NCBI GenBank assembly: GCA_018812265.1
Contig: JAHJDG010000092.1
Coordinates: 1-49,490 of the forward strand
Origin: a bacterium
GTDB taxonomy: Bacteria > Electryoneota > RPQS01
Direction of reading: 5' to 3'
DNA length: 49,490 nt
Part shown: one piece after another, positions 1 to 49,490 of the stretch
How the letters are laid out: each line of letters opens with the position of its first letter
Position numbering within the stretch: position 1 is the first letter of the stretch
Made by a program: the position numbers and the translations under genes
The notes under the pieces: model-generated
Told to the model about the DNA's origin: nothing
Database searches by the model: none
Seen by the model: only the letters and a program-made list of their open reading frames with translations

Positions 1-1
1 C

Positions 2-445
2 CATCAACTGGATGCGCTGACGGCGGAAGAGAAGAAACTTGACGCGCTGTTGGCGGTGTACGACCGGCAGATCCAAGACGGCGTGATCCGCGCTCCGTCA
101 AGCGGAACCGTACTTCTGCGCAACGCGGAACCCGGTGAAGTGGCGGCTCCGGGCGCGGTGCTGCTGCGAATGGCCGACCTGAGCACGCTCGAGCTGCGCG
201 TGTACCTGAACGAGCGCGATCTCGACCGCGTGAGCATCGGAGGGGAAGTGCCGGTACTGGTGGACGCAATGGCTGCCGATACATTGCGCGGGATCGTCAC
301 GTGGGTAAGTTCGGAGGCGGAATTCACGCCCAAGAACGCGCAAACGCGGGATGCGCGGGCGCAACTGGTGTACGCGGTGAAGCTGCGCGTTTCCAATCCC
401 GACGGCAAACTGCACATCGGAATGCCGGCTGAGATCATCCTGTAG
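2..445 (+). CDS. HlyD/YbhG-type periplasmic adaptor of an ABC exporter (3' part only)
   Basis: The reading frame is open from the first bases of the window to a TAG at 443-445, so the 5' end lies outside; 147 residues are visible. The segment runs from the end of a helical hairpin (KKLDALLAVYDRQI) into a barrel-sandwich half with APSSGTV and a PGEVAAPG turn, then a beta-barrel domain ending in IGMPAEI. The stretch EFTPKNAQT...LVYAVKL matches the pattern I know from the YbhG branch of membrane fusion proteins. Such adaptors sit in the periplasm and link an inner-membrane ABC pump to an outer-membrane channel. Only 7 bases separate it from the ATPase gene that follows, which places it in the same operon. 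Family assignment is secure; the substrate is unknown. Confidence 0.88.
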   Translation, partial: HQLDALTAEEKKLDALLAVYDRQIQDGVIRAPSSGTVLLRNAEPGEVAAPGAVLLRMADLSTLELRVYLNERDLDRVSIGGEVPVLVDAMAADTLRGIVTWVSSEAEFTPKNAQTRDARAQLVYAVKLRVSNPDGKLHIGMPAEIIL

Positions 446-452
446 TCGAACC

Positions 453-1394
453 ATGACCGTCGCGGAATCCACTACCCGCCGCTTGCACTTCGAAGACGTG
501 CGGAAGAGCTACGGAAGTACTCCTGCCGTCGCCGGTCTTTCGCTCAGCGTGCATTCGGGAGAAATCGTCGGATTGATTGGTCCCGACGGCGCCGGCAAGA
601 CAACGGCGATGCGGATCGCCTGCGCCCTCTTGCTGCCGGATGGCGGAACGATTGAGGTCATGGAGCGGGACGTGGTGCGACATCCGATGACCGCCAAACA
701 CCACATCGGCTACATGCCGCAGCGGTTCAGTCTTTATCCCGATCTGACGGTGGCCGAGAATCTTCGCTTCTTCGCGGACCTCTACGAAGTGCCGGCGAAG
801 AAACGAGCCGAGCAGGAGCAGCGACTGATGCAGTTCAGCCGCCTGGAACCGTTTCGCAATCGTCGCGCGGGCAAGCTGTCGGGCGGGATGAAGCAGAAAC
901 TCGCGCTCTCCTGCACGTTGATTCACACTCCGGAAATTCTCATCTTAGACGAACCCACCACCGGTGTGGATCCTCTCAGCCGTCAGGAGTTCTGGACGAT
1001 CCTGCGCGAGCTTGCGAGTCGCGGACATGCGCTGCTCGTCAGTACTCCCTACATGGATGAGGCGGAACTCTGCGACCGGGTGGCGCTCATGTATCGAGGA
1101 CGCGTGCTGGCCGCGGGAACTCCGAGCGAAGTGACCGGGCAATTCCGTCGTCGCTTGCTGGAGATCACGGGACGCGACGCGGCGACTACGTTCCGTCGTT
1201 TGTCATCGGAGATCGTCGGCGATATCCGCGTCAATCGGTTCGGCGAACGGGTGCACGTCGTATACGACACGGATGAGCAGGAAACATGGGTTCGTAGGCA
1301 AATAAAGGAGGCCGATATTACGGTGCGCGCCGTGCAACCGACCATTGAAGACGTCTTCGTCGAGCGGATGGGACGCGGCGAGGAACTGGCGTGA
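453..1394 (+). CDS. ABC exporter ATPase subunit 1 (YbhF N-half type)
   Basis: A 313-residue nucleotide-binding subunit. Walker A is GPDGAGKT at residues 43-50, the Q-loop region is IGYMPQRFSLY around 85-95, the signature is LSGGMKQ at 142-148, and Walker B is ILILDEP at 162-168. The switch (H-loop) position reads LVSTPYMDEAE, so proline stands where histidine is usual (about residue 199). The last 100 residues form a C-terminal extension typical of drug or ABC-2 exporters. In E. coli YbhF, this domain and the next are one polypeptide; here they are separate genes. It starts with ATG 7 bases after the adaptor gene and ends in a GTGA overlap with the second ATPase, so translation is probably coupled. 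It should power the two permeases downstream. Confidence 0.93.
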   Translation: MTVAESTTRRLHFEDVRKSYGSTPAVAGLSLSVHSGEIVGLIGPDGAGKTTAMRIACALLLPDGGTIEVMERDVVRHPMTAKHHIGYMPQRFSLYPDLTVAENLRFFADLYEVPAKKRAEQEQRLMQFSRLEPFRNRRAGKLSGGMKQKLALSCTLIHTPEILILDEPTTGVDPLSRQEFWTILRELASRGHALLVSTPYMDEAELCDRVALMYRGRVLAAGTPSEVTGQFRRRLLEITGRDAATTFRRLSSEIVGDIRVNRFGERVHVVYDTDEQETWVRRQIKEADITVRAVQPTIEDVFVERMGRGEELA

Positions 1395-2137
1395 GTGAGA
1401 CTGTAATCAGTGGCGACGAATTCGCGGTTCGCGCCGAAAGTCTGACGCGCAGATTCGGATCGTTCACGGCGGTGGATGCGATTGATCTAACCGTGAAGCC
1501 GGGGGAGATTTTCGGATTCCTGGGCGCGAATGGCGCGGGCAAGACTACGGTGATTCGGATGCTGTGCGGACTGCTCGCGCCGACGGCGGGCGAAGCGTGG
1601 GTGGCGGGCATCTCCGTGCGAAAACGACCGGACGCCGTCAAACGTCGCATCGGCTACATGAGTCAGAAGTTCAGTCTGTATTCCGATCTTTCCGTGAAGG
1701 AAAATCTGGAACTGTACGGCGGTGTATATGGATTGCGAAAGGAAGAGGCGGAGAAGCGGAGTCGGGACATCGTGGAGCGATTGGGGTTGAGTGACATGAC
1801 CGATCGGCTTCCGACGGCGCTTCCGCTGGGTTTTCGGCAACGATTGGCGCTCGGCTGCGCCGTGCTGCATCGTCCCCAAATTCTCTTCCTGGATGAACCG
1901 ACAGGGGGAGTGGATCCGGTGGCGCGCCGAACGTTCTGGGACATGATCTACGAACTGTCCGATGGCGGAGCGACCGTGTTCGTGACAACGCATTACATGG
2001 ACGAGGCGGAATACTGCGGGCGGGTTTCGATTATGGATCGCGGACGTATCGTGGCGCTTGGCAGGCCTGAAGAAATCAAGCGAGAGAGCGGCTCGCGCAA
2101 TATGCAGGAAGCGTTTCTGAGGGTCGTTCAGACGTGA
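1391..2137 (+). CDS. ABC exporter ATPase subunit 2 (YbhF C-half type)
   Basis: A 248-residue nucleotide-binding subunit starting with GTG that overlaps the previous stop codon by 4 bases. Walker A is GANGAGKT (45-52), Walker B is ILFLDEP (164-170), and the switch histidine is present at about residue 201 (VTTHYMDEAE). The signature is degenerate: LPLGF at 144-148 in place of LSGGQ, followed by a normal RQRLALGCA helix. As I recall, the second domain of YbhF has the same LPLG form, which supports pairing with the first ATPase as a heterodimer. One composite ATP site would be consensus and the other degenerate. It ends in another GTGA overlap with the permease gene. Confidence 0.93.
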   Translation: MSETVISGDEFAVRAESLTRRFGSFTAVDAIDLTVKPGEIFGFLGANGAGKTTVIRMLCGLLAPTAGEAWVAGISVRKRPDAVKRRIGYMSQKFSLYSDLSVKENLELYGGVYGLRKEEAEKRSRDIVERLGLSDMTDRLPTALPLGFRQRLALGCAVLHRPQILFLDEPTGGVDPVARRTFWDMIYELSDGGATVFVTTHYMDEAEYCGRVSIMDRGRIVALGRPEEIKRESGSRNMQEAFLRVVQT

Positions 2138-3240
2138 AACGAATTCGGGCCATTGCTCACAAGGAATTTCTGCACATTCTGCGCGATCCGCGCAGTCTGG
2201 CGCTGGCGCTGCTCATGCCCATGATGATGGTGTTCCTTTACGGCTATGCCATTGACATGGACATGAAAGAGCTGAAGGCGGGGATCATGGATTTGGACGA
2301 ATCTTCGACGAGCCGCGAACTCGTGCGCCGCATGACGTCCAGCGGATTCATTGTGGATGCGGAGAGACTGAACACGCGCGAGGAAATTGAGCGGGGATTC
2401 CGGCGGGGTCGGTTTCATGCGGCGGTGGTCATTCCGCGCGGATTCGAGGAATCGCTCATGCGCGACAAGTTTACGCCCGTGCAAATGCTGATTGACGGCG
2501 CGGACGGAACGTCGGCGGCGGTGGTGAACAACTACCTGAACGCGGTGATTGCCATGATGAACCGCGATCGCGCGCAGGCGCAGGGAACGTCGCTCGAACC
2601 GCCCATAGAAACGAGACCGCGGATCTATTACAATCCGGAACTGGTGAGCGCGCATTTCATCGTGCCGGGACTGGCGGCGGTGGTGCTGATTATGATATGC
2701 GCCCTTCTCACGAGCATTGCCATTACGCGCGAGAAGGAGACGGGAACTCTGGAGCAGATGTTGACCACGCCGGTGCGAGCGGGGCAAGTAATCGTGGGCA
2801 AGATTATTCCGTACATGACCATTGGCGCGTTGGATACGGCGCTGGTGTTTGTCGTCGGGACGGTGGTGTTCGGAGTGCCGATGGCGGGATCGTGGTTCGT
2901 GCTGGCCGGGTACAGTCTCGTTTATCTGCTGGTTTCCCTGGGGATCGGATTGCTCATTTCGGCGGCCATGCCTACGCAGCAACTGGCGATGATGATTGCG
3001 CTGGTGGGAACCTTGCTGCCGACGATGATGCTGTCGGGATTCGTGTTTCCCATTCCGAGCATGCCGGTGGTATTGCAGGGAGTCAGCCATATTATTCCCG
3101 CCACGTATTATCTCGAGATTGTGCGCGGGGTGATGCTGAGGGGAGAAGCGTGGTTTCCGCAGCAACTTGCCGTACTGACGGGGATGGCGGTTTTTCTGCT
3201 GGTCGCAGCGTCGCGGCGATTCCGCCTGAGGCTCGAATGA
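2134..3240 (+). CDS. ABC-2 type permease 1 (YbhS-like)
   Basis: A 368-residue inner-membrane permease starting at a GTG that overlaps the ATPase stop. It follows the ABC-2 exporter plan: one N-terminal membrane helix (around residues 22-40, LALALLMPMMMVFLYGYA), a soluble domain of about 130 residues, then five C-terminal helices. The cytoplasmic coupling element ITREKETGTLEQMLTTPV is the conserved loop that contacts the ATPase. The late segment SGFVFPIPSMP and the ATYYLEIVRGVMLRG ending are also diagnostic. It probably forms a heterodimeric channel with the next gene, overlapping it by 4 bases (ATGA). The substrate cannot be read from the sequence; homologues are described as multidrug or lipid exporters. 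Confidence 0.92.
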   Translation: MKRIRAIAHKEFLHILRDPRSLALALLMPMMMVFLYGYAIDMDMKELKAGIMDLDESSTSRELVRRMTSSGFIVDAERLNTREEIERGFRRGRFHAAVVIPRGFEESLMRDKFTPVQMLIDGADGTSAAVVNNYLNAVIAMMNRDRAQAQGTSLEPPIETRPRIYYNPELVSAHFIVPGLAAVVLIMICALLTSIAITREKETGTLEQMLTTPVRAGQVIVGKIIPYMTIGALDTALVFVVGTVVFGVPMAGSWFVLAGYSLVYLLVSLGIGLLISAAMPTQQLAMMIALVGTLLPTMMLSGFVFPIPSMPVVLQGVSHIIPATYYLEIVRGVMLRGEAWFPQQLAVLTGMAVFLLVAASRRFRLRLE

Positions 3241-4382
3241 TCGGCAAACTTCTTACGTGGATCAAGCTGGTGCATCATCTGATGCGCAAGGAATTCCGGC
3301 AGACGTTTCGCGACCGGGCGATGCTGCGGGTGATTTTTGTCGTGCCGGTGATTCAGTTGATCGTGCTCAGTTATGCGATGACGACCGATCTGAAGAACGT
3401 GCGGATTTCCGTTTTCGACGAGGATCGGACGAAAGAAAGTCGGCGGCTTGAACAGTCGTTTTTTCAGAATGAGACGTTCATACCGGGCCGGAACGCAGCG
3501 AATGCGAGCGAGCTGGCCGCTTCGCTGAGTTCGGGTGAAGCCGACTTGACGTTGTGGATTCCGCGCGGCTACGCGGCGGATCTGGCGGCGGGACGACCGG
3601 TGCGGGTGGGAATTGCGGTGGACGGGGAGAACTCCAACAGCGCGGCGCGGGCGGCGGGGTACGCGGAGGCGGTGGTGCGGCAGGAAGCTCAGCGAGTGCT
3701 CGACGAGCGGTTATTGCGGCATCCCGAACGTCAACCGCACTTGATCGAGCCGATAAGTCGCTTTTTCTACAATCCGGAACTGATCAGCCAGCACTACATG
3801 GTGCCGGCGATTCTGGTGGTGCTGATCACGGTGATCTCAGCGATGCTGACGGGAATGGCGGTGGTGCGGGAGAAGGAGATCGGAACGCTCGAGCAGCTCA
3901 TGGTCACGCCGCTGACATCGGGACAGATCATTGCGGGGAAGCTGCTGCCGTTTGCGATGATCGCCTGCGCCGAGTTGACTTTTGCGACGACGGTGGCGGT
4001 GTTCTGGTTCGGTGTGCCGGTGGTGGGGTCGCTGTGGCTGTTTGCGGTGTGTGCGGTGATCTATCTTTTAGTCACGCTGGGCGGCGGACTGCTCGCTTCG
4101 ACGGTTTCCGAGACGCAGCAGCAGGCGATGCTGACGGTGTGGTTCTTCCTGATGTTCGCGATCATGACAAGCGGCGTGTTCTATCCCATCGAGAACATGC
4201 CGGACTGGATTTATTATATGACGTACGCGAATCCGATGCGCTTCTTCATGGAGATCACGCGGGGGATATTCCTGAAGGGATCACAGCTTGCCGATATTCT
4301 TCCCGCTCTTCTTCCGCTTTTCATCATGGGGGTGGTAACATTCGGCGCAGCAGTGCTCCGCTTCCAGAAGCGGGTGGCGTAG
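3237..4382 (+). CDS. ABC-2 type permease 2 (YbhR-like)
   Basis: A 381-residue partner permease. I chose the ATG at 3237 because it overlaps the previous stop in an ATGA arrangement and gives the usual N-terminus (LVHHLMRKEFRQTFRDRAML). The same frame is open further upstream, but that part only shadows permease 1. It has one N-terminal helix, a soluble domain to about residue 175, and five helices with the VVREKEIGTLEQLMVTPL coupling loop and a SGVFYPIENMP hairpin. It ends the operon: the next 350 bases on this strand hold no gene and a terminator-like hairpin lies at 4662-4689. Together with the adaptor, two ATPases and permease 1 it makes a complete tripartite inner-membrane pump. Confidence 0.92.
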   Translation: MIGKLLTWIKLVHHLMRKEFRQTFRDRAMLRVIFVVPVIQLIVLSYAMTTDLKNVRISVFDEDRTKESRRLEQSFFQNETFIPGRNAANASELAASLSSGEADLTLWIPRGYAADLAAGRPVRVGIAVDGENSNSAARAAGYAEAVVRQEAQRVLDERLLRHPERQPHLIEPISRFFYNPELISQHYMVPAILVVLITVISAMLTGMAVVREKEIGTLEQLMVTPLTSGQIIAGKLLPFAMIACAELTFATTVAVFWFGVPVVGSLWLFAVCAVIYLLVTLGGGLLASTVSETQQQAMLTVWFFLMFAIMTSGVFYPIENMPDWIYYMTYANPMRFFMEITRGIFLKGSQLADILPALLPLFIMGVVTFGAAVLRFQKRVA

Positions 4383-4735
4383 CCGAAATGTTTTTTGACC
4401 AAACGAACTGCCTTACTCAAAGAAAAATCTGAAATTCTGAAAAACTGAAACGCTGAAAGAGTGCGGGATTCGCGATAATGGGGAAAGCGGAAAGCAGAAA
4501 GAGAAGGTGATTGCAGAGGTTGTCAATAAAATAAGGCAAGGGTGAAAAGAAGTCAAGAAGAAATGAGTATACGTGCAAGTGAAAGCGAAAATGCTATTTG
4601 AGCGGGATTGGCATTGAAGATAGAAAGATGACCGCAGTCGAGAAGAGGCGTTAATATACAGCAAGGGCGGCCCGATGGGGCTGCCCTTGTTCTTTGCATC
4701 ACATTATCTTGGTAGTGCCGCACGGCAGTGCGCGC
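4383..4735. other. Intergenic stretch, purine-rich, between convergent genes
   Basis: No gene is supported here. From about 4429 to 4640 the + strand is strongly purine-biased. At 4429-4460 the hexamer CTGAAA recurs four times at 8-11 base spacing. A terminator-like hairpin lies at 4662-4689, and the last 35 bases are homologous to the region after the stop codon at 12791. Confidence 0.6.
4661..4696 (+). terminator. Intrinsic terminator-like hairpin after the ABC operon
   Basis: CAAGGGCGGCCC pairs with GGGGCTGCCCTTG around a short GAT loop (one internal mismatch), and TTGTTCTTT follows on the + strand. It lies about 280 bases after the last permease gene and about 40 bases beyond the stop of the minus-strand gene at 4736, so it may serve both. 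Confidence 0.55.
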
Positions 4736-4985
4736 TCAGCGGTGAACAATCACTTTCCTGACCAGTGATTCCCTCGCGGTGACGACATTCGCGAAATAGA
4801 TCCCGCTGGGAATTCCCGAAGGCAAAGTGAGGAGAACTTGGCGGCCTCCAGTGTTTGGGGGATTGGAAACCGAGTGGCGATAGACTTCCTGTCCCAAAAG
4901 ATTGTATAAGACTATCGGGCGGAGCGGCTGACCGGGAAGATCGAGCGTCAGCATTCCACCGGACGTTACGGGATTGGGAAAGAGT
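4700..4985 (-). repeat. Sorting-domain repeat, copy A (inverted relative to 12545-12816)
   Basis: Read on the minus strand, about 285 bases coding for the last 80 residues of the gene at 4736-5713, plus about 35 bases past its stop codon, match 12545-12816 on the plus strand at roughly 95% by eye. In one aligned 60-base block there is a single mismatch. The similarity begins sharply at the FPNP motif; upstream of that the two proteins are unrelated. Confidence 0.9.
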
Positions 4986-5713
4986 CCTATGTAGGGTTGT
5001 GTATTTCGTGGTTCTCTCGGTTCCTCCGCTGCCAGCCACTGGAATTCTTCCCACACGGGGGTTACATAGACGTAACCGGCCGTGCTGTCGCCATGGGCTC
5101 TATCGAGTACATAACCATGAATCACCGTAGTATCGGTGAAGCCGTCACCGTAGCAGTTGTCCGGCATCCATACATTCAGCGGAGAACGATGCCAAATAAA
5201 CACATTCGGTTCGCCAAAATCAAAGTCAAACCGGCAGTGGCGAATAATGGGTGGAACTAGTTGAGATTCAATGACGATCTGTGATCCATACCGAGCGTCT
5301 GCTTCCAAATAGCAATTGTAGATCACGACTCGATCTCCGAAGGCAGCTATCATGTTCTGTCCAATTCCCATGAAGCTGCCAATAATCACAAATCCCCGAA
5401 GTTCCGCTTCCGAACACAGTATGACTGCTCTGATAGACGGATCCAACCAGATAGTTGCTTGACCCTGCTGTTCCGCCATAACGACCACCGCCGAGTCCAC
5501 GGTGAATCGCTCATCCCAGTAGTCTCCAGATCGTACCAGAACCGTATCCCCCGGTTCAGCGACATCTACGCCATAAGCTATTCGGGTGAATTCTCCACTA
5601 CCGTCAGCAGCTACAACTATTGTCCGCCCGATGGCTGCTGGAATTAGTCCCGTATCGCTTCCTCCTCCGGCGAGGAGGAGGATTACACCCATCAAGCAAT
5701 CTCGCATTTTCAT
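4736..5713 (-). CDS. Secreted beta-helix-like protein with T9SS sorting domain
   Basis: 325 residues. The ATG at 5713 follows a GGGAGG ribosome site at 8 bases and begins MKMRDCLMGVILLLAGG, a signal peptide nearly the same as in the genes at 10163 and 11628. The centre (about residues 30-220) has short hydrophobic turns (GDTVLVRSGDYWDERF, AVVVMAEQQG, AELRGFVIIGSFMG, DRVVIYNCYLEAD) like a right-handed parallel beta-helix of the pectate-lyase/NosD kind. No catalytic residues stand out. The last 80 residues are a T9SS type A sorting domain (FPNP, YNLLGQEVYRH, GIPSGIYFANV, VRKVIVHR). The protein should cross the outer membrane by T9SS and stay on the surface or be released. Its function is unknown. 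Confidence 0.85.
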   Translation of the reverse strand: MKMRDCLMGVILLLAGGGSDTGLIPAAIGRTIVVAADGSGEFTRIAYGVDVAEPGDTVLVRSGDYWDERFTVDSAVVVMAEQQGQATIWLDPSIRAVILCSEAELRGFVIIGSFMGIGQNMIAAFGDRVVIYNCYLEADARYGSQIVIESQLVPPIIRHCRFDFDFGEPNVFIWHRSPLNVWMPDNCYGDGFTDTTVIHGYVLDRAHGDSTAGYVYVTPVWEEFQWLAAEEPREPRNTQPYIGLFPNPVTSGGMLTLDLPGQPLRPIVLYNLLGQEVYRHSVSNPPNTGGRQVLLTLPSGIPSGIYFANVVTARESLVRKVIVHR

Positions 5714-5850
5714 ACCGCGACCTCCCGATAGGTAGATCCCGGCAGGGATACAATCCCCGTTCGGCGTTGAAAGGTTTCATGAGGGGCGACTCGGGAGAGT
5801 CACCACCGGGCAAGAGCGGGCGGCCACACAGGGCCGCCCCTACACAGAAA
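5714..5850 (-). repeat. Shared palindromic leader, copy 1
   Basis: On the minus strand this leader carries, in order, a GGGCGGCC/GGCCGCCC palindrome (5818-5839), a GACTC/GAGTC palindrome (around 5785-5808), the phrase CTCATGAAACCTTTCAACGC, and then the TATCGGGAGGTCGCGGT ribosome-site block directly before ATG. The same parts occur before the genes at 10163 and 11628, as described under those copies. Confidence 0.85.
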
Positions 5851-5872
5851 ACAAATTTTCTGCGGTACAACG

Positions 5873-7690
5873 TTATTTGTTGTAGTGGGACAGGAAATTG
5901 GCCGCGCCGTCCTTGCCCATGTAGCGTTCGAGGACGCGACGTTCGGTTTGCAGAAGATCCACGAGGATCAGACTGTCCACCACGTTGCTGAACTCGCTGT
6001 CCACGTTGAAGCCGAAAATTTTTCCGCCCAGACTGAGATATTGACGGATCAGCACCGGCACGCCCTTGCTGTCGCCCTCGACGTCGGCCACCAGATCGGA
6101 GATGTTCTCGATGTCCGCCGTCATCAGCCGCGAGAGTCGCAGCGTCCAGCCCTTGCCGCGGCGCGAGCGAAACGCTCTGCGCGCGCGCACGAGACGGGCT
6201 TCTTCTTTGAGGAAGCTGTGGCGCTTGAGAAAGCTCACCATCAGTTGGTGAGACACTTTGTGATAGTCGTTGCTGATGCTGACCGGGCCGAACAGGTTTC
6301 GATAGCGGGGATGGAACGCGACGTAGGTAGCCAGTCCCTTCCAGAGCAGCGCCAGCGCCGCGCTCGATCTCTGATACTCGGGCCGCACGAAGGAGCGCCC
6401 GAGTTCGAGCGCGGGATTGATGCGCTCGATCAGCGCCGGCTTGATTTGAAATAACGTGCTGGTGTAGAGGCCGCGAATTCCGAGTTTCTGCAGGATCACG
6501 TCGGCCGGGCCCATGCGATAGGCGCCGATCACCTCGCGCGCGGCCGCATTCCAGAGAAAGAGATGCAAATAGTGCCCGTCGAATTCATCGAGATCGAGTG
6601 GCTTTCCCGATCCCTCACCGACCAGCCGGAAGGTGATCTCACGCAGCCGGCCGATCTCGCGCAACACCTCGGGAATCTCCGCCGCCTCCGCATAGTAGAC
6701 GTGCAGATCGCCGACCGTCACCAGCTTTCGCTCGGGCGGAAGCGCGTCAATTTCGGCGGCCACGCTTTCGATTGCCGACGCTTCGGCGATCGGATCGAGC
6801 GCCACGAAGCGCTTGACCGGCGCGGCGACGCGACGGCGGGAACGCGTCGTCCGCGTGCGCAGCAGGAACGTGCGCTCGCGCAGATGATGGATGAGCGCTT
6901 CGTCCGTCTCGAAATCGGAGAGTTTGCGCCACGGAATCGGATTCCCGATGGCCAGATGAATCGTGCGTCCCCGCTTGGTGAAGACCTCGCGCGGAAGGAG
7001 CGCGGTCCGCAACCGCGGATGCACGAATCCGGCGGCGTGGAAAAGCAGAGTGTTGGTGCCGCGAAAGAACACCGGCACCACCGTCGCTTTCGATGAGCGA
7101 ATGATGCGGGCCACGGTTTCGCTCCACGGCGGCTCCACCACTTTCCACTGCCGGGGATTCACGCTGGCCACCTCACCCGCCGGAAAAATAATCACCAGCC
7201 CGCCTCCGGCCAGCCAGCGCAGCGTTTCCTTCAGCGGTTTGACGTTCATACCGAACGAATCGGTCCGCCCGAACGGATCCACGAAGATGCACACGTCGCG
7301 AAGATCAACCACCTTCTCGAGAAAGCGGTTGGTCATGGTCTTGACGTCGGGCCGCACGCGTAACACGATGGAGGTCAGGACGACGGGATCAATCAGGCCG
7401 AACGGATGATTGGACACGACCACCACCGGACCGCTGGCCGGAATGCGGTTCATATCCTGTTCGGGGATGGCATAGGAAACGCCGACCCATTCGAGCATCC
7501 GCTCGAAGAATTCCTGCCCGCCCGAAGCGCCAGTGATCCCGGCATACAACCGGTCCAGACGGTTGAACAGCAGGGCTTGGTCGAGAACGCCGCTCATGGC
7601 CGCCACGGCCTTGTGTCCCAAATTACGAGAAGCGGGCGGTCTGACCGTGAACAGTTTTTCGCGTTGAATCGGAGGGGGGTCTTTGGGCAT
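5873..7690 (-). CDS. Bifunctional PlsC-type/GNAT acyltransferase, ornithine-lipid synthase-like (OlsF architecture)
   Basis: 605 residues with two acyltransferase domains. The N-terminal PlsC-like domain (about 85-255) has SNHPFGLIDP, with H95 and D101 in the HxxxxxD variant, and FPAGEVAS near 169-176. The C-terminal domain (about 320-500) belongs to the hemolysin-like GNAT family used for N-acylation: REIGRLREITFR, GEGSGKPLDLDEFD, HLFLWN, ELGRSFV, ALLWKGL and GPVSIS are all recognisable. In OlsF-type enzymes the GNAT part adds a 3-hydroxy acyl chain to the alpha-amine of ornithine and the PlsC part adds a second acyl chain to that hydroxyl. The likely product is thus an ornithine-type or other aminolipid of the membrane, although the amino-acid substrate cannot be told from sequence. 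The ribosome site is weak. A divergent promoter region of about 295 bases separates it from the MFS gene. Confidence 0.85.
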   Translation of the reverse strand: MPKDPPPIQREKLFTVRPPASRNLGHKAVAAMSGVLDQALLFNRLDRLYAGITGASGGQEFFERMLEWVGVSYAIPEQDMNRIPASGPVVVVSNHPFGLIDPVVLTSIVLRVRPDVKTMTNRFLEKVVDLRDVCIFVDPFGRTDSFGMNVKPLKETLRWLAGGGLVIIFPAGEVASVNPRQWKVVEPPWSETVARIIRSSKATVVPVFFRGTNTLLFHAAGFVHPRLRTALLPREVFTKRGRTIHLAIGNPIPWRKLSDFETDEALIHHLRERTFLLRTRTTRSRRRVAAPVKRFVALDPIAEASAIESVAAEIDALPPERKLVTVGDLHVYYAEAAEIPEVLREIGRLREITFRLVGEGSGKPLDLDEFDGHYLHLFLWNAAAREVIGAYRMGPADVILQKLGIRGLYTSTLFQIKPALIERINPALELGRSFVRPEYQRSSAALALLWKGLATYVAFHPRYRNLFGPVSISNDYHKVSHQLMVSFLKRHSFLKEEARLVRARRAFRSRRGKGWTLRLSRLMTADIENISDLVADVEGDSKGVPVLIRQYLSLGGKIFGFNVDSEFSNVVDSLILVDLLQTERRVLERYMGKDGAANFLSHYNK

Positions 7691-7911
7691 CGGCTGATCC
7701 GGGAAACGAACAACTGACTGTAATAAAGCGAACTCAATTCACAATTTCATTAACTACCGATCCGGGTTCAGAGCTCCCGAAAAATACGTTCGGCTCGTTC
7801 AAAGGACAAGCCGTACACTTAACCACTGTATTATCCTGGTATTAGATAGGATACCGGAGGATTTCGGCAGTTCACGGTTTTGGCGGAATTTCTGGCGCCC
7901 CCACAGCCTCT

Positions 7912-7939
7912 TTGCAAAAGAGCCGCTGATTTCTATATT
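7912..7939 (+). promoter_or_regulatory. Predicted sigma70-type promoter for the MFS gene
   Basis: TTGCAA (7912-7917) and TATATT (7934-7939) with a 16-base spacer, 47 bases before the ATG at 7986. It lies in the divergent gap between the acyltransferase and transporter genes. Confidence 0.5.
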
Positions 7940-7985
7940 GTGCGCTACATCCCCGCCCGCGAACCTCATCCGGAGACCGCCCCAT

Positions 7986-9338
7986 ATGTCCGACACCGAC
8001 ACTACAAAGTCATCCCCACCCGAAGGCGAAGCTCCGGCCGAGAAGCCGCTGACGATTCGCGAGAACCTGCAGATCCTGTTCGGGGCCTCGCGGGCCTTCT
8101 GGCTGGTGAATCTGGTCAATTTCGGCGACGGCATCGCGTATTTCGGGATTCTCAATCTACTTACGCTGTACGTTCATGATTCGGTTGGTTTCTCCGATCA
8201 TCTGACCGGCATTGCAGTTTCGACTTTCACGGGTCTGGTCACGCTGTTCATGTTCGGCGGTGGATTCGTCTCGGACAAACTGGGCGTCAGGCGGGCGCTC
8301 ACACTAACTCTGATTATCCTGCTGGTGGGACGCGTGATGCTGGTCTCCAGTCCGGCCGCCGGCGCGCTCTCGGGAGTGTTGTTGTGGATGTCGCTGGTCA
8401 TCATGGGCTTCGCCGAGGGAATCATCCAACCCGCGCTCTACGCCGGTGTCAAAGAGTTTACCGATCCGCGCACGGCCACCATCGGCTACAGCATTCTCTA
8501 CGCGATCATGAACCTCGGCATCGTAGCCGAAGCCGGAGTCTCGCCGTTTATCCGCGCCGAGGGCGGGATCACCGGAGTATTCTGGGTGCTGATCGGCGTT
8601 TCCGGGCTGATGCTCATCGGCAACGCGACTCTGTTTTCACGCCGAATCGAAAAACGTGACCGTGTACTGGAATATGTAAAAAAAGAAAAAACCGCCGACG
8701 ACACGCGCACGCTGTGGCAGAAATTCCGTGCCCTGCCGTTCATGGACAATCGCTTCATCTTCTTCATCTTCATTCTGCTGCCCGTGCGCACGTTGTTCGC
8801 TCACCAGTTCCTGACGCTTCCCCACTACGTGATGCGCTGCTTCCCCGAGGCGATCGGCGCGCGCTATGAGTGGTTTCAGGGACTCAATCCGCTGATCATC
8901 GTGATCTTCGTGCCGCTCATCGCCGCCCTCACGCGCAAGGTAAACGTGGTCAAGATGATGATTATCGGTACGTCGGTCTCGGCCATAACCACGTTCATCC
9001 TCGTTCCCGGTCCGCATCTTTCCACCTTGATCCTGTACGTGGTCTTTTTCTCGCTGGGCGAAGCGATCTGGTCGAGCCGGTTCCTCGAATACGTGGCCGA
9101 CCTCGCTCCCGCCGGGCAAGTGGGAGCCTACATGGGACTGGCGGGGATTCCGTGGTTCATGGCCAAGTTCACCACCGGCTGGTATTCGGGCGCAATGCTG
9201 GCCAAGTTCATTCCCGCCAGCGGTCCGCACGACAGCGGCACGTTGTGGCTGATCTATGCGTTCATCGCGATGATTACGCCCATCGGTCTGCTGATCGGAA
9301 GAAAATGGGTGCAGCGGGGAGTCGAGTACAAGAGATAG
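7986..9338 (+). CDS. Major facilitator superfamily transporter, distantly peptide-transporter (POT)-like
   Basis: 450 residues and about 12 membrane helices. I take ATG 7986 because the hydrophilic N-terminus then leads straight into the first helix, and an upstream TTG at 7938 would fall in the predicted -10 box. The segment GYSILYAIMNLGI resembles the helix-4 motif of proton-coupled oligopeptide transporters, and the start FGDGIAYFGILNLL is aligned with their first helix. The ExxER motif of true POT proteins is missing there (residues read VNFGDG), so peptide transport is doubtful. The cytoplasmic loop after helix 6 is charged (EKRDRVLEYVKKEK). It is followed by the selenoprotein gene 57 bases on, with a hairpin between them. 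Confidence 0.85.
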   Translation: MSDTDTTKSSPPEGEAPAEKPLTIRENLQILFGASRAFWLVNLVNFGDGIAYFGILNLLTLYVHDSVGFSDHLTGIAVSTFTGLVTLFMFGGGFVSDKLGVRRALTLTLIILLVGRVMLVSSPAAGALSGVLLWMSLVIMGFAEGIIQPALYAGVKEFTDPRTATIGYSILYAIMNLGIVAEAGVSPFIRAEGGITGVFWVLIGVSGLMLIGNATLFSRRIEKRDRVLEYVKKEKTADDTRTLWQKFRALPFMDNRFIFFIFILLPVRTLFAHQFLTLPHYVMRCFPEAIGARYEWFQGLNPLIIVIFVPLIAALTRKVNVVKMMIIGTSVSAITTFILVPGPHLSTLILYVVFFSLGEAIWSSRFLEYVADLAPAGQVGAYMGLAGIPWFMAKFTTGWYSGAMLAKFIPASGPHDSGTLWLIYAFIAMITPIGLLIGRKWVQRGVEYKR

Positions 9339-9353
9339 AGCGGTGATCTTCAG

Positions 9354-9382
9354 TCGGAGCGGGCGCAAATCCGCTCCGATTC
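9354..9382 (+). terminator. Hairpin between MFS and AhpD-like genes
   Basis: TCGGAGCGG (9354-9362) pairs perfectly with CCGCTCCGA (9371-9379) around an 8-base loop. Only TTCC follows, so it may attenuate or separate messages rather than stop transcription fully. It ends 16 bases before the ATG of the next gene. Confidence 0.5.
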
Positions 9383-9395
9383 CATAGGACGGATC

Positions 9396-9938
9396 ATGCC
9401 TTACATTCAGACGATTGAACCGGAAGAGGCCGAAGGCAATCTGGCGGATGTCTACTTGGAGATTGCGCGGACTCGCGGTCGGGTAGCCAACATCTACAAG
9501 CTGCACAGTCTCGATCCCGATTCGCTGCGCGCACATCGCGATATGTATTTCGCGGCGATGTTCTCCGAGGGAGGATTGTCGCGGCTCGAACGGGAGGCGA
9601 TTGCGGTGGCGGTGTCGGTGGCCAACGATTGCCACTATTGACTGCACCACCATGCCGACGCGTTGCGTCAGGCCGGTGCATCCGAAGATTTCGTGCAATG
9701 TCTGATAGACGGCGAGGAACCCGACGATCAGCCGAAACGCCTGCAGCGACTCGTCTATTTCGCCCGCAAGCTCACGCTCCTACCGAATTCGATGAAAAGA
9801 CAGGACGTCGAGGACTTGCGCATCTGCGGGCTGAGTGATCTGGAGATTCTGCAGGCCGTGCAGATCGCCGCCTACTACAACTACGTCAACCGCTTTGCCG
9901 ACGCACTGGGCGTGGAAATCGAGAAGGATGAAGGATGA
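9396..9938 (+). CDS. AhpD-like peroxidase-related selenoprotein (CxxU; TGA at 9639-9641 read as selenocysteine)
   Basis: One frame of 181 codons with a single in-frame TGA, giving 180 residues if it is decoded. Before the TGA the protein reads REAIAVAVSVANDCHY; after it, LHHHADALRQAG and a full C-terminal half (ARKLTLLPNSM, LRICGLSDLEILQAV, YYNYVNRFADALGV). This matches the AhpD/carboxymuconolactone-decarboxylase fold of peroxidase-related enzymes, where cysteine normally occupies the TGA position (CxxC). Spacing of E67, C79, U82 and H86 equals that of Glu118, Cys130, Cys133 and His137 in mycobacterial AhpD. So the redox pair would be Cys-Sec. A SECIS-like hairpin starts 1 base after the TGA. 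ATG 9396 has AGGACGG upstream. The likely role is reduction of peroxides or of a thiol partner in the cytoplasm. A nonsense mutation is the alternative, but the conserved frame after the TGA argues against it. Confidence 0.88.
9643..9680 (+). promoter_or_regulatory. Candidate bacterial SECIS element
   Basis: Immediately after the TGA, TGCACC (9643-9648) pairs with GGTGCA (9675-9680). Inside, GCC (9654-9656) pairs with GGC (9671-9673), and GACGC (9657-9661) pairs with GCGTC (9665-9669), with one bulged A at 9670. The apical loop is GTT (9662-9664). A guanine at the start of the apical loop, about 20 bases from the UGA, fits the known bacterial SECIS pattern bound by SelB. Confidence 0.75.
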
Positions 9939-9960
9939 AGGATGAAGGCGGAAGGATGAA
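9923..9960 (+). repeat. Short tandem repeat of GAAGGAT type
   Basis: Seven-base units of AAGGATG/AAGGCGG type recur about five times across the end of the selenoprotein gene and its TGA stop (9936-9938). Slippage here would change only the last residues. Confidence 0.8.
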
Positions 9961-9998
9961 GAGCTTATCCAGAACATCGAGAAGCTGGCACGAATCTT

Positions 9999-10162
9999 CC
10001 CGGTGGTGACTCTCCAGAGTCACCCCTCATGAAACCTTTCAACGCCGAGTAGCGCCACCTGCTTGTATGCATTATCGCCGAGCAGGGACTGTAATCCACA
10101 TTCATTATCGCCGCGCAGGGGTCTGTGACCCTGCCGGAATCTTTCTATCGGGAGGACACGGC
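9999..10162 (+). repeat. Shared palindromic leader, copy 2
   Basis: It contains GGTGACTCT/AGAGTCACC (10005-10024), CTCATGAAACCTTTCAACGC, two successive versions of a CATTATCGCCG-GCAGGG unit about 40 bases apart, the hairpin GCAGGGGTC-TGT-GACCCTGC with one bulged G (10115-10134), and the ribosome-site block TCTATCGGGAGGACACGGC before ATG 10163. GCCG before and CGGC after the GGGAGG could pair and mask the ribosome site. Confidence 0.85.
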
Positions 10163-11485
10163 ATGAAAATGCGAGTTTGCATATTGAGTGTGACGTTCCT
10201 CTTCTTCGGGGCAGGCACGGCCTGGGGACAGCCGGAATGGGAACACGTCGGTCTGCACAACACTGATGTATCCTTTTTGGTTCCGCATCCTACTCAGAGT
10301 AATGTTCTCTTCGCCAAAACTGGCAGTTTCGGAAATGAGACTCTTCTTAGGAGTTCGGACTATGCCGAATCGTGGACACAAGTGATTCCTCCCGGAGCTG
10401 GCTTTCTGCCAATCCAGATGTCGTTTCATCCTTCTGCGCCGGACACGGTCGTTGTTTCCGGCCGTCGTACCTATTGGTGGAGTACAGATGCTGGAAACAA
10501 CTGGGTGCAACGTGAAACGAATTTACTTTTCCCAGGATCAGCAACTATCATGGCCGCCTACCTGCCCGCTACTCCGGGAGTTGTCTTTTTGGTGGCGGCG
10601 GATATGGATCTTTTTTGGAACATCTACCGCAGTGAAAACGGTGGAGCGACTTTTGAAGAAACCGATGAACGTCCTACATGGGCAGCCATGAACTTAATGA
10701 CATTCGTTTCGCACCCCTCCGAGATTATAATCCTTCCCTATGGGCCGTCTTCTACAGATGGTGGTGAAACTTGGCGAGCCTTAGATTCCGACACCATCGT
10801 GAGTGAATTCTGGGACATCGCGGTCTCCACTATTTCCAGCACTCCCATTTTTGCCGTGCGTCAGCAGTTGGAAGGACCTCATGCTTTTGAACCTTATCTT
10901 GTAAAACGTCTTGCGGATAGCGCTCGATGGGACTCGGTACTTCACCTCCAGCGCTACATGTCCGATTGTGCGGTTCATCCTCTTGATGGTGAAGTCGTGG
11001 TCGTTTCTGATTCGAACGCCAGTTGCCTGCGGGTGTCAGCCGACGGTGGTGCAACATGGACGTCTGATCCAGATCCCGTGATCAGCCATTTATGGATTAG
11101 AGACATTCAGTTTTCGAGTGATGGCAGATATCTATATTTGGCGGCAGGAAGCTCAGAATCGGGGTATCGAGGAGTATGGCGCCGTGAATATTCGGCCTCA
11201 GTGGGAGAGTTGCCGGAAGCGCCAAGTTCTTTTTCGGTGACAGTCTATCCAAATCCGTTCAATAGCATGGCAGTAATTTCGATTCGTCTTGAACGACCGG
11301 CAGATGTTGATTTGACGATCCACGACGTCACCGGAAGACGAGTTACCGCGCTTCATAGAGGTTGGCTGGCTGCTGGAATCCATACCAAGACATGGACTCC
11401 GCAGCGAGTATCATCCGGAGTGTTCTTTGCATTCCTTCAGACTGACAGAGAATCTGCAGTTCAACGAGTCGTTTTCCTTCGCTGA
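10163..11485 (+). CDS. Secreted BNR/sortilin-type beta-propeller protein with T9SS sorting domain
   Basis: 440 residues. The start at 10163 follows GGGAGG at 8 bases and yields the signal peptide MKMRVCILSVTFLFFGAGTAWG with cleavage near AWGQ; the frame is open upstream but runs through the leader repeat. The body carries recurrent photosystem-stability/BNR-like units: LLRSSDYAESWTQV, WWSTDAGNNWVQ, IYRSENGGATFEE, SSTDGGETWRAL and VSADGGATWTSD, the Asp-box pattern (SxDxGxxW) of a beta-propeller. The C-terminal 80 residues are a T9SS sorting domain (VYPNPFNSMAVISIRL, DVTGRRV, SSGVFFAFL). It resembles the exported propeller proteins of this lineage, with no enzyme site evident. It looks less GC-biased than its neighbours. 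Confidence 0.85.
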   Translation: MKMRVCILSVTFLFFGAGTAWGQPEWEHVGLHNTDVSFLVPHPTQSNVLFAKTGSFGNETLLRSSDYAESWTQVIPPGAGFLPIQMSFHPSAPDTVVVSGRRTYWWSTDAGNNWVQRETNLLFPGSATIMAAYLPATPGVVFLVAADMDLFWNIYRSENGGATFEETDERPTWAAMNLMTFVSHPSEIIILPYGPSSTDGGETWRALDSDTIVSEFWDIAVSTISSTPIFAVRQQLEGPHAFEPYLVKRLADSARWDSVLHLQRYMSDCAVHPLDGEVVVVSDSNASCLRVSADGGATWTSDPDPVISHLWIRDIQFSSDGRYLYLAAGSSESGYRGVWRREYSASVGELPEAPSSFSVTVYPNPFNSMAVISIRLERPADVDLTIHDVTGRRVTALHRGWLAAGIHTKTWTPQRVSSGVFFAFLQTDRESAVQRVVFLR

Positions 11486-11545
11486 TATGCGTGGGACAAC
11501 AGCAAATCAAATTCAGGAAGTTCGGTTCAGCGAGAAAAACTGCAG

Positions 11546-11573
11546 GGGCGGCCCTGTGTGACCGCCCTTTTTT
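11546..11573 (+). terminator. Intrinsic terminator formed by a GGGCGGCC palindrome
   Basis: GGGCGG(C)C pairs with G(A)CCGCCC (11546-11567) and is followed directly by TTTTTT (11568-11573). It ends the gene at 10163-11485. The same palindrome family occurs at 5818-5839 without the T-run. Confidence 0.8.
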
Positions 11574-11627
11574 CGCCGAGCAGGGGTCTGTGACCCTGCC
11601 GGAATCTTTCTATCGGGAGGACGCGGC
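11546..11627 (+). repeat. Shared palindromic leader, copy 3
   Basis: After the palindrome/terminator come GCCGAG, the GCAGGGGTC-TGT-GACCCTGC hairpin (11580-11599) and the block CGGAATCTTTCTATCGGGAGG before ATG 11628. From the hairpin through the signal-peptide codons the DNA is almost identical to copy 2. Confidence 0.88.
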
Positions 11628-12791
11628 ATGAAAATGCGAGTTTGCTTGATGGGTGTGATTCTCCTCCTCCTCTCTGGAGGCATGGCCTGGGGGCAGTGGT
11701 CCGAACCAGTTTTGGTGGATACGCCGTGGGATTCACTGGGGGTGAACGGCCCCAGCCGGGACTGGTGCCCATATGTTACAGTGGACGGCCAGTACCTATA
11801 CTTCGCCTCCTGGCGCGGTGACGGCCCTGGCGACCTCTATGTCTCTCACATGACCGACAGCGGCTGGGGCACGGCGTTGAAGCTGCCCTTCTGTACCTTG
11901 GAGAACGATGAGCGCAATCCCAGTGTAAACTCCACCAACGACACTCTCTATTTCATTCGCTGGGCGGGCAACTGGGATATCTGGTGGGCCTTCCGCACCG
12001 GTCCCTGCGATACTTGCTGGGGTGAACCGGAACGGCTGCCGGAGCCGATCAACAGTTCACGCATCGAGTTTTCCGTCTGGTGCACTCCGGACAACGAGCG
12101 GCTACTCTTTTCCAGTACGCGCACGGGTGGGATGGGGGGTGAGGACATCTACGAATGCCGCCGAGACGCCACCACCTTCACTGGTTGGTCCGTGCCATCA
12201 CCGCTGCCCGGTCATGTGAATTCGTGGGGAATGGATTCGTATCCATCAATGGGTTTTGACACGACAGAGTTATTCTACTGGCAGGATGACGGCTACCTGT
12301 ATGTGACTCAGCTTTCCGATTCCGGCTGGCAGACAGGCGAACGGCTGCCTGACACCATCAACCGCATCATTATCCGCGACCCCTCCGAAATCACGCCTGC
12401 GATCACGCCCGATGGCCGTCGGCTGTATTTCAGCAGCCGATGGAGCGATTCCACCGCTACCGCCGGCGATATCTGGTATACAGAACGCGAACTCTCTGTT
12501 GATCCGTGCGAGCCAAGACGAAGTGGCGAAGTTGCCGTTGAAGTCTTCCCCAATCCCGCAACCGCCGGTGGAATGCTGACGCTCGATCTTCCCGGTCAGC
12601 CGCTCCGCCCGATAGTCTTATACAATCTTTTGGGACAGGAAGTCTATCGCCATTCGGTTTCCAATCCCCCAAACACTGGAGGCCGCCAAGTTCTCCTCAC
12701 TTTGCCTTCGGGAATTCCCAGCGGAGTCTATTTCGCGAATGTCGTCACCGCGAAAGAATCGGTGGTCAGGAAGGTGATTGTCCATCACTGA
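11628..12791 (+). CDS. Secreted TolB/PD40-like beta-propeller protein with T9SS sorting domain
   Basis: 387 residues. The signal peptide is MKMRVCLMGVILLLLSGGMAWG, cleaved near AWGQ, after a GGGAGG ribosome site. The body has WD40-like (PD40) propeller units typical of TolB and OmpA-linked proteins: YVTVDGQYLYFASWR, PSVNSTNDTLYFIRW, WCTPDNERLLFSSTR, PSMGFDTTELFYWQ and AITPDGRRLYFSSRW. The sorting domain (FPNPATAGG..., YNLLGQEV, VRKVIVHH) is nearly identical to that of the gene at 4736-5713, at both protein and DNA level. The protein is therefore exported by T9SS. The propeller probably binds a ligand or partner; no catalytic residues are visible. A terminator-like hairpin lies 50 bases downstream. 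Confidence 0.87.
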   Translation: MKMRVCLMGVILLLLSGGMAWGQWSEPVLVDTPWDSLGVNGPSRDWCPYVTVDGQYLYFASWRGDGPGDLYVSHMTDSGWGTALKLPFCTLENDERNPSVNSTNDTLYFIRWAGNWDIWWAFRTGPCDTCWGEPERLPEPINSSRIEFSVWCTPDNERLLFSSTRTGGMGGEDIYECRRDATTFTGWSVPSPLPGHVNSWGMDSYPSMGFDTTELFYWQDDGYLYVTQLSDSGWQTGERLPDTINRIIIRDPSEITPAITPDGRRLYFSSRWSDSTATAGDIWYTERELSVDPCEPRRSGEVAVEVFPNPATAGGMLTLDLPGQPLRPIVLYNLLGQEVYRHSVSNPPNTGGRQVLLTLPSGIPSGVYFANVVTAKESVVRKVIVHH

Positions 12792-12816
12792 AGCACACTG
12801 CCGTGTGGCACTACAG
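12545..12816 (+). repeat. Sorting-domain repeat, copy B (inverted partner of 4700-4985)
   Basis: This block covers the last 80 codons of the gene at 11628 and continues past the stop codon (ACTGCCGTGTGGCACTAC against ACTGCCGTGCGGCACTAC in copy A). Most differences are single bases, many of them silent. Confidence 0.9.
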
Positions 12817-12840
12817 AAATGAAACACACGGCAATGAAGC

Positions 12841-12873
12841 GCCCGCACCGCAGAGGGTGTGGGCTAATCTTTC
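12841..12873 (+). terminator. Terminator-like hairpin
   Basis: GCCCGCACC (12841-12849) pairs with GGTGTGGGC (12856-12864), with one G-T pair, around a 6-base loop. TAATCTTTC follows. It lies 50 bases after the stop of the + gene ending at 12791. Confidence 0.55.
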
Positions 12874-13114
12874 GCTGGGGCAGCCGTCCCCGGGTGCTCG
12901 GAACCGGAAGCTCTGAACGGGCCCGTCAGGAGATTGGCCGCAGCAGTCCTTGAATTACTCGCCAATCCCCACTTGTGCAATGCCGACACGCTCCTGCGTG
13001 TTGGTCTGAGTCTTCCGGTCGGTAAGGCGGCGGACCGGGAGAAACCGTGCATTCTCTCTCTGTTGTTCGGGGGAGATACTCAAACACGCAAGAGCACAAT
13101 TCGTCGGTCAATGA

Positions 13115-13142
13115 GCAGGCTCCCCATCTCTGGGGAGCCTGC
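13115..13142 (-). terminator. Strong hairpin after the VIT-VWA gene
   Basis: GCAGGCTCCCC and GGGGAGCCTGC form a perfect 11-bp stem with a 6-base loop, 29 bases beyond the minus-strand stop at 13171. Neither side has a good T-run, so factor-independent termination is uncertain. Confidence 0.5.
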
Positions 13143-13170
13143 TTGCGAATGACGATTCGTCTTGCAGCCA

Positions 13171-15420
13171 CTACTCGAGCAGGTAGACGGTGCCTCGCAA
13201 TCGGATGGCGAGTTTCTCGTTCTCCTTCTGCGAAGCGAACACCTTGTTCTCTTCCGCTGTGTTGTCGTTGACCAGTGCGAAGTACTCGTCGGAGTAGCGC
13301 TGGATCACGGTAAACTCGCCGCGATCACGCACCGGATCGAGATCGGCGGTTTCGGCGGTGAGCCAGACGTCTCCCTTTTTGTACAAGGTCACGTTGCCGA
13401 CGATGCGAATGGTCTTGATCTCTTCGGAAATGCCTTTCTCATAATCGTTCTGATTGACGGCTCCCATTCGCATCGCGTGTCCCGTGATCGAAGCGGCCTG
13501 AGGCGCGACCATGCTCAGGGCTTCCTCGGTCGCGGCCACGTCCATTTGCGCCTGTGGACCGGTCACGGATGCCGTTCTCTTTTTCGAGCGCGAAACGGCA
13601 TCGGCGCGAACCTCGGGATGAGCCGCAAAGGCCCGGTTCTCGTCGGCCAGAAAACTGGTGTAGGGCGTCACGATTCCGTATCGCTTGCTCAGTCGAATGA
13701 GTTCATCCACCACTTCTTCCACCCGGCCGTGAAGCTGAATTTCCGCAAGAAGCTGCCCGATCCGTCGCGATGCCCACAACTTCTCGACGAAGCGAGAGGA
13801 TGACGATAATCCTTCGAGATTCAGCGGAACCGAATACTCGAAGGTTTGCTTCCGTCCGCGCAGCATTCCGCTGACGGTGAGCTTTATCGTGCAGCTTGGA
13901 TCTTCATATCGGTCAAGATCTGCTTCGTGAAGCGGATAGATTCGGCCGGTGCGAAGAAGTTGGTCGTTCTCGAAAAGGTCGCCCAGCTCCGCCGGGCAAT
14001 CATCGCGCGTGCCGAAATCCTCCAGCGCCACCGACAGATTGGTCATGAACGGATTCTTGATCCGAGTATAAAGCGACGAGACCTTGGTCTCGATGGATTC
14101 GTTCGGCTTGACGTAGGCGCTGCGCCCGTGATTTTGATCCACCAGATTGCCGAGCAATCGCACGTTGACGTCGTAGCCGACTCCGAAGGCAAACACGCGA
14201 GCGTTGGCCCGGTTGACCTGACGGGTGTTGTCGAGAATCGCGGTCTCACTGGTGATGCCGACCGTGGGCAAGCCATCCGTCAGGAAGATGACATAGGCGG
14301 GACGACCGTCGGCGCTTCGCTTGTCCGGGAACTGATCGAGCGCAACTTCAAGGGCGCGATAGATGTTCGTCCCGCCGCTGGCGTCCATCCGGTCCAGCCG
14401 ATCCATCGCCCGCCCGATGTTTTCGCGCGAGGCGGGCCGCATGGATTCAAAACACGACTCCACGTTGTCGTTGTAGGTGATGAAATTGAAGAGATCGTCG
14501 CGGTTCAAGTTTTGAAACACGAAGCGAGCCGCTTCCCGCGCCTGTTGAATCTTCTCGCCGCTCATGGAGCCGCTGCGGTCGAGCACGATAACGATGTCCT
14601 TGGGCAAAATCGCGGAGGACTCCACCCGTGGGCTGGGGCTGACCATCAAGAGATAGTAGCCGTCCTGGTGGCGGTCCGGCCAATAGGTCAGAAGCGTAGC
14701 TCCGACCTCTTCGCAAGAGGTCTCATAGAAAAGCTGGAAATCGGCCAGCGGACGATAGCGGTGCGCTTCATAACTTGCGACGACGCGATCGGGTGATTTG
14801 CGGTCAACGTCCAAGTCCAGACTCGGCGAATAGACGTTGGCGATGTCGCCCGCCGACTGAATATCGGCGGTGATTCGATAGTGACCGACCGGCTCGGCAC
14901 AGAACTGCCCGGACGACATCGGATACCAGAGTTTAACCACGTCGCCATCCTTCTGGCAGGTGGCGGTATAGTGCACGACCAGCTCCGCCGACTTGCCCGG
15001 CCCGAGCGGGAAGGCGCTGGAGCGGTAGAAACCGTAGCCCGCATATTCGAGAAGGCCCGGATCCCGCCGCCGGCGCACGATGTCGTTGTAGATCCGTCGC
15101 GCTTCGTCGGCGTCCAGCATCCGTCCGGTCAGCTCGCGTCCATCCACGACCAGCGTGAACTGATCCACCGCCGCATCGGGTGGAAGCGGAAAGGCGTATT
15201 GAATCTCCACCTCACGGGAACAGGGATTAACGATCCGGTCAGTGACGGTAACCGAGGCGACCTGATCCCGCACCACCATGTCCACATAGCGCTGGCGGAT
15301 GGACCAGCATTCCCACCCGTAGTCATGGTAATGGACGGGGATGGCGATTTGAGCGCCAGCGCTGGAGGCGATGAGTCCTGCAAGCACAATCAGCGCTTTG
15401 GCGGCGAGTTTCGCGGACAT
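13171..15420 (-). CDS. Exported VIT and von Willebrand A domain protein
   Basis: 749 residues. I chose ATG 15420 because AGAGGTG stands 5 bases upstream and the protein then starts with a signal peptide (MSAKLAAKALIVLAGLIASSAGA, cleaved before Q24). Residues 30-165 form a VIT domain (VTDRIVNPCSREVEIQYAFP, RRRRDPGLLEY). A VWA domain follows at about 274-450 with an intact metal-ion site: D281, S283 and S285 in DRSGSMSGEK, T351 in GGTNIYRAL, and D382 in FLTDGLPT. This is the architecture of inter-alpha-trypsin-inhibitor heavy chains and their bacterial homologues, which act in protein binding at the cell surface. No T9SS domain is present, so it is probably periplasmic. It lies downstream of a sigma/anti-sigma pair but behind a terminator, so it may be a target of that sigma factor rather than part of its operon. 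Confidence 0.88.
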   Translation of the reverse strand: MSAKLAAKALIVLAGLIASSAGAQIAIPVHYHDYGWECWSIRQRYVDMVVRDQVASVTVTDRIVNPCSREVEIQYAFPLPPDAAVDQFTLVVDGRELTGRMLDADEARRIYNDIVRRRRDPGLLEYAGYGFYRSSAFPLGPGKSAELVVHYTATCQKDGDVVKLWYPMSSGQFCAEPVGHYRITADIQSAGDIANVYSPSLDLDVDRKSPDRVVASYEAHRYRPLADFQLFYETSCEEVGATLLTYWPDRHQDGYYLLMVSPSPRVESSAILPKDIVIVLDRSGSMSGEKIQQAREAARFVFQNLNRDDLFNFITYNDNVESCFESMRPASRENIGRAMDRLDRMDASGGTNIYRALEVALDQFPDKRSADGRPAYVIFLTDGLPTVGITSETAILDNTRQVNRANARVFAFGVGYDVNVRLLGNLVDQNHGRSAYVKPNESIETKVSSLYTRIKNPFMTNLSVALEDFGTRDDCPAELGDLFENDQLLRTGRIYPLHEADLDRYEDPSCTIKLTVSGMLRGRKQTFEYSVPLNLEGLSSSSRFVEKLWASRRIGQLLAEIQLHGRVEEVVDELIRLSKRYGIVTPYTSFLADENRAFAAHPEVRADAVSRSKKRTASVTGPQAQMDVAATEEALSMVAPQAASITGHAMRMGAVNQNDYEKGISEEIKTIRIVGNVTLYKKGDVWLTAETADLDPVRDRGEFTVIQRYSDEYFALVNDNTAEENKVFASQKENEKLAIRLRGTVYLLE

Positions 15421-15590
15421 GGCGACACCTCTCTTCTGCTGTTTCTTGGTTTTATCCGATCTGACGCTGAGATCAGAGGACGAAGCCTCTCTTCCGAGGA
15501 ATCTGCCGCTACCCGGCGATCTTACTTCCGGCTCGGCTTCTCTTGGGGTATCTGACAAGGCGGTCCGATCTTACCCGGGGCGGCGCGGCA

Positions 15591-15622
15591 CAAAAAAGCA
15601 CCGAACCACAGGGGTCCGGTGC
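15591..15622 (-). terminator. Intrinsic terminator after the anti-sigma gene
   Basis: On the minus strand GCACCG...CGGTGC forms a stem (15598-15622) followed directly by TTTTTT (15597-15592). It lies 24 bases beyond the stop at 15646 and separates the sigma/anti-sigma operon from the VIT-VWA gene. Confidence 0.85.
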
Positions 15623-15645
15623 CACTCGAAATTGAAGGCAGGATA

Positions 15646-16998
15646 TTACTTGGGTGCCGGGTCCGGCGGGGGGATGGCGCGCAGCGAATCCAGTTTCGCT
15701 ATCGCTTGTTGCGCGAGCTTTCTCCGTTCGGGATCGCTTCCTATTGTGGCGAGATTCTGAAGCCGACTCTTCGCTTCATCGAACCGGCCTGCCTGTATGT
15801 TGGCTCTCGCTAAGAGTAAACCAACGTCGTCTCGCTGCGCGCCGGGCGGCAGCCGATGGTAGGCAAGTCCCAAAGACGTTTGGGCCTGTTCATGATCGCC
15901 CCGTGCGAGAGCGGCGATTCCCGTCATTATCTGTTTCCTGACTTCCGTGGAATCCGTTTTCCCTCTCTGCTCAGCGGCATTCAGCGATTCGTCATGGTAG
16001 AGTTTCGCTCGAACGGTGTCGGTGCGGGGTCGCACTTCAGCGCTTACCCGATCAGCCTTCACGGAGCGAGTAGCCGATGACTCGGGAGTGGCCGCTGCGA
16101 AACCGGTTTCACTTTCCAAGATAAGATCCCGATACCGCTCAGGATCGAACTTCCCCAGTGTAACGTCGGCGAAGTGACTCCGCTCCGCGGACGAAAGGGA
16201 ATCGCGGACAACTCCCTTGTGGGCAACTACCGAGGCTTGCGCGTGCAATTCGACGCCGGTAGCCATCGGCAGGGATTCCTCGATTCCGATTTCGGCTGGC
16301 TCCTCGATCCTGTCGGCCTCCGTCTCCACCGTCACGACCGGTGCTTTTTTCGCTGGCTCCAGCTTAATCGTTCGATCCGCCAGGGTGGCGGGAATCTCCA
16401 CCGACCGTTTTTTGGAAGGACTGGGTTGCATGGGAACAGATGTAATATCGTACCTTTTCTTGTCCTCCATTTCGGGAATATTATCTTCGGAAGCGGTCGG
16501 AGTCGTTGGAAGCGAATCGGTGGTCCGGACGGATGCTTGTCTCGGCGCTACCGGAGTTCCTTCCTTTGCGGGGGGAGGCGAAGTGGGTTCCAAGCCATAT
16601 CTCAGCCCGATCAGAACGGCAAAGGCGACGGTACCGGCCGTTCCCACGATCCACCTCCGACCCCACGCGATCGCCCACAGCGATTCCAGCCAGCCTCGCG
16701 ACCCGGCCGTCTTCTCCCCGCGAGCGGCCGTTCGCTTCTCACGCAGCAATCGCTCGTACTGCGACTCGAAGTCCTCATTTTCTCGGTGAGCTCGCGCGAC
16801 GAACTCCTCGCGGGTCGTGGCCAGCGTTTCGAGAGCCGGAGCCGCTTCCTCCAGTTCCTGCTGACAGGCCGGACAATGCAGCAGATGCTGCTCAAAGCGC
16901 TCCGCTTCCGCATCCGCGAGCGTTCCCAGAGCGTAGGAAACGAGCAGCGTTCCGATGGAGGGATCGCTGCACTCCTGAGTCGGTTTCTTTGGAGTCAC
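15646..16998 (-). CDS. Membrane anti-sigma factor with HC2 zinc finger and exported TPR region
   Basis: 450 residues from the GTG at 16998, which overlaps the sigma stop in a GTGA arrangement and has GGGAGG 7 bases upstream; a farther GTG at 17022 is less likely. The N-terminus carries an anti-sigma zinc finger: C10, then H38-x3-C42-x2-C45 (QHLLHCPAC). A single membrane helix lies near 116-135 (WIVGTAGTVAFAVLIGLRYG). The middle is a long, polar, Pro/Thr-rich linker. The C-terminal 110 residues are helical TPR-like (ALARGDHEQAQTSLGLAYHRL, ANIQAGRFDEAKSRLQNLA). The finger should hold the sigma factor at the inner membrane in the cytoplasm while the TPR region samples the periplasm. The gene pair is cotranscribed and ends in a strong terminator. 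Confidence 0.85.
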   Translation of the reverse strand: MTPKKPTQECSDPSIGTLLVSYALGTLADAEAERFEQHLLHCPACQQELEEAAPALETLATTREEFVARAHRENEDFESQYERLLREKRTAARGEKTAGSRGWLESLWAIAWGRRWIVGTAGTVAFAVLIGLRYGLEPTSPPPAKEGTPVAPRQASVRTTDSLPTTPTASEDNIPEMEDKKRYDITSVPMQPSPSKKRSVEIPATLADRTIKLEPAKKAPVVTVETEADRIEEPAEIGIEESLPMATGVELHAQASVVAHKGVVRDSLSSAERSHFADVTLGKFDPERYRDLILESETGFAAATPESSATRSVKADRVSAEVRPRTDTVRAKLYHDESLNAAEQRGKTDSTEVRKQIMTGIAALARGDHEQAQTSLGLAYHRLPPGAQRDDVGLLLARANIQAGRFDEAKSRLQNLATIGSDPERRKLAQQAIAKLDSLRAIPPPDPAPK

Positions 16999-17612
16999 AG
17001 CGCACCTCCCAAGATCGCCCACAACCGCTTGCGGCAGTCGAATACCCGCTTATAGAACGTGTTCCGGCTGAGCCTGGGATCCTGCTTGTGGAACCTTTCC
17101 CACAGTTCGCCGATTTCATATCCTTCCATGAGCGCGGTCAGAAGTGGTTTGCAGAATTCGTGATGGAGCGATTGAATGGCCCGCCACACCCGCTCCAGTT
17201 GGAGTTTACGCTCGACGTCATCCGCCACATTAACCGAATCATCACCAAGCAAACGACCGCCGAAGGCATCGGCCGAATCGCCGCCGCCGTCCGATGAGGA
17301 TCGCGCGTCGAGCGAAACTTCCCGGTGGCGGCGGGCTTTGTCCAGTTCATTCCAGATTCTTTTTTGTAGAATGGCGTGCGCATAAGTCAACGGGCTGTGT
17401 TCGATCTTGGGAAGGTCGCGGACGAAAATCGTCAGGGTCTCTTGCACAAGGTCTTCGTGATCCTCGCGCGACCACCCTCTCACCTTGAATCTGACAAGTC
17501 CCAAGAGTCTTACCCGGACGATGCCGCAAAGCTCGTCCAATCCCGCCTCATCGCCCGACTTGGCTCGGCTCAGCAGCGCTTCTATGTCTGAATTATCAAT
17601 CGGGTGGGGCAT
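16995..17612 (-). CDS. ECF-type RNA polymerase sigma factor (VIT-VWA module)
   Basis: 205 residues. Region 2 is clear (LLSRAKSGDEAGLDELCGIV, DHEDLVQETLTIFVRDL, LTYAHAILQKRIWNELDKARR), followed by a Ser/Gly/Asp-rich linker. Region 4 is recognisable but divergent (LERVWRAIQSLHHEFCKPLLTALMEGYEIGEL... NTFYKRVFDCRKRLWAIL), ending in the usual DNA-binding helix pair. It is coupled by a 4-base overlap to the zinc-finger anti-sigma gene, which would restrain it. A good sigma70-like promoter (TTGATT-N17-TATATT) lies 50 bases before the ATG, so the gene need not depend on its own product. No Shine-Dalgarno site is visible before the ATG. Confidence 0.88.
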   Translation of the reverse strand: MPHPIDNSDIEALLSRAKSGDEAGLDELCGIVRVRLLGLVRFKVRGWSREDHEDLVQETLTIFVRDLPKIEHSPLTYAHAILQKRIWNELDKARRHREVSLDARSSSDGGGDSADAFGGRLLGDDSVNVADDVERKLQLERVWRAIQSLHHEFCKPLLTALMEGYEIGELWERFHKQDPRLSRNTFYKRVFDCRKRLWAILGGAL

Positions 17613-17661
17613 GACGTAGGATGATGGGTATCTCGTTCATCCGGATTCAAACGATCAAGTA

Positions 17662-17690
17662 AATATAACCGAGGATGAACTCGAAATCAA
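17662..17690 (-). promoter_or_regulatory. Predicted promoter of the sigma/anti-sigma operon
   Basis: On the minus strand: TTGATT (17690-17685), 17-base spacer, TATATT (17667-17662). The hexamers and spacing are identical to the promoter predicted at 35736-35764 before the TPR-CHAT operon. Confidence 0.65.
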
Positions 17691-17756
17691 TACAGTTCCG
17701 CACGAGCTGTCAATTATCGTAGAAGCGAATCACCGTGGTTTGCAATAAAGCGTACG

Positions 17757-17794
17757 AAACAACGGGCCAGCTTTTTCGCTAACCCGTTGTTTTT
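17757..17794 (-). terminator. Terminator-like hairpin after the P-domain protein gene
   Basis: AACAACGGG (17758-17766) pairs with CCCGTTGTT (17783-17791) around a 16-base loop, 81 bases beyond the stop at 17875. The T-run is better on the + strand (TTTTT) than on the minus strand (TTTCG), so it may act in both directions. Confidence 0.55.
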
Positions 17795-17874
17795 ATGCGT
17801 CTATGGATTTCTATCGTCTGGTCGGGGTAAGAGGCCGCGCACGAACTTCCGATGGCCGCGGACTTGCCTTCTGG

Positions 17875-20436
17875 TTACCTGATTAGCAGCATCTTCTTCG
17901 TGTCCACGAAACTGCCCGTTGATAGTGTGTACAGGTACAAGCCGGAAGGCTGGCCGGCAGCATCAAAGAGCATGGTGTGTCTGCCCGCATCCACATGGCC
18001 ATTCACCAGCACGGCCAGTTCACGACCCATGATATCGAATACCTTCAACGTCGTCATCCCGGATTCAGGTAAATCGAACGAGATCCGGCAGACTCCGTTA
18101 AAAGGATTTGGGTAGTTCTGATACAGCGTGAAGTCGGTGCTCACGCCGTTACCAAACTCCGGCGTCGCCTCTACAACCGCCAGTTCGACACGATCCCCGT
18201 CGAAATCCACCGCGACCAAGACATAACGGTATGTAGTGCCGTTTTCCACGTCTTCATCGAGCCATTCATAGGTTTGCGTGAGGGCACTGTTCCCTTGGCT
18301 GGCGAGTCTGGCCACCGACGAGCCGTCACGCAGAACCTCGAAGCGGTCGTTATCAATCTCCGCTGCCGTCGTCCAGCGCAAGGACACTTGAGCGTCGCCG
18401 GCGGTGGCGTGGAAGGAGACGAGTTCTACGGCGAGTATGATATCGTATTCGAAACTGAGGCATGCCCAATTCAGGTATCCGACATCGAGCGCCACACGGT
18501 CACAGATGCGGAATATCCAGTTCCCGCGGGCGTCTTCTCCGTCGAATCTGGAGAGCGCTTCCTGTGGAACAAAGCTCCCGGTGAAGGGCGGCGCGCCCTG
18601 TCCTATCGAAAGCGTCGCTTCATCGTCAAAGCCCGTGCAACGGTAGTCGTCCCCCGCTCCTCCGTTCAATCTGCTGAGTGTGACCTCGGTCCCGGAAGGG
18701 GATATCAGACGTATCTCCAGGTCGCTGTCCCATGTGTGAAGCAAGTCAACACAAGCGTCCACATCGGTAATGAGATACTGGACCGGGACGTACACGACAA
18801 AGTCGGTGCACTGAGGATAGTCTTCAATCGGACCGCCGCTTTCCGTTGTATGAGAAAAGGGGGCATCACAGCCATCGCACTCAAAGGGCTCTCCACAGGG
18901 CCTGCAGCTTGTAGACAGCACGTAGTCCGCGCAGGGCACGCCGTCGAATCCATTCGGGTGAACGATGATCCAATAGGTTCTCGGCTCAAGACACACTCCA
19001 AGACACACGGTCTCACAGGAAACACCGCCGGATGTTGCGATGATCTGATAGTCCTGACATCCCCCACTCGGTCCGGGAGTGGCGATCGAGAGAACCGGCC
19101 TGAATTCGGCATTGACGCAAACGATCAAACTCTCGGCGTCCAGTAACGTGAGTTCATACCAATCGTAATCGCGGATTCCCCCGCTGGCGCGCGCCGAGCC
19201 ACACACCACGTCATTGCAGCCGGCAAGGGAAAAGACGGGCGGCGTACTGTTGCAGCCGCCGTTGAATGCATCCGGCGTGTTGGGGCAGGATTCTCCTTCC
19301 GGCCGACCGATGGGAGAACACTCAACGACGCACGGCTGGCACTCCGCGAGGGTGAGCGTGTAGTCGCCACTTTCGCTATCATATCCGTCAACGACCACAC
19401 AGTAGGTTTGTTCCGCAAACAGCGCTACGCACTCAATGTGGGATACAACCGGATAGGGCATGTTCGGCGCAGCACAGAAATCGTCGTTGCAGGCGATGAT
19501 CTGGCCTGCTTCATTGAAGACGTATAGCTTGCTGTCGTAGTTGGTCAGGCCGCCGCACAGACTGATGCCGACGTGCTGGTCAACCGGCGGTGTGTAGGCA
19601 TACGCCACATCGGACGCGGTGGAGCCGGTGTAGGGACACGCGTGATCGTAGTTGTTGAAGAAGGAAACCGTGCTCCCGTCAATGGTGAAGGGTATGCTTG
19701 GGATCACGAAGGGATCATCGCAGGCATCGCCCTCCGGCAAGCTTCCACAAGGCGTTGCGGGACAATCAACACCCTCCGCAATCTGGATTACGTAGTTGCC
19801 CGCGCTGCCCGAACCGTATCCGTCAACGATGATGTAGTAGGCAGTGCCCGCAAGAAGCGACAAACCGTTGCAGCAGCTTTGAAGGCCACAATGATCGTCA
19901 TCACAGCAGATCTCTACGGCTTCCGTATCATCGGGACAGCTCTGCCATATGTGCAGTCCGGTGTCGTAGCCGGAACCGCAGAGTGAAATGGTGACCGTTT
20001 TGTCAATCTCGGGCGTGTATAGATACACCCGATCGGGGCTGCCGAAGGCTCCGGATTGACAGATATAGTCATTGAGGGCTCCGGTTGTCGAGCCTGTGTC
20101 ACAGAAAGGAAGCGAGGGCACCGTGACGGCGTCTTCGCATCGTTCTCCGCCCGTATCCATGGATCTTTCGGGCATCCGCCGTGGAAGCAGCGATCGAAGA
20201 CTATCCAGGCGGGCCTTCAGCCGCGGGATATCATCCCCCCGTGCCACTTGGGTAAGAATCTCCTCGATCTCCGCCTTCAGGGAACCGACATTCCGGCTCC
20301 CGTCCAAGACCGTTTTTTTCACGACTTGAGCATCGGATAACCGATCGCCACGTTCGCTTGGCGCCATCGCCAAGCCCTGCCCAGTCAGCGAAATCAGAAC
20401 GGCCAGAGCTGCACACCGTAGGATTGCGGATTTCAT
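17875..20436 (-). CDS. Large secreted protein with PPC-like repeats, P-domain, FN3-like and T9SS sorting domains
   Basis: 853 residues from ATG 20436, which has AGGAG 8 bases upstream and starts a signal peptide (MKSAILRCAALAVLISLTGQ). After a short coiled segment come three or four Cys-rich units that resemble bacterial pre-peptidase C-terminal (PPC) domains: SLCGSGYDTGLHIWQ, AYYIIVDGYGSGSAGNYVIQI, SLCGGLTNYDSKLYVF, YCVVVDGYDSESGDYTLTL. Next is a subtilisin-type P-domain (DSDLEIRLISPSGTEVTLS, RFDGEDARGNWIFRICD), then an FN3-like unit (SLRWTTAAEIDNDRFEVLRD) and a sorting domain (YQNYPNPFNGVCRISF, DIMGRELAVLV, PSGLYLYTL). No protease domain is present, so the P-domain and PPC units probably work as adhesion or stability modules at the surface. 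Confidence 0.88.
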   Translation of the reverse strand: MKSAILRCAALAVLISLTGQGLAMAPSERGDRLSDAQVVKKTVLDGSRNVGSLKAEIEEILTQVARGDDIPRLKARLDSLRSLLPRRMPERSMDTGGERCEDAVTVPSLPFCDTGSTTGALNDYICQSGAFGSPDRVYLYTPEIDKTVTISLCGSGYDTGLHIWQSCPDDTEAVEICCDDDHCGLQSCCNGLSLLAGTAYYIIVDGYGSGSAGNYVIQIAEGVDCPATPCGSLPEGDACDDPFVIPSIPFTIDGSTVSFFNNYDHACPYTGSTASDVAYAYTPPVDQHVGISLCGGLTNYDSKLYVFNEAGQIIACNDDFCAAPNMPYPVVSHIECVALFAEQTYCVVVDGYDSESGDYTLTLAECQPCVVECSPIGRPEGESCPNTPDAFNGGCNSTPPVFSLAGCNDVVCGSARASGGIRDYDWYELTLLDAESLIVCVNAEFRPVLSIATPGPSGGCQDYQIIATSGGVSCETVCLGVCLEPRTYWIIVHPNGFDGVPCADYVLSTSCRPCGEPFECDGCDAPFSHTTESGGPIEDYPQCTDFVVYVPVQYLITDVDACVDLLHTWDSDLEIRLISPSGTEVTLSRLNGGAGDDYRCTGFDDEATLSIGQGAPPFTGSFVPQEALSRFDGEDARGNWIFRICDRVALDVGYLNWACLSFEYDIILAVELVSFHATAGDAQVSLRWTTAAEIDNDRFEVLRDGSSVARLASQGNSALTQTYEWLDEDVENGTTYRYVLVAVDFDGDRVELAVVEATPEFGNGVSTDFTLYQNYPNPFNGVCRISFDLPESGMTTLKVFDIMGRELAVLVNGHVDAGRHTMLFDAAGQPSGLYLYTLSTGSFVDTKKMLLIR

Positions 20437-20585
20437 ATCTATTCTCCTGGTTTCGTTCGTCTGATCATCACGGGCGGAAGGGTGAATCAAACGTGTGGTC
20501 CACAACCGCCGACCGGTACTTTCGGCAACTCGCGTCGCCGCTCTCGCTCTGAGACGCATCCAAAGTCATTCCGAAATCCAAGCGG

Positions 20586-23500
20586 CTACCGTTCCGCGGG
20601 GCTCCAAACCGGAACCGTAAAGCCGGAGTCGTCTTCAATGCGCAGGGACGGATAGGGATCGAATCGGGCGATGACGTGGTACCAGTGAACGCCGTCGGGG
20701 ACCGGTCGGTGAATGAAGCTTGTCAGTCTTGTCTTGCCGATCTTCTTCCAGATTGTGCCGGGCTGTCCGGGCGGGCTGTTGTCAGTGTAGACTTCGTAGC
20801 CGTCAACGGCGATGATATTGCCCATCGTATCAAGAATTACCGGGGACCAGTGCAGGTGCGCTTCAAGCGTGTCGTTGACGGTCTTGACCTCGATGATCAG
20901 GTCCGTGACGGCCTGAGGAACACCGTACCCGATGGGAACAATATGCGATACCGCTTCGGCCGCCGTTTTCATCGGTTCCACGTTGCCCACGTTATCCGTG
21001 GCAAGGGTGAAAAATCCGTACGTATGACCGTGCTCGCCGGTATAGACCCATGGGGTGTTCGTCAGTCCGGTCTCCTGTACCTCGAACGGTCCGTCGTCCG
21101 CGGATACATACACGGCGTAATCCTTGACTCCCGATCCGCCCGCGTCATCAGTCCCCGACCATGACACCACAATCTGGGTTTCATTCACAAGCGTGAGGTT
21201 CGAATCCACGCGGCTTGCCGGCGGACCGGCGTCTATTGTGTTGAAGATCGGCGGCGTATCAATCGGGTCGTTCACGTCGAAGACGATGCGTGCCTGCGCA
21301 TGAATCGTGTCCCCGGTTTGGCTGGTTGAACGCGGCACAATCGTGTAGGTGACGAAACCCTCGCCGCGGTGCGTGATCGAATCGTTGATGGCCAGAAATC
21401 CCACCAGCGGATTGATGGGCGGCTCACCCGTCGCCGGATCAATGGATTCAAAGACCCAGAACGCTTCGTTGGTATTGACGTCAATTCCCGCCGTCACGTC
21501 AATGAAAAGCCCCAGGGAATCCCGAACGTCGAGTCGTTCGGCATAGTAGGCTCGATTGGCCGGCGGGGTGAAAACGAAATTGCCAAATCCGAACGCGCCC
21601 AGCCGGAAGCTGCTCGAATTCAGATCCGGATCGAGCGGCTGCGTGATGTGCACGACCTGTGCCGGCGCCGTGGCCAGCGTTGGATCGTTCTCGAACCGGA
21701 TCGTGTAGGGTAGAATCTGATCCCGCGCAACAAAGTTGCCCTCGCCATAGCCCGCCGGACCAATGATGTCGTTGGGATCTCGTGATCTTATCACATCTGC
21801 ACACAGCTGGCGTTGGACCAAGCCGCCTAAACAGACTGCCGTACCCAAGAAATCAGGTCCCAAACGTCTGCCTCGCATTCGCTGTCTGGTAATCTTGCCT
21901 TTCACATCAATTCCTATGAAGCACTGCACAACATCTGTAATGTCTGGAGGACTTTCCTCAGGCATAAACAGACCAACCACACATGCATTGTAGAAACCGT
22001 ATGCACAGAAAGGTACCAGCACAGTCGCGAGAGGCACACTCAGAATACCGAAACTCACAATTGTTCCCTTGACAATTGCAGTGTAGGCAGCAATACAGGT
22101 TACGACGGCAAATCCGCAATCGGCAGCGCGTAGAGCGAATCCGGCGATTTCACAGACGGTTTCCGCGAAATTCCGCTGAAACATGATCCCAGCTTCCGTT
22201 GTCATGAATGAGTCAGCCCAAGCAACGAGATGCTCGATTGTCTCCCGATCAACAGCGTCAGAATCCAATAGTCCGAGTGCAATATAGCCTTGAAAAACAG
22301 TGTCAACAAACGCCACTGTGTCATCTAACAGGGCGACCAGTTGTTCCGGAAGGCTATCTTGGTTCTCGGCCAGAAGCATCTGCTGAAGCTGTAGAATTCG
22401 TATCGTCTGAGCTGCAAGGTAGCCATCAATATCTAGCGCTTTGGCATTAACAGCAAAGGGCTGCAAATCACCCGTGAAATCGGTGATCACTATGTTGCAG
22501 GTCAACAGCTCTCCCGCAGCAACGTCCTTGGCAATCATCGGTACTACCTTGGAGTTACCAATGATAATTGCGTTGTCAGTGTTGTTAGGCACTGAGTCAG
22601 CCATGATATCCGGTATGAGATCTTCACGCATCAAAAACCGTTCAGAGTAGACGCGAATACTCTGATACTGCCCCGTTGAAATCGAAGCGGATACGTATTC
22701 AACGTCCACGTTGGATGTATTCTGAATCGTCACGCTGTACACGGCCGTCCCGCCGGCACGAACGGACCACGGTGCGCTCACGTCATGTGTGGCGCTGTAT
22801 AGGATTCGCGGTTCTACAGTAAAGGCTCCTGGAAGTGTGACGGTAGATCCATCTGGCTTCATGGCTACGATATCGAAGGTGCCCAACGGAACTTGCGGTA
22901 GGTAAAAACGAGCCCCCAATTCGGTGGAATTACGGAACTCGTACACATGAGCGTGTATGAGTGAGTCCGGGGACAACCGCAGCAGAACGTCAGTTGAGTC
23001 GCAGAATCCTGCACCACGAAGAGTGCATGTAACTCTGCCATCCTGACCGCCGTGATCCGGGTCAACAGATAATATCGAAAACGGCATGGCATCCGCAACA
23101 ATACTGTAGTCTGTTGTACTGCCCCGCGCGACCAGCATGAGGTAGTAGTTGCCTTCTTCTGTGGTGGGAATCAACAGTTCTTGATCGGACAAGAACGGCT
23201 GTGCCGCAGCATAATCATGGTCACTGAGTGAAGGAATACGGCCAAAGGCAACATAGAACTCGTTAAAGGAACTCTGCGACACGCCATCGAGGATGACGCG
23301 CAGGTCCAGATCGGCTTCCACCGCGATCCGATAGAAGTGTCGTTCGCTCTGACTGAGATTCCCGTTGGTCGGAACACCCAGCGTCAATTGCGGAACGTCA
23401 ACACTGATGAGCGACGCTGATGCGCCGGTATTGTTGAGATCATCGCTCTCCGGAATGCTGTTGCGGATGTCGGTTCGGACCAGAGCGTGATAGGCTCCGG

Positions 23501-26500
23501 GAGTCACTCCCGGCATGGTGCCGATGATCTCGCCATTTTCTCCCGTTCGGAACGTCTCATTGAGATTCACCAGCGCGTTTACCGTGAGAGTCAGGCCGGG
23601 CGCGATATCCACATAGTGATTCACGTAGCCCAACAGGGCGTCTGTGATGTCCCACGCGGTATCCGGTGAGAAGTAGATCGCATCCCGCAGCCAACCGACC
23701 GCCGGATTGGACCCTTGATTCTGCAACGTCCAAGAGACGGTCACCTGATCGCCGGGTTGCGCGGACGCGGGAAGACTGATCGCCGTTACGATAAGATCGG
23801 AAGGAGGCGGCAACTGGATGGTGATCGCCTCGGCGGCGGTGTTGTTGAGTTCTCCCGTTAACTCGTACTCGTCATCGCGGCTGTCGGTTTTCACGATCAG
23901 GTAGTAGTTCCCGATGAGATAGTACGGGATGGTGACCTGTCCGCTGTCCGAATACGCTTGTCCGGGAATCAGAGCGCCATTATGCGTAAACGTGGCGATG
24001 CGGGTATCCGAGGCGTCAAGCGTCGGATTGGGCGAAACATAGATGGCGTCATACCAGACGGTGCGGATCGTGGGGCCGGTGCCGATGTTCTGCACCGACC
24101 AACGGGCGGTAATCGGTTGGCCGGCGTTCGCCTGAACCGGCATGGTGAAAGCGATGACATCGAGATCGGGCGGCGGGGTCAACTGTACCATCATCGGCGT
24201 CGCGCTCGCGATCACGTTGTTGGACAGATCAATATCGCCGATCTGGTTGTTCGCATCCGTTCGGGCGATAAGATAGTAGTTCCCGGAAATCCCATTGGGT
24301 AGGGTGACGACACGATCTCGCGTATAGGTCTGGCCGGGAGAAAGCACGCCGGTTCTCTGGAGGGTTGTTAGGAGAAGATCCGTTCCCGTGTTCAGGATGG
24401 CATCCTGAGAAAGATAGACCGCGTCCTGCCAGCTACCGACAATCGTCGGCACCGTACCCACGTTTCCAACCGTCCACGCGACCGTTACACTCTGCCCGGA
24501 AAATGCCGAATCCGGTCCCGTGACGGATTGAGCCGCGATATTCACCGGATATGGATTCACCGTCAGCGGCTCACTGCGCAGAGTGTTGTTGTTCTCAGCA
24601 CCATACTCGTATACTTGATTTTCGGCGTCGGTAGTGACGTACACGTAGTACGTCCCGGAGATGTTGGATGGTACCGTACCGATCACCGTTTCGACATACG
24701 AGCCCATCACGGCCAGCGGGCCCGTATGAATGCGGGTCGCGAGCAGCGTTGCGCTGCCGGGATTCCAGGAAGAATTCGCCGACAGATAGACCTTATCGGT
24801 CCAAACGGAATTCGGAGTGCCGGCCAAGCCGTCGTTGATCACTCCATAGGTGACCGAAAGACTTTCGCCCGCGTTCGCGCTTGCCGCGACACTGATCTGA
24901 TGGACGCGCAGATCCGGCCAAGGCGTCAGGTAGATCTCCATGGACCCGGAGCTGCGGCCGATATTATTGTCTTCGAACTGGTATTCGTAGATCTGATTGT
25001 CGGCGTCCGCGGCAACGTAGACGTAGTAGTTCCCCGATATACCCTCGGGCAAGGACACGGTGGCCTGAGCCGGGTACGATGCGGACGGAGCCAGCGCACC
25101 CGCATGGGTCTGACTCTGCAGGACAACAACGGAGTCCGGATGATACACCGGGCTGCGCGACAGGTACACTCGATCCACCCACGGCCCGACGCCCGAGGAT
25201 CCCGGGCCTTGATTCAACACCATCCAAGCAATAGTCACCGGCTGGCCGGAATTGCCGGTTGCAGGAAGCGTGATGTTGGATACGACTAGATCCGGCCACG
25301 GTGAAAGCGTAACCGCAACGGCGGCATCACTCCGGGTGACGTTATTGCCGTCATAGAGATGTTCGAAGACTTGGCCAAGAACGTCGGACCACACGTAGAC
25401 ATAATATGTGCCGGAAATCCCATGAGGAATCAACACGTTGGCTTGGGCCGCATAAGTCCCTGACGGCGCAATCGTCCCGCTTCGGCTGATCGTGGCGAGT
25501 GGGATCGAAGCGCTGGAATCGAAGGTCGCTGAAGTTGACAAGAAAATCCGATCATTCCACGTTGTCTGTGGAACGGAACCCGGACCCTGATTCTGTACGG
25601 TCCATTCCACGCTGACATTCTGTCCCGATCCGGCTGTCGAGGGAGCCGTAACCGAGGTTACGACAAGATCCGGCCAGGGCGCTGCCGAAACCTCAACCGG
25701 CAGCGAACTTCGCCGAACGTTGTTATCCTCGGAGGTGTGTTCGAACACTTGATTATTGTAGTCCGTCTTCACATAGATGAAGACGCTTCCAAAGAGAGAC
25801 GACGGGAGATTGGCCGTCGCCGCTCGGGTGTAGGAAGAATCCGGCGGCAGAGCTCCCGTCCGAGAATAGCTGCCGAGAACCGTCGCCGTGGCAAGGTTCA
25901 GCGCCGTATCAAGCGACGCGTACACGCGATCGTTCCAGGAATTCTCAAAGGGCGTTCCGGGTCCGTTGTTCAGCACCGTCCACTGGATCGAAAGGGGCTG
26001 CCCGGCCGTACCGGACGTCGGGACAACGAGGTCGCTTACGATCAGATCCGGCGGCGGGGTGAGGGTGACCGTCAAGGTATCGCTGTACTCGGTGTTGTTC
26101 TGTTCGAAGACGAATTCATAGACCGAATTTCCAATATCGGTCTGGACCAGAAAGTAGAAAGCGCCATAGATCGTCTGAGGCAAGGTTACGATCCTTGAAC
26201 CTTGGTACGAACTGTCCGGCAGAAGAATGCCGACATGCTGAGTGGCACCGAGCGCATGGTCATCGCCGCTCAGCAAAGTATCTCGCGACAAATACACCGC
26301 ATCGGACCAGGTGCCAACGATGGTCGGCCCCGTTCCGCGATTTTGTACCGTCCACGTCATGCTGACACTCTGGCCGGAAAAGGCATTGGCCGGCGAGATG
26401 ATGTTGGTAACCTGCAAATCCGGAGGAGGCGTGAGATTCACGTGCATCGGATCGTCGTTTCGGCCCAGGTTATCATTCTCGCTGGACTCCTGCACGTGGC

Positions 26501-29500
26501 CGCTGAAGTCGGTGCGGGCGAATACATAGTAGTCGCCGGTAATGCCCTGTGGCAACGTGAACGTGGCCGAGTTCGTGTAGCTCGCTCCCGACGGCAAGAA
26601 ACTCACGTTTTCATACTGACCGAGATACGTAACCAGTTGGCCATTGTATTCGGGTTGCGGCGAAAGGTACAGGCGGTCATACCATACCGGGCTGGAGGTC
26701 GCCGCACTTCCCGTGTTGGTGACGATCCAGCTCACTTGGTAGGGTTGCCCCGAGTAGGCTTCGGGGGGAACCTGAACCTGCGAAACGGTCAGGTTGGGCA
26801 GCGTTCGAACCCTGAATGACCAAACCGGACCCGGGGCTTCTCCGTAGAGATTGGTGCTCACGATCCGCCAGTTGTACATGCGGCCATATTGTAACGAAGT
26901 GCCGACTTGGTAGCTGATCTCGGTGAGGTTTGCAGCGATGGGGCTGGTCGGTTCCGGCAGCGTGTCCGGCCACAAAAATACATTGTAGCGCTCGGCGCGG
27001 GGCGCCGGATACCAGGAAAGTCGCGGTGTGCTGGACACAAACGTCTCACCATCAACCGGCACCGGATTCGAGGCGGTTCCCGGCAATTGTTCCGGGAGGG
27101 GGGAAGGGATGAAGAAGTCGGCATCGGACGTGTCGGCAAGAAGCGGGAAATTCACGCTTTTTACTCGGATTCGGGCTCGATCCGTTGCCGGATACGAGGG
27201 CGTCCACGTGTAGAGGCCCGTGTTGGGCGCATTGGCGGTGAGCGTTGCCCAAGTTCCTTCCGGGAATGCACGGTTCAGCTCGATACGAATGGTACCGGTC
27301 AGATTCTCGGAAGTCCACATTATGTCATACGGAATGCCCATCGCACAACTCTCACCGCCGACGGGCTGTACCAGTGTTAGAGATCGTCTCGCTATTGAGA
27401 AGTCGGCATCCGTGGTATCGCCGATCCACGGGTAGGAGACTCCCACGATGCGCACACGGGCGACGCCCGCAACGGGTTCCGAAACAACCCACAGCTGCGA
27501 ACCATCATTGGGGGTGGAAGCGGAAACCGTCTCCCACTCTCCGGCGGGATAACCACGGTTGAGTTCAATCCGCACATTGCCGGGCAGATTGGCGGAAGTC
27601 CACGTGATGGCGTAGGTATCGCCAATAATCCACGTCTCGCCGCCGTTGGGAACCGAAACCGCGAGCGACCGACGGCCAATACTGAAGTTCGCATTTGACG
27701 TGTCGCCCACGAAGCTCGACGCAACACCGGTAACGCGAATTCTTGCGCTCGACGTAGTTGGTCCCGCCACCGGCCAATAGAAACTTCCGTTGTCGTCGGT
27801 GTTCTCGGCAATCGTTTCCCATACGCCCGACGGGTAAGACCGGTTGATCTCTATGCGCACGTTCTCGCTGATATAGCGTGAGTTCCAGCGGATGTTGGCG
27901 GTGTCCTGAATAAACCACGATTCCCCGCCGTTGGGCTGAATCACGGTGATTCTGGGAATGCATGCTCTCCCGCCGGAATCACCGGCTGCGACGGCACCCT
28001 CACCACAGGTATTGTAGGCCACCACACTGTAAAGATATCGGACGTTTATCCCGGCGGATGTGTCATTGAGTGCGGTGACGTTCGGCGGCGTCACGCCGAT
28101 TCGGAGTCCGTCACGCCGGACCTGAAAACTGTCCTCTCCGCTGATATTGTTGTTCCAGACGATCCGCACAAGTTCACAGCTATCGTCGGAGGCGACGATG
28201 CCCGTAACCAGACCCAGGGGAGCCATCCGTCGTCCGGAGTCTTGCCGGAGGCTTCCCAGGCCGCAGCTGTTAGCGGCAACAATTCCGAAGGAATACGTTC
28301 CCGCTGGGGGAGAGTCGGCGTAGCGCACGGTGTTCGCAGGAAGACTATCCAACAACTCGCCGTTTCGATACAGTAGATACCAACCTTCGTTGGTGAGATC
28401 CGTCCACGTGCAGATAATGCTGTCGCAGCGATTGTCGGAAGCGGAGAAACTCGATACCGTCGCGGGAAGACGGATGACCGAACCTGCGTTTGACTGGCTG
28501 AGCGGACCGTTGCCGCAAGCGTTGAAGGCCTGGACGGTATAGGCATATGACACACCGGACGCCGCCGTGGTATCCTGGAAGACCGTGACGTCCATGCCAA
28601 CGGTATCCAGTCGCGTCCCGTTTCGCAGGATGACGTAGCCCGTCTCATGGCTTAGATCATTCCACGTAACCGTGACGGAGTCGCAACTGACGGAATCCGT
28701 CGCCTGAACATTGCCCACCTGCAAAGGCTCGCGAATGCGCGAACCCAAATCGAAGACCGATTCCGGACCGCTGCCGCAGGGATTAGTGGCGACGATCCAG
28801 TAGCGATACTCCACCCACGGAGTCGCGGTTGAATCGAGGAAGCTTGTCTCGTTCAGTGGCACCGTGGCCATCAAGGAAGGGGAACTGCCGTCGTAATTCG
28901 CTCGCCAGACCTGATAGGCCGTCGCATCAAGGGATGAGTTGTCCCACTGAATCTGCGTGACGTGACACAACCCGTCCGTCGCTAAGATCTGCTGAATCCC
29001 GGTCGGTTCGTGCCAGGCCTTCCCGGAATCGGCAAGGGAAGGCTCTCCTTCCCCGCATTGAGCGCTCCAACCGACTACCGTATATTCGGCCGGCTCACGC
29101 TCGGTAGTGACGTGGCGGAACACCGTGTAACCGGGAAACGACGGTCGCCCGACGGCTCCGACCCGAACTCCGTCCCGTTTCACCAGGAACGAGTCCAGTC
29201 CGATGTTGGTGGAGTACTCCCACGAAATCCTCACCGAATCGCACAGATCATCGCTCGCTTGCACGCCGAAGGCGGTGGGGGGATCGGGCAAGCGACTTCC
29301 CAGCCTCCATGACCGTGGGGAAACCGATGACGAGCTTGACTCGGGACATGTTCGTCTCGCCTCGATTCCGTAGAGGAACGTCCCTACCGGAGCCTGTGTG
29401 TCCACGAAAGAATCCGGCAACAATGCGGACCGAAGCGCAATCATCACGTCGTCCCGATAGATGGCGATCGTATCATTGCCGACGCCGGAATCGGGATAAC

Positions 29501-30932
29501 TCCAATTCAGATGGATTCCATCGCACCGGTTGTCCGAGACCAACAGGTTCAATGGTCGGGGGGGAGCTACGCACGATGAGAACACGCTGTCAATACATGT
29601 CCACGAGGACATGATTGCGTCCTGTACACCGGCATGTAGCACGAAGACGTTCGATTCCCAAGTGAGGGAAGACGTCCCCACTCGCAAATAGAAACGCGGC
29701 GGCACAAGAAGATAGCCCACCGAACTGAACATGATCTCCGAGATAAACTTCCCCGGCCCGATCTCAAGGCTCTGGCCGTTCAGCGCGAACGTGTTATAGT
29801 TGACCGTCCCTTCCGGCCCGGTAATGCAATCGGGAGGAAAAAGGCACACCTCGGGCATCGGATCCTCGGCGTCGGGACCGTCGGAATCGGTATCCCAGAA
29901 GATCTGGATGGGTGTGCCGTCCGGCAAGGGAGAACCGCCGCCACACTCGTCGGTCAAAGGTGACACCGTATGGATCAGACGAGCCTGAAAAGGCAAGCTC
30001 TCACCCGAACAGGATGCCGGTACGCACGTCCAGGAAGTGATCTCTACTTCTTGCGGGCCGGATAGAAGGGTGAAGACATTGGACTCCCAACGCTCCGTCG
30101 GAAGGCAAATCCGCAGATAGTAGCGGGGCAGCGGCGGTAGCCTATTCGCCGAAAAGAATCCGGTCTCAGTATAAAAATAGCCCTCGCCAAGACCCAGAAC
30201 TCCTCCGTTCATGGTGAACTCGTTGAAATTGACCGTGCCCGCCGGACCTGAATAACAGAATGGAGGATCGGCGCACAGCTCCGGCCGCGGATCACCGAGA
30301 TCGGGACCGTCAAGATCATTATCCCACAGAATCTGTACGACGGTGCCATCCGGTAACGGGGTGATACCGCCACAACCATCATAAAGCGGAGTGGGACGAT
30401 AATAGTAGAGCTCTGCATAGAAGCCCGGGTTTTCCCCTTGGCAGAGTTGCTCCATACAGGTCCAAGACCCAATGACAATATCTTGAACGCCGGAATTGAT
30501 ATTGAATACGTTGGAAACCCAATGCAAATTCGGCAGACAGACTCGAAGATAGTACCGGGAAGGCGAAGGGATTGCACCGACTCCGATCCAGGAAGTCGTG
30601 ACGTTGAAATAACCTTCACCATAGTTCTGTTCTCCGCCGTTCGCAAGGAATTCATTGAAGTTGACGGAGCCGGAGGGACCTCCGATGCAGGTAGGAGGAT
30701 AGTCACACAGTACGGGGCGTGGATCATCGGTATCCGGCCCGTTCCCGTCATTGTCCCACACGATCTGAATTACAGTGCCATCCGGAATCGGATTACCGCC
30801 GATACAGAGATCACGTATGGGCTGCTGACCGCTCCCGTCGTTGAAGTACATGATATGCGCTTGGAACGACTGTGCCTGCGATACGGCTGCAAGCAAAACA
30901 ACGAGAAACGCTGTCAGAGAAACGGACTTCAT
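20586..30932 (-). CDS. Giant repetitive surface protein (3448 residues; FN3, PNGGE and CARDB repeats)
   Basis: ATG 30932 follows GAGGT at 7 bases and starts a signal peptide (MKSVSLTAFLVVLLAAVSQAQ). Approximate order: three related ~145-residue units (22-452; PLPDGT...ILWDNDLDGPD, YYLRICLP, SWTC); six FN3-like units (455-985; DxCDSVxxxW); three PNGGESW...ITWTS units (990-1280); one FN3 unit; nine CARDB units of about 120 residues (1380-2510; PDLVVxxVxxPxxAxSGQ, WTVxNxGxG, GxYYVYVxTD); PPC- and IPT/TIG-like units; a hydrophobic Cys-rich segment of lower GC (about 2745-3045); and a region with NDIIGPAG, LPYTIRFEND, GLFIDVTAGIDVNT and VVSWSGTDDAGGSGVKDY known from large bacterial exoproteins. 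It ends in an FN3-like domain without a recognisable T9SS signal. It is probably an adhesin or structural surface protein. How it leaves the cell is unclear. Confidence 0.9.
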   Translation of the reverse strand: MKSVSLTAFLVVLLAAVSQAQSFQAHIMYFNDGSGQQPIRDLCIGGNPIPDGTVIQIVWDNDGNGPDTDDPRPVLCDYPPTCIGGPSGSVNFNEFLANGGEQNYGEGYFNVTTSWIGVGAIPSPSRYYLRVCLPNLHWVSNVFNINSGVQDIVIGSWTCMEQLCQGENPGFYAELYYYRPTPLYDGCGGITPLPDGTVVQILWDNDLDGPDLGDPRPELCADPPFCYSGPAGTVNFNEFTMNGGVLGLGEGYFYTETGFFSANRLPPLPRYYLRICLPTERWESNVFTLLSGPQEVEITSWTCVPASCSGESLPFQARLIHTVSPLTDECGGGSPLPDGTPIQIFWDTDSDGPDAEDPMPEVCLFPPDCITGPEGTVNYNTFALNGQSLEIGPGKFISEIMFSSVGYLLVPPRFYLRVGTSSLTWESNVFVLHAGVQDAIMSSWTCIDSVFSSCVAPPRPLNLLVSDNRCDGIHLNWSYPDSGVGNDTIAIYRDDVMIALRSALLPDSFVDTQAPVGTFLYGIEARRTCPESSSSSVSPRSWRLGSRLPDPPTAFGVQASDDLCDSVRISWEYSTNIGLDSFLVKRDGVRVGAVGRPSFPGYTVFRHVTTEREPAEYTVVGWSAQCGEGEPSLADSGKAWHEPTGIQQILATDGLCHVTQIQWDNSSLDATAYQVWRANYDGSSPSLMATVPLNETSFLDSTATPWVEYRYWIVATNPCGSGPESVFDLGSRIREPLQVGNVQATDSVSCDSVTVTWNDLSHETGYVILRNGTRLDTVGMDVTVFQDTTAASGVSYAYTVQAFNACGNGPLSQSNAGSVIRLPATVSSFSASDNRCDSIICTWTDLTNEGWYLLYRNGELLDSLPANTVRYADSPPAGTYSFGIVAANSCGLGSLRQDSGRRMAPLGLVTGIVASDDSCELVRIVWNNNISGEDSFQVRRDGLRIGVTPPNVTALNDTSAGINVRYLYSVVAYNTCGEGAVAAGDSGGRACIPRITVIQPNGGESWFIQDTANIRWNSRYISENVRIEINRSYPSGVWETIAENTDDNGSFYWPVAGPTTSSARIRVTGVASSFVGDTSNANFSIGRRSLAVSVPNGGETWIIGDTYAITWTSANLPGNVRIELNRGYPAGEWETVSASTPNDGSQLWVVSEPVAGVARVRIVGVSYPWIGDTTDADFSIARRSLTLVQPVGGESCAMGIPYDIMWTSENLTGTIRIELNRAFPEGTWATLTANAPNTGLYTWTPSYPATDRARIRVKSVNFPLLADTSDADFFIPSPLPEQLPGTASNPVPVDGETFVSSTPRLSWYPAPRAERYNVFLWPDTLPEPTSPIAANLTEISYQVGTSLQYGRMYNWRIVSTNLYGEAPGPVWSFRVRTLPNLTVSQVQVPPEAYSGQPYQVSWIVTNTGSAATSSPVWYDRLYLSPQPEYNGQLVTYLGQYENVSFLPSGASYTNSATFTLPQGITGDYYVFARTDFSGHVQESSENDNLGRNDDPMHVNLTPPPDLQVTNIISPANAFSGQSVSMTWTVQNRGTGPTIVGTWSDAVYLSRDTLLSGDDHALGATQHVGILLPDSSYQGSRIVTLPQTIYGAFYFLVQTDIGNSVYEFVFEQNNTEYSDTLTVTLTPPPDLIVSDLVVPTSGTAGQPLSIQWTVLNNGPGTPFENSWNDRVYASLDTALNLATATVLGSYSRTGALPPDSSYTRAATANLPSSLFGSVFIYVKTDYNNQVFEHTSEDNNVRRSSLPVEVSAAPWPDLVVTSVTAPSTAGSGQNVSVEWTVQNQGPGSVPQTTWNDRIFLSTSATFDSSASIPLATISRSGTIAPSGTYAAQANVLIPHGISGTYYVYVWSDVLGQVFEHLYDGNNVTRSDAAVAVTLSPWPDLVVSNITLPATGNSGQPVTIAWMVLNQGPGSSGVGPWVDRVYLSRSPVYHPDSVVVLQSQTHAGALAPSASYPAQATVSLPEGISGNYYVYVAADADNQIYEYQFEDNNIGRSSGSMEIYLTPWPDLRVHQISVAASANAGESLSVTYGVINDGLAGTPNSVWTDKVYLSANSSWNPGSATLLATRIHTGPLAVMGSYVETVIGTVPSNISGTYYVYVTTDAENQVYEYGAENNNTLRSEPLTVNPYPVNIAAQSVTGPDSAFSGQSVTVAWTVGNVGTVPTIVGSWQDAVYLSQDAILNTGTDLLLTTLQRTGVLSPGQTYTRDRVVTLPNGISGNYYLIARTDANNQIGDIDLSNNVIASATPMMVQLTPPPDLDVIAFTMPVQANAGQPITARWSVQNIGTGPTIRTVWYDAIYVSPNPTLDASDTRIATFTHNGALIPGQAYSDSGQVTIPYYLIGNYYLIVKTDSRDDEYELTGELNNTAAEAITIQLPPPSDLIVTAISLPASAQPGDQVTVSWTLQNQGSNPAVGWLRDAIYFSPDTAWDITDALLGYVNHYVDIAPGLTLTVNALVNLNETFRTGENGEIIGTMPGVTPGAYHALVRTDIRNSIPESDDLNNTGASASLISVDVPQLTLGVPTNGNLSQSERHFYRIAVEADLDLRVILDGVSQSSFNEFYVAFGRIPSLSDHDYAAAQPFLSDQELLIPTTEEGNYYLMLVARGSTTDYSIVADAMPFSILSVDPDHGGQDGRVTCTLRGAGFCDSTDVLLRLSPDSLIHAHVYEFRNSTELGARFYLPQVPLGTFDIVAMKPDGSTVTLPGAFTVEPRILYSATHDVSAPWSVRAGGTAVYSVTIQNTSNVDVEYVSASISTGQYQSIRVYSERFLMREDLIPDIMADSVPNNTDNAIIIGNSKVVPMIAKDVAAGELLTCNIVITDFTGDLQPFAVNAKALDIDGYLAAQTIRILQLQQMLLAENQDSLPEQLVALLDDTVAFVDTVFQGYIALGLLDSDAVDRETIEHLVAWADSFMTTEAGIMFQRNFAETVCEIAGFALRAADCGFAVVTCIAAYTAIVKGTIVSFGILSVPLATVLVPFCAYGFYNACVVGLFMPEESPPDITDVVQCFIGIDVKGKITRQRMRGRRLGPDFLGTAVCLGGLVQRQLCADVIRSRDPNDIIGPAGYGEGNFVARDQILPYTIRFENDPTLATAPAQVVHITQPLDPDLNSSSFRLGAFGFGNFVFTPPANRAYYAERLDVRDSLGLFIDVTAGIDVNTNEAFWVFESIDPATGEPPINPLVGFLAINDSITHRGEGFVTYTIVPRSTSQTGDTIHAQARIVFDVNDPIDTPPIFNTIDAGPPASRVDSNLTLVNETQIVVSWSGTDDAGGSGVKDYAVYVSADDGPFEVQETGLTNTPWVYTGEHGHTYGFFTLATDNVGNVEPMKTAAEAVSHIVPIGYGVPQAVTDLIIEVKTVNDTLEAHLHWSPVILDTMGNIIAVDGYEVYTDNSPPGQPGTIWKKIGKTRLTSFIHRPVPDGVHWYHVIARFDPYPSLRIEDDSGFTVPVWSPAER
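21790..22700 (-). other. Lower-GC segment coding a hydrophobic, Cys-rich part of the giant protein
   Basis: Base composition shifts visibly here (near 48% GC in sampled lines against well over 55% on either side). The encoded part has no resemblance to the surrounding beta repeats: it is helical, with CEIAGFALRAADCGFAVVTC and GILSVPLATVLVPFCAYGF. It could be an inserted domain acquired separately, possibly disulphide-rich or membrane-inserting. Confidence 0.6.
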
Positions 30933-31533
30933 CTTAGACCTCATTTCCGTTAGGGTGAATGGACGGTCACAGACCCGATACTCAAAGATATTCACCGCAA
31001 TCTCTTCGTATTAACCTAATGGAATGTTTGGTTGGATGGACAAGGAAGGCGTTATTCAGCGTCCAAAGGCATGGAATAGTATGACACAGGATGGGAGAAG
31101 GCGCGCGAGAACACCGAATGGGACTATACCGACATGACCGGACCTATCACCAAGACTGACCCACGTCAAGACGGACTGCGAACAAGCATGTTCCTACGAT
31201 GCATCACCGTATCATTTTAGGCAATTTGAGCGGAGAAACAAGCCAAAGGAGGATAATGCGCAAAGATTCTTCATGAAGGGTGACTGTCGAAAAAGTCTAT
31301 TAAATATGGGAGTCTCTGTGTTGTCGGAATAATAAATACCGGTTTGATAAAGGCTTGTTCCTTGAATTCTCGCGGTTCGGCAGTTGGCGTCCAGCCCGTT
31401 CCGTGAAAAGCGCCTCATGGCCGCTTCCGTGGCGCGTGGAGATAAATAGCGGTTTATGAACCCATTGAACATGCGAGAAGCCCCGACCGGATTGCCGGCC
31501 GGGGCTGTGCTGCCCGCATCGTGTGCCTGTTGA
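30933..31533. other. Intergenic stretch of about 600 bases
   Basis: It holds the 5' region of the giant gene on the right-to-left strand and a terminator-like hairpin at 31479-31506 for the gene beyond. Two similar AATACCGGTTT / AATAGCGGTTT phrases occur about 110 bases apart (near 31335 and 31445). Short open frames have no ribosome site or family likeness. No RNA gene or transposon was recognised. Confidence 0.55.
31479..31506 (-). terminator. Terminator-like hairpin after the DNRLRE protein gene
   Basis: AGCCCCGACCGG pairs with CCGGCCGGGGCT around ATTG, with one mismatch, 28 bases beyond the stop at 31534. The T-run is poor on the minus strand (CTTCTC). Confidence 0.55.
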
Positions 31534-31630
31534 CTATTTCACGAGCAGCATCTTCTGCGATGCCGTGAAGTTCGGAGTGACCAGCGTGTAGAAATAGACG
31601 CCGGAGGGACGATCGGTACCGTCGAAAGCC
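31534..31630 (-). repeat. Sorting-domain 3' end, copy 1 of a second pair
   Basis: About 95 bases encoding the last 30 residues are nearly the same as 33326-33420, with seven or eight mismatches by eye. Both genes end PSGVYFYTLVTP...KMLLVK. Confidence 0.85.
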
Positions 31631-32970
31631 ACGCGGTATTGTCCCGGCGGCCGCACGTCGTCAATCAGCAGTGCTACTTTCCGGCCCAGCAAATCAGCGA
31701 CAAACAAACTGACTCGTTCGGTTCCCGCAAGACGGAAACTGATCTCGGTGCGGCCGTTGAATGGATTGGGGTAGTTTGGACAGAGTTCAAACTTGTGCGA
31801 CAGCGCATGATCCTCCTCCAGCGCTAACGGGAGAAGCCACAGCTCCATGAGAATTGTATACGGGCTGCCCTGTGCGTTGTAATCCACGCGCAGGTTTGTC
31901 GAATAGTCCGCCAGCGGAACCAGATCAGCCACGCGTGCCTGAACAGAAATCTCGAGACTCCGGCCGGGATTCACGGTGCCTGAGGCTGGAAGCAACTCGA
32001 TCCATTCCGATGTATCCGAGATCGCGAAGGATAAGGGGCAAGTGCCGGAGTTGGCGATGGTGAAGGTGGCACTGGTATCCCGATCCTGCCAGGTTTCCAT
32101 GCCGATCGAAGAGTGACTGAATTGTGCCGAGGGCCGGTCGAGCACAGCATCCTGCATTGTCGTTTCATGAGCCTCGATCACAATATCTGTAATGGTCGTA
32201 TCGCAGTGAGCCGCATGGTGAAACGTGACGGAATAGGTTCCCGGAGGCAGCGGGAGGATATAGTGGCCGAGGCTGTCCGTATAGGCGGTGCCGGGCAGAT
32301 CGTGAGCGGAGACGGAGCTCCCCGCGAGAGGTGCATTCGTCTCGTGACATCGAACGATGCCTTGCAGTGCACGGGGGACTGTGAAAACCTCGAGGTAGGG
32401 ACGATGGTCCGGATATTCCTTGCTGTGGAACCATGTCTGTGGGATGTTGCCGCTGTTCCACGCCGTGGGATCGGTCAAGAACCAACCGTAATTGTCTGCC
32501 AGCCCGGCGACGAAATTCTGAACGTCCGCGGTAACATCCCAGCTCATCCATCCGAAAGCACTTGGGACGATGGAACTTGCTGAGACTTCGGGAGCGTGCG
32601 CGGGAAGATTGCACCAGTTCAGCGTGTGCTCGTCCCAGTCACCCAACAGACGATGAAGATTTAAGTTTCGGCCGGCCGGATTGTTATCCCACAGGGAGAA
32701 ATAGTAAAGGTACAGTTGCGCAGAAATAATGGCTGTTCCCGGGGGGATTGAAGACAGCTTGAATTTGATCATTGCATCAACTTCCCAGCGGTCCGAGCCG
32801 CCCGCCCCGTATCGGTTCCTGATCCGCAACTGCGGACTCGATCCGTAGATGGTGATGCAGTCGTTTATTGCCTCGTAGGTATCGTCTGTCGGGTAGAAGA
32901 TCTGTTGGGCTGGTGCTGACGTTTCGATCGCTAACAAGGCTATCACGAGAAGAGAAACAATGTTCTTCAT
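31534..32970 (-). CDS. Secreted DNRLRE-domain protein with T9SS sorting domain
   Basis: 478 residues from ATG 32970, preceded by AGGAAAGG; earlier in-frame starts would put a hydrophilic stretch before the signal peptide (MKNIVSLLVIALLAIETSAPA). Residues 25-215 form a DNRLRE-type carbohydrate-binding-like domain: DDTYEAINDC, DAMIKFKLSSIPPGTAIISAQ, LYLYYFSLWDNNPAG, WDEHTLNWCNLP, SWDVTADVQNFVAG, WFHSKEYPDHRPYLEV. A carboxypeptidase regulatory-like fold follows (LQGIVRCHETNAPLAGSSV, YILPLPPGTYSVTF), then an Ig-like unit (FTIANSGTCPLSFAISD), then a sorting domain (LCPNYPNPFNGRTEISF, DLLGRKVALLI). It is a surface protein that may bind polysaccharide; no catalytic site is evident. Confidence 0.87.
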   Translation of the reverse strand: MKNIVSLLVIALLAIETSAPAQQIFYPTDDTYEAINDCITIYGSSPQLRIRNRYGAGGSDRWEVDAMIKFKLSSIPPGTAIISAQLYLYYFSLWDNNPAGRNLNLHRLLGDWDEHTLNWCNLPAHAPEVSASSIVPSAFGWMSWDVTADVQNFVAGLADNYGWFLTDPTAWNSGNIPQTWFHSKEYPDHRPYLEVFTVPRALQGIVRCHETNAPLAGSSVSAHDLPGTAYTDSLGHYILPLPPGTYSVTFHHAAHCDTTITDIVIEAHETTMQDAVLDRPSAQFSHSSIGMETWQDRDTSATFTIANSGTCPLSFAISDTSEWIELLPASGTVNPGRSLEISVQARVADLVPLADYSTNLRVDYNAQGSPYTILMELWLLPLALEEDHALSHKFELCPNYPNPFNGRTEISFRLAGTERVSLFVADLLGRKVALLIDDVRPPGQYRVAFDGTDRPSGVYFYTLVTPNFTASQKMLLVK

Positions 32971-33325
32971 TTCCTTTCCTACCTCGGAAAACCGAATGGC
33001 TGCATGCCATGCAACGCTTGGTTGTGGATCAATCTGACAAATTGTACTTGTGAAAGCGGCCAAGCCCCCCGAAGATCTTTGCTAAAATTGTGGATGAATC
33101 TCTGCGCTCTTTCAGCGGAGCATTCATCGAAGCGATCAAGGCTCCCGAGATTCATCCTGACATCCTGAAGACGATGACGAACACCGCCTCGACGCTTCGA
33201 TCGGCGCGTTTCCACCTGAATCAGTGGCTCCTCAATGCTGCCATGATTCATGGAGTGCCGGGGCTTCAATCGGACAAGGCGGAACGAAGCCCCGGCAACC
33301 AACTCCTGATGGCACTCATCATCAC
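32971..33325. other. Intergenic stretch of about 355 bases
   Basis: It holds the upstream region of the DNRLRE gene and, at 33257-33296, the terminator of the gene at 33326. An open frame from 33090 runs into the antisense of that gene and is not credible. Nothing else was seen. Confidence 0.6.
33257..33296 (-). terminator. Strong hairpin after the CrtC-like protein gene
   Basis: GCCGGGGCTTC (33257-33267) and GAAGCCCCGGC (33286-33296) form a perfect 11-bp stem, 30 bases beyond the stop at 33326. No clear T-run follows. Confidence 0.6.
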
Positions 33326-33420
33326 CTATTTCACGAGTAGCATCTTCTGAGATGCCGTGAAGTTCGGCGTGACCAGCGTGTAGAAATAGACGCCGGAGGG
33401 AAGATCGGTGCCGTTTAAAA
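33326..33420 (-). repeat. Sorting-domain 3' end, copy 2 of a second pair
   Basis: Partner of 31534-31630; the similarity covers the last 30 codons and fades upstream, where the two sorting domains differ. Confidence 0.85.
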
Positions 33421-35206
33421 GCACGTGGTGAACGCCCACCGGCAGGAATTTGTTGTCAAACAGCGTGACGACTTCTCGGCCCTGCAGGTCGTACACCTTC
33501 AGCGTCACCCACTCGTTGGCCGGCAGCGTGAAACCGATGGTCGTGGTTGGGTTGAACGGGTTGGGCCGGTTCTGGGCAAGTTCATAGCTGAACACCTCGC
33601 CCGCTCTCGGCTCGTCGAGGGTCGCAGACTCGTCGGCATGTCTTGCTCCTTCGTCGAGCGAACCCGGCTGAAGCTCCCAACCATGAGTTAGTTCCGCATA
33701 GGCGTTGCCGCTAACCAGTATCCCCCCGACAGTGCCGGAGACGGTGCAGACTCCTTCCCAGAAACTGACCGGAAAGATCTGGGTGGGCGTGATGGATATC
33801 GCCTGAGCATTGAACTCAGCTTCCACCGTCAGAGCAATCTGACGGGACGGCTCGGTAATCTGCCACGCCGTGGCGAACCGCCGGCCACTCACCGGATCAT
33901 CCCAGTAACTCATCTGCTGGATGCCGTAATTGGGGAGAATTTCCAGATTGCAGTCGGAATCGTAGAGGTTCAGGCCTTCACCGAAGCCTCCTTGTCGCAC
34001 GCCGTTCACCCACACATCGGCGACCATGATATCCGTCCAGTCGTCCAATTGAATGGAGAACCACTCCCATTGGACGTTTCCGTGACCGATTCCCAGAAAG
34101 TCGCCCCACTGATGATCAATCCATGCCCACCCCGTTACCGGCTCGGTGTATCCATGAACTGCGATGGTCCCTTCGACTTGAACGCGGGTATGAGAATAGT
34201 AGCCGGACCAGCCGTTTCCGATCTCGATGAATCCGTCTCCGCTGACGATCAGGGGCGGCTTTCGGGAAGACATGTCCACATTGAGTCGAATCGGCAGGCG
34301 GTCTTCACGGGCGACATCACAGACCTGAAGATGGTACTCAAACGGAATCAGATCACCATTCAGGGACTTGTTGAAGAAACGGTCAAACCAGCAAGCCTCC
34401 GCCCGCCGCACCGCCTCTTCCCGCTGGACTTCACGGAGGTCATGTTCCCCACGCCAGACGACTGGCCCGCCGCTTGATCCGGTTCGTCCGTCTTGTTCGA
34501 CGTCGCCAAGGAGATCTCCTTCCAAGAGGTCGGAATCGTCTCTACGGATCAACGAGTCAATTCCAACGTCTGTCGTCGGCAAGTGGTAGTACGACAAGTC
34601 GAGGCATGACGTGGCTGAGACCAAAGTGCCCACACGCGATCGGCTGTAGATCTGCATCTGATCGAGGTCGGCGATGGCAAAAATGCGCAGCCCCGGTTTG
34701 AAGAACGCCACCATCGCACCGTACTCCTCGCCGCTCTGGGTGCCGGTCAAGTGGAAGTTCACGTACCACCACTCGTTGGGATTGCTCCCGAAAGGATCAT
34801 GTCGTCCTTCCACCGAAGGGAAGGTGAAACTGGCTCCGGGTGGATCATAGGGATAGTCCTTCCAGGCGGTGCCGCAGCCGGTGGGCGTCAGTACGACGGT
34901 GGGAATCTCGGTCGGCAAGAGACCCTGTACGTAGTGGCAGACGACGCTGTCGGCCCAGAAGCCGTCCCTGGAGAAGGTGAACGTCCACCAAGCGGACAGA
35001 AGCCAATCGAACTCATAGTAGCCGGCTGAGTTCGTGTAAACCGTATGCTCAGGACTGGGCAGATAACAGCGCTTGGCGGTGACCTGGATTCCCGAGTGAT
35101 CCGTTTCGCCGCTAAGTTGCGCATGGCCATATACCATGGCACAATAGGCGGGACCGGTCAGCAATAGGAGTCCCGCGATGATCAAGGACAGAATCACACG
35201 ATACAT
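33326..35206 (-). CDS. Secreted CrtC/AttH lipocalin-like protein with T9SS sorting domain
   Basis: 626 residues from ATG 35206, with GGGAGG close upstream and a signal peptide (MYRVILSLIIAGLLLLTGPAYC). An N-terminal carboxypeptidase regulatory-like unit (GHAQLSGETDHSGIQVTA, TVYTNSAGYYEFDWLLSA) is followed by a double-barrel domain of the CrtC/AttH family: EWWYVNFHLTG, GDGFIEIGNGWSGYYSHTR and the hallmark GWAWIDHQWGDF. Known CrtC enzymes are carotenoid 1,2-hydratases, and AttH-type relatives are of unknown function. Here the domain is exported, so a lipid-like ligand is an inference only. A sorting domain closes the protein (AQNRPNPFNPTTTIGF, DLQGREVVTLF, PSGVYFYTL). It is followed by a strong hairpin. 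Confidence 0.85.
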   Translation of the reverse strand: MYRVILSLIIAGLLLLTGPAYCAMVYGHAQLSGETDHSGIQVTAKRCYLPSPEHTVYTNSAGYYEFDWLLSAWWTFTFSRDGFWADSVVCHYVQGLLPTEIPTVVLTPTGCGTAWKDYPYDPPGASFTFPSVEGRHDPFGSNPNEWWYVNFHLTGTQSGEEYGAMVAFFKPGLRIFAIADLDQMQIYSRSRVGTLVSATSCLDLSYYHLPTTDVGIDSLIRRDDSDLLEGDLLGDVEQDGRTGSSGGPVVWRGEHDLREVQREEAVRRAEACWFDRFFNKSLNGDLIPFEYHLQVCDVAREDRLPIRLNVDMSSRKPPLIVSGDGFIEIGNGWSGYYSHTRVQVEGTIAVHGYTEPVTGWAWIDHQWGDFLGIGHGNVQWEWFSIQLDDWTDIMVADVWVNGVRQGGFGEGLNLYDSDCNLEILPNYGIQQMSYWDDPVSGRRFATAWQITEPSRQIALTVEAEFNAQAISITPTQIFPVSFWEGVCTVSGTVGGILVSGNAYAELTHGWELQPGSLDEGARHADESATLDEPRAGEVFSYELAQNRPNPFNPTTTIGFTLPANEWVTLKVYDLQGREVVTLFDNKFLPVGVHHVLLNGTDLPSGVYFYTLVTPNFTASQKMLLVK

Positions 35207-35864
35207 GATGACCTCCCTTTCTTCGTTTGTCGCGACCGCGGCTGCCAAGCCGCTACTGCGGCCGCCATGTGAGAAACAGAGTTTACGGAACGGACTCGCT
35301 CCAACAACGCGGCGGGGTCTTGGGGGTGACGAGGCTCCCGGATATCTCGAACGTACAGATCCAGATGCCCTATCTTGAAGAGCGGTTGCTGTCGAGCACT
35401 ACATCTTGTGATTGTCGCTGCGGAGCGTCTGACTCGCTCGAGGCTTGCATCGCGCCGAGGCGCACATGGCAGACGCGCCTGCCCCCTCTCTGCATAATAG
35501 TCGCAACAGACAGAAATTCCTTACATGCCCTATGCGGGGCGACCGTACCGAAACACTTGCCCTTTCCGGGGCATAGCGAACAACCGGTGCCGTTACGCGC
35601 GACGAAAACAGCGAGACGCGCGAACCAATATTCAGACCTGCTCGTCGCCAACGTTCCTCTGAGCGATTCGACACGTCCCATGAATGTACCTGCTTGTCCT
35701 GAATTCACTCACCCACGGTTCTGCGGCATTTCCCCTTGATTTCCGTGAAATGTCATGTTATATTAGTATAGATGCAGTATTGCATTCGTCTTTAGAATCC
35801 GACATGAGGGTGCGCGTGCTGTCCGGGAAGCCCAACAAACGGATTCCAGAAGAGGACATCAGAC
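35207..35864. other. Intergenic stretch of about 660 bases between divergent genes
   Basis: It holds the upstream regions of the CrtC-like gene (left) and the TPR-CHAT operon (right, promoter at 35736-35764). Several overlapping open frames exist on both strands between 35227 and 35739, but none has a ribosome site or recognisable sequence. It could hide an RNA or a dead gene, but I see no positive evidence for either. Confidence 0.5.
35736..35764 (+). promoter_or_regulatory. Predicted promoter of the TPR-CHAT/sigma operon
   Basis: TTGATT (35736-35741), 17-base spacer, TATATT (35759-35764), in a locally AT-rich stretch about 100 bases before the ATG at 35865. It has the same hexamers as the promoter at 17662-17690. 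Confidence 0.65.
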
Positions 35865-37571
35865 ATGAGAAGCACATCTTGGCTTTCTTCGTGGTCTCGA
35901 AGAGAGCGGAACACTTTCCTGCTGTTCTGTATCCTTTGTTTATGTGCCGGTTCCTGTTCGCTGTTGGACTCCACCACCGATCCCCCGTGGCAATGGTACG
36001 TTGAGGAGGCCTGTGTTCTTGGGAGTCAGGGACAGGGCCGCGAAGGTCTGGTGCAGGCCGCCCTCGCACTGGACATTCTTGAGCGGGACTCTACACTGAT
36101 GGATTCACTGGCCGTGCCTGAGCTACTCAGGCTCGATTCGTCTCTGGCCTGCTGGGAAGAGCGCTGGCCGTCGCTGGAAAGCGGTGAACTGCGCGTCAGA
36201 ATTCGGGAAATGGTGTTCGCCATTCAGTTCACCTGCCGGGGTTCCGATCATCCCGAGACGGTGAGAGCCAGACTGCGGCTCGGAATGGTCTGTGTGGAAC
36301 AAGGCTTGACGGAGCGTGCCGAGTCTCTGCTGAGAGACGTCAACCGAATCCTGCGCGAGGCTGCGGGTCTTAGTAAGAATCGGCTGATTCCGGCGGCTGA
36401 TCTTAGCTATGGCGCGGATTTGGCCATCAAACTTGCCCGCCACTATGTCAAGCGGAGCGAGCCTGACCGCGCCGAGTTGATCTTGGACGAAACCGCACAA
36501 GTGCTGGGAGAATACGCTGGTACGGGCAATGAGGGCGACATCGGCCGGCTTCTTCTCGAAAAATCCCAAACGCGGCTAACTCGAGGAGATCCTCCGGGAG
36601 CGGTGACAATTGCCGAGGTAGCTCAGCAGGTGTTGGGTGAAAACCTCGGTCCGCAGTCTCCCGATTATCTGGATTGTCTCGACCTGCTCGTAGCTCTACA
36701 CGACAGATTGGGCGAGTACGACAGGGCTGAAAGGTATCGTTTGGAGCGGGACCGGATTCTGCTAACCCGTGAAGAGCGGACGTCGGAAGATCGGATGCAG
36801 GCAATTCTGGCCTCCGTCAAGGCGCTATGGGGCGAAAATCGAAATGCCGAGGCGGAGGCGGCGTGTCGCAACGCGCTGAAGACCGCAGAGTCAATATTCG
36901 GACCGGATCATTTGGAAGTTGCCGCCTGCTGGACTCTCTTGGGCGACATCCTTCGCGCCGACGGTCGGTTCCCGCAAGCCGACAGTAGCTATCGTCGGGC
37001 CGTCGAAATTCACCGAAAATTGCATGGCGAACCGGACCTTCCGCCGTGGCGCAATCTGTATGGATTGGCTCGCACGGCTTGGGCCGTTGGACGGGAAGCT
37101 GAATCCGGCGGGCGCTTCTACGACATCTGGACGAAAAACCTGCTGATCCTGTACGATGTTCTCGGCAGCCGGGAGGAACAAGAAGCTCTGGGATACTCGT
37201 GGGCGGTCAAGGATGATGCCGCGCTGACGCTGTCCGTTCTCACCGACTTGAAAGAGCATGGATACGATCAGGAGCGGATGATCTCGCAGGTGGCGCTGTC
37301 CACGAAGGGTTTGGTTCATGATGCCATGCTTCTCCGCCAGAGAGAAGGGAGGCGTTGGGGTGCGGTGGACGAATGCGATTGGCGGCGGGAAAGGGTGTCG
37401 CCCGGCCAGATCATCGAGCGCGTGCAAGCGGCGCTGCCCCCCAACACGGCGCTTGTCACCTATCTGAAGTACTCTCACTCCCAGTGCGATGGAGCGTGTG
37501 AATCCCGCTACCTGGCCGTTGTAGTGGATGCCGAAGGGGGCGCACGGCCCGTGAGATTGATGCACTGGTGA
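35865..37571 (+). CDS. TPR-CHAT protein, N-terminal part (TPR region)
   Basis: 568 residues. ATG 35865 has GAAGAGG about 10 bases upstream. The N-terminus has a basic stretch, then LLFCILCLCAGSC, which looks like an export signal or an imperfect lipobox, so the protein may be anchored outside the inner membrane. Residues 100-440 are helical repeats of the TPR type: LGMVCVEQGLTERAESLLRDV, LARHYVKRSEPDRAELILDE, LVALHDRLGEYDRAERY, CWTLLGDILRADGRFPQAD. The end (ALPPNTALVTYLKYSH, ESRYLAVVVDAEGG) is the opening strand of a CHAT peptidase domain, which stops abruptly at TGA 37569-37571. The rest of that domain follows in the next frame. I read the two genes as one protein of about 940 residues split by a frameshift at the G-run 37536-37540. 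A deliberate two-gene arrangement remains possible because of the GTGA overlap. Confidence 0.82.
   Translation: MRSTSWLSSWSRRERNTFLLFCILCLCAGSCSLLDSTTDPPWQWYVEEACVLGSQGQGREGLVQAALALDILERDSTLMDSLAVPELLRLDSSLACWEERWPSLESGELRVRIREMVFAIQFTCRGSDHPETVRARLRLGMVCVEQGLTERAESLLRDVNRILREAAGLSKNRLIPAADLSYGADLAIKLARHYVKRSEPDRAELILDETAQVLGEYAGTGNEGDIGRLLLEKSQTRLTRGDPPGAVTIAEVAQQVLGENLGPQSPDYLDCLDLLVALHDRLGEYDRAERYRLERDRILLTREERTSEDRMQAILASVKALWGENRNAEAEAACRNALKTAESIFGPDHLEVAACWTLLGDILRADGRFPQADSSYRRAVEIHRKLHGEPDLPPWRNLYGLARTAWAVGREAESGGRFYDIWTKNLLILYDVLGSREEQEALGYSWAVKDDAALTLSVLTDLKEHGYDQERMISQVALSTKGLVHDAMLLRQREGRRWGAVDECDWRRERVSPGQIIERVQAALPPNTALVTYLKYSHSQCDGACESRYLAVVVDAEGGARPVRLMHW
37536..37540 (+). 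other. Probable frameshift position in the TPR-CHAT gene
   Basis: GAA GGG GGC is read in the first frame. If one G of the run is read twice, or one is missing from the sequence, translation continues as ...EGGRTAREIDALVRKLGS... straight into the second gene without meeting its stop. The restored text has the IDALV helix expected in CHAT domains. Confidence 0.6.
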
Positions 37572-38692
37572 GGAAGCTCGGGTCGTTTGCGACGAATCCC
37601 GAGTTCTTGTCCGCCAAGGAATACGAGGATGCCTTGTCTCAGCTCCATCTACGCATCTTTCGGCCGCTTCAGCCGATGCTGGAGGAGCGAGAGTGCATTC
37701 TCATCGCTCCGGACGGTGATCTGCTCCTCGTTTCTTTCGCGGCACTTGTCTATTCGGGCGACCGCACCTTCTACGAGCATCACGTGTTCGAGCATATCTT
37801 CGCGGCCGGAGATCTCCTGGGAAGCGACGGCGCGTTTCCACCGGGATCGGGCCTGCTTACGCTGGGAGGTCCGGATTTCTCCTCCGGGACTGCGTCGCCT
37901 GCGGCATTCGCCGATGGGACGTATCGCGAATCTCGCCGGGCTGCTGCAACCGCTGAGAATGAAACCGCGCCTTCTCTCGACAAGTGTCCATGCCGGAAAA
38001 TCAAGACGCTCGAAGGAAGCCGGCGCGAGTCCGAAGCCGTGGCGGCCTTGTGGCCGGGTGAATCACAGGAATCCTCGATTGTGCTCGTCGGCAGCCAGGC
38101 CACGGAGGAGTCGTTCCGACGGAACGCTCCCGGGAAACGCATCCTGCACTTGGCAACGGATGGGTTCGTGATGGGCAACGTAGATGCAGCGAGCGGAACC
38201 GCGATTCCCGCCGTGGGGGAACCGGAGCTGCTGGCGCAAACGAGAGAGCCAATCCCCGCGAGTGGTCTCTGTCTGGCGGGATCAGCCGCCAACCGGACGG
38301 AACCGATGAGTGAGGGAAACGACGGAATTCTGACGGCGGAAGAAGTGGCGAACCTGAATCTGGAGGGCTGTGAACTCGTGGTGCTGTCAGCCTGCATGAC
38401 GGGATCGGGGCAGGCGGTCAGTGGGGAAGGCATGTACGGTCTGGCGCGGGCGTTTCGGCTGGCCGGTGCGAGGAATGTCATCTGCGCGCCCTGGCCGGTG
38501 GACGACGCGGCCACCGCCGAGTATATGAAGCATCTTCTCCAAGTTTTCTTCCGCCGGGGAACTCACAATGTCGGCCTCACGATGCGAGAAGCGGCTGAAA
38601 CGTTCTCGACGGATGCACAAGTGCGCGACCTATCCTATCGTCCTGTGCACTGGGGCGCGTTCATCGCCTACGGTGACGGCCATCCCCGGTAG
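37568..38692 (+). CDS. TPR-CHAT protein, C-terminal part (CHAT caspase-like domain)
   Basis: 374 codons from a GTG overlapping the previous stop by 4 bases; it may not be a separate start (see the frameshift entry). The CHAT fold is complete otherwise: FRPLQPMLEERECILIAPDG, LLLVSFAALVY, ILTAEEVANLNLEGCELVVL, LARAFRLAGARNVICAPWPV and YRPVHWGAFIAYGD. The catalytic cysteine is present in LSACMTG (C276 of this part). The usual catalytic histidine in the ATHG motif is aspartate here (ILHLATDGF, D198), while the preceding LH is kept. CHAT proteins are caspase-like proteases often tied to TPR sensors and signalling. This one may be inactive or use another base. The sigma gene follows after 19 bases. 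Confidence 0.82.
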   Translation: MRKLGSFATNPEFLSAKEYEDALSQLHLRIFRPLQPMLEERECILIAPDGDLLLVSFAALVYSGDRTFYEHHVFEHIFAAGDLLGSDGAFPPGSGLLTLGGPDFSSGTASPAAFADGTYRESRRAAATAENETAPSLDKCPCRKIKTLEGSRRESEAVAALWPGESQESSIVLVGSQATEESFRRNAPGKRILHLATDGFVMGNVDAASGTAIPAVGEPELLAQTREPIPASGLCLAGSAANRTEPMSEGNDGILTAEEVANLNLEGCELVVLSACMTGSGQAVSGEGMYGLARAFRLAGARNVICAPWPVDDAATAEYMKHLLQVFFRRGTHNVGLTMREAAETFSTDAQVRDLSYRPVHWGAFIAYGDGHPR

Positions 38693-38711
38693 GGATCGCG
38701 CGCGCAAGCAT

Positions 38712-39335
38712 ATGTCCGAGCCACAAAGCGAAGAAAACAAAGACCTTAACCGCCTATGGCACAGTGCGTGTCAGGGCAACAAACCGGCTCTCGACGAGCT
38801 GGTTTCGTTGTTTCGTGAAAGATTTTCGGTAATCCTGCGACTAAGAGAGCGTGACCTGCCGGATTGCGGCATGGAAGACGTCCTCCAGGACACGTTGCTG
38901 GAGATCGTGGAGGCAGCTAATCGAGGACGAGAAGATATTCTCGATATCTTTCGCTATGCCCGCGGGATCCTGAATCACAAAATCGAGGACTATTACCGAA
39001 ATCGCGCTCGTGACAGAAACCGGTTCGCTTCCGATACCGAGAAGGCTCTGGAAGGGGCGGCGCACCTGAATGTCGAAGATGAGTTCGCCAGCCGGATGGA
39101 CACGAAACAAATAGTCGAGGCAATTGAACGATTGATTCGAGGCGGAGAGCTGTCGAAGTTCTGCGCGGAAAGGCTTCTGGCGCTAATCGAGTGCGGAGAT
39201 GAAAAAGAGGTTAAGCGACGAATTCTGGCGCGATGGCCAAAACTGAGTTCCGGCGCATACGACACCCGGAAGAATCGCTGCAAGGAGGAAATGAGGCCGT
39301 GGCTCATGAATCTGGGGGGCAAACGCACTGAGTAA
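38712..39335 (+). CDS. ECF-type RNA polymerase sigma factor (CHAT module)
   Basis: 207 residues from ATG 38712, 19 bases after the CHAT stop; a longer reading from 38568 would overlap the CHAT gene and lacks family likeness. Region 2 is recognisable (LWHSACQGNKPALDELVSLF, CGMEDVLQDTLLEIVEAA, IFRYARGILNHKIEDYYRNR), with an RNR motif before the linker. Region 4 is divergent (KQIVEAIERLIRGGELSKF, RLLALIECGDEKEVKRRILA, SGAYDTRKNRCKEEMRPWL). It should be held by the zinc-finger protein encoded next, whose likely start overlaps its stop by 8 bases. It belongs to the same broad class as the sigma factor at 16995-17612 but is only distantly similar in sequence. Confidence 0.85.
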   Translation: MSEPQSEENKDLNRLWHSACQGNKPALDELVSLFRERFSVILRLRERDLPDCGMEDVLQDTLLEIVEAANRGREDILDIFRYARGILNHKIEDYYRNRARDRNRFASDTEKALEGAAHLNVEDEFASRMDTKQIVEAIERLIRGGELSKFCAERLLALIECGDEKEVKRRILARWPKLSSGAYDTRKNRCKEEMRPWLMNLGGKRTE

Positions 39336-40140
39336 ATGCATCAACAAGGAAATCGGCGACTTGTTCGTTGACTATGTCCTCGACGGCCTCGACGAGCGGG
39401 ACAGTGAACGATTCGAACGGCATCTCTTCGATTGCAAGCGCTGCTTCGCCGACTTGAAAGAGATCGCGCCCACGGCGGCCTTCCTGAAGGCGCACCGCCC
39501 AGAGATCATCGAGGAGCTCAAGGCGCGCGGGATTGATCTCGAGGAACTCGCGAGAACGCAACACCGGCATCGCGGATCGTGGTTCGCCCACTGTCTCGAT
39601 ACTTGTCGAAGAGCACTGCGCCGGCTGCCGCGGCTGCAATTCGCACTCCCCGCTGCGGCGGCAGCCGTGGTGGCGCTATTGGTCGTTTTCTCCTTGCGAC
39701 CCGACCCAGACTGGGAATTCCCGAGATTGGAGTCCAGGAAAGTCCAGCTCCGCGCCCACGGCCTGTCGGCGGCGCGAGACGAGTTTGAACGGGGACGCGA
39801 CGAATACGACCGGAACGAATACCGGAGCGCGCTGCCGCATTTTGAGAGCGCGACCGCGCTGGCTCCCGAGCAGGGAGCGTACTGGCTTTACCTCGGGACA
39901 ACCTACGGCCACCTCAAAGAACTCAAGAAGTGCATCGCCGCGCTTTCGCGCGCCGACAGCTTGGCCAGTGAATCGTATCGTGAAGAGGTTCGCTACCGAC
40001 TGGCTCTGGCATTCGTGCGGAACGATCAAGCGAACCGGGCGAAACCCCTGCTTGACTGGGTCGTGTTGCAGGGAGGGCCGTTCGCAGCCCGGGCGGACGC
40101 TCTGCTTAAAAAAACCGATTCCCGTCATCGCCCGAGATGA
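39328..40140 (+). CDS. Membrane anti-sigma factor with HC2 zinc finger and exported TPR region (CHAT module)
   Basis: 270 residues if started at CTG 39328. No ATG or GTG lies between the in-frame stop at 39307 and the conserved Cys codon 39337; the first regular alternative, TTG 39361, would lose that Cys. CTG is preceded by a G-rich TGGGGGG stretch. The zinc finger is C4, H32-x3-C36-x2-C39 (RHLFDCKRC). One membrane helix lies around 104-123 (LPAAAAAVVALLVVFSL). The C-terminal part has TPR units (GRDEYDRNEYRSALPHFESA, YLGTTYGHLKELKKCIAALS, LALAFVRNDQANRAKPLLDW). Domain order is the same as in the protein at 15646-16998. It should bind the sigma factor in the cytoplasm, with the TPR part in the periplasm, where it could meet the TPR-CHAT protein. 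Confidence 0.78.
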   Translation: MSKCINKEIGDLFVDYVLDGLDERDSERFERHLFDCKRCFADLKEIAPTAAFLKAHRPEIIEELKARGIDLEELARTQHRHRGSWFAHCLDTCRRALRRLPRLQFALPAAAAAVVALLVVFSLRPDPDWEFPRLESRKVQLRAHGLSAARDEFERGRDEYDRNEYRSALPHFESATALAPEQGAYWLYLGTTYGHLKELKKCIAALSRADSLASESYREEVRYRLALAFVRNDQANRAKPLLDWVVLQGGPFAARADALLKKTDSRHRPR

Positions 40141-40219
40141 CTTCGTCGCGTCCTTGATCCGGTCATCCTCCGCTGGACAAGTCGTGTCGGCCGACGACAC
40201 ATGCATCGAGGAACCGTCC

Positions 40220-40979
40220 ATGGCACAGCATCCCACAATTCGATGGCCGCACGGATCCGTTCTGGCGGCCGTTTTCTTCGTCATCGTGTTTGGTTTGCCG
40301 AAATTCGCGGCTCCGACTCAGAGAAGCACAGTTTTCAACGCGCTCGATGAACCTCTGGGCGACTGTACGATGACTCAGAGTTTCAACCATCCTCCGGGTT
40401 CAGGGCCGTTGTTTATTTCACGCCACTACAGGATTCTGCAGTAGGACTCAGCTATCGTCTGGACAGGATTCGAGCGAGATTCTCCGCAACGCAGACGGAA
40501 GATCGCGCGATGCGCTGGCATGTCTATCGGGAGCGCGCCGAGAGTCCGGGGAAACAGGCTCGGAGTCGCACAAAGAAATCCTTCTTCCCGCAGTTTCGGA
40601 TCCGCCTTAGTGCGATGAGGATCTCTGGATGTGGCTTGAAGTCACGAAGAGCGCCGAGCTGTGGCCAGACGTCCATTACTTCAACGTGTATCGCAACCGG
40701 ATGCCGTCAACTCCGGATCAGACCTGGGTCTCGGATATCACCGACATCCGATTGGGCGGTGGCCCTCGATGCCTTCGCGGCACGGATCGGCTGGGCGTTG
40801 TTCCACCATGGCTGCGCTGCATCCATCTCTGTGACTGGGGCGTTCAATACGTCTGTTGCGACGACCCGGATCTCCTATGGCAGCTCGGCAGGGAATCGGC
40901 ATCACAGTTGACCGAGCCGGAGGTAGCGCTCACGATCCTTTCTTGTGATGAGTGTCCGGCCGCGGGCAGCCAATGCTGA
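40220..40979 (+). pseudogene. Decayed gene for a secreted protein of unknown family
   Basis: A coherent protein can be followed only by changing frame. It starts at ATG 40220 (MAQHPTIRWPHGSVLAAVFF, signal-like) to about 40395, then shifts to AVVYFTPLQDSAVGLSYRLD and WHVYRERAESPG (to about 40560). Next comes ESHKEILLPAVSDPP, a TAG at 40608-40610, and LWMWLEVTKSAELWPDVHYF (to about 40760). The frame of DAFAARIGWALFHHG follows, and last YVCCDDPDLLWQLGRE and VALTILSCDECPAAG. That is at least two, probably four, shifts plus one stop in about 250 codons. It follows the anti-sigma gene by 80 bases and was probably the last gene or target of that module. I do not recognise the family. Poor sequence quality could mimic this, but the nearby genes are mostly intact. 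Confidence 0.65.
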
Positions 40980-41039
40980 TGGAATGGCTGGCGTCTCGAA
41001 AAAGCTCTATCAAGCCAAACCGGAAAAACGGAGGAGACC

Positions 41040-42911
41040 ATGAAGGTAAAAACTTGGTTTTGTCTGGGAGTACTCGTTTTTATTGCCGCCACCGTACTCC
41101 TGGCCTCGCAGCCCGCTCAGAAGCGGAATTCACCGGGAATTGGGGATAAGTTTCAGGTTCCGGGAGAATGGAGCGGGCGGACTCTGACGGGCCCGGAACG
41201 AGCGACGATTCAGCAGGCCATTGACAACATCCGCACACCGCCACCGGCCGCCATCACCTACACCGATGCGCAGAACCGTCCGCACACCGTATCCTGCTCG
41301 ACCATTGCCGCCGATCTTCAGGCCCAGCTCAATCGGGGGGCTATCGAAGCGGAAACGCTGATGGTGGGACCCTACGGAGGAGTGCTGTCGGACGGACGCG
41401 AGTCCACCGAAGGCGATCAGATGAACCTTGATCAGGAGTTTCTCCTCGGAGTCGCCGAAGATCCGAGTGCGATGATCTATCTCGAGGAAGTGCTGGTTCA
41501 TGAACGAACGCACAAGACCCAGCGCACCCAGGGAACCACCAAGAGCGAACGGGAAATCGAAGCCTTCAAGGCCGGACTGGTCTACAAAGACTCGCTGGGT
41601 TTGGACACGACCGATGGCATGTATTACATGGCCTGGCAGGAATATCTGGCGCACCGGCGGGCTTACGCCGCCGGGCAGACCATGCACTCTTCCGTGGTTC
41701 AGGGAGCCGATGGTTATTACTTCTTCCTTCAGTTCGATATTATGGGATCGGGTTTCAACTATTTCAGTTCCATTCAGATGGGCGCCGCCGGTTGCTCCCA
41801 GTATTCGCTGTCTCCGACTCGCCCCTCGGATATGATCTATCTTCTGAATCCCCCGCCGCTCCCGCCCGGTATGAACGTCGCGCTCGTCTGCGGCGGTGAA
41901 CCTTCGCTTCAGGTGGGCCGCATTCACGCCCTGGCCGTCTTTGACGGTCAGGTGGAAGGCCAACTGATCCGGGATTTCGGCCCGCCGAACTATCCGCCGA
42001 TGTTTTTCTACTCTCTGACGCGTTGTCCGTGGACGGGTACGTTGTTCGCTCTGGATACGGTAAACCAGAAGATCGTCATCCTATCGGACTCGGATCAAGA
42101 CGCTGTTCCGGATACCATCATTTCCGAGTTTGCCTGTGCTTCGTGGGAGGGATTCGAGTCGCTGGACGGAATGCGGGGAGTGGATTTCGCGCGTCATCAG
42201 GATGGCCGCTACGGCCTGATTGTCAGCCATTACGACGTGCATCTGTCACACGAGATCATTCCGGACGAAATCCGTCCCTTCCTTGCCGACGAGAACGGCG
42301 ATGGCATGGCCGATGGCTGTGAAGCGACTCGCACGCGTGAATTCGTCCAGTTCATTTCGTATTTTCAGGAGCCTCTGCCCGTCGCGGGCGATCAAGAGGT
42401 ACAACTTTTCGCCCCGTGGAACCACACCATTCAGGTGTGGCTCACCGATTCATTGGTTCAGAATCTCCTGGCGCTCTTGGGAACCGTGCACATGGCGGCG
42501 GGAGTGGATACCGTCTGCCCGCTCGCTCGACCGCTTGCCGTGGGCGAATTCATCGCGCCCGTGGATCAAACTTCCGGTGCGCGACCGCGATTGGCCACCC
42601 GCGTTGGTGAAGCGGCGGCGGGGGATGACTTACGCGCGTCTCTTCCGAAACGGTTCGCGCTTCGCGCGCCGTATCCCAATCCCTTCAATGCAACGACAAC
42701 GCTACATTTCGATCTTCCGCGCGCGTCTTCGGTTCGCCTCCGCATCTATGACGTTCTGGGAAGAGAGACGGCAGTCTTGGTGGATGAAGTGAGGAGTGCG
42801 GGAACCCATCGGATCATCTGGAATGCCGCGGATCTTTCCTCTGGGATTTATTTTGTGCGTCTCGAAGCCGATGCAGCGGTGCAGACTCGCAAACTGCTGC
42901 TCGTGAAGTAG
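41040..42911 (+). CDS. Secreted protein with HExxH motif and T9SS sorting domain
   Basis: 623 residues from ATG 41040, which has a strong GGAGGAG site 4 bases upstream. It has a signal peptide (MKVKTWFCLGVLVFIAATVL). At residues 154-158 it carries HERTH, an HExxH zinc-binding motif, in the context YLEEVLVHERTHKTQ, with E172 and E174 nearby as possible third ligands. The helix MYYMAWQEYLAHRRAYAAG suggests an alpha-helical metallopeptidase-like domain up to about 230. A beta-rich, propeller-like region follows (RIHALAVFDGQVEGQLIRDF, GTLFALDTVNQKIVILSDSD). The sorting domain is typical (RAPYPNPFNATTTLHFDL, DVLGRETAVLV, SSGIYFVRL). A secreted protease is plausible but unproven; no known peptidase family was recognised. 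Confidence 0.82.
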   Translation: MKVKTWFCLGVLVFIAATVLLASQPAQKRNSPGIGDKFQVPGEWSGRTLTGPERATIQQAIDNIRTPPPAAITYTDAQNRPHTVSCSTIAADLQAQLNRGAIEAETLMVGPYGGVLSDGRESTEGDQMNLDQEFLLGVAEDPSAMIYLEEVLVHERTHKTQRTQGTTKSEREIEAFKAGLVYKDSLGLDTTDGMYYMAWQEYLAHRRAYAAGQTMHSSVVQGADGYYFFLQFDIMGSGFNYFSSIQMGAAGCSQYSLSPTRPSDMIYLLNPPPLPPGMNVALVCGGEPSLQVGRIHALAVFDGQVEGQLIRDFGPPNYPPMFFYSLTRCPWTGTLFALDTVNQKIVILSDSDQDAVPDTIISEFACASWEGFESLDGMRGVDFARHQDGRYGLIVSHYDVHLSHEIIPDEIRPFLADENGDGMADGCEATRTREFVQFISYFQEPLPVAGDQEVQLFAPWNHTIQVWLTDSLVQNLLALLGTVHMAAGVDTVCPLARPLAVGEFIAPVDQTSGARPRLATRVGEAAAGDDLRASLPKRFALRAPYPNPFNATTTLHFDLPRASSVRLRIYDVLGRETAVLVDEVRSAGTHRIIWNAADLSSGIYFVRLEADAAVQTRKLLLVK

Positions 42912-42948
42912 CCTCATCCGCGACACTGCCCAAAGGGATGGTAATAAA

Positions 42949-42980
42949 AAGCCGCGCGACGATTGCCGCGCGGCTTCTTG
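42949..42980. terminator. Bidirectional terminator between convergent genes
   Basis: GCCGCGCG (42951-42958) pairs with CGCGCGGC (42967-42974), extended by flanking AA/TT pairs. TTCTTG follows on the + strand and a T-run (from GTAATAAAAA) on the minus strand. It can serve both genes ending at 42911 and 42999. Confidence 0.75.
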
Positions 42981-42998
42981 CATGTGCCTGAAAGCGCC

Positions 42999-45929
42999 CT
43001 ATGGAATCCACTCGCGACGATAGTGGACGGCGGCGCTGTCTGCGGAGGAAGAGCTGCGAACCTGCAGGTAGGTGAAATCGCTGGGGAAGGGAACATCGGT
43101 TGAGACCGGTTGCCACGAATCCCACTGTACGAGCGCGAGATCGTCGAACCACGCATAGCCCGTGCCCGACGTGGGCGGATAGAGACTCAAGCGAATGTTG
43201 TAGAAATTGGTCGCACCGGGAACGTTCAAGTCCGATGCGACGTAGGTCCAATCGTTTTCGCCCGACAGCGGATAGCCGGCCACGGGTTGACTGATTAGCG
43301 TCCCTCCGCTGCGCTGCGTCCAGAATTGCATTTCGATGGTCGCATCCCCGGCGTTTTCCGTGCGAATCCAGCCGACCAGACTGTGCGGGAGCGCATCGTC
43401 AAGCGGTGAGCGGAGCGAGAGTGTCGTCACCACGTTGTCACCCGCGTCATACACGCGGCGCAGGCGAATGCTGCGCGAACCGCCGTGAGCGTAGTCTTGA
43501 TTGTAGGCTTCATCACCGCTGTTGAGATTCCAGGGAGTCGCACCCTGATCCTCCATGTTCCCGAACCACAACAGGTCGCGACCGACGCGAATCTGGGCAC
43601 TGGGAAGTCCCAGAACTTCGGCCGACACGGGATAGCCTCCGCCGTCCAGCCTGTGGGGAAGCGACGTCCACCAGCCGTCCTGATCGAAGAGCGCGAGCGT
43701 GTCCGTCCACTCCTGACCGGTGAGCGTGACGGCGGTCGTGTCCCAAATGATCCGCGCGGTGTCTTCGCCGGGCGCGCGCACCATCCACGTATCGAGGCGG
43801 CGCGACATTTCCGAAAGATAATCGAGAATCGCTCCGCCGAACTCACCGGTGGCCGGTTGTGGAATCCAATCATCAATGTAGATCGGATGAAGAATCGCTT
43901 CGTCCACGCCGCCCGCGGCGGAGATGTGAACTTGTAAAACGACCGTCGGTAGGCACTCCGCATAGCTGAGATCGAAAGCGAAGTTGCCGAGGCTATGCGC
44001 GATGAGCTTGCCCTGATAGACCTCGAAGCCCTGAAAGATGTGGGGATGGTGAGTCACGACCAGGTCGGCGCCGTTGTCAATGGCATATTGCCGCAAGCGG
44101 CGCTCGGTGGTGTCGGGAACGACGTCGAACAGAATGATCTCGGGATCCCACTCGGGAAGTCCGAGCAATGCGGACAATTGCGGTTGCGTCTTGTATTCGC
44201 TGCCCGAATGCACGTTCAGAACGACGAAATCGGCCAAGGCAGCCGCTTCGGGAATGGTCGCTTCGATCGCGCTTCGATTCCACATCGCGAATCCGGGACG
44301 CGAGCGGCCCGCATCGAGGAACGGCTGATAGTTGTTGTACGATCCGGTGCGGTCGCTGAAACTGAGCATCGCCAGCGAGAGTCCGTTTCTCGACAGGAAC
44401 TTGGTGCGGCGGGCTAAGAGATCATTCATGTCCGCTCCGCCGTGTGCGATTCCCGCGCCGTCGCAGACCTGCATCGTTTGAAGCATTCCCGCTTCCATGT
44501 AATCGAGAATGTGATTGTTGGCGAGCGTCGCGAAGTCGAATCCCGCGAAGACCAAACCGGCCACGTTGGCGGGACTTCCCTTGAGAAGAATCCCCTTGGT
44601 GGGATGCCCGGTGGTGGCGGTGGTCAAGGGAGATTCGAGGTTGCAGCTCGCCAGATCGAACGGCTCGAAAAGATGTTGCGTGGGCTCGAAGATCGCTTCC
44701 ACGCCCTGCGTTTGAATAATGCCGCCCGATTGCTCGTAGCCGCGTCCCAGCATAACGTCGCCGCAGAACGACATGCGGAGTTCGCGGTTCATCGTAACGG
44801 GAGAATCCACGACCGCATAGCTTCGCCACGCCACGTTCTCATCGTCGTCGGTGACGGTGAGCGTTACCGTGTATAGGCCGTGCTCGGGGTAGTCATGCGT
44901 AGGATGCGTGATGCTGGAGATGAATCCATCGCCGAAATCCCAGCGATGATGAATCACGTCGCTGTCGGCGTCGCGCGCCAGAGAGAGAAACGACACCCGC
45001 ACGCTGTCGGGCTGCGCGCCACTGATGATATTACATCGGAAATCGGCCAGCGGAGGAACCGGCAGCCAATCGGTTACGTCGAGAATTTCGTCAAACAGCA
45101 CTTCGCCGCGCGGGGACGTGTTGTCGTTGTCGTCAACGAAATGGAGTTCGGTGATGTTGGGGAGATAGCCGAATCGCCCGTGCCAGTCCTCGCCGATGGG
45201 CAGATAAACGGGAATCCACTCGTCTTCGTCGAACCACCCTTGATAGGTCGTGATCCACACCTGCGCCTGCGGGCATTGACTTCCCCAGATGATGTAGCGC
45301 ATCCAGTTGGCCGAATCGCCGACTCCGAACGACTGCATCTCGCCGTCACGGACCGTCTTCATGGCTACCCGCCAGACCGTGCCGAACTCGATGGGCGTGG
45401 GCGGTATCGTCTCGGATTTCCACGTATTGCCGTAGAGCCGAAGCGAGTGACCGCTGCCGTTGTATGAATCGGTGGAAATGATTGCCCAATTGTTGGGCTC
45501 GAAATCCTCGCCGGGAATACTGCCGAGCGTGACCCCGTTCTCGAAGTCTTCGATGACGACCGGAGACTCGGCGGGTCCTGGCGGGAGTGGAACAATCGAA
45601 TAGAAACGCGGATCGGGAAGGCTCGCCATGTCGCCGACCACGTAGAACGTATCGGAGGTGACGATCAGTGTCTCCGCCGGAGATCCCGAAGGATAGGGCA
45701 GCGAAAGCACGGCCCACTCGAAAATCACGGGGGAGGGGAACCAGTTGAGCTCGAGTACTGAGTCCGTCACGCGGATGGTCAGCGCAGCGGTGGAATCGCC
45801 ATCGAGCGAGTACCGTCCTCGGTGAGAAGAAACCGGGTTCTTTCTAACGGTCTCTTGTCCGAAACCGGTAGCCACCACTGAGAGGGCGCACAAAATCACC
45901 AGACACATCAGTTTATCAACACGTTTCAC
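42999..45929 (-). CDS. Exported PKD-CapA (poly-gamma-glutamate biosynthesis-like) protein
   Basis: 976 residues from a GTG at 45929 with an excellent GGAGG site 6-7 bases upstream; the signal peptide is MKRVDKLMCLVILCALSVVA. After a beta-rich segment (about 125-290) comes a PKD domain (295-378; HRWDFGDGF, YTVTLTVTDDD). A CapA-type metallophosphoesterase fold follows (about 385-665): MSFCGDVMLGRGYE, ASCNLESPLT, DFATLANNHILDYM, VVLNVHSGSEY, ADLVVTHHPHIFQGFE and HSLGNFAFD. The C-terminal 250 residues are jelly-roll-like (NMEDQGATPWNLNSG, WFDDLALVQWDSW), as in carbohydrate-binding modules. CapA proteins take part in poly-gamma-glutamate capsule export. Fusion with PKD and binding modules suggests an extracellular hydrolase or binding role instead. 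No T9SS sorting domain is present, unlike most secreted neighbours. Confidence 0.88.
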   Translation of the reverse strand: MKRVDKLMCLVILCALSVVATGFGQETVRKNPVSSHRGRYSLDGDSTAALTIRVTDSVLELNWFPSPVIFEWAVLSLPYPSGSPAETLIVTSDTFYVVGDMASLPDPRFYSIVPLPPGPAESPVVIEDFENGVTLGSIPGEDFEPNNWAIISTDSYNGSGHSLRLYGNTWKSETIPPTPIEFGTVWRVAMKTVRDGEMQSFGVGDSANWMRYIIWGSQCPQAQVWITTYQGWFDEDEWIPVYLPIGEDWHGRFGYLPNITELHFVDDNDNTSPRGEVLFDEILDVTDWLPVPPLADFRCNIISGAQPDSVRVSFLSLARDADSDVIHHRWDFGDGFISSITHPTHDYPEHGLYTVTLTVTDDDENVAWRSYAVVDSPVTMNRELRMSFCGDVMLGRGYEQSGGIIQTQGVEAIFEPTQHLFEPFDLASCNLESPLTTATTGHPTKGILLKGSPANVAGLVFAGFDFATLANNHILDYMEAGMLQTMQVCDGAGIAHGGADMNDLLARRTKFLSRNGLSLAMLSFSDRTGSYNNYQPFLDAGRSRPGFAMWNRSAIEATIPEAAALADFVVLNVHSGSEYKTQPQLSALLGLPEWDPEIILFDVVPDTTERRLRQYAIDNGADLVVTHHPHIFQGFEVYQGKLIAHSLGNFAFDLSYAECLPTVVLQVHISAAGGVDEAILHPIYIDDWIPQPATGEFGGAILDYLSEMSRRLDTWMVRAPGEDTARIIWDTTAVTLTGQEWTDTLALFDQDGWWTSLPHRLDGGGYPVSAEVLGLPSAQIRVGRDLLWFGNMEDQGATPWNLNSGDEAYNQDYAHGGSRSIRLRRVYDAGDNVVTTLSLRSPLDDALPHSLVGWIRTENAGDATIEMQFWTQRSGGTLISQPVAGYPLSGENDWTYVASDLNVPGATNFYNIRLSLYPPTSGTGYAWFDDLALVQWDSWQPVSTDVPFPSDFTYLQVRSSSSADSAAVHYRREWIP

Positions 45930-46047
45930 GCGAAACCTCCGCCTTCACTCGGGAAATCATACTTCCAAGATAATCACAGGTTGGCCGAAAGTCAATGCCA
46001 TGAGCGGCTCGACTGTAATTCGATTGAATTGACCCACTTTGACGAAG

Positions 46048-46076
46048 ACGCCCCGCACAAGCGGGGCGCTTCTATT
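46048..46076 (-). terminator. Terminator-like hairpin after the small membrane protein gene
   Basis: CGCCCCGC (46049-46056) pairs with GCGGGGCG (46061-46068) around ACAA, 25 bases beyond the stop at 46094. The flanks are CTTCTATT on the + strand and TCTTCGTC on the minus strand. Confidence 0.6.
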
Positions 46077-46093
46077 CACAGTGTGTAATCCCA

Positions 46094-46624
46094 TTATTTT
46101 CGGGGTGCGGTGAGACCCATGATGAGGCCGAGAACTACCGACCAGAGGGCTGCAAGACCGATTTGATAGTCTTTGGGCAAGGAAAATGTGATGATATGGG
46201 CGGGGATCCAGAACCAGAGCAGCGTCCACCAGGCTCTCGTCAGACCGGCGGTGCTCCAGCGGCCGGCGATGAGATTGTCCTCGAGGCGGTGAATGAACAT
46301 CATCTGCGGCCCGAAAAAGACGTTCGTGCTGACGGACATGGCAATAGCCCAACCGATTCCGCCGTGACAAGCGCGCGGCAGAAGTTCGTGTTCGACCAGC
46401 GCGTCCACGAATCCGTACATGCCGGTGAATCCGTATTTGATGATGATTCCGAGAACGGCCCACGCGGCAATCTTGGCAAATACTTGCCAGATTTTACAGG
46501 GAAGGGTCCACGTGCGCGTGCGCAGAACGTGCGAAAGGAGTTCGCCGAGCGTCCCCAGAATCGCGAACTGCACGGCGGCGGAAAAAAGCGGGTTGGAAAC
46601 AACCCACTGAATGTAGGTAGTCAT
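46094..46624 (-). CDS. Small integral membrane protein downstream of cstA
   Basis: 176 residues from ATG 46624, 23 bases after the CstA stop. The frame is open further upstream, but that extension lies inside the CstA gene and is not credible. Four or five membrane helices are visible: PLFSAAVQFAILGTLGELL, IAAWAVLGIIIKYGFTGMYG, GIGWAIAMSVSTNVFFGPQM, WTLLWFWIPAHIITFSL, GLAALWSVVLGLIMGL. The first helix and the late W..LWFWIPAH segment faintly recall the Mpv17/PMP22 family, but I would not assign it on that. Cotranscription with cstA suggests an accessory role for the transporter. The function is unknown. Confidence 0.75.
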   Translation of the reverse strand: MTTYIQWVVSNPLFSAAVQFAILGTLGELLSHVLRTRTWTLPCKIWQVFAKIAAWAVLGIIIKYGFTGMYGFVDALVEHELLPRACHGGIGWAIAMSVSTNVFFGPQMMFIHRLEDNLIAGRWSTAGLTRAWWTLLWFWIPAHIITFSLPKDYQIGLAALWSVVLGLIMGLTAPRK

Positions 46625-46647
46625 GGAAAGGTCTTCGATCGGTGAGG

Positions 46648-48408
46648 CTATTTGGAGGCGGTGATATTGCCTGCCGCTCGTACTGAAGCAGGCCGCAGGA
46701 AAGTTCGAATTACCAGGATCACCACGCCGATGGAGAGAACGATGAGCAGCAGATCCGTGGCGATGAGCAGCGATTTTTTTTCGGCGATGTATTTGAAAAG
46801 GAGAATTCCGAGCGAGGCGAGCGTGGTCAAGATCATGAACACGGCGGGAATCAAAGCGAACGCGTATCTGCGTCCCCACAGCAGGAGCCAACTGGATACG
46901 GCGAGCAGCGAGAGCGCGGCCAGGAGTTGATTGGCCGTGCCGAACACCGGCCATAGCGCGCTGAAAGCGTTGGAGTAGGCGAGGATCCACATCAGCAGAA
47001 CCGACAGGCCGGAATTGAACCAATAGATGTGAAAAATTCGGGGTGGATTCTTGAACAGAATCACCCACAACTCCTCGAACAGATAGCGGTTCAACCGGAC
47101 GGCGGAATCGAGTGTGGTTACCACGAATCCTTCCACCATGAGAATCCCGAACACCGCGCCGAGTCCCACCGGAATACCGAGTCCTTGGTGGAACAGGTGA
47201 CCGGCCGCCAGCGAGAAGCCGAGAATCGGATTGGATTTCACTCCGACATCAGTTGGCCAGACGATGGATTTGTAGTCCACGGAACTAAGCGAAGCTCCCA
47301 CCGCCAAGAGCACGCACACCGCCAGCAGCGATTCCAGCAACATGCCGTTGTAGCCGACCTTGCGCGCGTCGGTTTCCATAGCGAGTTGCTTGCCAGTCGT
47401 TCCGCCCGCCACCAGAGAATGAAAACCGGAGATCGCTCCACAGGCGATGGTAATGAACATCATCGGCCAGATGAGTCCCAGATGCCGCATGCCTTCACTG
47501 AGATTGAAACTCGGCATCGTGACCGAGAGTCCGCCCGCTCCCGCCGTGACGAGCGAAGCGATCATCAGGACGATTCCGGCGTAGAGAATCTGTACGTTGA
47601 TGAAGTCGCGAGGCTGAAGAATCATCCAGACCGGAGCACCGGCGGCGAACAGCACGTACACGGAGATGATAATCATCCACGTGGTCGGGCCGAGGCTCAC
47701 TGGATAGTGAATGCCCATGATGATCGAGACGATGCACACCGCCGACGCCATGAGGTAAGCCAGCCCCGTGTGAATCTTGACGCGATAGATGAGCCAACCC
47801 AGAAGCGGAGAGCAGAGCGTAATCACGATCACGCTCATCGAGGCGATTCCCCCGATCCGACCCATGAGCACGCCGTCCACCGTCACCGTCTTGAGAAACG
47901 TCTGTCCTTCGGTCACGCCGATTTTGTGAAGCGGCCAGAGCGACGTGAGCGATATCGCCGTGGCGCTGAGGAAGGAGGACGTTACCAGAACGATCATCAC
48001 GATGGTAAAGGCGATGAACAGATTGAAGCCCGTGGGTCCCAGAGTGCGGCGGGCCACTTCCGCCATGGATTTTCCGCCTTCGCGCATGGAGATGAAGAGC
48101 GCCGTGAAGTCGTGGACCGCACCGATCAGGATGCCCCCGACCACCACCCACAGCCAGGCCGGAAGAAATCCGTAGAGAATCGCCATCGTCGGACCGAGAA
48201 TCGGCCCGGCTCCGGTAATCGTGGAAAAGTGGTGGGCAAAGACGATGTGACGTTTGGTGGGGACGTAGTCGCGGCCGTTGTTCAGCTCAACGGCCGGTGT
48301 GACACGGGTCGAATCCTCGCCCAGCGTACGCGCCACGTAGCGGGCATAGGTTCGACTCGCGAGGTAGAAAACGGCGGCGGCGATCAGCAGAAAGACGAGA
48401 ACGTTCAT
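46648..48408 (-). CDS. cstA: Carbon starvation protein CstA family transporter
   Basis: 586 residues and about 15-16 membrane helices. The family hallmark is near the N-terminus: KRHIVFAHHFSTITGAGPILGP, then GGILIGAVHDFTALFISMR and RRTLGPTGFNLFIAF. Also typical are GAISGFHSLVAGGTTGKQLA and FGTANQLLAALSLL. CstA proteins are inner-membrane carriers linked to peptide or pyruvate uptake when carbon is scarce. This one is shorter than the roughly 700-residue E. coli protein and lacks part of its C-terminal end, as is common in other phyla. Only a weak ribosome site precedes the ATG at 48408. It leads an operon with the small membrane protein gene. Confidence 0.93.
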   Translation of the reverse strand: MNVLVFLLIAAAVFYLASRTYARYVARTLGEDSTRVTPAVELNNGRDYVPTKRHIVFAHHFSTITGAGPILGPTMAILYGFLPAWLWVVVGGILIGAVHDFTALFISMREGGKSMAEVARRTLGPTGFNLFIAFTIVMIVLVTSSFLSATAISLTSLWPLHKIGVTEGQTFLKTVTVDGVLMGRIGGIASMSVIVITLCSPLLGWLIYRVKIHTGLAYLMASAVCIVSIIMGIHYPVSLGPTTWMIIISVYVLFAAGAPVWMILQPRDFINVQILYAGIVLMIASLVTAGAGGLSVTMPSFNLSEGMRHLGLIWPMMFITIACGAISGFHSLVAGGTTGKQLAMETDARKVGYNGMLLESLLAVCVLLAVGASLSSVDYKSIVWPTDVGVKSNPILGFSLAAGHLFHQGLGIPVGLGAVFGILMVEGFVVTTLDSAVRLNRYLFEELWVILFKNPPRIFHIYWFNSGLSVLLMWILAYSNAFSALWPVFGTANQLLAALSLLAVSSWLLLWGRRYAFALIPAVFMILTTLASLGILLFKYIAEKKSLLIATDLLLIVLSIGVVILVIRTFLRPASVRAAGNITASK

Positions 48409-48506
48409 TTTCGATTCAAGAAGTGCATTCGCGGCTCACGCGATGGGGGCAATCGTGGGCTTCTCAATCGCGAAGCGGATGAGTCTTTCCCTGCCGGCAG
48501 TCGCAG

Positions 48507-49490
48507 CTACGTCCGGCGTATCCGTCCGGGAATCAGTAACCAGAGTGAGAATCCAATTGCGACAAACGCGATCAGCAGCCAGATGTGAAGGGCGGTCGTC
48601 GCATTGCCAATCGCTATCCCGCGGGCTGCGACCGTGAACAAGCCGGTCGCGATAATTGCCGCGACAAACAATACGGGACGGCCGCCGACGATCACGCGCA
48701 GGACAACGTAGATCAGGAGTACCGCCAATAAACCGTGACCGGCCGCCAGAAGCCACTCACCCGGCTCGACCGCGCGACCGGGCAGCAAGAGAATCACTCC
48801 CGCGATCACGAGCAAACCGCGCAAGGCAAATGTTTTTACCGGACCGCACCACAGATAAGCGAACAGCGTTGCGCTCACGGCCCAAAGGAGAATCGAGGAT
48901 AATAGGTCCGGCGCCATGCCCAGAATCGGCCACGGGATGGCGATCCATTCGGGCACGTTCCAGCCGGAGAAACTTGCCCATGCGGGAGCCGCAGCGTTCA
49001 ACACCGCCCGGGCCGTCTGAACCATCAACACGGCTCCGATTACGGCTCCGGCGGTCAACAGCGCATCCCATCCCGCTTTCTTCCGCGAGGCGGCGCGGAA
49101 GTCATCCCATGAGTCGCGATACAGAGCGGTAATTAAAGCGATCCCCATTGCGAACAGAACATAGAACATCACCGTCGAGATGAGAGCCTGTACGATGGAA
49201 TCCATCCGGAAGACGGACCACGGTTGCTCGATGTTGTAGAAGTACGACTCTTGCGCCAGATAGAGATCGCTCGCGGAACCGCAGGCTATCACGATTGCCG
49301 GAACGATGGCGAGCAGGAACGCGCGTTTCCACGCCACCTCGCCGCGGCGAGTTCTTTTTGCGAGCAGCAGCGCACCCCACACGGCCAGACCCGCCAGCAC
49401 GAGAATATTCAACGCTCGCAGCAGCGCGCGCGGGGCGGTGGTGGCGCGCCGGTCGCGCTGCCACTCCTCCGGAACTTTGTAGAACGCGCG
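48507..49490 (-). CDS. Polytopic membrane protein, 5' end beyond the window
   Basis: The frame is open from the right edge of the window to the stop at 48507 (327 codons visible). A TTG at 49412 could start translation, but the preceding codons read FYKVPEEWQRDRRA, a natural soluble stretch, so I treat the gene as truncated. Seven or more membrane helices follow: LNILVLAGLAVWGALLL, FLLAIVPAIVIACGSA, FYVLFAMGIALITALY, DALLTAGAVIGAVLMV and others, ending near ALHIWLLIAFVAIGFSL. The soluble lead-in recalls long CPBP-type membrane proteins, but the EExxxR and HxxxN motifs of that protease family are not in the visible part. No function is assigned. Confidence 0.7.
   Translation of the reverse strand, partial: RAFYKVPEEWQRDRRATTAPRALLRALNILVLAGLAVWGALLLAKRTRRGEVAWKRAFLLAIVPAIVIACGSASDLYLAQESYFYNIEQPWSVFRMDSIVQALISTVMFYVLFAMGIALITALYRDSWDDFRAASRKKAGWDALLTAGAVIGAVLMVQTARAVLNAAAPAWASFSGWNVPEWIAIPWPILGMAPDLLSSILLWAVSATLFAYLWCGPVKTFALRGLLVIAGVILLLPGRAVEPGEWLLAAGHGLLAVLLIYVVLRVIVGGRPVLFVAAIIATGLFTVAARGIAIGNATTALHIWLLIAFVAIGFSLWLLIPGRIRRT

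Follow-up and report, generated by a model that had tools for sequence, protein, structure and literature searches.

A predicted AhpD-like, peroxidase-related selenoprotein with turnover at its selenocysteine codon in a bacterium of the Electryoneota

AhpD-like selenoproteins with a CxxU motif (COG2128) were described in 2005 from the Sargasso Sea, with 27 sequences accompanied by SECIS elements (PMC1088965), and in 2008, with a count of 299 in the Global Ocean Sampling data, they were among the commonest marine selenoproteins (PMC2398784). Recent catalogues place these proteins under TIGR01926, with MCB9421940.1 as a reference (PMC13188914, PMC9312934). In AhpD of Mycobacterium tuberculosis, the relay residues are Glu118, Cys130, Cys133, and His137 (PMC3141380). 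The gene described here lies in a stretch of 49,490 nucleotides, all of which was analyzed (hereafter, the window). It is a further member of this known and widespread family, which ranks among the more common selenoprotein families of bacteria, and almost certainly encodes an AhpD-like, peroxidase-related selenoprotein (TIGR01926, CMD fold) in which an in-frame UGA would specify Sec82.

The gene forms one frame on the forward strand, from the ATG at 9396 to the TGA at 9936-9938, with a single internal stop, the TGA at 9639-9641 (codon 82). The sequence-only reading had described a single frame of 181 codons broken only by TGA; translation bears out the single break, but 181 counts the stop, and the product has 180 residues. 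The following features were assigned at the locus:

7983..9338, + strand: MFS transporter gene, directly upstream of the AhpD-like gene; adjacency kept at the same-genus ortholog
9386..9389, + strand: AGGA that may serve as ribosome-binding site, 6 nt upstream of the ATG, by direct reading of the sequence
9396..9938, + strand: gene for the predicted AhpD-like (TIGR01926 peroxidase-related) selenoprotein, 180 residues plus TGA stop, with U82 from TGA
9594..9596, + strand: Glu67 codon, equivalent of the AhpD proton-relay Glu118; at least 90% conserved in the homolog alignment
9630..9632, + strand: codon of Cys79, the C-H-Y-U residue paired with Sec82; invariant in the homolog alignment
9639..9641, + strand: predicted selenocysteine codon, an in-frame TGA at the second CxxC position (residue 82); L024 and at least 102 homologs share the TGA, and the same-genus L021 has Cys (TGT)
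9651..9653, + strand: His86 codon, equivalent of the AhpD proton-relay His137; invariant in the homolog alignment

The interval between the MFS transporter gene and the selenoprotein gene includes an inverted repeat, TCGGAGCGG-N8-CCGCTCCGA, at 9354-9379; in the same-genus genome, the corresponding gap is only ~5 nt.

Translation and the homolog alignment confirm that the internal TGA takes the place of the second Cys in the AhpD-type CxxC motif (C79-H-Y-U82), as had been proposed from the sequence, and the spacing of E67, C79, U82, and H86 (12/3/4), with the residues checked by translation, is that of the M. tuberculosis relay. When the fused protein was searched against AhpD and peroxidase-related families, it matched NCBIfam TIGR01926 ("peroxidase-related") along its whole length with 138.5 bits, well over the cut-off of 81.8 (model positions 2-175 of 178), and Pfam CMD with 66.3 bits. 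The halves encoded on either side of the TGA match one TIGR01926 protein, in agreement with the earlier claim of unbroken homology, and purifying selection acts on both sides: the pN/pS ratio against the same-genus ortholog L021 is 0.31 before the TGA and 0.20 after it, and the ratios against other relatives are 0.30-0.42 and 0.27-0.40, respectively. Given this homology and selection on both flanks, and given that the sole stop hits the family's second-Cys codon (1/180), the placement of the TGA is beyond chance. The gene model is thus corrected where standard annotation would cut the gene into two pieces. The AlphaFold model of the protein, with Cys put in place of Sec, has an all-helical CMD fold (pLDDT 95.7). 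The cut-off of TIGR00777 (alkylhydroperoxidase AhpD, M. tuberculosis type) was not reached (27.2 of 191.95 bits); hence, the protein is not an ortholog of classical AhpD and would be AhpD-like in its working at best.

A genome devoid of sel genes had been named as evidence that would speak against selenocysteine. All four components, selA, selB, selD, and a UGA-decoding tRNA(Sec), are present in the source genome (3.5 Mb, 97.5% complete, 235 contigs). Profile searches identified SelA (540 bits) and SelB (333 bits), and the tRNA-Sec scored 58.5 bits, with the anticodon TCA (UCA in the transcript); these three genes lie within ~17 kb on one contig. SelD (308 bits; L016, G000:C109) carries an in-frame TGA of its own in CAG-U-ASK, the usual Sec site of this protein. 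In-frame TGA also stands at the position of the active-site Cys in an AhpC-type peroxiredoxin (AhpC/Prx; FTFV-U-PTE; L186, G000:C145) and in a thioredoxin-like gene (GWS-U-PAC; L193, G000:C139), so that the genome encodes at least four predicted selenoproteins. In the window, TGA is the normal stop of 9 of the 22 long genes, and no further convincing frame with a single TGA to be read through was found outside the long genes.

The remainder of the window is rich in proteins bearing a C-terminal secretion sorting domain. A 3469-residue protein encoded at 20586-30995 on the reverse strand contains eight CARDB repeats and also matches fibronectin type III. In the region 40450-40980, where frames are broken, one stretch (DQTWVSDITDIRL) resembles a decayed IS3-type integrase; a Pfam search there gave no match.

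Downstream of the internal TGA, we identified one further feature:

9648..9678, + strand: candidate bacterial SECIS hairpin, 20 nt downstream of the TGA, with GACGC/GCGTC as core stem and GTT (9662-9664) as apical loop

According to published rules, bSECIS elements have an apical loop of 3-9 nt with G in one of the first two positions, an upper stem of 4-16 bp, a distance of 16-37 nt from the UGA, and a minimum free energy of at most -7.5 kcal/mol (PMC13188914). The candidate hairpin conforms to these rules, with a GUU loop, a 5-bp stem continued by 3 bp past a bulged A, a distance of 20 nt, and a folding energy of -16.3 kcal/mol for positions 9645-9690, which 3 of 200 shuffled sequences equaled. 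The core stem of the window copy is only moderately unusual, with 9% of synonymous recodings scoring as high; for the stem in L024, the proportion is 0.16%. RNAfold z-scores for a stretch of fixed length (39 nt) discriminated poorly between Sec and Cys genes (mean -0.71 vs. -0.18) and were therefore replaced by a direct count of stem-loops under the published loop rules. By this measure, 80% of the 112 TGA genes, but none of the 18 genes with Cys, Gly, or Ala instead, have a hairpin score above the 95% shuffle level (Mann-Whitney p = 5e-8 for the scores, the genes being related and the cases not independent). Across the family, there is thus a strong hairpin signal at the SECIS place of the TGA-type genes. 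An Rfam search of the window returned zero matches.

When the genome collection was searched with the single protein, relatives were not recovered. A degenerate DNA pattern for N-x-C-x-Y-U-x-x-H-H, applied to 84,980 genomes, yielded at least 116 stretches, at least 102 of which encode homologs with TGA at the Sec codon; among the matches listed, these represent Acidobacteriota, Actinomycetota, Bacillota, Chloroflexota, Gemmatimonadota, Planctomycetota, Neomarinimicrobiota, Zixibacteria, and others. Homologs detected by a profile in 291 genomes show the same mixture of TGA and Cys. The matched parts of the homologs are free of TGA at other positions, rather than showing the random stops that had been named as counter-evidence. 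The sequence-only reading had held that AhpD-like selenoproteins are reported from metagenomes but rare; the former agrees with the literature (PMC1088965, PMC2398784), whereas the latter is contradicted by the pattern scan and by the Global Ocean Sampling counts.

Within a single bacterial family, the codon shows turnover, with Sec, Cys, Gly, and Ala all found at this position. In the same-genus genome, L021 lies directly behind an MFS transporter gene 85% identical to that of the window, a shared position that identifies the two genes as orthologs, and has Cys (TGT), one base from TGA. L022 and L023 from the same bacterial family likewise have Cys. TGA is again found at this codon in L024, which belongs to another genus of that family. 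One genome (G002) carries both a Sec copy (L024) and a Cys copy (L030) of the same protein. In L025 (G006) the codon is GGG (Gly), and in L027 (G003) it is GCG (Ala). Where the SECIS would lie, both genes still have a 5-bp hairpin, and these two hairpins score highest among the non-TGA genes; in G006, which is 88% complete, no SelA or SelB was found above the cut-off. The hairpins hint that L025 and L027 may be decayed selenoprotein genes that have lost Sec. In the tree, the window gene pairs with the Cys ortholog L021 inside a mixed clade, a topology that, for the sequences sampled, fits Sec gains as well as Sec losses in the family. With both Sec and Cys found among the orthologs of one genus, and among the copies of one genome, the family provides a compact natural set suited to asking why a CxxC site keeps or loses Sec.

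That the nearest kin of the window gene has Cys, so that Sec is not conserved between them, is a point against the Sec assignment. The single-base difference from TGT, as well as the fragmentation of the assembly into 235 contigs, of which the window is one, could be taken as signs of an ordinary CxxC gene in which sequencing or assembly introduced the TGA by mistake, or in which a nonsense mutation arose recently. We consider this very improbable, given that TGA occupies the same codon in an independent genus (L024) and in at least 102 homologs from other genomes, that a SECIS-like hairpin is present, and that purifying selection acts on the remainder of the frame, which is intact. The chance that TGA has been reassigned throughout the genome, for instance to Trp, is negligible: in-frame TGA does occur in the AhpD-like gene and in three other genes, but all of those examined fall on known redox Cys/Sec positions and none on a Trp position, and the genome has the Sec machinery with its tRNA-Sec (anticodon TCA). 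Stop usage among the long genes of the window refutes such a reassignment. The Cys-Sec reading is upheld by the family match, the Sec machinery, the SECIS-like hairpin, the conservation of TGA in relatives, and the exchange of Sec and Cys at the codon.

What the selenoprotein does is a separate matter. It might be another redox enzyme of the CMD fold, such as a dehalogenase-like protein or a disulfide reductase, given that the debrominase Bmp8 (6ohi, E = 1.5e-6) is also a structural match, that TIGR01926 members bear only the name "peroxidase-related", and that the neighbors, the MFS transporter and secreted proteins, give no pointer to peroxide stress. This appears rather unlikely in view of the completely retained AhpD relay spacing, the closest folds, which are AhpD and antioxidant proteins, and the Sec-type peroxiredoxin encoded in the same genome. 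A role as a peroxidase or as a partner of AhpC is most likely.

Both the insertion of Sec82 and the peroxidase activity are what we infer from these comparisons. In the proposed mechanism, SelB and Sec-tRNA(Sec) would decode the UGA with the assistance of the hairpin; the Sec82 selenolate, helped by His86 and Glu67, would attack a peroxide or a partner disulfide; and the Cys79-Sec82 pair would reduce either peroxides or a peroxiredoxin partner by way of a selenenyl-sulfide, to be re-reduced by cellular thiols. A doubtful extension of this scheme is that the AhpD-like protein and the AhpC-type peroxiredoxin (FTFVUPTE), both Sec-bearing, form a selenium-based AhpC/AhpD relay, with the codon flipping among Sec, Cys, Gly, and Ala and the Gly and Ala copies being fossils of lost Sec. 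If true, the copies that keep the hairpin would show how Sec is given up.

Comparison with described proteins places the window protein among Cys and Sec forms of a common scaffold. The best PDB matches of the model are AhpD of Deinococcus radiodurans (6k40, TM 0.89) and mlr4105 of Mesorhizobium loti (3c1l), which share the whole-chain fold (TM about 0.86-0.89) at 30-32% identity; both are Cys forms of the peroxidase-related family, whereas the window protein has Sec at that position. The M. tuberculosis AhpD (1GU9) shares the CxxC active site and the Glu/Cys/Cys/His relay spacing, but the window protein has Sec in place of the second Cys and Tyr81 in place of His132, and similarity is low beyond the core. 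The AhpD-related CFYUT (seleno)protein (NF041238) and the GSU3128 family (NF041047) are CMD-type selenoproteins with CxxU as well, and the window protein falls far short of their cut-offs (54 bits against 175 and 25 bits against 110, respectively). The closest counterpart is the CxxU AhpD-like selenoprotein of COG2128/TIGR01926 (MCB9421940.1), likened here by family and description, which belongs to the same NCBIfam family and has the same Sec position and a small-loop SECIS downstream. The present locus adds a well-documented case to this common selenoprotein family, the function of which has been assigned by similarity alone, and differs from the reference in that its bacterial family shows rapid turnover among Sec, Cys, Gly, and Ala at the codon.
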